From: Catenaria anguillulae PL171
Taxonomy: Eukaryota; Blastocladiomycota; Blastocladiomycetes; Blastocladiales; Catenariaceae
Reading direction: 5' to 3'
Length of the DNA stretch: 64,000 bases
Assembly: GCA_002102555.1 (NCBI GenBank)
Contig: MCFL01000036.1
Span: 62,001-126,000 of the forward strand
Position numbers and translations under genes: made by a program. The notes beneath the pieces were generated by a model. It worked only from the letters and a program-made list of their open reading frames with translations, did not search any database and was not told the DNA's origin. Numbering within the stretch: position 1 is the stretch's first letter; each line of letters begins with the position of its first letter. Shown one piece after another: positions 1 to 64,000 of this stretch.

Positions 1-73
1 CCCGTATTTACCAATGGACAGCGGTAAAGGAAAAAAGGCATGTGTGAATATGGAAAGAGATATCGATATCAAC

Positions 74-1789
74 TCAGGCCAACTCCATCCACTTGACCGC
101 CCCCGCAACCAGTTTCGTCTTTGGCAACCTCCCCGGAAACGGAATCAGCAACTCCACCTTTCCGCGCTGCTCCGTGTAATCCGACACATAGACAAACCCC
201 ATGACATTGGCGCCAACCACCTGATCCACATTCGCAAACTCAACGTCACCACTCCCCGATGCATTCATCACGGCCAATATCGAGTGCACAAGAGTGTTGG
301 GCGCCGCATCTATCTTTTCCACTTGCACCACCTCGCCACTTGCCTCATCAACCTCGGTGCCGGGCACTGGCGTTACTTTGACGACCGAGATGATGGACGT
401 CGGCACCGCAATGTTGTGCGGCGTTAATGGGGCGCGACCAATCACGGCGCCGGCTGTGGGCGATGGGATCGACGCACCCAGCGGGCCGTAAAAGTATTCG
501 CGAATCGAGTGAAGATGCAGGTACTTGCGGAACTGCCGGTCCTTGGGCTGCACGCCAGGGACGGGCGACAGGTGAATGAGTTGGGTTGTTGAAGGGAGCG
601 TGGGCAGAGTCGGTAATGTGGCTGAGAGGTAGATGAGGTAGTTGACTACACAATCGCCCTAGTGAGTGAGAGGACGCAACATAGAGACCGACAAGAGCAC
701 GTAGCCTAGCCGTACTCTTGAATACATCAACCAACCAATTGATCTTGTCCTGCCCAATCCCGCCAGGCGCATCCACCACAACCCCTGCCTCGCGCACATG
801 CTCATCGTGCGCCACCTTGTCGTCACACGCCCGCGCAGCCTCCTTGCACACGCGCTCGTACAAGTGCCATGCAGGCTTGTCGAATTCGCGCACGGGCTGA
901 TCGGACCCATGCCAAAGAATGAGTGGAAGGGCACCAAGCCCAGCGGCGAGTAGACTCGGGTGCGATGCACAGAGCCCCAGCGATGGGTCGAGCGGGTGGG
1001 TCAAGTGTATCAGCGACAAAGTGCCTGGAATGGAGATGGTAGGCTGTTCGGATTATGTACTCATGTTAGCAAGACGGTAGCACCAGCAAGAAGGAAAGGC
1101 GAAAGCGCACGGACGTTTTCTGGGTTGAGGTCAACCAAGAGCGGCTGCTTGTCGAGCTTGTGAATGTAGTTGGCGAGCGTCTTGGCCACGGTTGACTTGC
1201 CCGTGTCTGGCTCTCCAACAATCATGACCTGTTTGCCGACCCTCGGTCAGTTTGTGAATTCCACAAATCAAGGCTATGGAAAAACGTACCCTAGGCCCAG
1301 GCAACCCGCTGACAGCAGCCGTCTTCCTCGCTTGCTCCAGGGCGACATGCATATTGGCCACCATCACCGCATGCGTATTGGGCACGGGCTCAGACACCAC
1401 AGGCAACGGATTTGAATCGCTGGCAGCGGCTATTCCGGACGCATGATGTCCGGGAACTTGGCGTGGCTGCGATACTTCGAGCGTACAGCCCATGAACGAA
1501 AAGATGGACGCGCGCGTGCCCGGCGGCAGGTCAATTGCACGTTTGTCGGGCAGCTCGCGGCCAGCGAGTTCGGCCAGGCCAGATATGCACTATTGTGGAT
1601 TGGTCCGTACGTGGTGCACAGGTTAGCCAGCTGCAACCGGAATTGTCAAAATGCATGCATGCAGACCTTGACGGTGACTACCACATTGAATGGCAAGTGG
1701 AAGCGTAGCTCGTGGTGTGCCGGCAGCTTGAGGGTCTGGAACTCTGGCGGCGGCAGATCAGACGAGCCGACGGAGGTGGCGGTTGACAT
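74..1789 (-). CDS. CLP1: CLP1, polyribonucleotide 5'-hydroxyl kinase family, mRNA 3'-end processing factor
   Basis: Five exons on the minus strand: 1789-1667, 1589-1290, 1228-1115, 1043-726 and 658-74, joined by 61-77 nt GT-AG introns. The lengths sum to 480 codons, giving 479 aa with no frame break. The N-terminal beta domain (residues 1-120) carries the ELPDKRAIDLPPG region typical of CLP1. The Walker A motif GEPDTGKST lies near residues 146-154, followed by the LVDLNPEN and ISIPGTLSL blocks. The C-terminal domain begins around the IREYFYGPLGA motif. CLP1 acts in the nucleus in cleavage factor IA with PCF11; metazoan homologues are RNA kinases in tRNA splicing. The loop after the kinase core is shorter than in yeast. 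Identification comes from motif order; exon ends are inferred from splice consensus and phase. Confidence 0.9.
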
Positions 1790-2175
1790 GGTGATGATGG
1801 TGGGATGTGAATGAATGCTGAATTGACGGGGTCACAGTGTCATTTATGCATGCATTGCGTCAAGTCATTTGATCCTCCTTGATTCGACCTTTCAAACCGA
1901 GCATATTGCCGCCAGCCCGAGTGGGCCAGGTCGCCGTGACGCCGTCAGTGTTCGCGGCCTGGCTCTGCCACGGCCAGAGCAGATGGGCAGCTCCCGGCGA
2001 GACAAAGACAACGGCGGGACTGCACACTGTGGCGACATGTAAGCATTTCATGAAAAAATTATTGATTTGACACAAGCACAGAACAACACAAAACATGGAT
2101 GACGGCCATCCTCGATCAACCCATCATCTCGACACTTCCCATTCGTGCACATTCGCACACCGTCGCGCTCCTTAT
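1790..2175. other. Intergenic, CLP1 5' flank and 3' flank of next gene
   Basis: No supported gene. Short ORFs here have no recognisable domain. It should hold the CLP1 promoter and the 3' UTR of the convergently oriented upstream neighbour on the same strand. Confidence 0.5.
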
Positions 2176-3068
2176 TCATCTGACAGCTTCAAGCGAGAGG
2201 CAACCCGAACTCGTCCTCCGAGTTGGACCCGTCCGTCGAATCCGATTCACGGCGCGGGCGGCCGCACTGCCGCAGAACTGACCTTGTCTTGTGTTCAAAA
2301 TCCGAGCCCGACTCCGATCCGAATCCGAATCCGAATCCGAACCATCCGAGTCCGAGTCCGACGACGAATCCGACCCGAAGCCGTTGTTGGGCATCGCCAA
2401 CTCGAAAATCGCCATAAGGTCTTGATCTTGCAATGCCATGGCCATGGCTTCCATGTCGCGCCGCCAATCCGCCAACGAAAAGCTTGGCCCCGATGCGCGA
2501 TATGTGGCGGCAAACCACGCAAACGATGCACACATGAGCTTATCGGGCACCACAATCGCCTCAAACGACTTGACACGGACCCTCAGACGACCAAAATGCT
2601 CGTCCATGGCCATGGCAAGTTCCTCACCTTGCGGTCATTCGACGAGACTCGCTCAGCGTCGTCGGAATGGACCTCGATCTTGTACAGGGCACGTGGGGCA
2701 AATCGACCAGCTTGGTTTGGTTGCGCACCGAACGTGAGGCGCATGTACTCTTGCTTCAAATGATACCAGATGGCAGGGACACGGTGGTGAGAACCCGCAA
2801 ACGAAATGTACGGCGACTCGTGTCGGTTGGTCCAGCCATGCAGGATGTGCTGGTCGAGCGTGATCGAGTCAGGGACGTTGCCACAAGAGAAGACAGTGTA
2901 CGGGAAGAAGTTGTCATTCGAGTTGGGCTCGAAGCGGTCCCAGAGCTTGCCAACCACCATCGAGCGGTAGAGTGTGAGGGTTTGGAGGACTTGGCCTTTG
3001 GCGGCAACGGGCTTGTGTTTGTTCTTGGTAGAAACCGGCTTTGTGGTGGTCAGAGTGAGTTTGGTCAT
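2176..3068 (-). CDS. Hypothetical protein with DUF7587-like N-terminal domain and Ser-Asp repeat tail
   Basis: Two exons (3068-2628 and 2568-2176) separated by a 59-nt GT-AG intron give 277 aa. The first 140 residues contain GKLWDRFEPNSNDN and, further on, ESPYISFAGSHHRVPAIWYH. This pattern (a W/F-D-R-x-x-P-N-S start and an S/P-x-I-S-F-A/T-S strand) resembles the fungal DUF7587 group of uncharacterised domains. After residue about 200 comes an acidic stretch of alternating Ser and Asp, encoded by an imperfect GAATCC/GAGTCC repeat at about 2305-2370, then a basic tail. The start at 3068 is the first Met just before the conserved part; in-frame Met codons exist upstream. Function unknown. The DUF assignment is tentative. 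Confidence 0.6.
2300..2372. repeat. GA(A/G)TCC hexanucleotide-like repeat inside CDS
   Basis: Runs of GAATCC and GAGTCCGA units on the + strand encode the Ser-Asp repeat on the minus strand. Likely length-variable. Confidence 0.8.
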
Positions 3069-3915
3069 GGTTGAATGGATGCTGGGGGGTAGTGGGGTAA
3101 GGCAAGGGGTGCTGGACGTTGGGTCTGATGGAGGTCGCTGGCAGAGGAAAGGTGAAGACGGGAACAGGTCTCTATTTATCGTATCGACCATACTCGCTGT
3201 CGGTCGCCTCCGAGGAAAAGATGTCTTTGCGGACTGCAAGCAAGGTGTCCATTTTTTCTGCTCAGCCTTGTCCAACTCCACGCACGCGTGTCCAAAATGT
3301 CCATCACCACTGTCCATGGAAGGAGAGCCGGACATGTCCAATCGAACATGAATATAGGACCGCGGCCGAGTGAGGCAGATGTCCAATGCACAGTCAAAAT
3401 CAAGTCAAGGTGATGCTTTACGCCATTTGGACGGGCGAAATACGTCCAAGGAGAGCATGCCCAGAACCGTTGCGATGAATTCCCGTGGTTCACGTTGTGG
3501 TCGACAGCAGAGGTCGACAGGCACATTTGTTGACAGCGAGGTTTCCATAGTGATTTGGGTCTCGGTGGAGGCCATTGACGAAGGGCCTGGGAAAGCTGAA
3601 TGTAGTTATCATCATGAGCGAGGATTTGCTTCTCGCACATTTTTCACACATCCAACACACACGTTGGCACAGTTTTGGGGATGAAAACTGTTCGCACCTG
3701 CCGCTCCATCGCCTTGTTGAATCACCTTCGAGCGAAACAAATCTACAACCAAAAGCACCCGTAAATTCATGAAAACTCGAAGCAATCGTCCCTAATCGCT
3801 CATGTAACCCCTTCCCAAAAGACTCCCGGCCGTCTCTGTTGCCCGCCCATCCAATCCTAGCGCGGGAATCCATCATTGCCAGCTGTAAAAGAATCCCCTG
3901 ATCGCGCGTCCCCAT
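3069..3915. other. Intergenic between divergent genes
   Basis: About 850 bp between two divergently transcribed genes. Overlapping ORFs on both strands show no domain or coding-like conservation that I recognise. A divergent promoter region is expected. Confidence 0.5.
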
Positions 3916-6900
3916 ATGGCTGCTGCAGACACGTCCCTCCCGCCAATCGTGGCCGTTGTCGAGGCGCTATTCGACTATGCCGCTCAAGAGCCAAACTGCA
4001 TCGACATTCGCAAAGGGGACATACTCTATGTGCTCGAAAAGCATGAGACGGGATGGTGGGAAGGCATCAACCCAAACGCCATCGACCATGTGAATGCTCG
4101 AGGATGGTTCCCGTCAAACTTTGTCCAACCACTACCGACACCGCCCCTACCTACATCACTTGTCGGCGCACCACCGAACGCTTCGTCCTCCCCTTCAGCC
4201 GCATCGGATCGGCCGCAACCGACAGTTGACACATCTGTTGCCTCAGCGGGCAAAAAGGGTGACGACCAGACCGAGGTCATTTCGCCGTTGCAGGCCGCAG
4301 CAGCAACAGCACACTTGCCAAAGGAGGCCACTCTGCGCAAGCGCGATCGGCCACAGTCCATTGTTCCAATATCCGCCGCTTCTTCGCCCGTCTTGGTCAA
4401 CGCGCCGGTCAATTTGAGCGGCAGAATGGAAGGAATCGCAGAGGTTGGGACATCGAACCAGTCAGTGTACAGCTCGGCACCCATGCTTTCTTTGGTACTT
4501 GCAGCACTGCTCTCTCTGCTGCCGTTCGGTTCAGGTGTTGGCTCACTTGGGCAAGTTTGGAATCCGCAGAACAAACCCGCTGCAGTATCCACCGACGCGC
4601 ACAAGGGCGAATCGATCCCAGCAGATCAGCTGCCGCCAAACTGGCGAGCCCGAACGACTCCTGACGGACAAGTGTACTATTACAACATCTTGACCAACGA
4701 GACAAAGTGGTCCATGGGATCCGAACCGAGCTTGTCCGAAAGCACAGATGAGGGAGAGGTATTGCTTCCCATCTACAGTATCATCGCTTTTGAAAGTATT
4801 CTCACCAAAGATTGCGTCTAGTTTCGGAAACGCAAAGACTCGTCTTTACTGTCCAGCATGACACTTGCAAGCCCTCATGTTGCAAACTCGGACCCGTCCG
4901 CCGCCGCCAACGCTGCGCTCCAAAAAGCGAGTTCCCGCGACAACATTCAAGCCGGCGGTGCTCCAACCTGGGAAATGCTCATCTCAGCCATCATCCACAC
5001 CATCTCGGACCTCAACACGTCGGCAAAAGCAAACGAGAAGCCAAAGTTTGTGCCCCTCACGCAGAATATTGTGCAAGCCGTCCATGACATGCTGCTGGCA
5101 TCGGGGACCACATCCAAATCGTCACGTCCGCTGCAAAACAACATTCAGCTCAAGTCGTACCACCATCAGCTGCTCTCCGCCGTGGCCAAGCTCATGCTCG
5201 CGGCTCGAGTCGCGTCGGGTGTGTGGCCGCCGCCCGATGCTGCAAACAAGATGCGGAATCAGGCAGGTCAAGTGCTATTGGCTATTCGCCACTTTGTTTC
5301 TGTCGCACAAGCGGATCCGTCCATTAAACTGGTCGCATTTGACAAGGCTTCGCTCGCGTCTGCTGGCGGGAACAGCACTTCAGGTAGCCATGACGAGTTC
5401 TCGCAATCTTCCACGCATCTGACGGATGCCGCGCTCGTTGCCCGGCTCGACAAGGAAGGTGCATCGATCTCTGCCCATCTGGCTGGTGTCCTCGCCAACC
5501 TGGCCGTCGGCGGGACAAGCCCCGGCCCTGTGCAAGCGGAAGTCATGACGAGTACGCGGGACGCTGTCATCAAGGTGGGGCAATTACTCTCTCTATTTGA
5601 AGACTTTCAAATTGTTGTTCGGCCAGAGGACACGGCCATGGCCGCACTCGTCAACGACTACCGCGCCAAACGCGACAACTTGTATGCGCTCGTCAACGAC
5701 CTGGTGACCGCGGTGCGCACGTGTATGGACGAATTTGCACCCCCAATGCCGCCAGTACTTGCTATCTGCGTCTGCAGGCGTACACAAGGGCGTGTCGGAA
5801 ACCATCACGGCGGCCAAGCTTGTCCTTGAGGAAAAGGCGGCGTACGAGACAAATGTCTGCAAGGTGCCGTGACAATGATCGAAGAGAACAAGCGTGACAG
5901 TGACTTGAGTATTTTGCAACGAAGGGCCATGTCGCTCAACTTTTTGCCACTCGCAAACATGCCGCCGTCAGGATCCATGTCGAGCATTAACAGCAACCAT
6001 GGCGGGTGGTAATCACGGGGGCAGTCTGTGCCGGATACACCGTCACACCCACATCCACCGGGTTCAGGTCGCATTTGGGCAGCAATGCGGGTGGGTATGT
6101 GGGTGGGCCATGGGAAGTGGAAGTGCCAGTGGGACAGCAACGCCTCCAATTGCCGAGGGAGGTAGCGGGCAGTCTCACTTGTTGCCACCGAGAACATCAA
6201 GCTCTCAGTCGCACACGGGCGTGCCTGCAGCAAAGGCGGGCGGCGGGCTGGATGTTGGCGAAGACGACAAGCGGACACGGAGGGTCACAGCCGATTTCAA
6301 GATGCGTTCACCTGGATCGGGCACATTACAGTCGAGTGGATCTTCGTCGTCGCTTGACAGTTCAAAGTTGACCAAGTTTTTCGGTGCCGACCAAGCTGTG
6401 CTTTCTCGATCAGCTGCAACAACGTCCAATAGCCGGGTCAAGAAAAAGTGGTTCCTCGAGTATGACTATGGCCATGGCGACATAACATTCAACATGGAGG
6501 GTCAGGTGTCAGGTGGAACCATTGCCGCGCTTGTTGAACGACTCACTCTGCACGACACGACCATTGACCCAACGTTCCTACAAGCCTTCTTGCTCACTTT
6601 CCGATGCTTTACGACGCCAAAGGAGCTCTTGAACCAGCTCGAGCACCGCTTTTCACTAACCATGCCTGAGGGCTTGTCCAAGGAGGAAGAGGAGGAATGG
6701 CAAAACAAGAAGCAAACCCCGATTCGGCTCCGTGTCTTCAACGTCTTGAAGCTGTGGCTCGATAACTACTATGTCGACGCGCAGACGACGTGATTCTGAC
6801 CGACATGCAAACCTTTGCGTCCAAAGTCATGGAACCTGCCATGCCCGGGCCAGCCAAGCGAGTATTGGAATTGGTCACGCGGCGAGCGGCTACCGTTACG

Positions 6901-7922
6901 ATAGGCACGCCCACGGCACTAAGAGCAGCGCCTGCTCCAGTTCGGGCCCGCACTACGTCGTGGGAAAGCCGCTCATCCAGCTCGTCCTCCGAACGTCCAG
7001 CTCCATGGGTGGGTCAGCGAGTCCGCCACCGCCCATTGTTCCAAGGTCATTTCCAGTCAAGTCGTTTACCGATATCGATCCGCTCGAGCTTGCGAGGCAG
7101 CTCACAGTGCGCGAGAGCCAGTTGCTCATGGCCATTCAGTCGTACGAGCTGTTGAATCAAGATTTTAGCAAAAAGAATCAGCCCGTTGCGTTGCATGTCA
7201 AGGCCATGGTCAATTTCTCGACGCAGCTGTCGAGCTGGGTGGCCGAGAGTATCTTGTTGGAGGCTGATGCAAAGAAGCGGTGTGTCGTGGTCAAGTATTG
7301 GATAAAGGTTGCCGAGGTATGAACTCTTTCGAGCGATCATTCGAGCATTATAGGGTCGACGCGGGTTTGGCTGACTCACACCATTCCATGATGTGCTATG
7401 TGCGGCCTTAGAAAACGTTCGACCTGCACAACTTTAGCTCATTGCGTTCCATTGTTGGCGCACTCGACTCGTCCACCATCGCCCGCCTGCACAAGACATG
7501 GACATTGCTATCCGACAATACCAAACGCTGTTGACCAAGCTGCGCAAGGCCACCGACCACGCGCGCAACTATGCAGACTACCGTGCCCTGCTCAAAACCA
7601 TTGTGCCTCCGTGCATTCCGTTCATTGGCATGTACTAACGGATCTCACTTTCATTCACGACGGTAATCCGGAAACGCGTGGGTCTGCCCAGCAGCTCATC
7701 AATTTCCAAAAGTACTTTGCCACGGCCAAGGTGATTATCGAGCTACTTCGGTTTCAAGTGCCCGTGGTTCTTGTGGAAGTGCCAGAGATTCAAGACTTGA
7801 TCAATGAGCAAGCCAGGGCGTCAAAGACAAAGGGCAATCCAGACGAGCTGTATCGCATGTCACTGATTCTGGAGCCGCGGGCGCCGGGTGGGAATGGGCC
7901 GCCGCCACCATCCACGGACTAG
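3916..7922 (+). CDS. SH3-WW Ras guanine-nucleotide exchange factor (CDC25/SOS type), frame interrupted
   Basis: The product would activate Ras by GDP/GTP exchange at the plasma membrane. Visible domains in order are an N-terminal SH3 (ALFDYAAQEPNCIDIRKGD, then GWFPSNFV), a WW domain (LPPNWRARTTPDGQVYYYN, 4630-4700), a helical linker, a RasGEF_N domain (about 6440-6860) and the catalytic RasGEF domain (about 7050-7860; DPLELARQLTVRES, then LTDLTFIHDGNPE). One clear intron ends at 7411 before KTFDLHNFSSL. The frame is broken by apparent single-base losses near 5755-5875, 6781, 7517 and 7637. At the last, codons for FIGMY and LTDLTF are contiguous but one base out of register. Exon limits in the middle are therefore uncertain. 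Domain identity is secure. Whether the gene is functional, decaying or misassembled is not resolved. Confidence 0.8.
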
Positions 7923-8076
7923 CGTTGGTCAATTGTTGGTATCGGGAGAGCAAGCAAACGACGAGTCGTTTACCCGCAATGTGTTAGGTTTCTATTCGCT
8001 TTTCACTGTAATTCTGTGATGTAAACAATACTTTACTTGTGTGCACACAAAGGAAGTCTCTGGCGTGGGAGCATCG

Positions 8077-10385
8077 CTACAAGTCATCCTCGTCGTCTGG
8101 GACTGCCTCATAATTCGCGAGTTCGGCTTGCATCACCTTTTCAAACTGTTCAAAGTACCCGACTTGCTTCCACCACTCAACTGCTGCTGAAGCACCCGCA
8201 CTCAAGGAGGCTTGCGAAAGCGACGGGAACGAAACATTGGACAAGAGATCTTGAGCATTGAACACTGTCGGAACAGACTGGAGAAACTGCAACACCGACA
8301 CATGCCCCTTGCTTGTGGCGTGGTTCAGTATCCCAGGTTCTCTTGGCCCGCATTCCAAGCCCAGCTTGAGCAATAGATCAAGCTCGATGGCGTTTCCCAT
8401 GATGAACACAGAGTTGTGCTGGTCATCCTGCGTTGCCGGCCATGGCGACAGCCCATACCGGGCAATGCCTTGTGGGAACTTGAATCCGCGTAGCAACCAC
8501 CACCTGACGATTTGCATGCGTTGCGGGCCACTTTCGCCATCATTGTCTTCGACACTCGCTGTCAACGCGCCCGGCGAGTACTTGAGCTCCAGTCCATGCG
8601 TCAGCGACGCCGAGTACCACCATTCAAGCACGTCAATGTGACAAAACCTGCTGGCATTATCCATTGCATCCTCGGTATGCTCGAGCGAAACGCCCGATTC
8701 ACACAGCCACCAGTCCAAAATGCCAACATGTCCAGCAGCCGATGCGGCCTCCAACGCGTCAGTCGGGCACTTTCTGGCAAGAGACCGCGTTGCTGCCACC
8801 ACTTCAACACATCGAGGCGGTTGCAAGCTGAAGCAATGGTTGTGCACAGCGCGGCGGAGGATACACGTTGGAAAATGTCTGGTACCACCGAAAACAGGTA
8901 GTCGAGGACACCCACTTGTCCCGCGTCGCACGCCGCGTGGGCGCAGGGAAGGTCAATGAATGCGGCAATGTGACCTCTTTTGAGGGAGCTCGTCCAAAAA
9001 GACAGAAAATCAAGGTTGCCATCTCTGCACGCCTGCACCAAATGCTGGTCCAGGTACCCGTAGCCGACTTTAAATGTAGAACAATCGCCTCTCTTTGTTT
9101 GCCACCATTGCAAGCACGCTATACTTTGCCTGCGCCCACATTCTTCGACACAATCGCTGACGAGCGGCACCGTCAAATCGTCGACGACGTCAATCCCAAG
9201 CAGCCAGTTCAGCAGGTCCACGTTGCCCGATTTCGACGCCATGCGCCAGCTGCTTGTTGGACATGCGTCCGAGCGCACGCATCCGCATCGAGGCTCCAGC
9301 GATGCCCAACAGCCACGCTCGTGTAGGGCTTTGACAAGGTCCAAATCGCCCGACTCGCACGCAGCAATCAGCAAATCGTTGGCGGGTTTGATCATCTGCG
9401 CGTCGAGCAACCTGAAAAGCTGCGGCGTGTATCCAGCACGAGCGCAAAAGAAGGCAACTCGCTTTGCTTCGAGCGGGTCGGCAAAGAGCGCCCACGGTGC
9501 GCTTGAAATCCACCAGTCAATGACAAGTTGTTGGTTGACAGTCCAGTGACCCAAATACAAGCTTGTGCAGGCCTTTTCGGCCAATGGACGGCTGGAAAAC
9601 TTGCCTATGTACTCGGCGCACACAGTGATCATCTTGTCACGGGTCTCCACCGTTGAGAGAACCCAATCCAAGACTTGAATGTGCCCGTGGGCATTGGCCT
9701 CTCGGACAATCACCGAGAAATCCAGCATGTATCCATGGTCACGCATCCACTGCAGCGCGTCGACTGATCCAGCGCGCACCGCCATCCCGAGAAACATGGC
9801 CACGTCGTCCTCGTCAATCTGCTGGCCCCGCGCCCGATCCAGCCACCATTTCAGGACCTCCAAATCGAATCCAAACTCGCGGTAAACGTAAAGCAGAGGC
9901 AATCTGGCGTCCGGCGGCCGATTCGCATCCCACCATTCCAGCACATCCATGCGACCACTCTTCGCCGCCGCTTGTGCGATGAGCGGCCACTCGAACGAGA
10001 TCAAGACCTGCCGTTGCTTGCGCCACCACTCAAGCACGTGCAAATGCCCGCGACTTGCGGCAAACTTGAGCGCGTCGCTCGACCATTGAAGCGGCCGGCA
10101 CTTGCGGACGCCTCGCCCAAGACGATGGCGGGTGTACTCGTTGACCATGAACTGGATAAGGTCGAGGGTTCCGAGGCGGCTGCACGAGTCGAGATCGATC
10201 CAAGGCATTTCCGTCAATGCGGCGCGCGTGAGCGATGGACTCAGCGACCGCGGCAGTGCGTTGAGCGGCAAAGACAGGGCGGCGCCGACGTTCGTGCCGA
10301 GCGGCTGCGCGCAGGCAGCGAGGCGGATGGCGAGGCAAAGCGTGTGCTCAATGATGTGCAGTTCGAGAAGAGGCGGGGCGGACAT
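8077..10385 (-). CDS. Repeat protein of the 'HVxVLxWW' ankyrin-like family, one frame break
   Basis: Single exon. It becomes a continuous 769-aa frame if one C is restored near 8764 (minus-strand GTGCCC before GACTGACGCG); the downstream frame then resumes with DALEAASAAGHVGILDWW. The protein is a chain of about 33-residue helical units with cores such as GHLHVLEWW, GRMDVLEWW and NRLDVLKWW, related to ankyrin repeats but with a Trp pair. Met at 10385 is chosen because MSAPPLLELHIIEH aligns with the start of the paralogue at 47065; an in-frame Met also exists at 10463. No catalytic motif is visible, so a protein-binding role is only inference. It is divergent with the ERI1-like gene, leaving a shared 5' region of about 300 bp. 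Confidence 0.75.
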
Positions 10386-10680
10386 GTCGTTGAGTGCGGA
10401 GAGATTGCTGGATGTTGGATTGCATTGCTTCATTGGCGACGGATGCATTTCAGCTGCCGGCACAAGCGCTCTTCGTCGTCCTGTCGCCGTCGTCGGCAGA
10501 GGCCGCTCCGCCGCTGTGTCGCCGCCGCCGATCAGTGACCTGTGATGATGTTTCGGCAGTTAATATCATATCACACAGTGTCCAGGTATGTATACACCGA
10601 CATTTTTGCCCGTGAGAATCAATGCAACAGCAACCGATCCGCTCGTGTGACCCGATCCGCCCCCCCGGTAACCCCAACCC

Positions 10681-12190
10681 ATGATGTCTGAACTGCACCC
10701 GCCGCCTCTGGGCGGAACCCCGGGCTCGGCCGCCGAAGACCCGGACGTCCCATTCGACCCGACACCCAACCCGCACGGCTTGTCGACGCTGACCCGTGCC
10801 GAGCTCGTCGCCCAGCTCGAAGCCTTGGGCCTGCCGACGGTGGGCAACAAGGAAGCGCTCAAGAAGCGGCTGAGAGATCACCGCCGCCGCGAGGCGGAGC
10901 GCAACAAGGCAAATCGGCACCGCAGCGGCGGAAATGGCTCCGGTGTTGCGACGAAAAAGTTGGGCATTCCGACATTGAGTGCGGATATGTTGGACGAGGA
11001 ACCAAAGCTGGACGCTGCGTTGGCGGACGGCATGGACAAGTTGTCCATCAAAGCGGAAGGGACGATGAATGGCGGCGAACAGTCAAAGGCGCAAGTCGCA
11101 GACGAGCAGGAGGATGCATTGTCGGTTGGGCCAGACTGGATCTTGGTCATGGATTTTGAAGGTGCGTCTTCTGTTGCTCGTTTTCTTGTCGCATCATTGA
11201 CCTCATCTTTCGTCGTCAGCAACTTGCGAGCCCGATAAGGCATTCAACTACTTCAACGAAATCATTGAGTTCCCTTGCCTTCTCCTCAACCGCCACGGCG
11301 ACTTTGTTGCCGAGTTCCACTCATACGTGCGCCCGACGCTCAACCCGAAACTCAGCGAATACTGCTCTCAACTCACCGGCGTCACACAAGAGCAAGTGGA
11401 CGCAGCCCAAACCTGGCCCACCGTGCTCCACCGCTTTGAGCAGTGGCTCATGTCTCGCGGCGTTGTCACGCCCGACATGCTCGACCGCGACAACAAGCAA
11501 AAGCCCACGCAAAAGCGCAGGGAAAAGGTACTTGTCGCGTGCGATGGACCCTGGGACGTCCGCGACTTTGCGCGCCGGTCGTGCGACTTGCACTCGATCC
11601 CAACGCCGTTTTACTTTACCCGCTTCCTTGACCTGCGCCGCTACGTCAAGCGCACTGTCGTCAACACGGAAGCCGCACGGCGCGAAGCGTGGCTCCGCCC
11701 GGGCGCCGACCGGGCCGTCCTCTCGCCCCCGCTCACGGCAGCCACCTTGACCGACGTGCCGTCGCCGCCGCCATCGCATGCGGCCTCGCCTCCGCCAACA
11801 CCCACGCCCAGCGGACCCGCACCGCCGGGCAACCAAGCGCCCGAATACTCTGGCACGGGCGGCCTGGACGCCCTGCTGGCCTACTTTGGCATGACATTTG
11901 AAGGCCGCCCACATTGTGGCCGTGACGACACGCGCAACATTGCGCGCGTGGTGCAGGCCATCATTCGCGGTGGGTATGTGGTTGCGGCCAACTGGCAGCG
12001 CGTCAACAAGTCGGGTAACCGCCAGAAGCAGATGCTCGTCAAGGATGCCGGGTTTACGGGTGGCAGGGTGTGGGAGGTCGGAGATGAGCAGTGGATTTGG
12101 CAGGATGTGTATGCAAATGGGAGCACGCCAAAGTCGATCCGGGTCGAGGCTGCAAAGAGGCCAGAAGGTGTCGGGAATGGCAGGCATTGA
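10681..12190 (+). CDS. ERI1: ERI1-like SAP-domain 3'-5' exoribonuclease
   Basis: Two exons (10681-11161 and 11220-12190) with a 58-nt intron give 483 aa. Residues about 35-70 form a SAP-like motif (LTRAELVAQLEALGLP, then KEALKKRL). The DEDDh exonuclease follows. The DFEATC motif (D158, E160) is completed across the intron. NEIIEFPCLL, a LTGVTQEQVD block, and PHCGRDDTRNIARV near residue 390 supply the His and last Asp. The SAP plus DEDDh architecture matches ERI1/THEX1, which trims 5.8S rRNA and histone mRNA ends and restrains RNAi. About 60 Pro/Ser/Ala-rich residues (about 300-355) interrupt the nuclease domain, making it longer than the usual 300-350 aa protein. The Met at 10681 is the first in frame. 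Confidence 0.88.
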
Positions 12191-12353
12191 GTGGTGGGTA
12201 ACCAGAATAGCTGTGCATGTGTCTGTCACTCTTTCCAATGTGTATGTGTTTTCATTCCATTTGACCCATGATGAAATCGTTGTCCATTGAGACCATGCGC
12301 AGGAAACTGCATCTCGGCAAACACATAAGACCAACCGAAACACTCTTCTCGTA

Positions 12354-12979
12354 TCACTTTGCCTCATTCATGGTGCCGCAATTCTTGCACTTCCTCAACT
12401 CTGGCGTGCTAGCAAACTTTTCGATCACGGGCTTCAACTGCGACCCCAAATCGGTGCAATGGAACGACTCTTGGTACACAATCTCCTTGCAGTTGGAGCA
12501 GTACCAGCGCAAGTGGTCCAAGGACCCAGCGGGCCGCGTTTGCTCCACAACAATGCCGACCGTGTCGGCAAAACGCACAGGGTTATGAGGCGTGTTGGCT
12601 TGCAGCAGGTACATTTCGCCCTCCTTGATGGGAATGTCTTGGAACTCGTTGGTCTTTGGGTCGACCACCTTAAGTAGCATGTCGCCCTTGACTTGGTAAA
12701 AGTATTCTTCGGTTTCGTTGATGTGGTAGTCGGCTACAGGTGCACACAAGCCAGCGAGGACCGGGGGGGGGGGGGTGCAACCGCCGTCAGTGCATGTATG
12801 CGATTGAACAATCAGCTTGATGCCATGATCATGGTCAGCGTACTGCGCTTATTGGGCCCGCCCACCAGCATCACCACAAAGTTGGCGCCACGGAACAGGC
12901 AGTAGTTGTTGACGGGCGGCTGCAGCAGGTGGCCGTTGTCAACAAGCCATTTGTTGAAGTCGACGGGGAGCGGGAGCAT
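12354..12979 (-). CDS. BNA1: 3-hydroxyanthranilate 3,4-dioxygenase
   Basis: Catalyses ring opening of 3-hydroxyanthranilate in the kynurenine route to quinolinate and NAD, in the cytosol. Exons 12979-12844 and 12733-12354 give 171 aa, the normal length of the family. [20 protein letters not shown] is completed across the intron. The cupin iron ligands are visible as the His of DYH, the second Glu of TEEYFYQ and the His of TPHNP. The C-terminal WYCSNC and CKNCG pairs form the rubredoxin-like metal site found in bacterial and fungal forms. The 110-nt intron holds a run of 13 G. It is convergent with the ERI1-like gene, 160 bp apart. Confidence 0.93.
12763..12775. repeat. Poly-G (13) tract within BNA1 intron
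   Basis: Uninterrupted run of 13 G on the + strand (C on the transcribed strand), close to the 3' splice site of the BNA1 intron. Confidence 0.9.
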
Positions 12980-13478
12980 GATGTTGGACAGTTGTTGACG
13001 AGGGCTTGATATCGCTGCACAGCGAGAGGTATTTACATGGACAACTTGAATGCCGCGAGACATGAGCGAGAGAGAGAGATTGAGACGGGGGCCAGCAGAG
13101 ACGCGTTTGAGTTCACCCATCAATTGACAGCCGGGCGACAGTGCGGGAGCCACCACTCAGCAGAATCGATATCCGAATGGCAAGTCCTCGGGGATTCAGC
13201 AGCCCTGCCATCCTTAGGCCGCCATCCGGCGGCTGCTGGTGGCCGTATGGCGGCTGCCGCTGTCTCGGCAGGAAGTCTGATTGGAAAGTCAGAAGAAGAA
13301 GAAGAACTGTTGGGGCGCATCACGTGCATCCAGCATGTAGATCGTCGCGTTCGCAATGTCTGCAGCAGAAGCATGCGCACACAGCCGCTCCAGACGAGTT
13401 GCTCTAGGATCGGTGAATTCTGAGGTTTATAGCATAGTGGTCCACCGAGCCGCCGAGACCTAGCGTACTCTATGCATC
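12980..13478. other. Divergent intergenic region BNA1 / 7TM gene
   Basis: No gene seen. It contains short GGCGGCTGCTG-like repeats and probably the promoters of both flanking genes. Confidence 0.5.
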
Positions 13479-14840
13479 ATGACACTGGTAATCGAAGATA
13501 ATGTTGCGCAGAATACGATTGCATTGTATTGGCTGACATTCACCACTGCCACCATCAACGTGGTGATGATTGCACCCAAGGCGATTCAAGTCGTTCGCAA
13601 AAAATGGGCAAGATCACGCAAAAGTCGCACAGAAGAATGGTCATCTTTGCAAAGTATCAGCAGGTGGCGGGTTGTGTTACTGCTTGTGGGAGCAATCATC
13701 TACCTTGCTGAAGCAATCAACAGTCTGATCTACTTCATTTCGCTTTGGAGGACAGGCAACGCAAATGTATTAAAGTACATTCTCACATTCACATCCAATT
13801 TTGTACATTCAAGCTCACAAGCAATACCCGCAAGTCGATCGCACTCCAAATCGTCCGACTGTTCACTGTGACGCTAGGTGGACCACTTGGCACTGTCACG
13901 ACAACGCTGAGGATCTCGATCATTCTTGCAACCAAACCAGCCTGGCGAGTTTGGCTGATCAAGTCGGTGCTTGCCGTTGCGGGAATTATTGTCATTGTAC
14001 TCGAAAGCGTCTTCATCACCAACATCATGCGATTCTGGGAATACGACATTGGTATTTATCATCACGACCGTTTCGCATGCAGTTACGTACTGACATCATA
14101 ATGAGTTGTTGTGCAGTGGAGTGGCAAACAGCAGTCATGGTTCCGTCATGGATAGGTGCCATGGTCATTTCGTTGACTGTATGGTGTATTGGCGGCTCGC
14201 TCGTCAGCCTAAAACTTGCATTCTCAAACCCAAAAGCCGTGATGCTGAAGGCAACAAAAAGCAGGTCAACAAATAGCCAAGGTTCGGCAAAGGACGGAAC
14301 ACAACCTCGTCAGGAGACCAAAGACGCTACAGCCATACCTTTCCCAAAGCCTGAATCTGTAGCTGTTCCACGTCCAGCGCCTAAATCCAGTGCCGCAGCC
14401 GGTGCGCAGCCAGAAAAGAGGTATCAAGCCGTGACAAAGGGCGCTCCATCCGAGCATCAGGTTCTGCAGCGATCGCTGAATCTGTCATTCAAGCTTCTGG
14501 TATGTCCCGCGTTGCGTTTACGTTGCTCCAGCTGCCATATCGCTGACATTCACGTTTCCATCTTTTATTCCAGACGGGCGTCATGACCATTTGCTGGATC
14601 TTGTTCATCCTGTTCATGGTGAATGAGAATGATCTCTTGCCGGTAAGGGGGCAGGCTGTACGCTCCCTGTGTGCGTGCCTTGTATTTGCAGCAGAGTCCA
14701 TGTTTGAGCCCATTTTCAACAAGAGCAAGGCCTTGACTCGGACGCTGAAGAGGGGTGGTGGCGGACAGGGTGTAGCGGTACCAGAGAGTCAAGTGGGAGG
14801 GTTTACGTTGAAGACGATGGTTGTGAGTGAAGTTTCTTGA
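13479..14840 (+). CDS. Seven-transmembrane protein A of a tandem pair
   Basis: Four exons (13479-13766, 13835-14051, 14117-14499, 14574-14840) sum to 385 codons, 384 aa, with introns of 65-74 nt. Seven hydrophobic segments are visible at about residues 13-37, 62-90, 100-125, 135-160, 178-205, 297-317 and 325-347. A polar, proline- and lysine-rich loop of about 90 residues lies between TM5 and TM6. The fold resembles a GPCR, but I see no family-defining motif such as DRY or NPxxY. It is paralogous to the next gene, with the same exon phases and a nearly identical block LFTVTLGGPLGTVTTTLRIS. The start Met sits in the same TATGCATCATG context in both copies. Receptor function is inference from topology. 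Confidence 0.8.
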
Positions 14841-15010
14841 TTGTTATGGAATGGAATTGTGTGCCATTATGTGACTGCCGGTAACGTTATGAGCTCGTTT
14901 TCACTGTCTGCAGCATCAACAGCGTGAACGATCAATGGGTCATGTGGCCACGCCAGTATCGTCAAAAACCACACGTACAACCAAAGAAAACGAACGACAC
15001 TCTATGCATC

Positions 15011-16376
15011 ATGCCACCTCCCCTAATCACCGATGAAGTTGCAAAGAACTCCCTCATCCTGTACTGGCTGACGCTGGCCACAACAGCAGTCAACGTGGTG
15101 ATGATTGCCCCAAGAGCAATGCACATTGTGCGCGCTTCTTGGGCGCGAAAACAAGGTACCAAGGACGAGTGGACGTCATTGCCCAACATCAGCCGCTGGC
15201 GAGTCGTGCTCTTGTGCTTTGGAGCGCTGCTGTACTTTGCCGAAGCCATCAATAGCTTAATCTATTTCACATCCTTGTGGCGATATGGGACCGCAGATGT
15301 ATATACATATCATTCGGCTCAAAATCATGTCGGTGGTGATTCGGATGTCGATGCTCACATCTCGTTAAATTCCTGATGAACAGTCCGTAACACTCCAAAT
15401 TGTCAGACTCTTTACCGTGACGCTTGGAGGACCGCTGGGAACAGTCACGACCACGCTTCGCATCTCCATCATTCTGGCAACAAAGCCAGTTTGGCGGGTT
15501 CGGCTTATCAAGTCAGTTCTGCTCGTTTCTCTAGTGACTTGGGCCGTGCTTGAGGCGCTTCTCGTCAAAAATCTCATCAGCTTTCTTGATTACGATGTGG
15601 GTGCGTACATGGTATCGCATTCAGCTGCTCGCCACCAATAACTCTGACCGTCACACGTTTGATAGTTCAATGGCAATCAGCCGTCATGGTCCCACCATGG
15701 TTCGCAGGAATCGTCCTTATTCTCACCATCTTTTGCATTGGCGGCGCGCTTGTGAGCCTGAAACTGGCCTTTTCCGATCCAAGTGTCGTCATGCCAGGGA
15801 CAGAGCACAATAGGTCTTCACGCGCGACACTAGCAGGCCGCCTCCTTGGTGGGTCGACGGCAAACGTCGCTAAGTCGGCCAGCCCTGTTGACGACAGCAG
15901 AAGCACATTATCACATCCGTCGTCCACAAATCAGCGGTCTGAGCCACCTGCATTACCAATACCAAAGAAGAAGCATCAGATTGTGTCCAAAGGGTCGTCG
16001 GCGGATCAACAAATCTTGCGGCAGTCACTCACGATATCGTTTCAGGTTTTAGTATGTGAGACCTGTATATCTGTCCATTCCCAAGGCTTTATCTCCTCAC
16101 CATGCTACCTGGCGTCCGCAGACAGTTGTCATGACCATCTACTGGATCTTGTACATCCTCTTCATGGTCTATGACAACCAGCTGCTTCCCGTCAAAGGCC
16201 ATGCTGTGCGAACCTACATTGCATGCCTCATCTTTGCCACCGAGTCTCTTTTTGAGCCGCTTTTCCATCGGAGCAAGATGCTGGCACGGTCGTTGAATCA
16301 TGCTGGTGGGAAACAAGATGCGCAAGTGGGCGAGTTTACAGTCAAGACGGTTGTTGCGACACAGTTGGGATCTTGA
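15011..16376 (+). CDS. Seven-transmembrane protein B of a tandem pair
   Basis: Four exons (15011-15298, 15384-15600, 15666-16051, 16122-16376) give 381 aa. Exons 1 and 2 have exactly the same lengths (288 and 217 nt) as those of the upstream paralogue, and all intron phases match, so the pair arose by tandem duplication. TM segments and the long TM5-TM6 loop are conserved. That loop differs most in sequence, with only short anchors such as SLKLAFS shared. The in-frame ORF extends 5' to 14924, but Met at 15011 is chosen by alignment with the paralogue. Function unknown; a sensory or GPCR-like role is a guess from topology. Confidence 0.82.
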
Positions 16377-16808
16377 TCGCCACTCGTCTTCTTGGCATTG
16401 ATACAAAATATTTTCAGTTTATTTGGCACGAGCACGGGCTGTCATTCATTCATTTAGTCCATCAACCATATGTACTGACTCGGTCATGCGTAAAGCTCTG
16501 GGAAGCCTCCCATACATCACATGTCACCGGACGGCACACCTGCATTCATCAACCCCATGCACACGCCAGACACCAATGGCTGTGATAGTCGCTGTGTCAT
16601 GTGAGACCAATTTCCTGAAGGCGGCAAAGCCGATCAGTATCGGTTTTTCTCGCATTCAGTATCCAAATATGATATGTCGAGTGAATGTGATCTGATTAGT
16701 GGACAACTTTCAACATGGACATAGCCTCGGCTCGAGGCTGCAATCGAGTCAGACACTGACATCAAGGCGCAACTCGACCGACAAGCGCATTGTCACATCA
16801 TTCCAGAC
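16377..16808. other. Intergenic
   Basis: No RNA gene or domain recognised. The frame of the next gene stays open upstream to about 16740, so its true start could lie here. Confidence 0.4.
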
Positions 16809-17592
16809 ATGCAACTGCTTGGCCAAGATCTCGTCATTCATGACACGGTCGCGTACGAGTTTGCCTTGCGGCTCGATCCCATGACCTTGCCAACAGACAT
16901 CAATCCAGACACGCTAATGCACGATTTGGCCATGCGTCTCAAGAAGGCCGATCCCGTGCGCACGCTTTCCCAACTTGACAAAGTCATTCGCGCAATCCGC
17001 ACACTTCGTGTCCGCATTGCGGACCAGTGTGTCAACGCTCCGCGTAAAAGCCTCGATCCCATCCTCGTCGGAAGCATGCTGTTGCTAGTCGTGGGACTTG
17101 GTAGCAGTGTTTTCGCGGTCTGGGGCAATTCGCACACCAATCCCGCCAACTTGAATGAATCGAGGTCCCGTGATGACGTGGTGACAACTGCCATCGCCTC
17201 GGCAACGGCCCGGGGTTTGGCCATGTCTCGTACCAGTCTTGTATCGGACATCGGATCGTATTGGGGATTGGTGCCCGAGGTCGCTGCTAGGGCTGCTGCA
17301 TGCAAGGCGGCGAGTATGACTGCAAGAACGGGCGTCGGCAATGGTGATTGCAACGGCTCAAGTGATTGCGATGGGAGTCGCCGTGTTGATTGCCTTGGCT
17401 GCTACCCCCTGGGCCTGGGCGATTGGGCGCATGCTTTGCAAGGAGGCCACAAAGTATCTTGAGGTATTGGACAAGCTGTACGCGATTGAGCGTGAGTTGT
17501 TGGCGTGCAGGGAGCACACGCAGAGTGCGGAAAGGGATGTGGCCGAGGTTGTCTGGGGTGTGCTGGCACTGCAAGCCTATACGGAGGAATGA
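16809..17592 (+). CDS. Hypothetical two-TM protein, probable frame break
   Basis: The first frame (16809-17335) encodes an N-terminal soluble part rich in charged residues (LMHDLAMRLKKADPVRTLSQ) and a TM segment PILVGSMLLLVVGLGSSVFA. The sequence then continues in another frame with a second TM (VIAMGVAVLIALAATPWAWA) and a short coiled-coil tail (LEVLDKLYAIERELLACREH) ending at 17592. The switch near 17325-17340 is either a one-base loss or an unrecognised small intron. No family recognised. It lies tail to tail with the importin gene. Confidence 0.5.
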
Positions 17593-17933
17593 GAAACGTG
17601 GAAGAGGGGGGATCGGGTTTGCGTTGCGTCAGTCACAGAAAACGAATTGATCATGAGAGCAAGCTTGTATTGTTATGGAATGCTATGGAAAGACGAAAAT
17701 GAATGCAAAAAGACAAGAGGAGAGGAAACAACCAAAGCAATGGAGGGTGGCAATTGAGATATGAAAACAACAAAAAGGAATACACAGATCGATGAGGTGG
17801 ACGAGGGGCGGACTAACACGAAAAGGGACGACGAAACATGAGGGGATTCGAGCGTATGGGGGATACAACACGCCGGCAACAAAAAATCGGCAAAAGCAAA
17901 ATTTCTTCCTGAAAACACACAAGCAAAAAGGTC
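17593..17933. other. 3' intergenic between convergent genes
   Basis: A-rich on the + strand (AAAAGACAAG, AACAACAAAAAGG). Consistent with 3' UTR and polyadenylation sequence for both converging genes. No gene seen. Confidence 0.5.
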
Positions 17934-20900
17934 TTACTGACTGCCGGCAGCGGCGGCAGCAGCAGCGGCCTTGGCCTGGTTCTCGGACGCGCGCTGAAGA
18001 GCGAGCATGACGGCGTTCTGGTGGTCAGCAGCCATGCCAGCGGTCAAGTGTTGGTAAACGGCCGGGTTGCTTTGCTGGATCTCTGATGGTTGTGCAAAAT
18101 GAAAGCCATAGTCAGCAAGTGATAAACGACAGACACAAATCACAATCAGCTGACGTACCGGTGAACACGGTGGCAAACGCAATGAATGGATCAATCGGAT
18201 CCAGCGGCGTCTCGAGGGTAATCTCCTCGATCAATTCGTCATCATCGTCCTCGAAATCGTCGTCATCGAATCCTCCCTCGCGGGCCTCGCGGGCTTGCCT
18301 TGCCAAATCATACAACTCGTCGCCCTCGTCCTCGTCCTCCCACTCGCCATCATCTGCTCCAGCCACACCCTCGTCAAGCACCTCCTCTTCGTCCTCGTCA
18401 TTCAACTCACGGGCCTCCACCGTACTGCCCTCGTCGGCCGATCCGGTATCGATGCCAGTGAAGAAGCGCTCCTCCGACTCGCGGTTCTCGACAGCCTTGT
18501 CCATGGTCGACAAGAAGCTGATCATGGCGGCCATCAACTGCGGCAATCCTTGCTGGACGGTCGCGGGCAACTTGTCCAAGGGCACGCGCATGATGGAGCA
18601 CAAAGCAACAATGCCCAACTTCTTGTCGTGGACACGCGACATCTTGGGCACCACGCTCATCCACGCCGCAAAGAAAGGCGCCGTCCACCCATTTTCCTCC
18701 ATGACACGCAGCGTCAGCACGGGGTCATAGTAGAGGGCATTGACGCCGACCTCGATGGCAGACACGCGGAAGTGCGATGTCTTGAACTTGTTGGCGGAAA
18801 TGTAGGCCATGGCGCGGCCAAGGAAGTGAGGGACCAGGTGATCAATGTGTCCACCGCGCAAGTGCAAGAGCATGGACTCGATCAGTTGGCAGCCGCACAC
18901 ACGATCGGCCTCGCCGAGCTCGTCGGCAGTCAAGCACAAGTCCACCATATCGACCATGGCTTGCTGCAAGGCACGGTTGACGGCAAACTGGTCCTTGCCG
19001 TACGACACATAGTTGTCCAGGGCAGGCACCATTTCGCAAACGTAGTCGGCCGCATCCGTTCTGCACACAGCGTGCAGCTTGTCAAACAAGGCCCACATGG
19101 TTGGCGACACAGCCTTGAGGGCAAACGTGCACGCATCCACGAGCTCGAAAACGTCCGGGTACAAGTCAATGATTTGGTGGTCGAGCACGTACACGAGACT
19201 CGGGAGCATGGCTTCCTCGAGGCGCAGCACAATCTCGTCCGATTCCTGCACCGAGAGCACGAGCGTTTGCATCGTCTTGAGCACGCCCATGGCGGCCATG
19301 GTTTTCTCGGTGGCCACATCAAAGTAGCTCGCGTCCGCATCGTCGTCGTCCATGCTGGGCACGTATTGCGAGTCGAGCCCCTCTTGTGCCTCGGTCATGA
19401 TGCGAATGAAGGTGGACCCGAGCTGCGCGGCCAAATCCACAGCAAATGGCGCCACCTCGGTCGCAAACTCCTCGACAATGCTCTCCATGACCTCGGTGAT
19501 GGTATCCATCTCGATCGTGTTTTGCAAGTCCAGTAGTGCCTTCATGATCCCAGCCACATGGGGGTCATGGCCTCGCGCACCACTTGAATCTCGAGCATGG
19601 GCCGCAACGCCACGGCAGCCTCGACGCGAATCGGGAGCTCGGCATCTTGCAGACCTTGCATGGCGGCTTGCAAGCACACGATGGCATTGGCCGGGTTGGC
19701 GAACTGAAGCTCGGCAAAGGCGGCCACCGTGGCAAGTGCGCGCGCACGCAAAAACTTGATGGGGCTTGTAAATTCCGGGAACACGTACGACACGAGGAAC
19801 GATTCCATTTGGCCAACAACGGGCGAGTTTTCGGCAAGGCAGTGCGGGGCCAGTTGCGAAAGCATGTGCAGGGCACCCTCCTTTGCGAGCGCCGTTTGCT
19901 CCGAGGGCGCGTTGGTGTAAGCCACCATGACTTGGTGAATGTACTGCACAATGCCCTCAAACGTGTGCTTGCGGCGTTGCGTTGCGAGCGAAATCAGGAG
20001 CATGTTGGCGCCCGACGCGGGCGACTTGTAGTCGTCCAGGGGTCCACCTTGGCGTGCACATACTCGGCCGGGTCATCCTCCCATTGCTCGAGGTCAGATG
20101 CCGATAGAATGAGGATCGGGTGCACCAGGTGCTCAATGAGTTGCTGGGCAAAGGGCTTGATGAGCGCCCACGACGACTTGTGGCCAATCGAGTCGGCAAA
20201 GAAGCGCGACAGCAGGTACCGGATGCGAGGCGACACCCAGCAGCGCGTGGCCACCATTTGTTCCGTGAATGCAAGGTATGCTTGCAAGATGCCCGGCGCA
20301 AAATCGGCCATGTACATTTTGGAAAAGGCCTTGTACTGCTTGTCGTCCACAAACCGGTCTTGCTTGGAGTTGCCATACCGGGCGTTGAGGTGGTTGAGCG
20401 AGTGGAAGGCCCACTTCTTTGCCTTCCACCAGGGGTTTTGCGCCTTGGCCTCCTCATCGTCCTCGGCGTCGAGCTCGGCTTGCACGGCTGCGGGCAGCGG
20501 TTTGGCAATGAGTTGTGTAAAGAGGGAGCACCACCCAGAGAGGGACTCGCGCTCCATTTGTGCCTTTGAGAGCTGGGCGTGGATCGAGGCGTGGTAGGTT
20601 TTGGCAATGATTTTGAGCATGTGTGCGGCCTCGATGTTGTCGTGCGGCAAGAGTGAGGTGGCGATTTGGAGGAGGTAAGGGAAGATGGTTTTCACAATGT
20701 GGTTGAGCGGCGTGCGTTCCTTTTTGGACTTCCATCTGATTCCGTTGGTAGTTCTGTGAGTGACAACGAATGGAGCGAGTCGCACGTCATGGAGGATGAT
20801 GGATGGACGCACTGGAAGACCAAAACAACCTCTTGCAGGGCCAACAAACCGCCGTGAACGGCATTGGCATCGGCCGTCTGCTGCACAAACTGGCCAACCT

Positions 20901-21276
20901 GCTCAATGTACTGGGGCCACTTGGCTGGGAAGTCGTGGTTCAACATAAAGTGCAGCGCCAACGTGAGCTGGGACCGGATGCTGGCGGGTGCCTGGACGAG
21001 GGCTGCCACAATCTGCTGCTTGATCACGTCCTTGTCGTTCTCCGAGACGCCCTTGACCCACCCCTGGCGCACCTTGTTCTTGAAGCACACAGCCGCAGAC
21101 ATGCGCAGGGCCGGGTCTTGCTCGGTGACGGCCACCTGCAGGCACAGCGGGGCATAGCCGGCGAGCTGCTCCAGGCGCTTGAGCTCGAGCTCGCCGTGCA
21201 TGCGGGCGTTGGCGTCGGGCGAGAGTGAGCCGCGGAGGGCAGAGTAGAATGCTTGAGGGTCCATGGTGATCGTCAT
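17934..21276 (-). CDS. IPO7: Importin-7/8 family karyopherin beta (NMD5/SXM1-like), two frame breaks
   Basis: Nuclear import receptor for ribosomal proteins and histones. Exons are 21276-20813, 20753-18159 and 18082-17934 with 59- and 76-nt introns. Restoring one base in each of two C runs (near 20035-20040 and 19561-19566) gives exactly 1070 codons, 1069 aa, close to the roughly 1040 aa of IPO7. Family landmarks in order: MDPQAFYSALRGSLSP at the start, FKNKVRQGW, RWKSKKERTPLNHI, NPWWKAKKWAFHSLN, DPAEYVHAKVDP, GALHMLSQLAP, an acidic C-terminal segment (EDEEEVLDEG, DDEWEDEDEG) and an Ala-rich tail. Both breaks fall between contiguous homologous segments, so they are not introns. Met at 21264 (MDPQAF) is an equally likely start. 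Confidence 0.9.
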
Positions 21277-21787
21277 TGGATGGAAAATTGGTTGCCGATT
21301 GCGATTGCTATTCTTAGAGGGGTTGAATGTAGTAGTACATGGACATAGACATGGGCATGGGCATTGCTCAGTCGGGCGGGCCGGTCACGTCGTCGTCGTC
21401 GTCGTCGTCGTCGTCCGCTTTGACTTTGCTGAGGTCGAGGCAAGCGCTGAGAGACGGTCGACGGGCTGACGTGAACAGACAACACTCGACCACCGTGACC
21501 GTGAGAAACGCAGGTGGCGTCCATCCGTGTGACCATCACGTGCACCGTTGCCCGCCCTGACGTTCGCGTCTGCGTCTTGTTCTCACCTTCTTACTCATCA
21601 GGACGGGCACCCCATGCAATGTCCGCAGGGAATGCCAGGGAGAATGCCACAGGAGGCTTCGCGTGAGCACAGCATCCGCGAACAATGGATGGAATGTCAA
21701 GTTACCTTGCTCCTGTATCGCTCAAAGAAGCCACTCTTTTTACACAACACACATGCCATGCTTCAATGCACCTGCACCAACACCATC
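21277..21787. other. Divergent intergenic with (CGT)9
   Basis: Contains a perfect (CGT)9 microsatellite at 21388-21414. An open frame runs through 21548-21787 into the next gene, but it lacks features and the later Met is preferred. Confidence 0.5.
21388..21414. repeat. (CGT)9 microsatellite
   Basis: Perfect trinucleotide repeat of nine units between divergent genes. Confidence 0.9.
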
Positions 21788-23416
21788 ATGACCCCACCTC
21801 CACCAAGAGCTGTGAACCCGAACGGACTGACAAAGAAGCCAAAGATCAAGCTACGCAAAGTGACCGAAGACTGGCGGCTTGTTGCATCCCGTGCCTCATC
21901 TCCTTCTCCTTTGGGACACCTGTCTCGCCACCTCACACTGCAGACCTTGGCGCTGCTAGCCCGACTGTCTGGCACACGGGCAGGCGTCATCAGCATTCTC
22001 GAGTCACTATCATCCCACTGCGACCTGCTTTCTACCAATACACTCGACTTGTACCAAGCATGTGATCTTGTCCAGCGCCAATTCCTTGGGTGCTTGGCCG
22101 ACTTTGTCGCCACGTGTGCTGCCGCGCATGGCTCACGCAATGGTGGTAACCTTGACCAAGCAGTCACCCTGGACCGAATACTGCGCATTTTGGCTGATGC
22201 ACGATACGACCAAAGGCTGGTTGCCGGTTCTGGAACCAAGACCAGCGCGTGGGATAGCGTCGTTGAGCAGGGCGAGCTCATTGTCAGCGAATGGGTCAGC
22301 GCACCTGCCAGCGCCAACCCAGGTGATGTGGTGACTGACGAGGAAAAGAACAGGCGGAGGGAAATGTTTGACGAGCTGGCAGAGCAATTGTCTGACATGA
22401 TGATCCGAGACTATCCGCGACTGTGGCGACATTTGAATGACCATGTGGATGAGATATCGATTCAGGTCGCTGTGCCCATACCGTCGGCGGCGTCAAGTAG
22501 AAAGCAGTCGACTGTCGTCGGGTTTGGGAATACAAGACACCTGAGATCGTACTCGGCATCGCCCAACGTGTCTGACGCATCGTCGCGCCAAGGACAATCA
22601 TCGACAGAGCTGCCGTTGAGGGAAAAGTATGGCTCATTCCAAATTCCACTGCCACTACAAGTCCCACCTTCATCCGGCACTGTTACTGATCCCACCACCT
22701 TTCAAACTCCACAAACCCCACCCGCCAAACCCACACCCAAACCAACCACATCCCCTCAACACCTCACGCCCCACCAACGCCAAGTTGCCCTCGCTCGCAT
22801 CCGCACCGAATACTCGACCTCGGCGGCTGCATCGCCCGCCGCCCGCCGCACCACCACTTCCGCCGCGACCTCCTCCTCCAACCCGGCCCCATTCCGCGTC
22901 CACATTGACCGACACTTTCCCTCGTCGGCACAACCGGTCGTACTCGCCACCTCGCAATCCCAAGACTCGCACGCCTACCAAAGGTATGCGTCCACACAGA
23001 TCCGCCGCGCGCCCTATGTGACGCATCCAACGCCTTGGATCCCACCCAACTTTTCGTCTTCGGCGTCGCCAACGGCACACGCAACACGTGACGGTGCGAA
23101 TCCACCCACGAGCGCGTCGCTCAAGTACGGCGGCGCTTGGACCATTCCGCCGCACTTGCGTGCACGCGCCATTCGCGAGCGCGCGCTCGAAAGCGAGACG
23201 GGCGTGTCCCTAGGATATCGGCTGACGCCCGCGGGCGGGCAACGCAATGCTCAGGTCAAGGGAAAAGTGGATGAGTTGGCCAGGCGGGTGGCCGGGGTGA
23301 GTGTAGAGATGGCAGCTGAGGCTAGGGCGTTGCATGGTGGAGGAGCGGGCACAATTGGGGTGGCAGGAGGGGGCGCTGAGACAGTGAGTGGCAAGGGCAA
23401 GGGAAAGAAAGGCTAG
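21788..23416 (+). CDS. Hypothetical, largely disordered protein
   Basis: Single exon. Met at 21788 (MTPPPPRAVNPNG) is preferred over the in-frame Met at 21548 because the extra 80 residues look like translated UTR. The product is 542 aa. Residues about 20-250 are helical and Leu-rich (LTLQTLALLARLSGTRAGV; MFDELAEQLSDMMIRDYPRL). The rest is Pro/Ser/Thr/Ala-rich, with a short WTIPPHLRARAIRERALE motif and a Lys/Gly tail. I do not recognise the family. The PPHLR-type segment recalls short RNA- or nucleosome-binding linear motifs, but this is weak. Confidence 0.6.
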   Translation: MTPPPPRAVNPNGLTKKPKIKLRKVTEDWRLVASRASSPSPLGHLSRHLTLQTLALLARLSGTRAGVISILESLSSHCDLLSTNTLDLYQACDLVQRQFLGCLADFVATCAAAHGSRNGGNLDQAVTLDRILRILADARYDQRLVAGSGTKTSAWDSVVEQGELIVSEWVSAPASANPGDVVTDEEKNRRREMFDELAEQLSDMMIRDYPRLWRHLNDHVDEISIQVAVPIPSAASSRKQSTVVGFGNTRHLRSYSASPNVSDASSRQGQSSTELPLREKYGSFQIPLPLQVPPSSGTVTDPTTFQTPQTPPAKPTPKPTTSPQHLTPHQRQVALARIRTEYSTSAAASPAARRTTTSAATSSSNPAPFRVHIDRHFPSSAQPVVLATSQSQDSHAYQRYASTQIRRAPYVTHPTPWIPPNFSSSASPTAHATRDGANPPTSASLKYGGAWTIPPHLRARAIRERALESETGVSLGYRLTPAGGQRNAQVKGKVDELARRVAGVSVEMAAEARALHGGGAGTIGVAGGGAETVSGKGKGKKG

Positions 23417-23823
23417 AGCGCACATAGTGTGGGTTTGTGGTGTGGGAGTGTGTGACGGAATGTTTCAATTGGAACTGGAATGTATCGGTAATGGTGGGGA
23501 ATACATAGGAAACAAAACAGGACGACTGGATTACTATTGATACTCAAAGCGGCGAGGTTGGCGCTTGTACATGCGACCAGCAAGACGGGCTGCGGAACTT
23601 GGTGAAAGGTACGGGCACCAAAAAAAGAAAACGATCAAACGGAACAAGGGAAGAGAACAAACCACGAAAGGATAAACAAGATAGCTGGCTCACATACACG
23701 AGACGCCGAGTCAGCAAAACCACCCGAGGTCCGAGACGGTCGCACACACAGACTCCCATGGGCATTGAGCCATGTCCCTGTCTTTCGGCTGATGTCGCAA
23801 CCGCGGCCGCTCTGACAGTCACA
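23417..23823. other. 3' intergenic between convergent genes
   Basis: No gene seen. Purine-rich stretches (CAAAAAAAGAAAACG) suggest 3' UTR. Confidence 0.4.
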
Positions 23824-24782
23824 TTACTCTGCATCCACATCGTCGACACCCGCCACCTCGGCAACTGTTGTTCCAGGCAACGGACCCTCGATCTTTGTCA
23901 AGTGATTCGACAACAACTTTTGCATGCCAAACGCACTGACGCGCTTGGACCCAAACAGCTTGAGCAGCAGCGGGTCGCACAGAATGAACCTGCCGTCGGC
24001 AGGATCTTGCAACTGATGTGCCTTGATGTACGCCCACAACTGCTTGACGATTTGCGGGCGCGAGATCGGGTCGGACGAGCCAAGCACACTGGCCAGGGTG
24101 GGCGAGATGTTGAGCGGGGCGTTGATGCCCGTGTTGGATTTGGCGCGTTTGGGTTTTGGGTTGTCGGGTCTCGGGTTCGGCCGCTTTGCGTTTACGGGCT
24201 GTGGTGCCACAAAAAAAAGGAGGTAAGAATCGGAATGCGAGCAAATCACGAGAGAAACATGGACGGACTCGTCTTCTTTGCTGCTGGAGCGGCCGCGCGG
24301 CGTGGTGGCTTTGCGGCCAACTGTTGCTCTTGCTGGAAACATTGATAGATTCCATGATATCAATACGAGTCTGACAACAACTTCCCCAACCACTGCAAAA
24401 CAAAAGGAGAAAGCGCACCGCCTGCAGATTTCTTGCAATCGCCGCGTCATCCTGTGCCTGCGGCTGTGCTGCCCGGTGGCTGTGCCGATACCTGCAACAG
24501 CTCCGGATGTGACTCCAACACGGCCGCCAAGTCGTACTTGATCTGGTCCTTGTATTGAGCGAGGCTGTACCCGAGCTTTGCCTCGAGCCTGTCGCGCACC
24601 ATCTTGCGCGTCAGCTGTGAGAGGGCGTCGGGCCCGCTTTGCGCCACAATGGTTTGCAGCAGGGCAAGGATTTCGGCTTGCAGGTCAAACTGGGCTGGTG
24701 GCGGGACAGATCGGACATTCTGTTGGCGTATGTTGGTTGTGAGAGCGCAATGGTAATCTGGTGGGGTCATGGTACAAGCCAA
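23824..24782 (-). CDS. SWIB/MDM2-domain protein with DEK-C-like N-terminus (UAF30/TRI1-like)
   Basis: The N-terminal part (24782-24470) has a DEK-C-like helical domain: AEILALLQTIVAQ, then LTRKMVRDRLEAKLGY and YDLAAVLESHPELL. After a basic linker (AAKPPRRAAAP, KRKAAEPE) the C-terminal SWIB domain runs from about 24125 to 23830: NAPLNISPTLASVLG, SRPQIVKQLWAYIKAH, LQDPADGRFILCDPLLLKLF, and MQKLLSNHLTKIEGP. The same order is found in yeast UAF30 and TRI1, which act in Pol I transcription or chromatin. At least two introns are present (for example one ending just before QEQQLAAKPP at about 24330). One base seems missing in the GGG run near 24478, where AQPPG continues into AAQPQAQDDAAIARN. Exact exon ends are uncertain. 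Confidence 0.8.
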
Positions 24783-25475
24783 GGTTAGTTCAATCAGTCG
24801 AGGTGTCTCCGGTTCCGTGTCGTGTCCGGTGCGAGCATGTTATGTGGCGCGGTTGGGAGAAAGGGATTGGAAGGTTTGGACAACTTGGTCCAATGGCAAA
24901 GAGCCCGGGCAGAATGGCAGACCGCGGAGTGAAAGAAACATTGCATGAGGTACACTTGCATGAGACTGTAATCGTACAGTGGCATCGAAAGTTGGTTTCA
25001 AAGAGCGATAACATTTCCACTTGAAAAGGGTTGACCTTATGGCTGCTGGCAAAGCTCAAGTCAAAAAGCCAGGCGATAGATGAATCGGCGAAGCAATGAT
25101 CAGGCAGAGATGCACGATGGTGATCAATCTGATGGTCAAGATGCTCGACGCGCTTCAGTGTATTTTTCGATCCAGACCCCGTGAATGCCTGTTGCGAGTG
25201 CGAAAACCTGTGGTGAAAGCGCTACATCGTCGGCCCGGTGCGGACATACCCCTGCCCACAAAGTAGCCGAGACTCACCTCATGCCACCCAGTCTCGGCCA
25301 CTCGAACCATAGGTACTTGCCCCCTGTTTGCACTCTCAGGTGGGTGCGCGACCCGCCATTTGCTTTATGTTAACACGTCTTTGGCAGCAACACCATATCC
25401 ACATGGGCATTTCAAGCTGTGCTGCTCCCTAGACACGCACCTTGCAGAGAAACTCAATGAAAACAGCAGATCATT
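24783..25475. other. Intergenic
   Basis: About 690 bp with short ORFs only and no recognisable gene or RNA. It probably includes promoters for the SWIB gene and for the receptor to the right. Confidence 0.5.
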
Positions 25476-28400
25476 ATGCGACACCTCCTTCTCCCGCCGC
25501 TGGTTTTTGCTGTCACCACCTCATTGCTCACCTCCGCCCAAGGTGTTTCGAGAGGGTTCCCATGGCCGCCGTCATCCACTTGTCTCAGCGACACGACCCG
25601 CTTTCGATATCCGTACGCACCACCGCCTGGCGGAGACTCGCCAAATGTATACCGTCAAACCTATCCGCCATTGACGCTAGAATACGGAGCATGGGTGACG
25701 TATGTGCGTCGAAAACTGCCGAGAGAATTGAATGACTCAATTTGACCATTCAAGGTTGTTTCAAAACAGAGCCAACTTGACGACCTATGTCGCTGCGATT
25801 CTATTGAGTGAAGTTCTCAACTTTAGAGTTCGGATCAATGAGGTTCCAGGACTTGCGACGACATATGCTCGAGTAGCAGCTGGAAATACAACGCTCAATT
25901 TCGAGGTGTGGCCAAACAACCGACAACTCGATTATGCCAAGGTTCGCGGCGTTGAGCCTTATGCGTTTGCATTGTCCCCCCACGCTGACTGATTCACATT
26001 TCCATGCGCACAGTTTATAGTCGGTCAGCAAACAGTCAAGGATGTAGGCGCTATTGGATACCTCGGAGCCGTGAACTGGTACTTTCCAGTATCTTTGGCC
26101 CAGCATACCCGGACAAGATTATCGAATCGTGGCGGTCCTTTTTTGATCCAACCGTGCTCGCCGCCTTCCCTCCTGCCGGAACCACCCCTCCGTTTCAGCC
26201 AACGCCAGGAACTTACCTCTGCCCAATGAACAACTCTCCTCCATGTACCAATGGCGTCTACATCCCACCTCAATGCCAACCAACTGGCCGCTACCACGGC
26301 CAATGTCGCGAGCTTTGGCACAACTACCCAAACCTGAACCGCGGCGAGTCCGAGCAAATCATCCACGACCTTGGCCTGCCACTCGTTGTCGTGTACCTAG
26401 GCGACAGCTTTTACGCGCACGTTGCAGATTGCGTTGCCGCACGAAATGCCACGCGATCGTGTCTCGTGTACTACTGGACACCCGACTCTTTTCACTCCAT
26501 GTTTCCCATGGACAAGGTGGCACTCCCCTCCTACACTTCGGCTTGCTGGAGCGGGTTCGATGTAAACTTGGCTGGATCGGCGGGGACAAGCCTCAAATGC
26601 GGTTGGCCGCCAGAGGCGTTGCACAAGATTGGAAACACCGAGGCATTGAAATCGAATGCCATCTTGCGTGAGTTTGTAGCCAACGTCAAGCTTGGCGATG
26701 GCGAGTTGAAGCAAATGATGGGCGACGTGGATCCGAACAATGCAACAACGGTGGCAGTGGCGGCGTGTAAGTGGGTCAGGGAACATCGCGAGTCGTTTTG
26801 GCATGCATGGATTCCGCAGCCGCCGCCTGGATATCGTACGCCATGATTTGGTTCTTTGTTTTTCGGGCGTGAAGGTGGATGCTCATGCTCAACCGACTGT
26901 TGGTCTCGCTCATAGTACGATACGCTCCATCTTCTGTGGCCTCCCGGCCCGACCAAGTCATACAGCTCATTATATTCATCACGGGCACACTTGTCCCGCT
27001 TGTGATTCTGTCGCTCATCCACGCCAATCGACGCGACATTCAAATTCGCGTCTACTCGCCGCTCCTGCTCGCCATGACCAACGTTGGGTGCATCCTCCTC
27101 GTTCTCGGCTCGTCTCTATCGGTCCTCGGCCTCTCTTCAGCAAGCTGCAGTGCACGTCCCTGGGCAATTTCACTCGGATTGCTCATTATCCAGGTTGCCC
27201 TGGCTGCTCGCGCTTGGCGGTTATACGCCATCATCAACAACAAGCAATACTCGATTGTCCTGTTCGGTCGCCTGGTCGCCTTACGCGGAACCAACTCACA
27301 AGTCTTCACCGTGTGTGGGCTTGCTCTCGCATTCCAGTCGCTCATCATCCTCCTTGTCCGCGGACTTGGCGCCAGTGTGGACTCTGTCCCCGTGCGTGAG
27401 ATCCCAATGGACGGGCCTCTGGATGTCTTTTACTGGGTGTGCCCGCCCATGCTGCCAAACCCGATCCAGGTTCTCATCACTATCCCACACGTTTTGCTTG
27501 CCATCGGATCCGTATACCTTGCACGCCACGCACGCCGCGTCGTGTCCGTCACAGCCGATCCAAAGCAAGTCCTGGTCTTTTACGCCTACTTTGCACTGGG
27601 AGTCGGCATTGTCATTACCGAGTCGCTCACGTCCGTCAGTGCACAGGGCACGATGAGGTTTCTCGTCCTGGGCGACGTGTACATTCCAGCATCGCTTGCG
27701 ACAGTTATGGCGACCGTGCACCTGACTGCGCCGCCCTTTCTTTCTATTCTCGTGGGCAAGTGGCGCGACTTGTCGGCCAGGATCCAGGGGTATGCTGATG
27801 AACGCGGTGGAATGGAAATGCAGAATGTTGGCAGGGGTGACGACCAGCATGACGACATGGGGAGTCGTGCTGTCGGCTTTAGCCGCACGGCTGGTGGAAA
27901 AGGCGCGATTACGATGGCCTTGGACGCGGACGAGACGCAGTCCATGTGGCGGGACCTAGGGCACAGTCACACGACGATGCAGGCTGCGGCATCTAAGGCG
28001 ACATTGTCGGTGAACGGTGCCGCGACGGCGATTGTGCACCGAGGTGGGGATCTGGGAACGTCTCTGGCTGGCGGGGCGGCCTCGGCGCCAAAGTTGGCAG
28101 CAAATGCAAACGGGACTCGAGTAGATGAACACTTGTCGCCCATTACGGGGTTGCCCGGATCTTCCTCGGCTCAGTTGTCACAGGAAAAGGTTGAGGCCGT
28201 GTTGGCACAGTTGTTTCTTGTGGGCGCGCCGACCGCTGTCAACGAACATCGTCCGTATGCACCATCTGGATCTCAAGTACACGTCCTCAACGTGCCTGTG
28301 CGATACTTGATGCGCCCAGTTGGTGTACGATCGCTTGAGTCGTGGGGCCAGCCATGGATCGAAGCGCATTTGCTCTTGGTGCCGTCCATGGGCTTGTTTT

Positions 28401-28785
28401 CCATATTGCCTGCGGTTGTTCCAGGTGTACGTAGCCCAGATTTCTGTACTTCCCACCACCTGCTCACGAATCTGGCTAACGTGTCTGTCATCCCTTGCAG
28501 TTGCTCAAACACAACCGCAGAGGCTGGATATACTGGAAAGCCCGCGGAAAGCAGCCGTCGGTAACTAAACATACCAATCATTCAGATCGCATCATTTTGA
28601 TTCACGATGGGTCATGCCGAGCATTCGAATTGCAGTTTGCGTCAACTGCAGCTGCAGATCGATGGAGCATGACATTTTCGTCCGTCTTTGTTCCACCCGC
28701 CGCTGCAGCGGCTTCGCAGATTGGCATAGTGAAGCGTATGTCTGCGAGCTTGTCGTCATCTCGACGGCCATTGTCAGGCAGCTAG
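25476..28785 (+). CDS. Chimeric receptor: OpuAC-like substrate-binding ectodomain fused to class C GPCR-like 7TM
   Basis: Exons 25476-25699, 25770-25941, 26014-26835, 26916-28426 and 28501-28785. With one base restored in GGCCCA near 26102 the total is 1005 codons (1004 aa). A signal peptide (MRHLLLPPLVFAVTTSLLTS) is followed by a domain like the periplasmic glycine-betaine-binding proteins of ABC transporters (OpuAC). Its marks are LTTYVAAILLSEVLNFRVRI, LNFEVWPNN, VGAIGYLGAVNWYFP, AYPDKIIESWRSFFDP and a GSAGTSLKCGWPPEALHKI segment. From about residue 419 to 680 come seven TM helices with class C (7tm_3) features, such as IQIRVYSPLLLAMTNVGC and WAISLGLLIIQVALAARAWR. A long cytoplasmic tail ends in a compact segment with RRGWIYWKARGK and DRIILIHDGSCRAFELQF, which looks PH-like. 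A ligand such as betaine or choline is inference. Confidence 0.8.
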
Positions 28786-29743
28786 AGCAACAATAGTCAA
28801 GAGAAGGAATGCATTATATGTTGACACATGGCTTTTGCATACTTTACTTTCCCGTCAAGCCGGATTTTGACCACTCGTATCATGACATCTCCGCCTCTCC
28901 AAGCTGGACTACCTATCCAAGACACGCCGGCTCCATGAGTGCTCTGTCGTTGAACAATACATTCCATACACCTGGCCTCGCACGGGAGCTCCATAGAAAG
29001 GGCAAGATCTATCCACCTAAGAGCGGCATTTCGTTATCCTATGGCCACCCAAACATGCAGCGGGGACGCTCGTGCGATACCTTGCAAACACGGTCAATTC
29101 ATCACACTCAGCCATTCGCAACGTCGAGTCGCATCAACAAGCTGAGCACCAACTCAGCGTGGCCACCCTTTCCGACCGCTTGCCACTTGCACAGACGAAC
29201 ATATGCGATCGCTTCACGCGTCCGACCAGCACCATAACACGAAGGCATGTGGGAATGTAAGCCGGGCTGGTAAGGCGAGTAATGAAGAGCACCGAGAAGC
29301 CAATTGAGAAAAAAAAGGATGGCAGAACTAGTGACAGCATGAGGATGCGGGGTAAACAGGGGAATTGCGAATGCCGGGACAGCAGTATGCTTGACGCGAG
29401 GATATGCTGAATGGGGTCGAGACTCACGAAAGAATCAGGTTCGGCGCGACCATCGCGAAGAGAGATGTGGTGATTTCGGCGCACCCGCTGGCTTATCTTT
29501 CTTGTCCTGTTCTTGGTTTTGACACTGGGTATTCGACCAGTACGTAAAGTTCTCGAGGTGTTTTGTTCATACATACATAGCCCTTCCTCCTATTGGCCTC
29601 GGATCCGGCGCTGCGCTTGGTCGCGTCGATAGTAGGGCGGAAATAATCAGTGTGATAGCTCAACATGACTTCAATCGTGCCTTGTGACACATGCGAAAAA
29701 GCCCTCGAGATATTCCAAGCAATTTGACCTATCCCTGAGAAAA
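28786..29743. other. Intergenic
   Basis: About 960 bp. ORFs on both strands lack domain signatures. No tRNA or repeat seen. Confidence 0.5.
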
Positions 29744-31808
29744 ATGTCAAAACCAAGAGCATCCCAAAGCCCAAGTCAAGCGAGCATGTCTGTCGCGCTC
29801 AAGGATGAAATGAGTGCAGCAGCCAAACTCGGCATTGACCATGATGTCCAACGATATGGAGGTGTTCGCACCATACCTCTTCAGGTCGGACTGCCACCGG
29901 CACTGATCGCATTGTGCGTCACTCGCTCACTCGATGGATGGATGCATTGGTGGTTCTCACTTATTGTGCAAGTGATCCTTGAAGGTTTTTGCTTCTGGCT
30001 GGGCTCATGTCGCTGATATGGGGTGGCAGGTTGGCAGAAATGAAAGATCTGGCGGTGAATGAAACCAATCAGACCGCTCTTGCATTGGCCACCAAGCTTG
30101 AAAATGTTGGAATCGTCACTCTTGCCTGAGTGAAATGACAAGCATCGCATTTGTCTTTGTGTTTTATGAGCTCATTTTGACAGCACAATTCCATCAATTT
30201 GGCCCCATGTATGTAGACCACGAATCTTCGTATCGTGGCCCTCATCGGTATGCCTTGCTCTGCGTCTGGCCTGGGAAGCATTGGTCTGACTCGGCTCGCT
30301 TTCATGGAAAATGTAGCTCAGTGGTATGAATCCAATTACAAAACTTTTGCAGTCCTGTCGCGGACGTTCAAGTTAGGCGTCCTGGGAAGGTCCGACTTTG
30401 ACAAGCTGTATTGGCTATTCCTTTCCACGGTACTCCTCGTTTTTCCTTGTTCACATTTATTCATTTCCTGAGCTCATTGCGGGATTGCGATAGGTTCAAG
30501 AGAACCCAACCATGACCGGTTTGGTGTTTGCAGACGCACAAAACGGTGCTTTCCTGGCCATCTCTCGAATGGGTATGCTACATCCATTTGTCTATGACTG
30601 CATGTTATTGCAGCTCAATCATTCTCATGGCTCTACTCGCTGTCTGACACAATCATGTCTCCGGCTGTCCTCAAGACAATGGATCGTACACGTTTGAGCT
30701 TCAGTCGACCCCTTCATCGAGCCTCACGTGCACTGTTTGCCCAACATTGAACGTCCCTCCATCCGAAAAGTGGTACTACCTGATAGATCCCTCTACCGAT
30801 CTGCCATATTCTACCCCGTACTTGCGCGCCAATTATTCCATGACGGCGCGGCCATGGTACACAACAGCCATCTCGGCCAATAAGGCCACCTGGTCAGAGT
30901 TTTATCGGCGCTCAAATGGACTGACGGGCCAAATGAACTTGGGCGAGCCCATGTATGCGAGCGGCGGTAGTGGGCCTTGGGGTGTGCTTTCACTGGAAGC
31001 GAGCGCACAGCCCATCACCCAGTTCTTGCGCACTGGACTACTCGACATGCCAGCAACCACGGCATATGTCATGGACAGCAAGTACCGGCTCATGGGCACA
31101 TCGGCCAACGAGTCTGTGCTTGTGAATCAAGTCCAGGTCGCAGCCGTCAACAGTACCAATGTGTTCACGCAAACAACGGCTCCTGCCGTCATTTCCATGC
31201 TCCGGACTGGCGGTGCATCTCGAATTGTCCGCAGCTCCCGATACTGGTACCAATACGTGCGCTACACGGGAGATGCCGGTGCACAAGCCATCATCGTTGC
31301 TGGCACACCAGCTGTCGAGTACACTGGCGCCCTCGACCGTGTCCAGGGCGAGTTTGAATCGTCTTTCACACAGTCAATTCGCGATGCAAGCTTGATTGCC
31401 GTCGCATTCGCTTTCCTTTGCGCAGCCCTCGCCTTTGTGGTACTGCACAAGACGGTGATCCGCCCGCTCAAGGACGTCTGCGCCGAAATGGTCATGGCAA
31501 CCAAACTCGAGTTTCAGACGTTGGCGAGCGGGAAACATCACATGCGCCCATCACACGTGCGGGAGCTCAACGAGGTCCAGTACTCTTTCCGGGCACTGGT
31601 TTGCGAATTTGCGAATGGGCTCAAGCAGCAGTCAAGAAGGGCGTCCAAGAGCAACACCAACAGCATGCTCAAGGGCGAGACGAGGAGCCTTGCCGTGCAA
31701 AGCACAAGCGTCACAGATGCGCTCTTCCCTCGCACATCGCCCGCAAACGGGCCATCGGCAGCTACAGGGACACGTGGACTCGTTGGAAACACGAGGCCAA
31801 TGGCCTGA
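29744..31808 (+). CDS. Cache-type transmembrane sensor with HAMP-like linker, no output domain visible
   Basis: A multi-exon gene. The clearest intron is 29914-29984, which when removed joins VGLPPALIAL to FLLLAGLMSLIWGG and completes TM1. The extracellular part follows: LAEMKDLAVNETNQTALALA, LGRSDFDKLYWLFLST, PTMTGLVFADAQNGAFL, YSMTARPWYTTAIS and WSEFYRRSNGLTGQ. These are landmarks of a double Cache sensor (the RPWYTTA strand is typical). TM2 (LIAVAFAFLCAALAFVVLHK) leads into a HAMP-like segment (VIRPLKDVCAEMVMATK; RELNEVQYSFRALVCEF). The frame then ends after about 75 polar residues. In bacteria and protists such sensors drive kinases or cyclases; none is encoded downstream on this strand before 33190. 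Exon limits between 30100 and 30750 are only approximate. Confidence 0.7.
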
Positions 31809-32377
31809 AGCCAGCAGGCCTCGAGGTTGATTGCTTGTATTCTCGAACCCAACCAGAAACCTTGACTTGATTCGAACACCATCTGAACAATAGACCATAC
31901 TGTTTCTTGGCTATCCATGTAATCATTCCCCACGTCTCGTCTATACCTGATCCGGCTGATTGTGACATGGGCAAAGTCTACTCGTCTAGCCTGGTGCTGC
32001 CTGCTCGCGGATCGTGTCATTCAACGCCAACTTGAAGTGTGCCCTCATGATCTGCGTCAACCAAGAGCTCCTTTGATCTCATGGATGATCTGATTCAGAT
32101 GGTATTTACCCTGCCTTCGATACATCGTTCACACCCGGCCACGTTCGGATGTTGACTCGAAGCGAACGTGCCGGACTCAATTTTTCCCCAGCGCATATCC
32201 TTAGAAACACGCACCTGTCATGCTGAAGTTGAATCGTTGTCTGTTGGTGGCATGCTTTGCCGTCAGCCAGATGCTGGCCATGGTGGGCGCGACCACAATC
32301 CGGGTTCCTCGTTCCGGCTGATGGTTTTCACTAAGTCGCTTGTGCGATCCATGATCATTCCTCTCACTTTTTGCCCT

Positions 32378-32388
32378 CCCCCCCCCCC
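32378..32388. repeat. Poly-C (11) tract
   Basis: Run of 11 C just before a TTTGCAG acceptor-like sequence. Confidence 0.85.
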
Positions 32389-32980
32389 ATTTGCAGGTAT
32401 TAGCCGAGACCTTTGGGCTCCGACGCTTGGGCTTCGCCATAAAATTCTCAACCAAACGGGAATCAACATTGAGTTCGTTTCGCTGGTGCGTTCTACCTAC
32501 CTGGCGTGAGGCAGGAATATCTGGGGATTGGCTCGGAGGGCATGTGAGCGTTTTTTCATGTAGGGAACAACCTTGACTGATTGTAGATACAATTCGTCTC
32601 CGTTGCACAATCTGCGCCTTGCTGCGTCTTTCGGTGGGAATAGTGACTGATGATGAGGTGCAGGTCGCGTGCATGCCTACCTACAGATGCATCGACATCC
32701 ATTCAGACTATGCTTGCCATGAAAGACTCGGCAGTGGATCTTTTCGCCTTGATGGTTCGTCATTTTCGTTTGAGCAATGACTCGATCTTTATTGACATTA
32801 TTGACTGATGCAGATGTACATGTCTCACATTCCAGTTCACAGTGATCGACTGTGATCATGATCGCAACAACCGAGCGTGACATTGGAAAGGAAGCTTCGT
32901 GTTCGGCTGGCTCATTCATGTCCATGTCCGGGCTCTCGCTCTTCTGGCCCATATGCGATGGCCGTTGCCCTCCAGATGCC

Positions 32981-33054
32981 AGCGAAAGAAGCCGGTAGTG
33001 CGAGATGGAAATTTCTGAGCGAAAGAAGCCGGTAGTGCGAGATGGAAATTTCTG
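32981..33054. repeat. Exact 37-bp tandem duplication
   Basis: Two perfect head-to-tail copies (32981-33017 and 33018-33054), each beginning AGCGAAAGAAGCCGGTAGTG. Perfect identity implies recent origin or an assembly duplication. Confidence 0.95.
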
Positions 33055-33189
33055 AGGCTATTCATTGCGATTCCAAGGCAAGCACGTACTGTTCCCTACA
33101 AATCCAATGCACTCCCATCTTCACTGCTTAGGTGAGAACTTTTGCTTGCGATGTCACTGTGCGGCTGCTGCCCTTGATGCCTAACGACA

Positions 33190-35103
33190 ATGTTACCTTC
33201 CCCGAACCACGTAGCGGCCCCAACTTATGGCCAGCCAAATTTCCAAACCATTCTTCGCGAAACTGCTTCGAATCCAAAGCCATGGCTCCATCTTCCTGCG
33301 GAGCTCTGGTTTCTCATCATACGCGCGATTGTGGACCATGAATCCCACGTCGGCCGGTGGAGAGACCTGTTACACCTCTCTTGGACTTGCCGAAATGCGC
33401 ATTCCGTTGCTCAACCATTCAAATGGCGGACGCTCACTCTCGTTTTCGGAACAGAGTGCTCGCCGAGCTCGCCCACGCCTTCCGATCGTGTCCTACCAAT
33501 CCTGCCTCGTTTACTCTGTCACCGTCGTTCCCACTCCAACCCGTTGACCACTGTAGTCGTTGATCCAGCTCACGCATTGCTCAGCAGCGTGTGCAAGTTA
33601 CCTCATCTGGCCCTCCATGGGCGATTGTACTTGGTTGGTACACACTCTCGCACGGAAGAGCCTGGACCAATTGTTCTTCATCCTTGGCCGGCCAAGTGGA
33701 CACGGCAAGTGGTTGTGCACGACCAATGTGCGAATGTCTGTGGCGACGCAGGTATGATGCACCGAGCCGCACCACAGCTGCTCAAGACCTTGTTGTCGTG
33801 GTTGGGCAACCGGATCAAATCGGTGCGAATCGTAACCGGAAGTGGCGGCGGTTTCCTTGACGCCATATGGGCCGACGCATTGCATTCCTTTAAATCGAGC
33901 TTCGCATCAGACATTATTCGGCCCCCTCTTACGAATCCGATACCATTCCTTGTCCACTCATCACCCTCTTCTTCAATCGCCCACTCCCTCGTGTTGCATT
34001 CGTCTGGTGCTGCCAGTCACTCTCAGGCACTCCGTCACACATTCCCATCGCTGGTTCGACTCGTCAAAGACCTCCAACTCTACGGCTCGTTTGACTTTGT
34101 CTTCAGCGAATGGCACGGCTGGCTCCCATCCATTACCAGGCTCTTTTCCAACACCATCTTGTCGTCGCTCACGTTGCACATTCGCCTGCCGCTCAAGCAA
34201 TGGACGCTGCATCAGTCGCACGAGTTTCCAATCCACATGCCGGCCCTCGTGTCGCTTTCGCTGTCATTCGACGCGGCCACTGCACTCTTTATGCAAGTCG
34301 ACCAATCCAGCAAGATGCGCGCATTTCCGGCCCTAACGCACCTCGAACTATCAGATCAATTCTCGGAATCCATTGCGGGCGAATCATTCATTCGTGTCCC
34401 ATACATTCCATTCAAGCACATGCCCAACCTAGCGCATTTCCAAGTGCACCAGTCGCAATCCACATCGTTATTCCACGCGCTCCACGTCGACCATGTTGCG
34501 GGCCTCGCGCAATGTCCCAAACTTGTCTCGCTTCGTTTGCCTGCTGTGCGCCAAGTCTTCACGGACAATTGGACACCGCCACCGCATTTTCTACATCACA
34601 TGCAAGACGGTCAAGCGTACCCTTTCCTTTCCGGCATTCGCGAAATGGAGCTTGGTGAGCTCGCGCTCAATTCACAGAGCGACACGGTGGATCTACCGTT
34701 TTCGTGGACGCAGTCGGTGGCGGCTGCGACCAGGCTCGTGTACCATTGCCATGGCGACTGCTCACTACCAGGCATTCAAGCCGATTCGACCATCGCGCTG
34801 TATCCCAAGTTGACCCAGGTCGCGATCCATGCATCGACTGGATCCGCCACAGCTGCGTTCTTTCAGCGGTTGGCAGTTGGCACGCCGAATTTGGCCAGTG
34901 TATGCGTGTACGCCCGCACTTTGGACACTGAGCAGGAATGGGAAAAGGTCGAGATGCCGCCCAATCTGAGGTTGGTGTCGCTCAGCTTGGGCGATCGCGG
35001 TCAAAGTGGCGAGGTTGAAAAGGTGTTGAGACGGCTCAGATTGCCAGAACTGTGTAAGGTGAGAGTCAATTTTGGCGTCAGGTGCGAGTCTTGTGTGGTT
35101 TGA
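33190..35103 (+). CDS. F-box-like protein, hypothetical
   Basis: Single-exon frame of 637 aa. Residues 35-80 read as an F-box-like helix set: LHLPAELWFLIIRAIVDH, then LLHLSWTCRNAHSVAQPFKW. The W-R-x-L-T-L strand that follows is typical. The rest has irregular leucine-rich units without a clear repeat consensus (FPALTHLELSDQF; LVSLRLPAVRQVF; LASVCVYARTL). If the F-box is real, the protein would be a substrate adaptor for an SCF ubiquitin ligase through SKP1. No intron is needed. The start at 33190 is the first Met of the frame, but the F-box lies about 35 residues in, so a slightly later Met is not available. Confidence 0.65.
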   Translation: MLPSPNHVAAPTYGQPNFQTILRETASNPKPWLHLPAELWFLIIRAIVDHESHVGRWRDLLHLSWTCRNAHSVAQPFKWRTLTLVFGTECSPSSPTPSDRVLPILPRLLCHRRSHSNPLTTVVVDPAHALLSSVCKLPHLALHGRLYLVGTHSRTEEPGPIVLHPWPAKWTRQVVVHDQCANVCGDAGMMHRAAPQLLKTLLSWLGNRIKSVRIVTGSGGGFLDAIWADALHSFKSSFASDIIRPPLTNPIPFLVHSSPSSSIAHSLVLHSSGAASHSQALRHTFPSLVRLVKDLQLYGSFDFVFSEWHGWLPSITRLFSNTILSSLTLHIRLPLKQWTLHQSHEFPIHMPALVSLSLSFDAATALFMQVDQSSKMRAFPALTHLELSDQFSESIAGESFIRVPYIPFKHMPNLAHFQVHQSQSTSLFHALHVDHVAGLAQCPKLVSLRLPAVRQVFTDNWTPPPHFLHHMQDGQAYPFLSGIREMELGELALNSQSDTVDLPFSWTQSVAAATRLVYHCHGDCSLPGIQADSTIALYPKLTQVAIHASTGSATAAFFQRLAVGTPNLASVCVYARTLDTEQEWEKVEMPPNLRLVSLSLGDRGQSGEVEKVLRRLRLPELCKVRVNFGVRCESCVV

Positions 35104-35271
35104 TATGAGCACGTCTGTCCTTTTCGTTTTCTGTGTACATGAATATATGGATAATTGCAAGTTGGAGATGTAAGCAAGATCGACAGCGATCCTAATGCTC
35201 TGAATGCTCCCTTCACTTTGGTCCAAAATTTTCAATGATGTCGAAAACGTCCAAACATCACACCACACTCA

Positions 35272-38223
35272 ATGAATACCGCCACAATGTCTGTCCCACG
35301 AAACCTTGTGCATTTCCGTCCACGAAGTGCCTACTTTGTGCCAGTGCTTCGCCACACGGCCCACCATTGCCCCAAGTGTTTGGTCGGTTCACGTCCTTCA
35401 GCAACGGCAGCATTGGCTCCACTGCCCTTCTCAAGCCGTCGACACTTTGCATCGGCATTGTTGGACTTCCCAACCGCATATCCCACATCAGACACCGACT
35501 CGATCGCTTACTCGGACCAGCACCTTCCCGACAATGCCCTCGACGACATTCTCGACGACTTGAACCAAGACGTCTCCGTGTCCATGATTGACAATCCCGC
35601 CGAAGCCGCTGCTTTCGAGCAACGAATCAAGCAGCAGCAAGCGACCCTGCCCATAGCAAACGTGGCGCCGGCCAAGCTGCGGCCATACCAGGAAGAGTGT
35701 ATTGCCAAGTGCATCGAGGCATTGACCGAACGAGGCGTGAAGAAGCAAGCCGTGTCGTTGCCTGTTGGGTCGGGAAAGACGGTCGTGTTTGCCAACTTGC
35801 TCCAGAAGGTACCCGATCCCAAGCCCGGTCCGTTTATTGTGTTTTCCTGAATCTTTGCGTGTGTGTGCGAGCAAGGTGTTGACCTCGAGTAACGGAAATA
35901 GGTGCCAGCAAAGTACTGGTCCTAGCTCATCGCAAGGAGCTCCTGGATCAAGCACGCAATCAGATTCGACGAGCCGCCCCACATCTCGTACGCCCCCCAA
36001 CAATGCTGGTCCTCCCACACCGTTTTTCGCGCTGACGCAACCAACCATCTTCTTTCTTTTGCATAGCGAGTCGGCATGGATGGGGGTGGCGAGAAGGAGC
36101 CCAAGGATCTGTCTGCCTTTGATGTCATCGTCGCCAGCGTCCCTGCCCTCGGCTCTTCACGCTCAAAACGATTATTCAAGTACGATGTGAACGAGTTCAA
36201 GCTCATTATCATTGACGAGGCTCATCATGCCGCTGCGCAAACCTACATTCGCATTCTGGACCATTTCGGCGTGTGGAACGAGGACAGCCACATGATGGTG
36301 TGGGGATGCTCGGCAACGTTGCGCCGAATGGACGCATTGTCGCTCGGCCAAGTTTTCAATGAAGGTAACTACATTACGTGTCGTTCCGTTTCCTCCATGC
36401 CTCCCGTGTTGACATGATCTCACTCTTTGTCCGACAAACAGTTGTCTACGAACGCGGCTTTCTTGAAATGATCCAAGACGGTCACTTGTGCGACTTCACC
36501 CTGAAAACCCTATGCACCTCGACCGACCTCTCGCACGTTTCGTCGCACTCTGGAGACTATGCACTCGGGGCCCTGGCCGACACCATTAACACGCCCGACC
36601 GCAATGCGGCCATTGTGGACGGCTGGCTCAAAGCCTCTGCCGCTGCTGACCATGGCGGCGCTCCACGCCGCTTATCCACTCTTGTGTTTGCTGCCACCAT
36701 TGAGCACGTTGAGGAGCTGTGTGCAGCATTTCAAGCGCGTGGTGTGGATGCCAGGTATTTGCATTCGCGGTCGACGGCGGATTTTGCGGCCCGGCGAGAG
36801 TTGGTTGAGGAGTTTCGGCAGGGAAAGTTTCCAGTGTTGGTGAATTGCGGGATTTTGACCGAGGGGACAGATATCCCGGTACGCTTTGTTTTGGTTGCCT
36901 CGGCTCATTTGTCGATCTGACCATCCGTTTGCCTTGGGTGCAAGTAGAACATTGATTGCATCAGTACGTCGTATCGCCTTCTGTCGCATGCTCACTCTAC
37001 TCTTGATTCTCCAAGCTTACGTCGGATTGTTTTCATCAGTTCTCGCCCGCCCAACCCGTTCCGGCATTCTCTACCAGCAAATGCTCGGCCGCGGCCTTCG
37101 TCTGCATCACGCCAAATCCGACTGCCTCGTGATCGACGTGGTCGACCTGCACATCAAAGCCGACCTTGTTACTGTGCCGTCGCTCCTGGGCCTCGACCCG
37201 CGCTTTGTCGTGCACGACTCGGCCACCTCATTCACACACCTCGCAAACATTGCCGGCAAAGTGATTGCCGACGGACTCGCGCACCAGGTCATGTCCGAAT
37301 CCGAAGCAAGGGACATTGCCGAGCGCGAGGAGTTGGGCGACAAGGGCGACGGTGCCCTGGTGGTGGATCCCATGCAGTATCTGGAGCTGGCGTCCGACGT
37401 CATGTGTGCGCCGCTGCCCGGTGCCGACGGCCGAGGCGGTGGTGCGCTTGCCGAGGGTGAGAGTGGCGCCGAGCTCTTGCATGTTGGTGATGCGGCGGCG
37501 CTCGTCGCGCGCGATATGCTCAAGCGCGCGGCGGGCGGGATAGATGCGGCCGATTTGAGCCGGATTCGGACCAGGAATAATTGGTTCTTTATCAAGGCGG
37601 GCGTGTTGGGGTTGCAGTTGCCGAATCAGGAGCTATTGATGGTGGATTGCACGGCGTGTACGGCTCCCTGCAACTGAAACCTGTTGGTTGGGCCCATACT
37701 AACTGTCATGCATGCGCTGGACATAGATCCCGTCATGGAGGTCACCAAGCGGTACATGATGCAAAAAGCCGACGGCACACAGTTTCGTGCAAAGAAAGAC
37801 CTTTCACGCATCATTTCTGGCGACTCGATTCAAACCATCATCACGGCCGCCGACGCTTGGGTCAAGTCGCAATTTCCGACAACATGCTACTTTGTCACGC
37901 GGCAGTTCGCACGCCATGGCGGCGCAAAACCTGCTTCAGATGCGCAGCGAAGCTTTCTAAGGTCGCTTGGGTACTTGAGTGTGCCGGATGGCCGGCCGCC
38001 GGGGCCCGACGGTGCAGATTTGGCGGCGAGGAGGGAGGCAGTGTTGGCGGACATGACAAAGGATGCGGCCACAAAGATGATTACGCGGCTTCGGTGGGGC
38101 GCTGGGAGACAGACGCGGGTGGATGAGAAGAAGAGGGACAAGAGTCGGAAGCAGGTGGTGGACCGGTTGGCAAAGCATGGTGTTTTGAAGGTATCTGTTG
38201 GCGAAGGCAAGACCCTGGGCTAA
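35272..38223 (+). CDS. IRC3: IRC3-like mitochondrial DEAD/H-box helicase
   Basis: Seven exons: 35272-35827, 35902-35987, 36067-36364, 36442-36878, a 16-nt micro-exon 36948-36963, 37040-37657 and 37727-38223. The sum is 836 codons (835 aa) with no break. The N-terminus is Arg/Ser/Ala-rich, fitting mitochondrial import. SF2 motifs in order are LRPYQEECI, GSGKT (I), VLAHRKELLDQA (Ia), IIIDEAHHAAA (II), WGCSATLRRMD (III), LVFAATIEHVEELC (IV), NCGILTEGTDIP (V) and QMLGRGLRLH (VI). The order and DEAH box match IRC3, the yeast mitochondrial DNA branch-migration helicase. The apparent stop at 37675 lies inside an intron with a perfect TACTAAC branch site. A C-terminal extension (SDAQRSFLRSLGY) follows. 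Confidence 0.9.
36948..36963 (+). other. 16-nt micro-exon of the IRC3-like gene
   Basis: Flanked by AAGTAG and GTACGTCG. It supplies NIDCI, giving TDIP-NIDCI-ILARPTRSG across motif V to the following strand, as in IRC3 homologues. Without it the frame and conserved sequence are lost. Confidence 0.8.
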
Positions 38224-38459
38224 TGTAGGCATATGGTATGGGTTGCCGATTATGCGGTGTGCTTCCTTATCCTTGAATTTAAACTGGAGGGATTCACTAC
38301 ATAAATCCTTACCCCTCACATCACCAAATACCTCTGACGGAACACATGGATGCATTGGCCACTTATCGATGCATTGCATGATGCGACGCAGTACAAGTAC
38401 ATGATATGCCTGCACATGCACAAAAGAAGGCAGGCATGCGCTCGCCATCCCACTCGACG

Positions 38460-38963
38460 TCACTCAACTCTTGCAATTGCCGCTTCCCTCTCTGCATCCA
38501 ATTCACGAAACAACTGCTCCAAATCCTGATCCGCCGACCAAAACATCCACGATAAGACGACAGCAAACCACCCAACAAGTTCCCCAACGACCTCCTGCCT
38601 ACCTTTCAAGTCCTCCTCGGACATGCGCACGGCCGCTCCCATGGACACGACCAATAAGAATGCCCACAGAATGAGTGCCGTGACCAAACCGCGCATGTAC
38701 GCGCGACCGCAGGCGCGCCAGTGGTGACAGAGTTGCGGCGTGTACCTTTGGGCAAGTGCGTAGATCGACAAGATGACGAGCGACAGGTGGATATCGCGCA
38801 GGAAGGGCATGCCCCAATACGTGTGGTACACGGTGGTGAATGTGAATATGCCCAGGAGGCTGCACGTGAAGAGCGCCGTTGGCCGCCTGGGCGGGGCCAC
38901 AGTGTCTGACTTGAGCTTGGTCTGGTCGGGTTTGCCCATGGCTGGGCGGTCCATCTGATTCAT
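38460..38963 (-). CDS. Small multi-pass membrane protein, hypothetical
   Basis: 167 aa, single exon. Four hydrophobic segments: ALFTCSLLGIFTFTTVYHTY, DIHLSLVILSIYALAQ, YMRGLVTALILWAFLLVVSM and ELVGWFAVVLSWMFW. An acidic C-terminal helix follows (LEQLFRELDAEREAAIARV). I do not recognise the family. It is convergent with the IRC3-like gene, 236 bp apart. The Met at 38963 is followed by a polar N-terminus (MNQMDRPAMGKPDQTK). Coding status rests on the regular TM pattern and codon use similar to its neighbours. Confidence 0.55.
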   Translation of the reverse strand: MNQMDRPAMGKPDQTKLKSDTVAPPRRPTALFTCSLLGIFTFTTVYHTYWGMPFLRDIHLSLVILSIYALAQRYTPQLCHHWRACGRAYMRGLVTALILWAFLLVVSMGAAVRMSEEDLKGRQEVVGELVGWFAVVLSWMFWSADQDLEQLFRELDAEREAAIARVE

Positions 38964-39163
38964 TTTGTCTGTGGTATAAGTTAATATTGACCGAGAGACA
39001 TTCTCATCCAGCGGCGGATGGGCGACTCAAGGCTTGGGCAAGTTGGGCATGGATGCTAGAATTGGCCGTCTCGGCCGCTCTTCAGATCTCGCCGAGTCAG
39101 CACAACCATCCATCCATCCATAGGTATCATTTCGGATTTCGGTTGCGAATCAAAGCATTCCAA

Positions 39164-39409
39164 ATGGCCACCACCATCCCGCCCCTCATCATGTACACCC
39201 AACTGCCCATCCTGGTACACGCCTTGCTCGCTTACCCTACCCAAAGATGCCCGCAACATCACCGTCCAACTGCAGGCTATCAACGACCACAAGGCCATTT
39301 CCACCCTCCTCAACGTCCTCCCACCCTCAACTTCCCCCGACCTGTTCCACATCCTCGTCACCCGGCTGCCCTGGATCGACACGGACGCCGCGTGCAAGCT
39401 CGACAGCGA
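39164..39409 (+). pseudogene. Truncated copy of the N-terminus of the HVxVLxWW repeat-protein family
   Basis: Starts with MATTIPPLIMYTQLPILVHA, matching the first residues of the intact gene at 47065. One extra C near 39236 breaks the frame. In the next frame the match continues through INDHKAISTLLNVLPPSTSP and LFHILVTRLPWIDTDAACKL. It then stops abruptly at about 39403, where the sequence becomes unrelated. Nucleotide identity to 46820-46960 (opposite strand) is very high, so the duplication is recent or kept similar by gene conversion. No repeats of the main body remain. Confidence 0.85.
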
Positions 39410-39565
39410 TGATGGCACCAATCACAATGAGTGGATGATCAGTTGGCAGTGAGCGTGATCGACATGGCGCAAAGATGCGGGACGTGGCTCATGGCTCAAC
39501 ATAGCGACAAAAGTTGACCGGCAACCGCTGCTGCGGTTATTGGTTATTGCTTGAGCGCACGCGCC

Positions 39566-39590
39566 GCACGGCACGGCACGGCACGGCACG
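39566..39590. repeat. (GCACG)5 pentanucleotide repeat
   Basis: Five perfect GCACG units. Confidence 0.9.
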
Positions 39591-39704
39591 GCAATACGCA
39601 GCCGACATGGTACCGCCATCTCTCCGCTGAGCTCAATAAATTTTAATACCCACATTGAAAAAGGCGGCAACGGCCTCTGCGTGCATTTGGCATCTGTCCT
39701 CTCC

Positions 39705-39728
39705 TCAACGTCAACGTCAACGTCAACG
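39705..39728. repeat. (TCAACG)4 hexanucleotide repeat
   Basis: Four perfect TCAACG units about 40 bp upstream of the predicted start at 39770. Confidence 0.9.
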
Positions 39729-39769
39729 GGAACGGGATCCGAATGTAAGTACAGTACAGTATTCATATC

Positions 39770-42379
39770 ATGGCCGCGATATCGTCTCTGGCATCGTACG
39801 ACAAGCTTCAGCTCAACAATCAGTCGTCCCACTCGCTCTCTTCCAATCCATCGTCATCCAAGTCTGCGTCTGCGTCCTCTTCCTCGTCGTCGGATCGCAC
39901 CCGCCACCGCTCAAAGTCGCCCGCCAACAACATGTCTTCCCAAGCTCAAGGCCAATCCCAAACCAACAAGAAGCCCATCCTGCGCCTCGTCATCATCAAG
40001 AATGCCTACCATCAGGTCCTGACCATTGCCTCGGACCTCGGCACATCGGCGGCTGCAGGCGCAGCTTCCCTGCTCGCCCCGCAAGTCTACTCGTGGTCGG
40101 CCCCCTCGCACACTCTCACGGCCAACCCAAACTCGCACTTTTCCATCCTGCGGTACCAGGCCCACCAGCCGCCCATCCCGCTGTACGCGCCCGAGTCGGG
40201 CGTCCAGGTGCTGTTCCGCTTCGGGTCGCCGCCAAAGTACGTCGGGACCGAGCAGGACGGCATTCTGCGTGCTGTCAACAACCCAAATTCGTTCTGCATC
40301 TGGACCATGCAGGCCTTTGAGGGCGGCTTCTTTTCGCTCACGCACCCGACAAAGCGCGTGCTCATTGTCAAGGACGCGTCGCTCGCCCTGGCGCCCGTCG
40401 ATGGTGCCGGGTGGGAAAAGATGTTCAAGATGGAGGTGGCGCCCTTGCCGCCTGGTGCTGCCGCAACGGCCGCCACGGGCCCAAGATCCAACTCGCCGCC
40501 CAAATCCAGCCCGAGGTTTGCGCCGTCCACTGGCTCGTCCCCTTCCAAACAGCAGCAACAACCGCCACGCGCATCCATTGCCACGTCGGTCGCTACCCCC
40601 GAACCCTCCACTTTCAACAATCGCCCCGACGCACCGCCCGTTCCTCGTATCCCAAGCAACCCGCAACTTCGGCCTCCTCAACCCGGGCAGCAACAACCGC
40701 CATCCGTGCAACAAGACCGCCCCGGATCGTACGCGCCGCCACCGCAAATCGGCGGCTATGTTCCTCCGCAGCGCCCACAAATGCAACAACAAGGTCCGCC
40801 GCCGCCCTCTCAGCAGCAGCAGCAACAAGGCGGGCCAGGCCAACGGCCAATGTCCTTGGACTCTGTTGCTTCATACAACAACAATGGCCCGCCCGGCGCC
40901 GCCGGCAGCGGCGGCATGCAATCCCGGCCGCCCATGATGCAAGGCGGGCCCGGCGGCCCTCCCAACAACGGGCCTCGCCCGCCCATGATGCAAGGTGGCC
41001 CCGGCGGGCCGCCAGGGGGTCCACGTCCGCCCATGATGCAGGGCGGTCCCAGCGGCCCACCGCGCCCACCTATGCCCGGTGGTCCACCCCCAGGCACATC
41101 GGGCCCCGGTGCGCCGGCACCCCCGGGTGGCACCGCCATGTTGTCGACGCCCATTTCATTCACCGATATTCGCGCGCACTTTATCCAACGGTCGCCTAGC
41201 TCGCCCAACAAGTTTATCATGCACAAGCTCGACACGCGTACGGACGCTCATTTGGCCATGTACTTTACCTTGCACTTGGCCGTCCCTGAAGGCCCCAACG
41301 GAGGTGGCGTGCGCACGGGCGGTGCTGTTGACTTGAACGCAGCCCATCGTGCCAAAGTGCTCGTGCAATGCTGCGACACGGAACAATTCCTCGGTGCCGC
41401 CAACAAGGACCTGGTGGAAATGTCCAAGCCCACGAGTGACGCGTGCACGTGGGAGTTTCTCAAGCTGCCGCACAATCCGCTGGCGTTTGCACTTGCCCAC
41501 CCGGCAACCAATTGTGTGCTTGCGGCCAGTGGGTCGGGCAAATCCGCACGGCACATGACGCTGGTGCCGCACGCGACAAAGCCAAAGGACACGCAGTCGA
41601 GTTTCTTGCTCTACATTCCTGCAAGTTTGTCGGCGGCTGTCCAGCAGCAACAGGTGGCAGGCCAGGAGCGCCCTTGGATTCAAAAGGCCATGCCGTGGAT
41701 TCAGGCCGCGGGTGCAGTCGGAGGTATTGCGACTGCAGGCGCGTTGGTGGCCAACATCATGATTACAAATGCAAAGACGAGTGCGCCAGCTGGAGGGGCA
41801 GGTACACAAGGCACAACGCCTGTGAATGCCGGGCGCATGGAGGATGGATCGGCCAACGCAAATGGGGGAGTCCAAGCTCAGCACATGCAAGATGGGTCGG
41901 CCTCAGGTATGCCCAGTGACATTCAGTTGGGTGGCGGCGCCGCGAGCGAGCAAGTCATGTTGGCCGATGGCCCGTTGCCCGACATGATCCCTGCGGCCGC
42001 GGCCACGCAAGTCGACCCTGCCCAGCAAGCGCAAGCACAAGCACAACCCGACACTTTGGACGCTGGTGCCACACCCGCGACCGCGACGGATGCATCGGGG
42101 TCCATGGACTTTGCTCCACTTGACACGTCGGCGCTTGACGCGGCATTCACACACTTGGATCAAGTGGACGCGACTGGGTTTGATGTGGGTGGCGGCTTGA
42201 CGCAGGCAGATGTGGACGCCATGGTCCACGACTTTGCGCATGCGGATCTGGCGGCTGCGGGTGCCGGCGTTGATGGCGCAGATGACGTGGTTGGGTTGGA
42301 AGAGTTTGGGTTGCATGTTGGTGAAGATGGGGCCGTGCATCATGTTGGCGTGGATGGCGGCGATGATGGTGGGGATTGA
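39770..42379 (+). CDS. Proline-rich protein with two beta-trefoil-like segments and one TM helix
   Basis: Single exon, 869 aa. A Ser-rich start (a second Met at 39932 is possible) precedes a globular part (residues about 67-220) with FRFGSPPKYVGTEQDGILRA and GGFFSLTHPTKRVLIVKD. Then come about 240 residues rich in Pro, Gly and Gln with repeated PPMMQGGPGGPP units. A second globular part (about 470-620) has VLVQCCDTEQFLGAANKDLV and LAFALAHPATNCVLAAS. Both have the short-strand 'x-F-L-G/T-x-x' pattern of beta-trefoil (fascin- or ricin-like) domains. A hydrophobic helix GAVGGIATAGALVANIMI (about 645-662) and an acidic, Ala-rich C-terminus follow. Family not recognised. It could be membrane- or cytoskeleton-associated, but that is inference. 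Confidence 0.65.
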   Translation: MAAISSLASYDKLQLNNQSSHSLSSNPSSSKSASASSSSSSDRTRHRSKSPANNMSSQAQGQSQTNKKPILRLVIIKNAYHQVLTIASDLGTSAAAGAASLLAPQVYSWSAPSHTLTANPNSHFSILRYQAHQPPIPLYAPESGVQVLFRFGSPPKYVGTEQDGILRAVNNPNSFCIWTMQAFEGGFFSLTHPTKRVLIVKDASLALAPVDGAGWEKMFKMEVAPLPPGAAATAATGPRSNSPPKSSPRFAPSTGSSPSKQQQQPPRASIATSVATPEPSTFNNRPDAPPVPRIPSNPQLRPPQPGQQQPPSVQQDRPGSYAPPPQIGGYVPPQRPQMQQQGPPPPSQQQQQQGGPGQRPMSLDSVASYNNNGPPGAAGSGGMQSRPPMMQGGPGGPPNNGPRPPMMQGGPGGPPGGPRPPMMQGGPSGPPRPPMPGGPPPGTSGPGAPAPPGGTAMLSTPISFTDIRAHFIQRSPSSPNKFIMHKLDTRTDAHLAMYFTLHLAVPEGPNGGGVRTGGAVDLNAAHRAKVLVQCCDTEQFLGAANKDLVEMSKPTSDACTWEFLKLPHNPLAFALAHPATNCVLAASGSGKSARHMTLVPHATKPKDTQSSFLLYIPASLSAAVQQQQVAGQERPWIQKAMPWIQAAGAVGGIATAGALVANIMITNAKTSAPAGGAGTQGTTPVNAGRMEDGSANANGGVQAQHMQDGSASGMPSDIQLGGGAASEQVMLADGPLPDMIPAAAATQVDPAQQAQAQAQPDTLDAGATPATATDASGSMDFAPLDTSALDAAFTHLDQVDATGFDVGGGLTQADVDAMVHDFAHADLAAAGAGVDGADDVVGLEEFGLHVGEDGAVHHVGVDGGDDGGD

Positions 42380-42954
42380 GCTTGTTTATTGGTTTGCAGA
42401 GTCTGTCAGGTTGTTTGCTTGTTTTTCTTTTGGTTTGTTTAAATTTGGTTGGAGTTGTGTATGCATTTGTACATGTTTCTCATTTGGTTTGCAAGACAAT
42501 GGGTCTGATCGAATGACTACCTTACCGTTGACGGTAAGGATTGCACGGTCCATATCGTTTCTGTGTTGAGCGAGCACAACGACAGCATTTCACATCTCGG
42601 ACAGACGTAACTATCGAGCACGCGCCCGGGTGGGTCATGCTGTCGAATTGACAGCAGAAGATCAGAGGAGGGAGCACAAGCGAGGAATTTTGGGGTGCAT
42701 TGAAGTTATCGGCAAACACGAGAATAAAGTAAAGAATCACTGAGAAGAAGAAGAAAAGAAAAGGGCGGGCGGAAGCACGGGCAATGGTAGACGAGATTCA
42801 AAGAGGAGGAGAAAGGTAAAGTAGGCCAACAGAGGATTACGCAAGAACGAAGAAAAACGACAGAAGCTAAACGAGAACGCGAAAAACAGCGAGGGGCGAA
42901 CATGACGGCTTACAAGAGCGATCCGGGGCCTATACGCATCCAATTCACAAAAGG
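42380..42954. other. 3' intergenic between convergent genes
   Basis: T-rich then A/G-rich sequence (GAAGAAGAAAAGAAAAGG), consistent with two facing 3' UTRs. No gene supported. Confidence 0.5.
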
Positions 42955-43431
42955 TCAACAGGCTGTTTGCGTTGCAAATAGAGGCAAAGACGTAATGCAT
43001 GTACCAAGGTTGGCGCCCGTCAAGGCCGATGGCTTGCGCTCTTGATTCTTGACACCAGCAAACGCATAGCAAAATGCCGAGAAGAGCGTAGTGATACCGG
43101 CAACGATGAATGCAAATGATTTCTCGACCGTCAAGGACACCCACATGATGACGGAAAAGCCCACGTAGAGCACGGCGCGCAAGTAGTTGCCCTCAAAGTA
43201 CTTGATAAAGGCCTGCATTTTGGGCCCTGTTGGGCAACATTTTTGGAAGATGGGCAGCTCGAGCAGGATCATGACAAAGGCCATGCCCAGGGAGATGAAG
43301 GCAAAGAGGATGAGCATGGACAGGATGTTGGAGAAGAAGCCAATCACTAGAAACAGGATCGAGAGCAGGGCACCCCATTGTGCGTAGACGGTGCCGTTGC
43401 CCGACTTGAGTTCTTCAATGAAGCTGGACAT
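42955..43431 (-). CDS. TVP18: TVP18-like Golgi membrane protein (calcium channel flower family)
   Basis: 158 aa. Four hydrophobic segments follow an N-terminal MSSFIEELKSGNGTVYAQWG: ALLSILFLVIGFFSNILSML, FAFISLGMAFVMILLELPIF, AVLYVGFSVIMWVSLTV and FIVAGITTLFSAFCYAF. The acidic E-L-P within TM2, the CCPTGPKM loop and the RAVLYVGFS strand are family marks of Tvp18, a tetraspan protein of late Golgi vesicles related to Flower. The length equals the fungal family norm. The last 25 residues after VKNQERKPS are not conserved in my memory of the family, so an intron near 43010 with an alternative end is possible. Confidence 0.82.
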   Translation of the reverse strand: MSSFIEELKSGNGTVYAQWGALLSILFLVIGFFSNILSMLILFAFISLGMAFVMILLELPIFQKCCPTGPKMQAFIKYFEGNYLRAVLYVGFSVIMWVSLTVEKSFAFIVAGITTLFSAFCYAFAGVKNQERKPSALTGANLGTCITSLPLFATQTAC

Positions 43432-44195
43432 GGTGATGTTGCGTTGTGTTTCTATTCAAATTGGGACGAGCGAATCAATCGCGACAAAAGAATGAGCGGG
43501 CATAGGCGGATGAGTGGCGGCGTTCCAGAGCGTTGATGTCATTCATTCATGGCATGGCACAGACATACATGGTAGGTTGGAGTCGAGTCGTGGATTGAGG
43601 AGGATCACCAAAGCTTCAGAGTGCAAATGCTGACAGTAGTTTCCGTCAAAGATGGAAAAAAATCAGGGCATACGTCGCTTTTTATTTCAGTCGGCGCTTC
43701 TCCATTCTACTTACGGTACGGTCAAGTTCGTTCGACGTTCAGTTCCATGCCAAGACACGTCGACACATAGAAATACGGAACGTCAACTGAGGGAAAGAGA
43801 ACGTGCATCACTGGAAATAAATAGGTACATCAAGAAGCCGACCTGCATGCCTGGCGCAAAGGCATGCACCGCCGGCAGAGCCAAGTCCAAGTCGAAAGCG
43901 CCAAGGCGTACATACTACGTCCACGCCGAGAACTCTCCCAGAAGCTCCTGGAACTCGACCAGAACACCCGCCCACGTGCTTGATTTCGGGCTGGTCAAGG
44001 GCCGTCGATCCGAGGCTCAGGAGGATCGGCACTTGCAGCAACACCAATTTTGCAACCATCAATGAATGGGTATTATGCACAGAGAACTTATGTATTCTGT
44101 CGCCACAACTCGATGCATCCATCGCGTGCCCTGAAACTACCCCGATCCTCGTTGTCCAACCTTTTTTTTTCAACCGCAATCTCCAAAGTCGCAAA
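43432..44195. other. Divergent intergenic TVP18 / COA6
   Basis: About 760 bp, no gene supported. A run of nine T ends about 25 bp before the COA6 start. Confidence 0.5.
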
Positions 44196-44641
44196 ATGGG
44201 CTGGTTCTCCTCTTCATCCTCGGCTGCACCTGCATCGACAACGGACCCGGCGCCTGCCGCTGCCCCTTCAGCCCCGCCAACAGCAAATTCAACATCCTTC
44301 CCAGACCGCTCAAAGCGCAAAATCTGCTGGGATGCCCGCGACGCCTACCTGACGTGCCTCGACAGGTCCTACGGCGTTGACGCGCCGTCCGTCGACCCAA
44401 ACAGCGCTTGTGTGCGTGAGCTTGCAGAGTTTCAGAAAGTGTGCCCCACATCTTGGGTCCGTCGTTCGTCGATTTCTGGTTCTGGCGATTGTGTTGCATG
44501 CAATCCATTCTCATGCCGGCTTTTGCCATCTCTTGATCCATGCAGGTCAAACATTTTATCAACAAGCGCGAGGGCGATATTCGCGACCGCAAGCTGGGAT
44601 TGAAGCCGCCAAAGCCGGCTGCTCCGTCGTCATCGTCATGA
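44196..44641 (+). CDS. COA6: COA6, cytochrome c oxidase assembly factor (CHCH fold)
   Basis: Two exons (44196-44456 and 44546-44641) with an 89-nt intron give 118 aa. MGWFSSSSS starts the protein, as in fungal COA6. The core KICWDARDAYLTCLDRSYG, then CVRELAEFQKVCPTSW-VKHFINKRE joined across the intron, shows the twin-Cys pattern (C-x9-C and C-x10-C) of this intermembrane-space CHCH protein. COA6 helps copper delivery to COX2 during complex IV assembly. The region between residues 10 and 40 is an extra Ala/Pro/Ser linker. The start Met is the first in frame. Confidence 0.9.
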
Positions 44642-44893
44642 GGTGCTGCTCGCAGCATCTGTCGAGCTGTCCGTCCATAATCGTGTATCTTTCACTATAC
44701 TGCCCTCTTGTCACCTGCTTGCAACGCTGTTGGTCCTCGACGCAAGAGTGTGGGTTCAGATCGGAAAGCATGTGTCATGCAAGAATTGGGCGTCCGAGCG
44801 AGCTTTAAAACTGGTCGTCTGGATTTCAAAGAGAACTGCATGTATCATGTTCGACATCTTTACGATCGATACAGCAATCCTAAAGACACACAA

Positions 44894-47065
44894 TCAAGCA
44901 ATTGGGTCCACTTCCGGCAAACCATACCCTCTCCACCACTTGAGCACACGTGCGCTGAGCGGTGTCACTCCCGACGGATTACACCTGCGCTCGAGATCCA
45001 TGATACTCTTTGGCATCACTAGCGCTTCAAACCTCGCCCGCCGCCCTGTAAACCACTCGAGCAAATGCACCTTGCCGGCCTTTGACACCTCGTACAGCGA
45101 ATCGGGCATGTACCGTAACCGCATCCCAGTCGACATTGCCCACTCCCACACGGCAACACTCCCGTCCTGGTCCTCGTTCCCACGCCCCGAATGCAACTCC
45201 AAATGAAAGGGCTCTTGGATCCACCCCGCATGCCAACACGCGTCGAGAAATAGAGCGTTGCCGCTCGCAAGCATGCTCACCGCATTTGTGCGCGGAAACG
45301 CACACCCCTGTGCAAGATGCACAGCATTGCTCGGCCGCAATGCCCACGCGAGCCAGTCCCAAGCTCGCGGAAACGTGCTGGCCAAGCAACACAAAATAGA
45401 ACTGGGAGGCACGCCGTGTCGGGCAATCACCTCATCGACCAGCGCCATGCGGCTGTTCATGGACAGACCGCGCAAGACGTTGCGCACGTCCATGTCCTTG
45501 TTGTGCCGGATCCACCAGTGCACGCCCAAGTCGGTCTCCAGATCAGAGTGCACGGCGCTTGAAATATCGTTATTGGAAAAGACCACGGTTGGGTATGGCG
45601 CCTTGTGTTGCCACCACTCGAGGACTTGGACGTGGCCCAATCGCAATGCTTCGACGAACCGGACTGGCGCAGAGTCGTTTGGCACGATACGGTGGCCCAA
45701 ATGCGCTGTCCACCAATCGAGAACGTGGACGTGGCCCTGATCTGTAGCCCATTGCAAGTACCTGTTCAGCGTCGAGGGTACAAGCGACGAGATAAAGTAC
45801 GCCAAATGCACTCGAATCCATTCTAGAACGTGCACGTATCCATAACCCGTGGCAATGTCAACGAGCCGTTGGTCCAATACTTGCTTGAGCGGAATCTCGT
45901 GGCTCTGCAACCAATCGAGCGATTCCACATGGCCGCCAATGCATGCAGCCGTGTACGGAGACACGCGGCCAGCACCACGACCAGATTCGATCAAGCGTTG
46001 CAGCGGCTGGTACCGACCTTGTGCGTGCGCGGACGACAGTAGCAGTGGGACAGCGTTTTCCAATAGCGTCCACTCGCTCGCGCACGTGGCGTTGGCCAAT
46101 TCGGATGGAGAATCAAGCTTCAACAGCAACCAGTCAAGAAGGTGAACATGGCCCAATACAAGCGACACAGTGACGGCCGTCTCGGGACTGAGTTGGCCGC
46201 CAGCCTTTGCTTGACACAATTGAATCCAGTCCAAGTCGCCAGTGGCACAGGACAAGCCGGCAATCTGCGCATCAAACAGTTTGCCAAACATGCCAAGCAA
46301 CAAGTCCAATGCAGCGCGGTCGCCCGTGATGGCAGCAACACCGAGTGCCGTCCTGGCCTCCAAGTCGGGAATCGGTCCTCCCGCAATCACCAGCGAGAGC
46401 TCAAACCACCATTGCACCACATCCAATTGGCCCGCCACAACGGCCGTTGCCAGCACACTTCCATCCATCACCTCGGCAACCCAGTCCAATAACCCAAGGT
46501 CTCGCCACACACTCAGCACCTGCACATGCCCGCCTGCACTCGCTGCACGCACACTCGCCGCACACTCGGCCACGTTGCTCCCGTCCGAGTCGACCCGTGG
46601 CGCATACCTCGCCACCACTTGTGCGTGGCCACCTCGACTCGCCGCCTCAACCACATGCATTCGAGCCTTGTCAGTCAACACAGGGGGGCCCACATTCGCC
46701 GCCCACCAATCAAACACTTGGACATGTCCGCCTTGTGCCGCCAACACGAGCGCGTGCGGGTACGTAAACTGAATGGGTCGTTTACCTCGCAATCGCGTAT
46801 GCAGAAAGTCGAGCAACGCCAAATTGCCGAGCTTGCACGCGGCGTCCGAGTCGATCCAGGGCAGCCGCGTGACGAGGATGTGGAACAGGTCGGGGGAAGT
46901 TGAGGGTGGGAGGACGTTGAGGAGGGTGGAAATGGCCTTGTGGTCGTTGACGGCCTCCAGGTTGAGGGTGAGGTTGTGGGCGGCCTTTGGTAGGTATGCG
47001 AGCAAGGCGTGTACCAGGATGGGCAGTTGGATGTAGATGTTGAGAGGCGGGTAAGTGACGGTCAT
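44894..47065 (-). CDS. HVxVLxWW ankyrin-like repeat protein, intact 723 aa
   Basis: A single uninterrupted exon. The N-terminal 80 residues (MTVTYPPLNIYIQLPILVHA; LPWIDSDAACKLGNLALLDF) are followed by about 18 helical repeat units with the core G-H-V-x-V-(L/F/V)-(D/E/Q)-W-W, such as GHVQVFDWWAAN, GQLDVVQWWFEL, GHVHVLDWWTAHL and GHVQVLEWWQHK. It is the full-length relative of the frame-broken gene at 8077-10385 and of the fragment at 39164. Units are longer and more Trp-rich than ankyrin repeats. Such families are expanded in some zoosporic fungi; a binding-scaffold role is inference. There is no signal peptide, TM helix or enzymatic domain. Confidence 0.85.
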   Translation of the reverse strand: MTVTYPPLNIYIQLPILVHALLAYLPKAAHNLTLNLEAVNDHKAISTLLNVLPPSTSPDLFHILVTRLPWIDSDAACKLGNLALLDFLHTRLRGKRPIQFTYPHALVLAAQGGHVQVFDWWAANVGPPVLTDKARMHVVEAASRGGHAQVVARYAPRVDSDGSNVAECAASVRAASAGGHVQVLSVWRDLGLLDWVAEVMDGSVLATAVVAGQLDVVQWWFELSLVIAGGPIPDLEARTALGVAAITGDRAALDLLLGMFGKLFDAQIAGLSCATGDLDWIQLCQAKAGGQLSPETAVTVSLVLGHVHLLDWLLLKLDSPSELANATCASEWTLLENAVPLLLSSAHAQGRYQPLQRLIESGRGAGRVSPYTAACIGGHVESLDWLQSHEIPLKQVLDQRLVDIATGYGYVHVLEWIRVHLAYFISSLVPSTLNRYLQWATDQGHVHVLDWWTAHLGHRIVPNDSAPVRFVEALRLGHVQVLEWWQHKAPYPTVVFSNNDISSAVHSDLETDLGVHWWIRHNKDMDVRNVLRGLSMNSRMALVDEVIARHGVPPSSILCCLASTFPRAWDWLAWALRPSNAVHLAQGCAFPRTNAVSMLASGNALFLDACWHAGWIQEPFHLELHSGRGNEDQDGSVAVWEWAMSTGMRLRYMPDSLYEVSKAGKVHLLEWFTGRRARFEALVMPKSIMDLERRCNPSGVTPLSARVLKWWRGYGLPEVDPIA

Positions 47066-47364
47066 TGCTGGGAGTGAGTATAAGCCGTCTGCATTGTCTA
47101 ATTTGAATGAAAGCTGTTGATCGCTTGATCCTGGTCTTTTTGAAGGTGCGCTGTCTGTCTCTCATGCTCAGTTGTGTCTGCCGTGGGCGTTCTGTCTGCG
47201 TCGGTGCAAAGTTGGTGGCGTATCACCTCTCATGCAGGCAAGTATGGCGAGCAAAACATGTGTAGAAAAATCATGAACTACATAAACATTGGTTGCATTT
47301 GGATTTAAAAGGAAAACGAAACGCTGGCGAAAAAAAAAGATCTAACTTCCCATGGGCTCAACGC
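47066..47364. other. Intergenic
   Basis: About 300 bp between two minus-strand genes. An A-rich stretch near 47330 (GCGAAAAAAAAAG) may belong to the AIF 3' UTR. Nothing else seen. Confidence 0.5.
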
Positions 47365-49485
47365 TCAAGCAAAAATATCAAACTTGGCTGCCAACTCGTT
47401 CGCCTCGGCCGGCTTCCTGCCCTCCAACAAGATGCGCCTGGCCACATCCACCTTGCCATGCACGTTAAACATGAGCACGCCCACAATCTTGTCGTCCCGC
47501 ACGTAAAACACAACGCCCTTGCGGAACTCTTCGCTGCCGGGGGGCTTGCCCAAGGGCGCATCGGTCTTGGCGCCATCGGCCGCCGCCGCCGGAACGGAGG
47601 AAGCATCTGTCTGCTGATGGCCCCACACGCCAACAGTCACGAGTGACGAGTCGAGCACGCCCATGGCCTCGTATCCGATCTTGGGGCCCAGGTCGGACCA
47701 GAACATGGACTGGTGCGTAAACGCCTTGGGCTTGCCAGCCATGGACCGGCCGGCCCAGCGACCTTGCAGTACGGCACTGTTTCACAGAACAGAAGAGAAC
47801 AATGGTGAGATGCCGTCTGCTCCGGATCACATCCGAAAACAAAACAAAAATGTGCGTACTTGTCATAATGCTCAACCCTCCGCCTGCCCAACACCACATC
47901 GTGGAAACTCACATTATCGCCAGCAGCAAACACATTGTGCCTGGCCTCGAGCTCGGCATTGACGGCAATGCCGCCGCGCACAGGATCGATTTCCAGGCCG
48001 GCGTTCTTTGCGAGCGTCACGTTGGGCTCAATGCCCACGGCAACCACAACATGGTCGACAGCCAAGGGTGAGTCGCCATTGTTGACTTGAACAAGGATCT
48101 TGTCCGCCTCGTCGTCGTAGGCCAACGACGTGACGGTGGATTTCGGAAGCACAGTCACGCCCTCGCTGGTGATCTGGTTGGTGGTCCACTTTGTCAGGTA
48201 ACGCGGGAACACTACAACATGCACGTCCAGCCCAGCCAGCCGACTCGAGAGTTAGTTGGGATCGATCACAACTCAGATACCAAACCCACGTACCAAGCGC
48301 CATGTTGCCCTCCTCAGGGAACACTTGGGTGACGTCCACGCCATCCTTTTGCGCGAGCGCAACAGACAGTTCCGAGCCCAAAAACCCGCCGCCAATCACG
48401 GCCACCTTCTTTGTCTTGCCCTCGTCGCCACTCACGACCTGCGTCAGCTTTTTGAAATCGTCCACGGTACGATACGTGACGACCCTGCGCTGTGCCACCT
48501 CGGGCAATCCCTTTTGCACGGCCAATTTGCGCGGCGTGCCGCCTGTCGCAAGCAACACCTTGTCGTACTTGACCACGGTACCCGATTCCAGCGTGATGGT
48601 TTGTGCATCGACATCCAGTGCCACGGCGCGCGCATTGGTCAGCAGCTTGGTTCCCTCACCCGTGGGCACAAGGTCGGCAGCGGGCGACTCGTACGCAGAC
48701 GCGGGTTGGTACATGAGCGATGTTTGCTCGCCTTGCCAGTTGGTGAATTCGAGCGACTCGGCGTTGGCGCCCTTGAACCAAAGCTCCTTGGACAATGGCG
48801 GGCGTTGGTAAGGCGCGTAGGGTTCCGCCGTGATGATGAGGATTTCGCCTGTCGGATCGAGTTCGCGGATGCCGAGCATGGCCGAGTAGGAGGCGGTACC
48901 GCCGCTGTTTGAGTGCCATGTCGGAATGTCAGCAATGTGAGATAACATGTGCACTGGATCAAAGCAACAGAAACGGACCCGATCAGCACGTATTTGAACG
49001 AGGTCGGAGGCTCGTTTGCGGCGGGCGTGTCATGGACAACGGGAGCAGCCGGCTTGGTTGCTTCGGAGGGGGTCGAATGAGCAGCGGTCGCCGCCTTTTG
49101 CTTGTAGTACTTCTCTGGCGGCTTGGTCAGGTACAAAAACTGTTGCACGGCATACCCGCACAAACAAACGTCAGTGTCTCGCATTGTGCACGCGTGATCG
49201 TGATGCGGTGTGACGTCACAGCTAGCTATGTCAACGTACGGCGGGCACAAACACCATGGCCGATGCCATGGCCAGCGCGGCCGAGCTCCCCGTCGAGGAA
49301 GATTCCGATGACGAATGCGAATGGTGCTCCTGATGGGACGACGCAAACCGCTTGGTCATGGCAGTGCCAGTGCGAGACGACGACACGGCAGGCTTGGGAA
49401 CGGCGGCCACGTTGGGTCGGAGCCCGAGGCCGGTGGCCGGGGTCGCAAAGGACGGGATGCGGCGGGCAGCAAGGCGGGCAAACAT
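47365..49485 (-). CDS. AIFM1: Mitochondrial apoptosis-inducing factor (AIFM1-type flavoprotein)
   Basis: NADH-dependent FAD oxidoreductase of the intermembrane space. Five exons (49485-49240, 49139-48979, 48904-48294, 48211-47860, 47776-47365) sum to 594 codons, 593 aa. The N-terminus MFARLAARRIPSFATPATGL looks like a targeting peptide, and a hydrophobic stretch ALAMASAMVFVPA follows near residue 75. FAD-binding KYVLIG-GGTASYSAMLGIRE is completed across an intron. The NAD-binding KVAVIGGGFLGSELSVALA, the VGIEPNVTLAKNAGLE and NVFAAGDNVSFHD blocks come next. The C-terminal dimerisation domain has HQSMFWSDLGPKIGYEAMG and GVLMFNVHGKVDVARRIL. An in-frame Met at 49608 exists, but the targeting-like start at 49485 is preferred. 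Confidence 0.92.
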
Positions 49486-50146
49486 GGTCGAGGCTGTGGA
49501 TGGGGTGCTGTTGATTCTCTGACTGATGCTGGCAGATCCTGATCCTGATCCGTGTTGGCTTGGCTGGGGCTGGGCTGAAGGGTCAGTTTGGTGAAATGAT
49601 GACGGCACATTGCTCTGCTCTGGAGTGCGTACATTGCTTGCGAGTACAGTACAGTTGCTACATTCAAGCTGGGTGTTGTTGAAAGCAGTAAAGAGTGACG
49701 AGATGGAAGGGACGCCGACAACAGCTTCTGTTCCCTCGTTTCGATCAGGCCTCCGATCCGACTCGTGCCGCGCTTGTGTGCTGTTGCCTTGAGCAGATAC
49801 TCACCGGAAAGGTCTCCACCTGTCCATGATAACTTGATTGCCTAGTCCAGGATGGTATCGGGTACCGATGTAATTCACCGGATGCATTGCAAGGTTCATT
49901 CACTACCTCGCTCCTGTGTGTTGACTCTTCCTTTGTCGCAGTGTTCAATGCGATGCGCCTGTCCGTGAACACTGTTCCCGTCCATTTATACATAGATAAG
50001 TTGAATATGATAGAATGACGATAGAGAGGGGGGGGGCAGTATAGACAAACAATCAGGACAAGATCTACGAAAAACCAAACCAGTGGACCTGACCAAATGG
50101 CGGGAAGCGTGACGGAGACGAGGATGGGGAATGTGAATGAACAAGA
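49486..50146. other. Intergenic AIF / PI-PLC
   Basis: About 660 bp, no gene supported. A run of nine G lies at 50028-50036. It holds the AIF promoter and the 3' flank of the PI-PLC gene. Confidence 0.5.
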
Positions 50147-51365
50147 TTAAAGTGTTGGCAACAAGATACCAAAGCCAACCATGAGCAGGATAAAGGCGAT
50201 GGTCCCCATCGTTGGCAATGAACGCGGCGCGCTCGAAGCAGAGGATGCATCTGTGCCAGATCTGGCAGCGGCATCGGCCGAGCCGCCAGCAGCGGGCGGC
50301 GTGGGCGTGGGCGTCGCGACGCCAAACGTGATTCCACCACTGCCCGAGGCGGAAGTGGGGATGGGAGGTTTCGGCTTGGGAGTGTATGGTACATTGTTGA
50401 GACCTGCAACGACTTGGAGAATGTCTCCGTGTTCGTAAAAGTCTGCGAATACCACACCAAGTTAGTCGCCACGCTACAAGATTGAACAGACAGTGTAAGC
50501 AGAGCGACGTACCAACGAGCACAAAATTGATCTTTTGCTTCCTTACCGACTCACACCGACTGACATGCGTTCTCAATTCACTCGCCACATTGACTGTCTT
50601 TGCATTTTCTGCATCGGGTGAATCAAACCCAAAGACCGACTTGTACAACCAATGGTTCACCAAGACGAGCTCGCGCGGCTGGCCCCTGGGCCGATCCAAT
50701 GCACATGTCCAATCCGCTTCCTGCCGCAACTGGAATGGAGTCTCACTAATGTATGCAAAATGCGGCATGACGAGCGGAAGCGGCTGACCCGCAGGCGGCG
50801 CAGGCAAGTCGGACGCAAACAAGAGCAGGCGCTTGTTGCGCGAAATCATGTCGCCAAGCGTTGGCCACGCGCTGGGTGTCCCTGGCGGTTGCGAATAGGC
50901 GAGCGGCGTCAGGCCAGAGGTCGAGAGCAAGTTGGCGAAATCGGCATAGCTTGCCTTGGCTGCATTTTCGACAATGACGGCAACCACCTCGCGCGAACCA
51001 GCAGGCGAGGTCAGAAAGTCACGAATGGTGCGGAATGCGGAAATGGCGGGGCCATTGTCGCCCAGGGCACACGATCCATGGCACAGCCGCAGTTCTGGGG
51101 TGCCCGAGGAGCTGTTGAATTTGTGGATATCAATGTTGATGAGGCGAATGCCCTGGTCGAGCTGGGTCGAGATGTTTGTAAATTGGGTGGCGCCGAGACC
51201 ACCAGCAGAGGCAAACGAGTTATGGGTGCCTGCAAATGTGACTTGGGTGATGGGCTTGGAACATAGGGATGCGTGGCCGTTGCATGCTTGCGCTTGCGCT
51301 TTGGCTTGGGTGAGCAATGTGGCGATGGCAACAAGTGCCAGAGTCGTGATAGTCAGTCGATTCAT
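50147..51365 (-). CDS. Secreted PI-PLC X-domain phosphodiesterase with C-terminal membrane anchor
   Basis: Two exons (51365-50513 and 50442-50147) with a 70-nt intron give 382 aa. A signal peptide (MNRLTITTLALVAIATLLTQ) is followed by a bacterial-type PI-PLC X domain. TFAGTHNSFASAGG carries the first catalytic His (about residue 47) and LRLCHGSCALG the second. REVVAVIVENAAK and NKRLLLFASDL are core strands. Pairs of Cys suggest a secreted protein. After residue about 300 the chain is Pro/Thr/Ser/Ala-rich and ends with a hydrophobic segment (MGTIAFILLMVGFGILLPTL), compatible with a TM or GPI anchor. There is no Y or C2 domain, so this is not the eukaryotic signalling PLC. The substrate is not known. 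Confidence 0.85.
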
Positions 51366-52014
51366 TTGAATTGTCAATGTTCGTGTCGGATGGTTGAAAT
51401 TTGCTGACTGGGTTGGGTTGGACTGGATGGGTATCGAGTGTAGCTGTATATAGTTGATGGAATGGTCTATGTGGAATGTGGAATGCATCGAATGGGGTCC
51501 ATTTTCTGAAATATACAGAGTATCTTTACGAGTGGAGTCAAGAGTCAAGCCACAACGAGGCAGTCCTGCGGGCAACGTGCAGATCCTTTGTGGCGTTGGA
51601 TGATGGGCCGTCGATTCGACGTGAGCCAAGATTCCATCCATTTTTTTGCGTGTTCCCCGACTCCCAAGCACACGACAGACCGGTTCATTCTCTGAAACCA
51701 CAGATAGGTTTGGTTGGTACCATGCATTTTTCAATCCGCCACAATCACCAGCACCAGCACCAGCACCCAGCGCGCCATGCATACCCGAAATCACCACGGT
51801 TCCTCGGTTCCTCGCACACCGCTGTCATGCCTCACGGTCGAACCTCTGCGCCGACTGGCACCATGATGGAACCGAAGAAGAACCACTCTCAATTCAACCT
51901 CTTGTCGCTCGCTCGTCTCGTCTCTTTTGCCTGGGCAAAGCGCGCAATCCACAGCTTTGACTGACTGTCCTGGGCCGCTCCCTCCCCAACCACCCAATTC
52001 TACTACAGCCCAAA
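51366..52014. other. Divergent intergenic PI-PLC / RPS5
   Basis: About 650 bp. A small CAGCAC repeat (about 51747-51765). No separate gene supported. Likely contains the RPS5 promoter. Confidence 0.5.
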
Positions 52015-53157
52015 ATGTCTCTTCCCGTCGAGATCGTCAACCACGACCAGAACGAGGCGCCCAAGCTCTTCGGCAAGTGGTCCTTCGAGGAGGTCCGCTG
52101 CAACGACCTTGCCCTCGTCGTACGTGCCTTTTTTGCCTTGTACAGTTGCTCCAGAGTTGCCGCCGTTGTCCCAGCACCATTCAACTGTTCTCGTCGGTTT
52201 GTCTCGTTTGGGAACTGGGGAGTATCGAGCCAGCCTGTTGCGTAGCGATTTCGCTGTCCAAGCGTGCTGCATGTGTAGCCGAAAAGGGATTGCCATCAAG
52301 AAGTCGAATGAGCTTGAGCGCTGCCCACAACTCGCTCCACTTTTTGATGTCCCTTGCACACGGTTTTCCGCAAACGCTCGTCCGACTTGGACACCGTCGC
52401 TTGGAATCAGACTCAATGTCCTTGCGTCTCTTGGCGTGGGCAGGTTCGAATGCTGCCGTGACGACCGTCCACTCCTTGGTTGCACGCTCGCCCTTTCCCG
52501 TCCACGCACACACATCGGTCAACACCACGCACCCACATGTCCTTTTGCCTCGTTCACGCTCCCAAAACCAAAAGGCAACTCCGCAGCAACAGACGGATTC
52601 CTCCACAAAACTCGTGACGCGTGATGCTAACTCATCACTTTGACCACAATCAACAGGACTACATCCAAATCTCGTCGCCCATCTACCTCCCCCACACTGC
52701 CGGTCGCTATGCCGCCAAGCGTTTCCGCAAGGCCCAGTGCCCCGTGGTTGAGCGCTTGACCAACTCGCTCATGATGCACGGCCGCAACAACGGCAAGAAG
52801 CTCATGGCCACGCGCATTGTCAAGCACGCGTTCGAGATCATTCACTTGCTCACGGATGCCAACCCGCTCCAGATCCTTGTTGACGCCGTTGTCAACACTG
52901 GTCCCCGTGAAGACTCGACCCGCATTGGTTCCCAAGGTACCGTCCGTCGTCAAGCCGTCGATGTGTCGCCCCTTCGTCGCGTCAACCAGGCCATTGCCCT
53001 CTTGACCACTGGTACCCGCGAGGCTGCTTTCCGCAACGTCAAGACCATTGCCGAGTGCCTCGCCGACGAGTTGATCAACGCCGCCAAGGGTTCGTCCAAC
53101 TCGTACGCGATCAAGAAGAAGGACGAATTGGAACGCGTGGCCAAATCCAACCGCTAA
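52015..53157 (+). CDS. RPS5: 40S ribosomal protein S5 (uS7)
   Basis: Exons 52015-52119 and 52657-53157 give 201 aa, normal for eukaryotic uS7. Exon 1 encodes [20 protein letters not shown] and [15 protein letters not shown]. Exon 2 starts [20 protein letters not shown] and contains the universal uS7 stretches [60 protein letters not shown] and the end [18 protein letters not shown]. The protein binds the 18S rRNA head near the mRNA exit. The 537-nt intron is far longer than others in the window. Codon use is strongly C-ending (for example CGC, AAG, GTC), as expected for high expression. Confidence 0.97.
52120..52656 (+). other. Long (537 nt) first intron of RPS5
   Basis: GTACGT donor and CAACAG acceptor. 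ORFs inside are not convincing. I could not find a clear C/D or H/ACA box set by eye, but ribosomal-protein introns often host snoRNAs or regulatory elements. Confidence 0.8.
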
Positions 53158-55338
53158 GTGGTCAATTGCCCCTTTTTTCGTGTCAATTGGAGTTGTTTTG
53201 TTCACGCATTCGCGTCCGAGTGAGCTGACGTTGTGGGATCACGCGTCACGCCAACCCTCCAATTCTATGACCGCCAAAATGCATGTCTTCTATGTTTATC
53301 CTTGGCCTTGTACTTCAAACACACACTACGTGTTGCTGGAGGCCGCTTGTGAAAGCCGTGTCATGTTCAAAACAAAATGTTGTGAAAACCAGAGTCACGC
53401 CGTTCATGAGTGCACGCATGACCGGATGTGCTTCCAGCCGCAGACGTGTATCTTCTGGACTGAGGGCCGAACAGCGGCCCACTGCCATCACCGGGCCAGA
53501 GGGACCGGGTTGAGCAACTGGTAATACAACATCCCATGCATCACTGAGGTTGATGCATACCAGTAGGAGCGAGTACAGATAATTGCATGGCTAGGGTATA
53601 GCAGACAAGCCGTCATGCCGTTTCCCATGGCATGAACGGCGAGTCTCGGTCTTCATGACATACCTAGATTCCCGCACATCGTACGAGAGCATAGCTGGCA
53701 GCAGCGCTCATCGCTCAGGGTCTGAGAGCAACCCGCGGACGGCTCCGCCGCCCGAAACCAAAGGTATAAGTACCGAGCTGTTCCCCCCCCCCCCCCAAGG
53801 TGTTGGAAGGAACAGTAACCCGACTGCTGTATTATTCGCACACACACAATCCACATTCATACACATTCATTCCCGACTTCAAGACGTGAAATCACAACAC
53901 AAAAAGAAAAAAAAAACTGACAACAACAACTCGACACGCCCGCTGCAGTCGTCTTTGCCACCCTCTCGTGGGTACTTAAACTGAATCCGAAGACGCAGCG
54001 ACCAAAGGCCTGCCCAAAGGTACCCGGCGGCACAAGAAGGGTTCCTTGAGATGGATCACCAGCTATGACATTTACAAACAGACATGAGTCAGGATAATGA
54101 ATGCATCCAAGCGTTCAAGTTGGCAATGGACAACGGACGGGACGTACTCTTGGGGCGAACTCACATCACGACATGACCGCACCATCCCACTGCGACCACG
54201 ACGCACGGCATCTTGTACTCGACTTCATGATTCCTTGAATGTCCCGTCGTCTCCGTTGCGCTTGAGGGGGGTGTTTATGGGCCGGGCGACGGGGAGTGGG
54301 CAAACGGAATCGACGAGGAAGCAAAAGAAAAGAATGAATAATGCGTGGTGGAAGAAGCAGGGATGGAGGGGTTGGTGAAAGCGAATGGCCAAAGAGCACG
54401 ATCAAGAAAAGAGGGTTGAGAGCGGGCGGGGCGTGGCCGCAATTTGTACCTGCCTGCCTTTGCATTGGTCAGAGCTCGAGCGTCCTTCAGCAGGAGCGTC
54501 CATCCACGCTGCGGCACACGACACACAACGCCACAACGAGATCCGGAGAGAGTCGGGATGGATGCCGCCCTCGAAACGAAAATAGGTACTGTATGGTGTC
54601 TCAAGCGTTGGGAAAAGAGCAGTTGTGGCGATGGGCGTGCCCCAAAACGTGCACCAGAGGCACTTACCCGCTCAGTGTCATCCGAGATGTGTCATCACTC
54701 TTTACCTGCGTGGCTGCACCACCTGAAAACAGCAGTCTCACGTTCGTGTCTCACTAGGGTTTGTCTACGTCGGCGCGCGCTGTCTCTCGCGGTTTCGCGT
54801 GGCGTGGTTATTCGTGTCAGTTGATTACTCTTGCCATGGCCACTTACTTGTTCCCTGGATATGGAAAACAGACTCGCTCAGCGTCTGAAAGCGCTGCTCA
54901 CGGATATACATTCGGTACAATGGCTATTCAATTTGTCATGGGCGACGGACTGGGACACCAGTGGGCAAACCTGTCGTGTGCACCAGAACCAGTGGCGTGG
55001 CACATACATCATCCTTGGCGGACGCCCACCTACCTATACGCCCGCCAACACGACAATCCGTCCGCCAACGATACGCCCGCGAGTTGCGTGAGGAACCAGA
55101 GTGCGAGCCAGTTCTTGTATCGCTCTTTCAAGTGACATTTTTACCCGTGATCCTGTATGTGAATACCAATGCACACAAGCGCTTTTTTTCCCGCCTGCGC
55201 GCGAAAGACAACAACGGCGCCCGACTGACCCTCATCCATTTTGCCATTGCCCATTTCCCACGTACACAGTCACAAATTACAATTGTGTCCTTCTTCCAAG
55301 ACCCAATCAAATCCACCCGCCCACTTCAACAACCAACC
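53158..55338. other. Gene-poor region between RPS5 and the Fanzor gene
   Basis: About 2.2 kb without a supported gene. It holds a C14 tract at 53783-53796 and a purine-rich run (AAAAAGAAAAAAAAAACTG) near 53900. The ORFs on either strand show no domain. The left part belongs to the RPS5 3' flank. The right part (54.8-55.3 kb) is the 5' flank of the Fanzor gene and could include the left end of its element. No terminal inverted repeat was found by eye. Confidence 0.5.
53783..53796. repeat. Poly-C (14) tract
   Basis: Uninterrupted run of 14 C. Confidence 0.9.
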
Positions 55339-57528
55339 ATGATGGCCACTGGTCACGCTGCTGCTCCCCAAACCGCCTCCTCGCCCGCCGCACCGTCGTC
55401 GAGCTTTGACCAATCGCATGCCGTTCCCATGCACACACACATTCGCCTCGCCAACCCGAGCGCGCTGGACAGCCAATTTGGGATGAACGTTTCGGCGTTG
55501 GGCCGCGTGACGGGGGAGCAACGGACCGGGTTCGTGTTTTCGGCCCGGCTGCTGGAGGAGCAAGTCGTGTGCATTGCACCAATCGTGACGTCGGCCGACC
55601 GTCGCGGGGAGCATTTCGTGGCCTTTCACCCCGAGGCTACGCAATCGTTCCTCAATTACCATGGGGCTGAGGTGCGTCTAGTCTCACACCCATCCTTGAT
55701 CGTGTTGCAAGATGGTCACCCTGACATGTCTTGGTTGACCAGGTCACGTCCAACCTATGGGACAAGGCGCACAAGGATGGCTCCACGATGCTGACCGAAA
55801 GGTGCACGGCCACGCTCGAGTTTGCGCCTGGCGCGACAGTGACAGATCGCCGCGCGGCGCTCGACTCGGCCAATGCCATGTTGCGCGACTTGCGCAAAAT
55901 GTCGGCCACCGCCTTCAATCTGGCCTCGACCCTCTGCGCAGCGCGGGTGACGGCCAACCCTGATCCGACCGAGCCGTTGGACTTCAGCCGCATTGCCATG
56001 CAAGCATTGGTTCGCCGTGACCAGCGGCATGTGGGCCTTCAGCATGTGGGCGCTCACATGTCCCACCTCGTAACCTCGGCAGTGGCTCTGTTTGCAGCTG
56101 AACAGGCTGCGACCGCCTGGTCGACGCTCAAGCGGTCGCCCACCACCAACCACGTGGCCATTCCCCTTGTTGATGGCATGGACCAGACCAAGTACTTCCG
56201 CCTTGGCTCGGCTCACCGTCGCAAGCACCACTGTGCGCGCGTCGTCCAAAACGTATGCAAACATTTCCGTTGCATTTGCCATTGCTGGTGCATTCGACAT
56301 TGACCATTTGACCTGCAATCCCACGCCTTCCAATCAGGATGCTGGCCAGTGGACGCTCCGCATTGTGAACGCGTCCAACCACCACAATCGCGAGCCAGTC
56401 CTCCTGTCCTTTGTGCTGGACTCGACGGGCCAAGCAATGGCCAATGCTGCAGTGGCACGTGGTGAGGACATGCTCGAGTTTGGACCGTTGGTCCGCGGCC
56501 GCGCCCAGCGCTTGGAGCTGCTTGTTCCACGCGAGGTGCGTGTGCAAGCGCTCAAGGACGCCCAAGCCCTCAAGGACGACAAGTTGCTGGCCAACGCAGG
56601 CCCAGGCCAGGAGGCCGAGGAGTGGTTGGAGGTGGACAACGATCAGCTTGCCGAGTACACGATTGGCCGTGGTGCCGCAATCGACATGGGCGCGCGCGAT
56701 TTTGCACACATTGCCTTCACCAATGGTGTGTGCGTGCGGATTGGCGTGCGGACGGCATCGGTCACAGAGGCGTTCCATCGCCGGTTGGATGCATTGGCGG
56801 CTGAAGAGGCTGAGGTGCGGCGTGTGTTGGCGGCCCTTCATCCAAACGGTGTGGGCAAGGGCATGGCGCACAAGCACTTGGGCGTGGACCGGGTGACGTT
56901 TGGGCGGCTCCGTGACCACCATCACCGCCGCCTGCGCCACATTGGCATTGAGCAGCGCGACATTCGGCGCCAAATCGCCTCGCTCGTATCAACCTTGCAC
57001 CGCACAGTGCTCCAATTCGTGCGCGACAATGCCCGGTTTGTCGTCGTGGGCCGGTTCAACACTGCGTCCATGATTTTGTCGCGTGAGGGAGCCACTCGGC
57101 TCAACAATGCCGCTGCCACTGCACCTGCCGCCACCACCACCGCTGCCCCTGCAAAGGCCAGCAACTTGCACCCATCGGTCAAGCGTGCGCTGCTGGACCT
57201 CCGGGTCAGCCAATTTGTCGACAAGCTTGTCAAGGGTGGCACGGTCGTTGGCATGCTCGTGGCGACCATTGACGAGTCGTACACGTCCAAGGCGTGTGCA
57301 GCTTGCGGCGCCTTCAACGACGTTGGCTCCCGCAAGGAGTACCACTGCACCCACTGTGGTGCCATGCTGGACCGGGACGCCAACGGCGCCCTCAACATTT
57401 GGCGCAAGTGGGTTGGTGACTTGCACCTCCATGGGCAGCGGGCTCCGATCCGGGTTTGGATACCGCGGCACTTTGTTGTGCAGTGTGCTGGCGCGTCGTC
57501 CGAGTCGATCCGCTATCGTTCCACTTGA
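55339..57528 (+). CDS. Fanzor (eukaryotic TnpB-like RNA-guided DNA endonuclease), intact
   Basis: Exons 55339-55671, 55743-56252 and 56338-57528 give exactly 678 codons (677 aa). Fanzors use an element-encoded RNA to cut DNA with a RuvC domain. The N-terminal 390 residues are helical or beta without known enzyme motifs, as expected for REC and WED-like parts. RuvC-I is AAIDMGARDFAHIAF (D397). RuvC-II is the strand FVVVGRFNTASMI, where the canonical Glu position is occupied by R520. ATIDESYTSKACAACG has D593/E594 just before the zinc ribbon. Cys601, 604, 618 and 621 form the C-x2-C...C-x2-C knuckle. RuvC-III is LDRDANGALNIW (D628). An Ala/Thr-rich insert (about 536-560) sits between RuvC-II and the last helix. 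Introns exclude a recent bacterial contaminant. It lies in a transposon-rich island. Confidence 0.88.
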
Positions 57529-57970
57529 CGGCCTCTTGACCAGTTGCGCTTGTTTTGTTTACTTATTTTTTTCCTCACTGTATCTACATACTACAGTATG
57601 GTGGTTTTTGACTCCTTTGATTGGGTGTGAGGTGTGTATACCATGATCCTCCGTTTCCATCAGGACTTGCCTCAGGTAAATAATGAGTTGCAGATCTTGG
57701 GCGACATGCTCCCTTAGGTCCTGTTCGTAGTATGGAGTATTTTCGTGGACAAAAGGAATAACAAGGGTGCATGTGTCAATATGGGCTCATAATGCCTTAA
57801 GCATATAGGATCTGACAGTGCGAACAAATGTGCGAGCTCCGGTCGATCCCAAGTCATGCACAGACAGGAACAGGCAACATGCGAGACGCCGGTCTTTCTT
57901 TCTCATTGAAAATTGCTCTATACACACAATGAATGTACAATAAACACTCGAAGCACTCGACCAATATCCG
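57529..57970. other. Fanzor 3' flank, candidate guide-RNA region
   Basis: AT-rich stretch right after the stop (TTTACTTATTTTTTTCC; CATACTACAGTATGGTGG). In characterised Fanzors the guide RNA is encoded near the 3' end of the gene, so this interval is the best place to look for it. An ATATGGGCTCATAATGCC motif lies at about 57779-57796. No transposon end can be drawn with confidence. Confidence 0.4.
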
Positions 57971-58794
57971 ATGGAACGGGCAGAGAGAGCCTTGGAGCAG
58001 CGAGCCGACCCGGCCTACCTGCTCTCTGAGGAGCTCGACTCAGTCTTCGCCATAGTCTCGGCCTGCAGCGGCCAGATCCAAGACGAGTGGACGTCCTCGA
58101 CGATGCATGTACCACCGCCAGTCCGGCAAGTCGCTTCACTCAACTCATACTTACCGGCGGCCGCGCCAAGGTGGATGTGTCGATCCGAGCCGTCTTGAAC
58201 TTGCGGAACACGCTCAACTTGCCTTTTGCCGACATTGCTCGTCAACTCGACATTCACCCTGGCACACTCTCTCGTCGAATCAACGTATGCATCGTCCGGG
58301 AGCTTGTCGAGTACTCAACGATAACCGACGACGACCTGGATACGCTTGTCTCGGCGTACGCCCGGCGTCATCCGCAAGCTGGCTGGCGGCTGGCTTGGGG
58401 GTATGTACACTACAAGCTTTCGGCGTCCGATTCAGCATTTTCGAGTGCAAGAGTCCCTCAAGCGTGTGAATCCGGTGGCCGGGCTCAAACGATGGAAAGC
58501 CAAGATTACCCGCCGCAAGTACAAGGTCAAAGGGTCCATGTCATTGTGGTACAATGATGGCTGGCACAAGCTCATCAGGTGCGCTGCAGGTGGAAGCTTG
58601 TTCTGCATGGCTTTATTGATGGCTGCAGCCACCTCATCGTTGGGCTTCGAGCGCACGCCGACAACACATCCCATTCCGTTCTCGCCTTATTTGAGAATTC
58701 TGTCAAGCGATACAGAGTCCCGTGACCGCGGCACCGAAAACACACTTGTCCGTGCCGTAATGATCCGTTGTCGCGGTGCTGGGAAGCGCTCTTG
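57971..58794 (+). pseudogene. Decayed rve-type DDE integrase/transposase
   Basis: Pieces in at least three frames line up with one family. First comes an HTH-like region (NLPFADIARQLDIHPGTLSR) and VEYSTITDDDLDTLVSAYAR RHPQAG. Next is a basic linker (KRWKAKITRRKYKV) and the integrase strand GSMSLWYNDGWHKLIRC, where intact relatives have W-H-x-D-G-x-H-K-L. The last piece, VRAVMIRCRGAGKRS, resembles the strand just after the second Asp. Stops and frameshifts separate the pieces, and the middle of the catalytic core is garbled, so it is inactive. The family (DDE with WHxDGxHKL) is a poorly named group of eukaryotic integrase-like elements. Assignment is by motif only. Confidence 0.7.
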
Positions 58795-60186
58795 AGTGGC
58801 GGAACTCGACGAGCTCGTGCAGAAGCTGACGCCGCGTCGATTCGCCCAACGCCGGGCTCATGCCATGCTGCTTGCGACACTCCTGCCCATCCCAATACCA
58901 CGTCGCTGCTCGCTTGCCAGACCCGATTGGGAATCTCTACTTGCTGTTGCACTTGGTCTTTCGCTCGTGCTGATTGCAGGCTGCTCGCACATCCCTGGCG
59001 CACTGTTTCGCCCACGCCCTCAACCTTTGCCTCGCTCCGGACTCAGGCCGTGCCGCTTGTGCCACTTTGGCAGATCACATTGGTCAGCGAGCAATGCCGT
59101 GTCGCACATTGGTTGGCGCGCAATGTGGTGTTTCTCTTCTTGCTATTTCGCTCACTTTTGGCGGGATGTCTGCTACGCTGCCTGCCGTGCTGCTTGCACC
59201 ACTGCGGTCTGATCAGATGCACCCCCTCATCTTGCTCTTTCCTCGGCCCTTTACGATGGTGTGCCAAGTTGGATGCCGGGCCCATGTCGTTCTGCTTGCG
59301 CCACTCTTGCCCGTCCCAATAGGCCGTCCCTGCTCCAAGGACCTGAGCATGGGTCTCAACCTTTGATTTGGCTCTTTTGCATGTGGACCTGGCTCCAACG
59401 TGACCCGTGCTGCTTGAACCACCCGAACGGATAAAAACGGTCAGTGACCAATGCTGCATCGCTCATGTTGCTATTTCGCTGAATCTTTGCGCATTTTCAC
59501 CTGTGCTACTGGCCTCGCTGCTTTTGCGACTTTGACTCGCCAATTGCTGTACTGCTTGCCGTGCTTGCTCCTCTTTTGCACACCACATCGGTCGCTCATG
59601 TTGTGTCGCTCTTCTTGCTATTTCACTCGCTTGTCGTGGAGATGAGGCTGTGCTGCTTGCACCACTTTCGACATTTCCTTCACGTTCACGGACTCCGAAC
59701 CATGTTGCAGCATGGCGACGGAGTGGAGAGAGACTGTTGATGGACTTGATCCTGTCGCTGACAGCTGGGGTTGCCCCGTAGCAACCCAACGAGCACATGA
59801 GAGTGTGCGAGGCGGTTCTTGGAATCATCTCCCTCAATGCCACTTGCTGTGCCTTGACTCACGAATAGCGGAAGTTGCCGGGTTGGGCAATGTATGCGGG
59901 TGATGCACGTCCATTTGCAACTGGGCCAGGTTACGCCGGGCATATGGGGCTTATGCCGTACATATGGAGGCTTATGCCTGCTTATGGGGTGTACATGTCC
60001 CGCATATGCGACCGATATTGCTTTTGTCCAGAAAAAGACGCCATAGTCCATCTCATAGTAACTATAGCCTACTGAGTTCACGCGGTGCGCGCCATGTCTT
60101 TTTTTTTTTTTTTTGGCATAGAGCTGTCATATAAAGCCCATGAATTGACTCCTATGCAATCGCCGACCTGCCGCACACGGACCGTT
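58795..60186. other. Diverged tandem repeats and flanking sequence
   Basis: No gene. From about 58865 to 59670 the sequence consists of diverged head-to-tail copies of a unit of roughly 425-475 bp. For example, CTGCTTGCG..CACTC.TGCCC.TCCCAATA occurs near 58867 and 59292, and an exact 16-mer TGCTGCTTGCACCACT at 59188 and 59651. Further right (59937-60006) lie two near-copies of CATATGG(G/A)GGCTTATGCC. A T18 tract ends just before 60115. Confidence 0.6.
58865..59670. repeat. Diverged tandem repeat, unit about 425-475 bp
   Basis: Matching segments appear in the same order: the CTGCTTGCG-CACTC block at 58867 and 59292, CTCTTCTTGCTATTTC near 59133 and 59608, and TGCTGCTTGCACCACT at 59188 and 59651. 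Internal deletions separate the copies. Satellite-like or a decayed element. Confidence 0.6.
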
Positions 60187-61515
60187 ATGTCTTCCTCTTT
60201 GTCTTCCGCTTCCTCGTCCCCCAAGCGCCCTCGTACCATGGCTGCTGCTTCGACTCAGCTCTTCCTGGTCCTGAGCGACGCACTCTCGTCTTCCGCCGGT
60301 GGATCGCCCCACCCGAGCAGCAGTGACGGCGAGGACGACGACGACGACGAGCACGATGACGCCCTTGTCCCCGCCCAAGCAGGCGCGACCCTGTCCGTCA
60401 ACGAGCGCAACGTGCTCCCGGGCGGCTTCTTGATCCGCCGTCCCGGCGACAACTCCAACAAACCGCTGCCTGCGTACCGCCAACAGGCACTCAACGCATT
60501 TTCCATGTGGCTCGACCACGAGACCAGCATGCACCTGGAGCTCGCCCCGGCCGGCCCGCCCACCGCTTACTGGCAATGGATCCAAGAGAAGCGGGTAGAG
60601 TACCACGCGGGGTGGACCAAGGCCGGCCGCTCCTACTATTGCCGGTCCAAGGATCCTTGCCACAAGCTGTGGATTGATCCGGGCGTGGCTGGTGGCGACT
60701 TGGCAGCCATTCGACAGGGCTTGGCCGAGCATGCTGGGTGGACCAAGCCACTGCCCACGAGCCGGAAGGAATCGTCACGCGAGCTGGAGGCGACTCTCCT
60801 GGCGCAGCGCCGAGTCATCTACATTGATGCTCGTGCAGTGGTCAGCAAGCTCAAAGTGCTAGAGGTCTGGGTCAACTATGGCCCAATGCCTGTGGGTACC
60901 AAGCCACTGGCCCCGTTTCTCATCCAGTACACCTCGACGGACACTGCCGAACAGCTGCCAAGGGCCGGCGTGTACTTCAATCTTCGCCGCAACTCGTGCA
61001 TTCCGACGTACCTGGCGGGCAAGTGGATTGGGGCCGCGTGCCCCACTGTTGGGACATCGTCCAAGCGGATCGCCCGCCGCGAGGGCATGGAACTGGCCAA
61101 GGACTTGGTCGACAACCATTTGGGCGAGGTGCACATAAGCGAGCAGGGCCGGTTGATGGAGTTTTGGCGCATGTGCGAGGCCGACCAAATCTGCATTGGC
61201 GAGGTCATTGTGCACATGCCACACCTGCGCATCACGGAGCGTGACAAGAAGACAAAGGAGGAAAAGGTGGTGGACGTGATGGCCAACACGTGGTGTGAGC
61301 AGCAGAACGCTGCGGCCGTGGAGCAAGGAAAAGCGGCGGGGCAAGACTACAAGTTTGGGCCAGCGGTGGGCGAGAGTGACGAAGAGGATGATGTGGTGAC
61401 GTGGATTCCACACATCCCGGGACAGCCCACTGCGCAAGAGAATGCGCTCGCGGCGCAAGCCCTTGCCCTCGCCCGCCAACGTGTGGCCACCTTGCATGGT
61501 GACACTGGTCAATGA
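60187..61515 (+). CDS. Hypothetical protein within the mobile-element island
   Basis: 442 aa, single exon. The Met at 60187 (MSSSLSSASSSPKRPRTM) is preferred over 60085, whose frame begins in a T18 tract. Residues about 50-65 are an Asp run (GEDDDDDEHDD). A compact part follows with NALPVL-like hydrophobic strands, WLDHETSMHLELAP, YWQWIQEKRVEYHAGWTKAG, SYYCRSKDPCHKLWIDPG, VYFNLRRNSCIPTYLAGKWI and IAVHMPHLR-like ITERDKKTKEEKVVDVM, then an acidic linker and an Ala/Gln helix. No domain is recognised. Codon use is GC-rich at third positions like its neighbours and the frame is clean, so it is probably a real gene, possibly carried by a transposon. Confidence 0.6.
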   Translation: MSSSLSSASSSPKRPRTMAAASTQLFLVLSDALSSSAGGSPHPSSSDGEDDDDDEHDDALVPAQAGATLSVNERNVLPGGFLIRRPGDNSNKPLPAYRQQALNAFSMWLDHETSMHLELAPAGPPTAYWQWIQEKRVEYHAGWTKAGRSYYCRSKDPCHKLWIDPGVAGGDLAAIRQGLAEHAGWTKPLPTSRKESSRELEATLLAQRRVIYIDARAVVSKLKVLEVWVNYGPMPVGTKPLAPFLIQYTSTDTAEQLPRAGVYFNLRRNSCIPTYLAGKWIGAACPTVGTSSKRIARREGMELAKDLVDNHLGEVHISEQGRLMEFWRMCEADQICIGEVIVHMPHLRITERDKKTKEEKVVDVMANTWCEQQNAAAVEQGKAAGQDYKFGPAVGESDEEDDVVTWIPHIPGQPTAQENALAAQALALARQRVATLHGDTGQ

Positions 61516-62153
61516 GCTGTGCTTGTTGACCCATAGAGTTGCCTGTTTGTTACCTTGGTTGGTTCCTTGCTCCTGCTCTTGAGTTGAATTCTTTTGTTCA
61601 ATACTGTGTTTCTCTTTTCGGCCATCTTTCATTCTCTCTTGTATGCAACCAATGGCCACAACGTAGGTATGTATGTACATTGGTCAGCAAAACGTCGGCT
61701 AGAATACAATGCACACGACCAGGGCAATAGAAACATACACAGCGACAAAATTTAATTCAACACTCGTTTTACGACTGGGATTGCGCCCATTCCCATTCCC
61801 ATGCGCCCGACTCGCTGACGTCATCCACTCCATCAACGTCGAATCCGACGTTTTGGTCGTCTTCGAGGTCGACGTATTCCGGCTCCTGCGGCTAGCGGCT
61901 CTTCTCGTCGGCGGCCGTCCCTCGTCGCCCTCGCCCTCACCAGATTCTTGCGCTAACCCCTCCTGCCCCTCAACATCCATCTCGCCCGTTTCAGACGCAT
62001 CCGCTCCACCACCCTACTCCACATCCTTGTCGCTGCTGTCCGATCTGGACTCGTCCATGGCTGCGGTTCCAAGCGTCGCCGTGCTAGGACCAGGCACGTC
62101 GCCCAACGACCAATCAAAGTGTGAGAGCTTGTCCTTGCACATGAACTCGACAG
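61516..62153. other. Intergenic / hAT element 3' region
   Basis: ORFs on both strands (for example 61699-61980 minus, rich in Ser, Thr and Arg) are not recognisable. It may be the 3' part of the decayed hAT element on the minus strand. Confidence 0.4.
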
Positions 62154-62700
62154 TCAAATTTGTAAATGCGCGCCGAAATCCGTGTCGAGAAGGATCCCCA
62201 GATGAGCGCGCGACAAAGTTGTCACCAGCACGCTCCGCTCCAAGGTTTCCGTATGCAAGCGGTTGCAGGGCGAAAAGAGCGACTCGGACGGAATCGAGGT
62301 TGCTTGCATGGTGAGCATGGCGTGGGCGGCCTTGCGGATCAATGGGTATGAGGTGTTGGCGGCCCACCACTTGTGGATTTCCCGATCCAGACTGACACAA
62401 TGGTCGGCCAAGTACTTGTCAATTTCGACGGCGACTGGGTCGCCCGTTCCAATCTTTTGCCGCTTGTCCGCAGGATGGTCGTCGTCGCCAAAGAATGATT
62501 CGAGAGCTGCCGCGGACGACGACACGCGGGCGATGCGCCGAGCGTGACATTGAGGGCCAGTTGGCGGGTTAGGATTGAATTTTCGGACGACCACGCGGCT
62601 CCATCCAGGCCTTGATCTTGCGCAAGCGGACGCCGGGATGTAACACGGGCATAACCATGGCCGACTTGTGCGAATCTTGCTCCATCAAGCAGAATTGAGC
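62154..62700 (-). pseudogene. Decayed hAT-family transposase, C-terminal dimerisation region
   Basis: The minus-strand frame ending at 62154 carries the hAT C-terminal dimerisation signature: VEIDKYLADHCVSLDREIHK, WWAANTSYPLIRKAAHAML and ATSIPSESLFSPCNRLHTET. In hAT transposases these correspond to W-W-x(5-7)-(Y/F)-P-x-L-x-x-x-A and S-x-P/A-S-E-R-x-F-S. Here the usual Arg after SE is Leu. Immediately upstream, in another frame, are MVMPVLHPGVRLRKIKAWM-type residues, as in the hAT core before dimerisation. The zinc finger and the first catalytic Asp regions are absent. This is a truncated, frame-broken remnant. Confidence 0.75.
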
Positions 62701-63076
62701 CCACGTCTCCTCCTCATGCGACTGTGGACAGGCAAGGGAGCGTGGTTCCGAGGTGGCGGCAGCGAGCGGGGTGAGGCACACAGGGTGTGGCCGAGGGTGC
62801 AGGGCACTGGGGCAGTCACTTGGTAATGCAATACAATGCGAAAAGTCATAGGTTGCGAGTTGTCTCACAAGTCTTGATCGAGTGGTGGGTGAGTCGGTCT
62901 CAAGTCTCACCTTGCACTGCATGGAGTGCTCGACTCACATGGAGTGCTCGACTCACTGCTCGTGCCGATCGACTCGGGTTGCACTCGCTCATCGCACTCC
63001 GATCCATTATAATGTCGAGTGCGATTTTCGACTGAGTCGTTTGCAGAACCCTACCGCCCTCCCCATTTTCACCAAC
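62701..63076. other. Intergenic with 18-bp tandem duplication
   Basis: Contains a perfect 18-bp tandem repeat (ATGGAGTGCTCGACTCAC) at 62921-62956 and related CGACTCAC copies nearby. No gene supported. Confidence 0.6.
62921..62956. repeat. 18-bp tandem duplication
   Basis: Two perfect copies of ATGGAGTGCTCGACTCAC, head to tail. Confidence 0.95.
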
Positions 63077-64000
63077 ATGCAGCCCAGTAACAACGACAAC
63101 AACAACCCTCGCCGTCGCCCCGTCAACCCACGCACCGTCTCACGCGAAAACTCGTTAATAGCCGAGTCGCCTCGCCCAACGGTCCGCCGTCGGACGTCGG
63201 CAGGTGACCTGCCCGAGCTCTACGACGCGGACGCTATGCATGCTGCGATGGAGGGCCTGTCGTTGGTGAGGAACCTCACGGCCCAGCCGGCCCCTGGCCC
63301 GTCGTCTGACACCTCCGGCACCATCGACATTGTCGGATCGTCGTCCACCATCGACATTGTCGGTGACTCGTCCCCTCGCGTTGTTGCAAAGGCACCCGTG
63401 CCCAAGGCTGCTGAGGGTCTGGTGCTGCCATCGCACGCTACTCCGCCGCCGGCCCGCAACGCTTTGCTGGTACTTGCCCCTGCGCCCACGCCGCACATGG
63501 TGCTCCTGTCGTCAGACGGCCCGTCGACAGTGACCTTGTCACCCGCGCGCATGATCCCGTCCGATGAGTTCATGCCGTCGCCGGCCGCCATGCCTGCGCC
63601 CGCAGTGGCCCTGTCGTCGGACGGCCCGTCAACAGTGACCTTGTCACCGGCGACGCTCTATGCGGACTTTCCTCCGCACATGATCCCGTCCGATGAGTTC
63701 ATGCCCTTGCCCCCCGCCATGCCTGCGCACGCGGTGGCCCTGTCGTCGGACGGCCCGTCAACAGTGACCTTGTCGCCGGCGACACTCTATGCGGACTTTC
63801 CTCCGCACATGATCCCGTCCGATGTGGTCGTGCCGTCGTCGCTCTCCCTCCCCTCCATGCACACTCCAACCCAGTCTCCGATTGCGCTCTCGCCTCGGGC
63901 CGTACCCTCGCTTCTGGCTGTGCCCTCGGATCCTATGCCTTGGGAAGTGCCAGGCGCGGGAATTGAGGTCGTGTTGCCCCCGGCCCCGACAATGGCCGAC
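63077..64000 (+). CDS. Repeat-containing hypothetical protein, 5' part only (runs off the window)
   Basis: An open frame of 308 codons from ATG at 63077 to the window end without a stop. It begins MQPSNNDNNNPRRRPVNPR. After a Pro/Ala/Ser-rich stretch come about three imperfect copies of a repeat of roughly 40 residues. Its core is VALSSDGPSTVTLSPATLYA followed by DFPPHMIPSDEFMP; copies start near 63490, 63605 and 63730. The DNA copies are nearly identical (AACAGTGACCTTGTC), so they expanded recently. The low-complexity composition suggests a disordered protein. No domain is visible in the part present, so the product and any link to the nearby transposons are unknown. Confidence 0.6.
   Translation, partial: MQPSNNDNNNPRRRPVNPRTVSRENSLIAESPRPTVRRRTSAGDLPELYDADAMHAAMEGLSLVRNLTAQPAPGPSSDTSGTIDIVGSSSTIDIVGDSSPRVVAKAPVPKAAEGLVLPSHATPPPARNALLVLAPAPTPHMVLLSSDGPSTVTLSPARMIPSDEFMPSPAAMPAPAVALSSDGPSTVTLSPATLYADFPPHMIPSDEFMPLPPAMPAHAVALSSDGPSTVTLSPATLYADFPPHMIPSDVVVPSSLSLPSMHTPTQSPIALSPRAVPSLLAVPSDPMPWEVPGAGIEVVLPPAPTMAD
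63505..63830 (+). repeat. In-frame coding tandem repeat, about 120-bp unit
   Basis: Three imperfect units, each with TCGTC(A/G)GACGGCCCGTC followed by ACAGTGACCTTGTC and, in the last two, a TCTATGCGGACTTTCCTCCG block. Confidence 0.8.

Follow-up and report, generated by a model that had tools for sequence, protein, structure and literature searches.

Background

Fanzors are eukaryotic proteins related to CRISPR nucleases. Allomyces macrogynus is a blastocladian fungus. Three Fanzor1 families are tabulated for it in PMC3627910, excerpts of which also give the signature D-X(125,275)-[TS][TS]XX-C4 finger-X(5,50)-RD. SpuFz1, a Fanzor1, has flanking 30-nt inverted repeats and a 75-nt RNA scaffold, according to excerpts of PMC10432273. 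The fingerprints described for Fanzors in excerpts of PMC10711439 are a RuvC-I motif DPG, near exclusive in Fanzors, and an alternative RuvC-II glutamate six residues upstream of the zinc finger. The same excerpts give a spacing of 120-160 residues from the DxG motif to the glutamate, describe long insertions in Fanzor1s and name a TDG motif in the WED domain as a Fanzor1 feature. A kinked-helix pair in REC2 and insertions in REC and WED also characterise Fanzor1. For TnpB they give a RuvC-I motif of aspartate, hydrophobic residue and glycine, with methionine among the residues listed, and place the typical glutamate about 50 residues ahead of the ribbon.

Here we analyze a window of 64,000 nucleotides (C290:62001-126000) from the 41.07-Mb, 457-contig assembly of Catenaria anguillulae PL171. 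It is likely that positions 55339-57528 hold an intact, spliced, single-copy Fanzor gene of the TnpB superfamily, of the rearranged-glutamate type, whose product would work like known Fanzors. With a clean Fanzor gene, its other haplotype and an unbroken paralogue all in one genome, splicing, catalytic residues and selection can be checked without guesswork.

Gene structure, second haplotype and selection

Another contig, C454, is collinear with the window region over about 86 kb (from window position 33283 onward), in pieces that are 90-98% identical and separated by multi-kilobase insertions. We read it as the other haplotype, in a diploid that would be strongly heterozygous; a segmental duplication could also produce this arrangement. 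C198, considered as a third copy of the gene, proved to be a contig end that overlaps the locus, without a mismatch and with 22 gap openings across 50660-56297, and was therefore left out as independent evidence.

The three exons of the Fanzor gene (Table 1) join to a frame of 677 amino acids free of internal stops. As many as 144 GT/AG combinations keep the frame open in a splice-site scan, so that an open frame by itself is no proof of the splice sites. The comparison with related genes is more telling. In C454 the splice sites are identical, the frame again has 677 amino acids and the exons carry no indels, while the gene model of an intact paralogue on contig C13 has both introns at the same two positions, each in phase 0, the donors reading GTGCGT and GTACGC. 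The second of these paralogue introns has 66 bp and lies in frame; its presence is thus inferred from alignment and splice signals, as the frame does not force its removal. A decayed relative on contig C146 also shows a GTGCGT donor and a CAG acceptor at the place matching the first intron. Given the intron positions in C13 and the intact frame in C454, it is believable that both introns are spliced as modelled. Introns in Fanzor genes have reportedly been seen before. The initial annotation had proposed three exons joined to a 677-aa frame, which is confirmed here together with the two GT-AG introns, and had called the copy intact, which is borne out by an unbroken frame on both haplotypes.

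Table 1 Features of the Fanzor locus, in window positions (C13, paralogue; C290, contig of the window; C454, second haplotype)
Feature	Position	Strand	Remarks
Fanzor exon 1	55339..55671	+	codons 1-111; same exon in haplotype C454
Fanzor intron 1	55672..55742	+	71 bp, GTGCGT..CAG, phase 0; position matches C13 intron 1
Fanzor exon 2	55743..56252	+	codons 112-281
Fanzor intron 2	56253..56337	+	85 bp, GTATGC..CAG, phase 0; position matches inferred C13 intron 2
Fanzor exon 3	56338..57528	+	codons 282-677 and stop
D397, RuvC-I Asp	56683..56685	+	motif D-M-G, not D-P-G; aligned to DPG of C13
E594, alternative (rearranged) RuvC-II Glu	57274..57276	+	six residues, then first zinc-ribbon Cys; rule from excerpts of PMC10711439
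S598-K599 and C4 zinc ribbon (C601, C604, C618, C621)	57286..57357	+	PF07282 over residues 573-635
D628, RuvC-III Asp of DRDANGALNI	57376..57378	+	from residue position and PDB alignment
Fanzor 3' flank, stop to next transposon	57529..57730	+	202 bp; matches only C290 and C454
Separate DNA transposon	57731..60045	+	2.3 kb, 30-bp terminal inverted repeats (83%), integrase-core relic; outside the Fanzor unit

Between C290 and C454 the Fanzor proteins differ at 24 amino acids, and the genes differ by 28 nonsynonymous changes on 1519.5 sites and 38 synonymous changes on 511.5 sites (binomial p = 2.8e-8). The resulting dN/dS is 0.24 (NG86); for codons 381-640 it is 0.075 (dN 0.005, dS 0.069). These differences indicate purifying selection, in a test of two sequences only, and both haplotypes retain D397, E594, D628 and the four cysteines. 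Such selection speaks for a domesticated host gene, one long out of its transposon, fixed in place and maintained because of some role in the cell, such as the silencing or cleavage of foreign or mobile DNA by way of RNAs provided in trans. We regard this origin as possible but doubtful; two haplotypes from one genome say little on deep conservation.

Differences between the two sequences are unevenly spread. Within codons 526-649 (57070-57441) a single synonymous codon differs, whereas the rest of the gene differs at 34 synonymous and 24 nonsynonymous codons, and this near-identity could reflect either constraint or a gene-conversion tract, between which two sequences cannot discriminate. The C-terminal tail (codons 656-674; 57460-57516) holds 6 of the 24 changed residues and is thus apparently little constrained.

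Family assignment

Pfam PF07282 (Cas12f1-like_TNB) matches the C-terminal part of the protein, residues 573-635, with E 2.7e-14 and 53.5 bits against a gathering score of 26.3. The NCBIfam model guided_TnpB matches residues 500-638 with E 5.1e-14, yet falls below the model cut-off (52.3 vs. 100 bits). Both count in favour of the assignment. Among PDB sequences the top match is the TnpB-like protein L79 of mimivirus, at 2.6e-10 with the single sequence and 9.3e-17 with a three-sequence profile. In the PDB, Fanzor queries gave no match to the Fanzor1 structure entries listed in excerpts of PMC11423790.

Searches of a large protein database scored 8000 candidates for the whole protein (none at E <= 0.001), 43 for residues 558-642 (no relative) and 51 for a query based on the paralogue (none at E <= 10); since these searches are seeded by short exact words, absence there is weak evidence. 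In viral contigs, none of the 56 and 68 pattern matches from two scans was confirmed, the 56-match scan having used patterns drawn from a poor N-terminal stretch. For the serine recombinase of IS607 elements (TnpA, PF00239), the 41-Mb assembly gave no hit at E <= 0.001, with a control that was positive in 10 of 14 genomes.

Protein size and the fact that the assembly yielded no IS607-type recombinase favour Fanzor1 over Fanzor2. Against a placement in Fanzor1 stand the compact, L79-like ribbon, the lack of a sequence match to any Fanzor1 structure, and the missing TDG motif, which is absent from all 677 residues and occurs in the paralogue solely within a low-complexity N-terminal stretch. The broader assignment to the Fanzor/TnpB family made at the outset holds, supported by the TNB domain, D397, E594, the C4 ribbon, D628, spliceosomal introns in common with the paralogue, and purifying selection.

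Catalytic residues

D397, the four cysteines (C601, C604, C618 and C621) and D628 all lie at the residues given by the initial annotation, which did not name E594, the rearranged RuvC-II glutamate of Fanzors. An alternative glutamate six residues ahead of the zinc finger is found in the window protein (E594 and C601), in the C13 paralogue and in haplotype C454. The signature of PMC3627910 is matched as well and ends at D628, with a gap of 199 residues from D397 to T597-S598 and five residues between C621 and R627-D628. The distance from the RuvC-I aspartate to the glutamate lies outside the published 120-160 residues, at 197 in the window protein and 185 in the paralogue; a relaxed spacing fits both.

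RuvC-I reads D397-M-G on both haplotypes, off the DPG fingerprint, which counts against the Fanzor reading. The motif is DPG in C13 and also in the decayed C146 copy, so that, from this alignment, DMG is probably a derived state. The three carboxylates and the four cysteines are in place, and the copy may be an active nuclease, as the initial annotation suggested.

The departure from a near-exclusive motif, which both C13 and C146 retain, raises the possibility that the protein still binds RNA and DNA and has lost cleavage through the DMG change. We consider such a loss very unlikely, as all three carboxylates and four cysteines are kept on both haplotypes and methionine is listed at this RuvC-I position for TnpB in excerpts of PMC10711439. 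Most likely the protein is a RuvC nuclease that uses D397, E594 and D628 and carries a zinc-ribbon NUC domain.

Related copies in the genome

Five places in the assembly match PF07282, all above the cut-off: the two haplotypes, C13, C146 and C63. The C13 paralogue (C13:218721-221342) is intact and shares 31% identity with the window protein overall and 37% over residues 385-667. Common to both are the two intron positions, the zinc ribbon, the alternative glutamate, an unbroken frame and single-copy gene-proximal flanks; the paralogue differs in its length of 827 aa (model), its DPG motif, a CxxxxC spacing of the first zinc pair and a possible degenerate 21-nt inverted repeat around it. C146 is decayed, with two in-frame stops and the Glu/TSK stretch missing, and C63 is a decayed Fanzor fragment.

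Flanks of the paralogue are single-copy next to the gene, and a small repeat about 0.9 kb past its stop has two further copies. The 21-nt inverted repeat (86%; L017:3563-3583 and 6551-6571) brackets the gene. None of 60 crude shuffles and 3 of 200 dinucleotide shuffles produced a repeat as good; no target duplication was seen beside it, and it gives a weak hint of old transposon ends.

These copies bear on domestication in both directions. Two introns in common with a paralogue that itself has single-copy gene-proximal flanks speak for a host gene, whereas decayed copies such as C146 and C63 are expected of mobile-element genes, and the repeat around C13 may mark old ends. A further reading, which we consider unlikely, is that a Fanzor lineage has turned into a pair of host genes, the window gene and C13, kept by selection, with transposon ends lost and guides coming from elsewhere in the genome, so that a eukaryote would maintain an RNA-guided nuclease of its own; both introns would then predate the split of the two genes, and DMG would be derived in one.

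Flanks and neighbouring elements

In searches of the assembly DNA, matches to the 5' flank (53900-55338) were confined to C290, to C198, which overlaps it, and to C454, and the 3' flank was likewise restricted (Table 1); from 57731 onward C116 matches too. None of the 12 inverted-repeat pairs found in 53800-58200 brackets the Fanzor coding sequence, and the best candidates of a dedicated terminal-repeat scan at the gene are within chance, since 6 of 100 and 13 of 200 shuffles did as well. These DNA searches pass over short ends as well as very common words, and decayed terminal repeats might therefore be missed. The hallmark of Fanzor1, a eukaryotic transposon with recognisable ends, was thus not seen at the window locus, and the gene looks like a single-copy, conserved one without a recognisable surrounding transposon. 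A single locus, with flanks that match only itself, its haplotype and overlapping contigs and with no bracketing repeats above chance, is a further point for a domesticated gene. If the gene does lie outside any transposon and selection maintains it, it would bear on what Fanzors may do for their hosts.

Two candidate ends were rejected. A 20-nt pair with 17 matches (54312-54331 and 60199-60218) scored above 20 simple shuffles, yet in two set-ups 13 and 14 of 200 dinucleotide shuffles did as well, and no target duplication was seen beside the pair. A poly-A repeat pair that scored higher was dropped as low complexity.

Downstream, the next transposon (Table 1) has a second copy at C116:26326-28674, without a Fanzor and with a possible 6-bp target duplication, CGATCG. 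The N-terminal piece of its gene has relatives matching at 10 assembly places, itself included, and the integrase-core relic at about 58.1-58.8 kb matches Pfam weakly (E 0.036). Because this transposon runs from TIR to TIR and its C116 copy lacks a Fanzor, the integrase relic near the gene belongs to another element. That the Fanzor forms part of a transposon with this transposase relic is suggested by adjacency on the same strand and is nonetheless hardly credible, as the element is bounded TIR to TIR and its other copy lacks the gene; a Fanzor inside it is ruled out unless the gene was lost precisely at the end of the C116 copy. A link between the Fanzor and the neighbouring transposases finds no support, one of them belonging to the separate transposon. 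The description of those transposases as decayed is accurate, both for the integrase-core relic, with its weak match, and for a hAT relic farther downstream.

The latter (62157-62594, minus strand) corresponds to the C-terminal dimerisation region of a hAT transposase (PF05699, 4.8e-9) and sits inside a stretch, 61705-63053, that is unaligned with the other haplotype. Just past the transposon, an open frame of 476 aa (60085-61512) has no convincing Pfam match. On the other side, an exon of uS7/RPS5 (52621-53154; PF00177, 2.7e-43) is a useful syntenic anchor, its best PDB matches being 7r81 and 5oql, both from filamentous fungi, which points to a fungal host.

Evenly poised, in our judgement, is the reading that the gene belonged to an old transposon of low copy number, with ends since decayed or severed, for instance by the insertion at 57731, so that the protein is intact and the element immobile. 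Varied DNA transposons classically carry Fanzor1 genes, according to excerpts of PMC3627910 and PMC10711439, decayed relatives exist in the genome (C146 and C63), and the surroundings are rich in mobile DNA, with a TIR transposon 202 bp downstream, the hAT relic and large insertions between haplotypes. Yet intactness on both haplotypes and purifying selection are unexpected for the gene of a dead element, and neither ends, ghosts nor second copies were seen in the flank and inverted-repeat searches.

Guide RNA search

RNAs of known Fanzors vary in length, and finding them takes RNA-seq. At the window locus, the only native stretch directly downstream for an RNA at the element end is 57529-57730, and neither folding nor Rfam detected one there. 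The fold signal is indistinguishable from shuffles over 57529-57731 (z -0.03; 93 of 200 shuffles equally good) and is z 0.73 over 57400-57730. Folding in 110-nt windows, 114 on each strand, gave a lowest plus-strand z of -2.4, at 57210-57319, which falls inside coding sequence and does not exceed what is expected for the lowest of many windows. Rfam gave no match up to E 1 over 53000-61000. The non-coding RNA anticipated at the 3' end of the gene thus found no support, with folds equal to those of shuffles and no Rfam match, and at 57731 the other transposon reaches into the stretch proposed for it (57.2-58.0 kb), which likewise gives no RNA signal. According to excerpts of PMC10432273, the SpuFz1 RNA was identified by small-RNA sequencing; a missing fold signal is therefore compatible with a guide RNA.

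Since no guide RNA was found, RNA-guided cleavage by the window Fanzor rests on homology. Judging from the Fanzors that have been tested, it would associate with a structured RNA, recognise a short motif beside its target and cut DNA paired to the RNA guide.

Comparison with known systems

The window Fanzor is an addition to an established family, in which one odd letter of a catalytic motif and a transposon context that is not visible are unusual. The combination of DMG and a short, L79-like ribbon on a protein of Fanzor1 size offers a useful way to test which published fingerprints a Fanzor really needs.

With the Fanzor1 proteins SpuFz1, GtFz1 and PpFz1 it shares a size class of about 600-800 aa, the alternative glutamate, a eukaryotic host and the lack of an IS607 element. 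It differs from them in having DMG instead of DPG, no TDG, no match among their PDB sequences, and no terminal repeats or guide RNA found. Bacterial TnpB of the ISDra2 type and Cas12f have in common with it a C-terminus of RuvC and zinc ribbon in the Pfam TNB family. Compared to typical TnpB, however, the window protein carries a glycine at the inferred glutamate site (VVVGRF), and its E594 adjoins the ribbon; ISDra2-type TnpB scores weakly against it, at 15.3 bits.

The mimivirus protein L79 (PDB 9b0l), which is linked to ISvMimi1, matches over about 80 C-terminal residues of the window Fanzor. Its chain is shorter (520 residues vs. 677 aa), it has DPG, and its glutamate lies 143 residues past the RuvC-I aspartate as against 197, whereas the alternative RuvC-II glutamate, the 34-residue spacing from this glutamate to the RuvC-III aspartate and the C4 ribbon are the same in both proteins.
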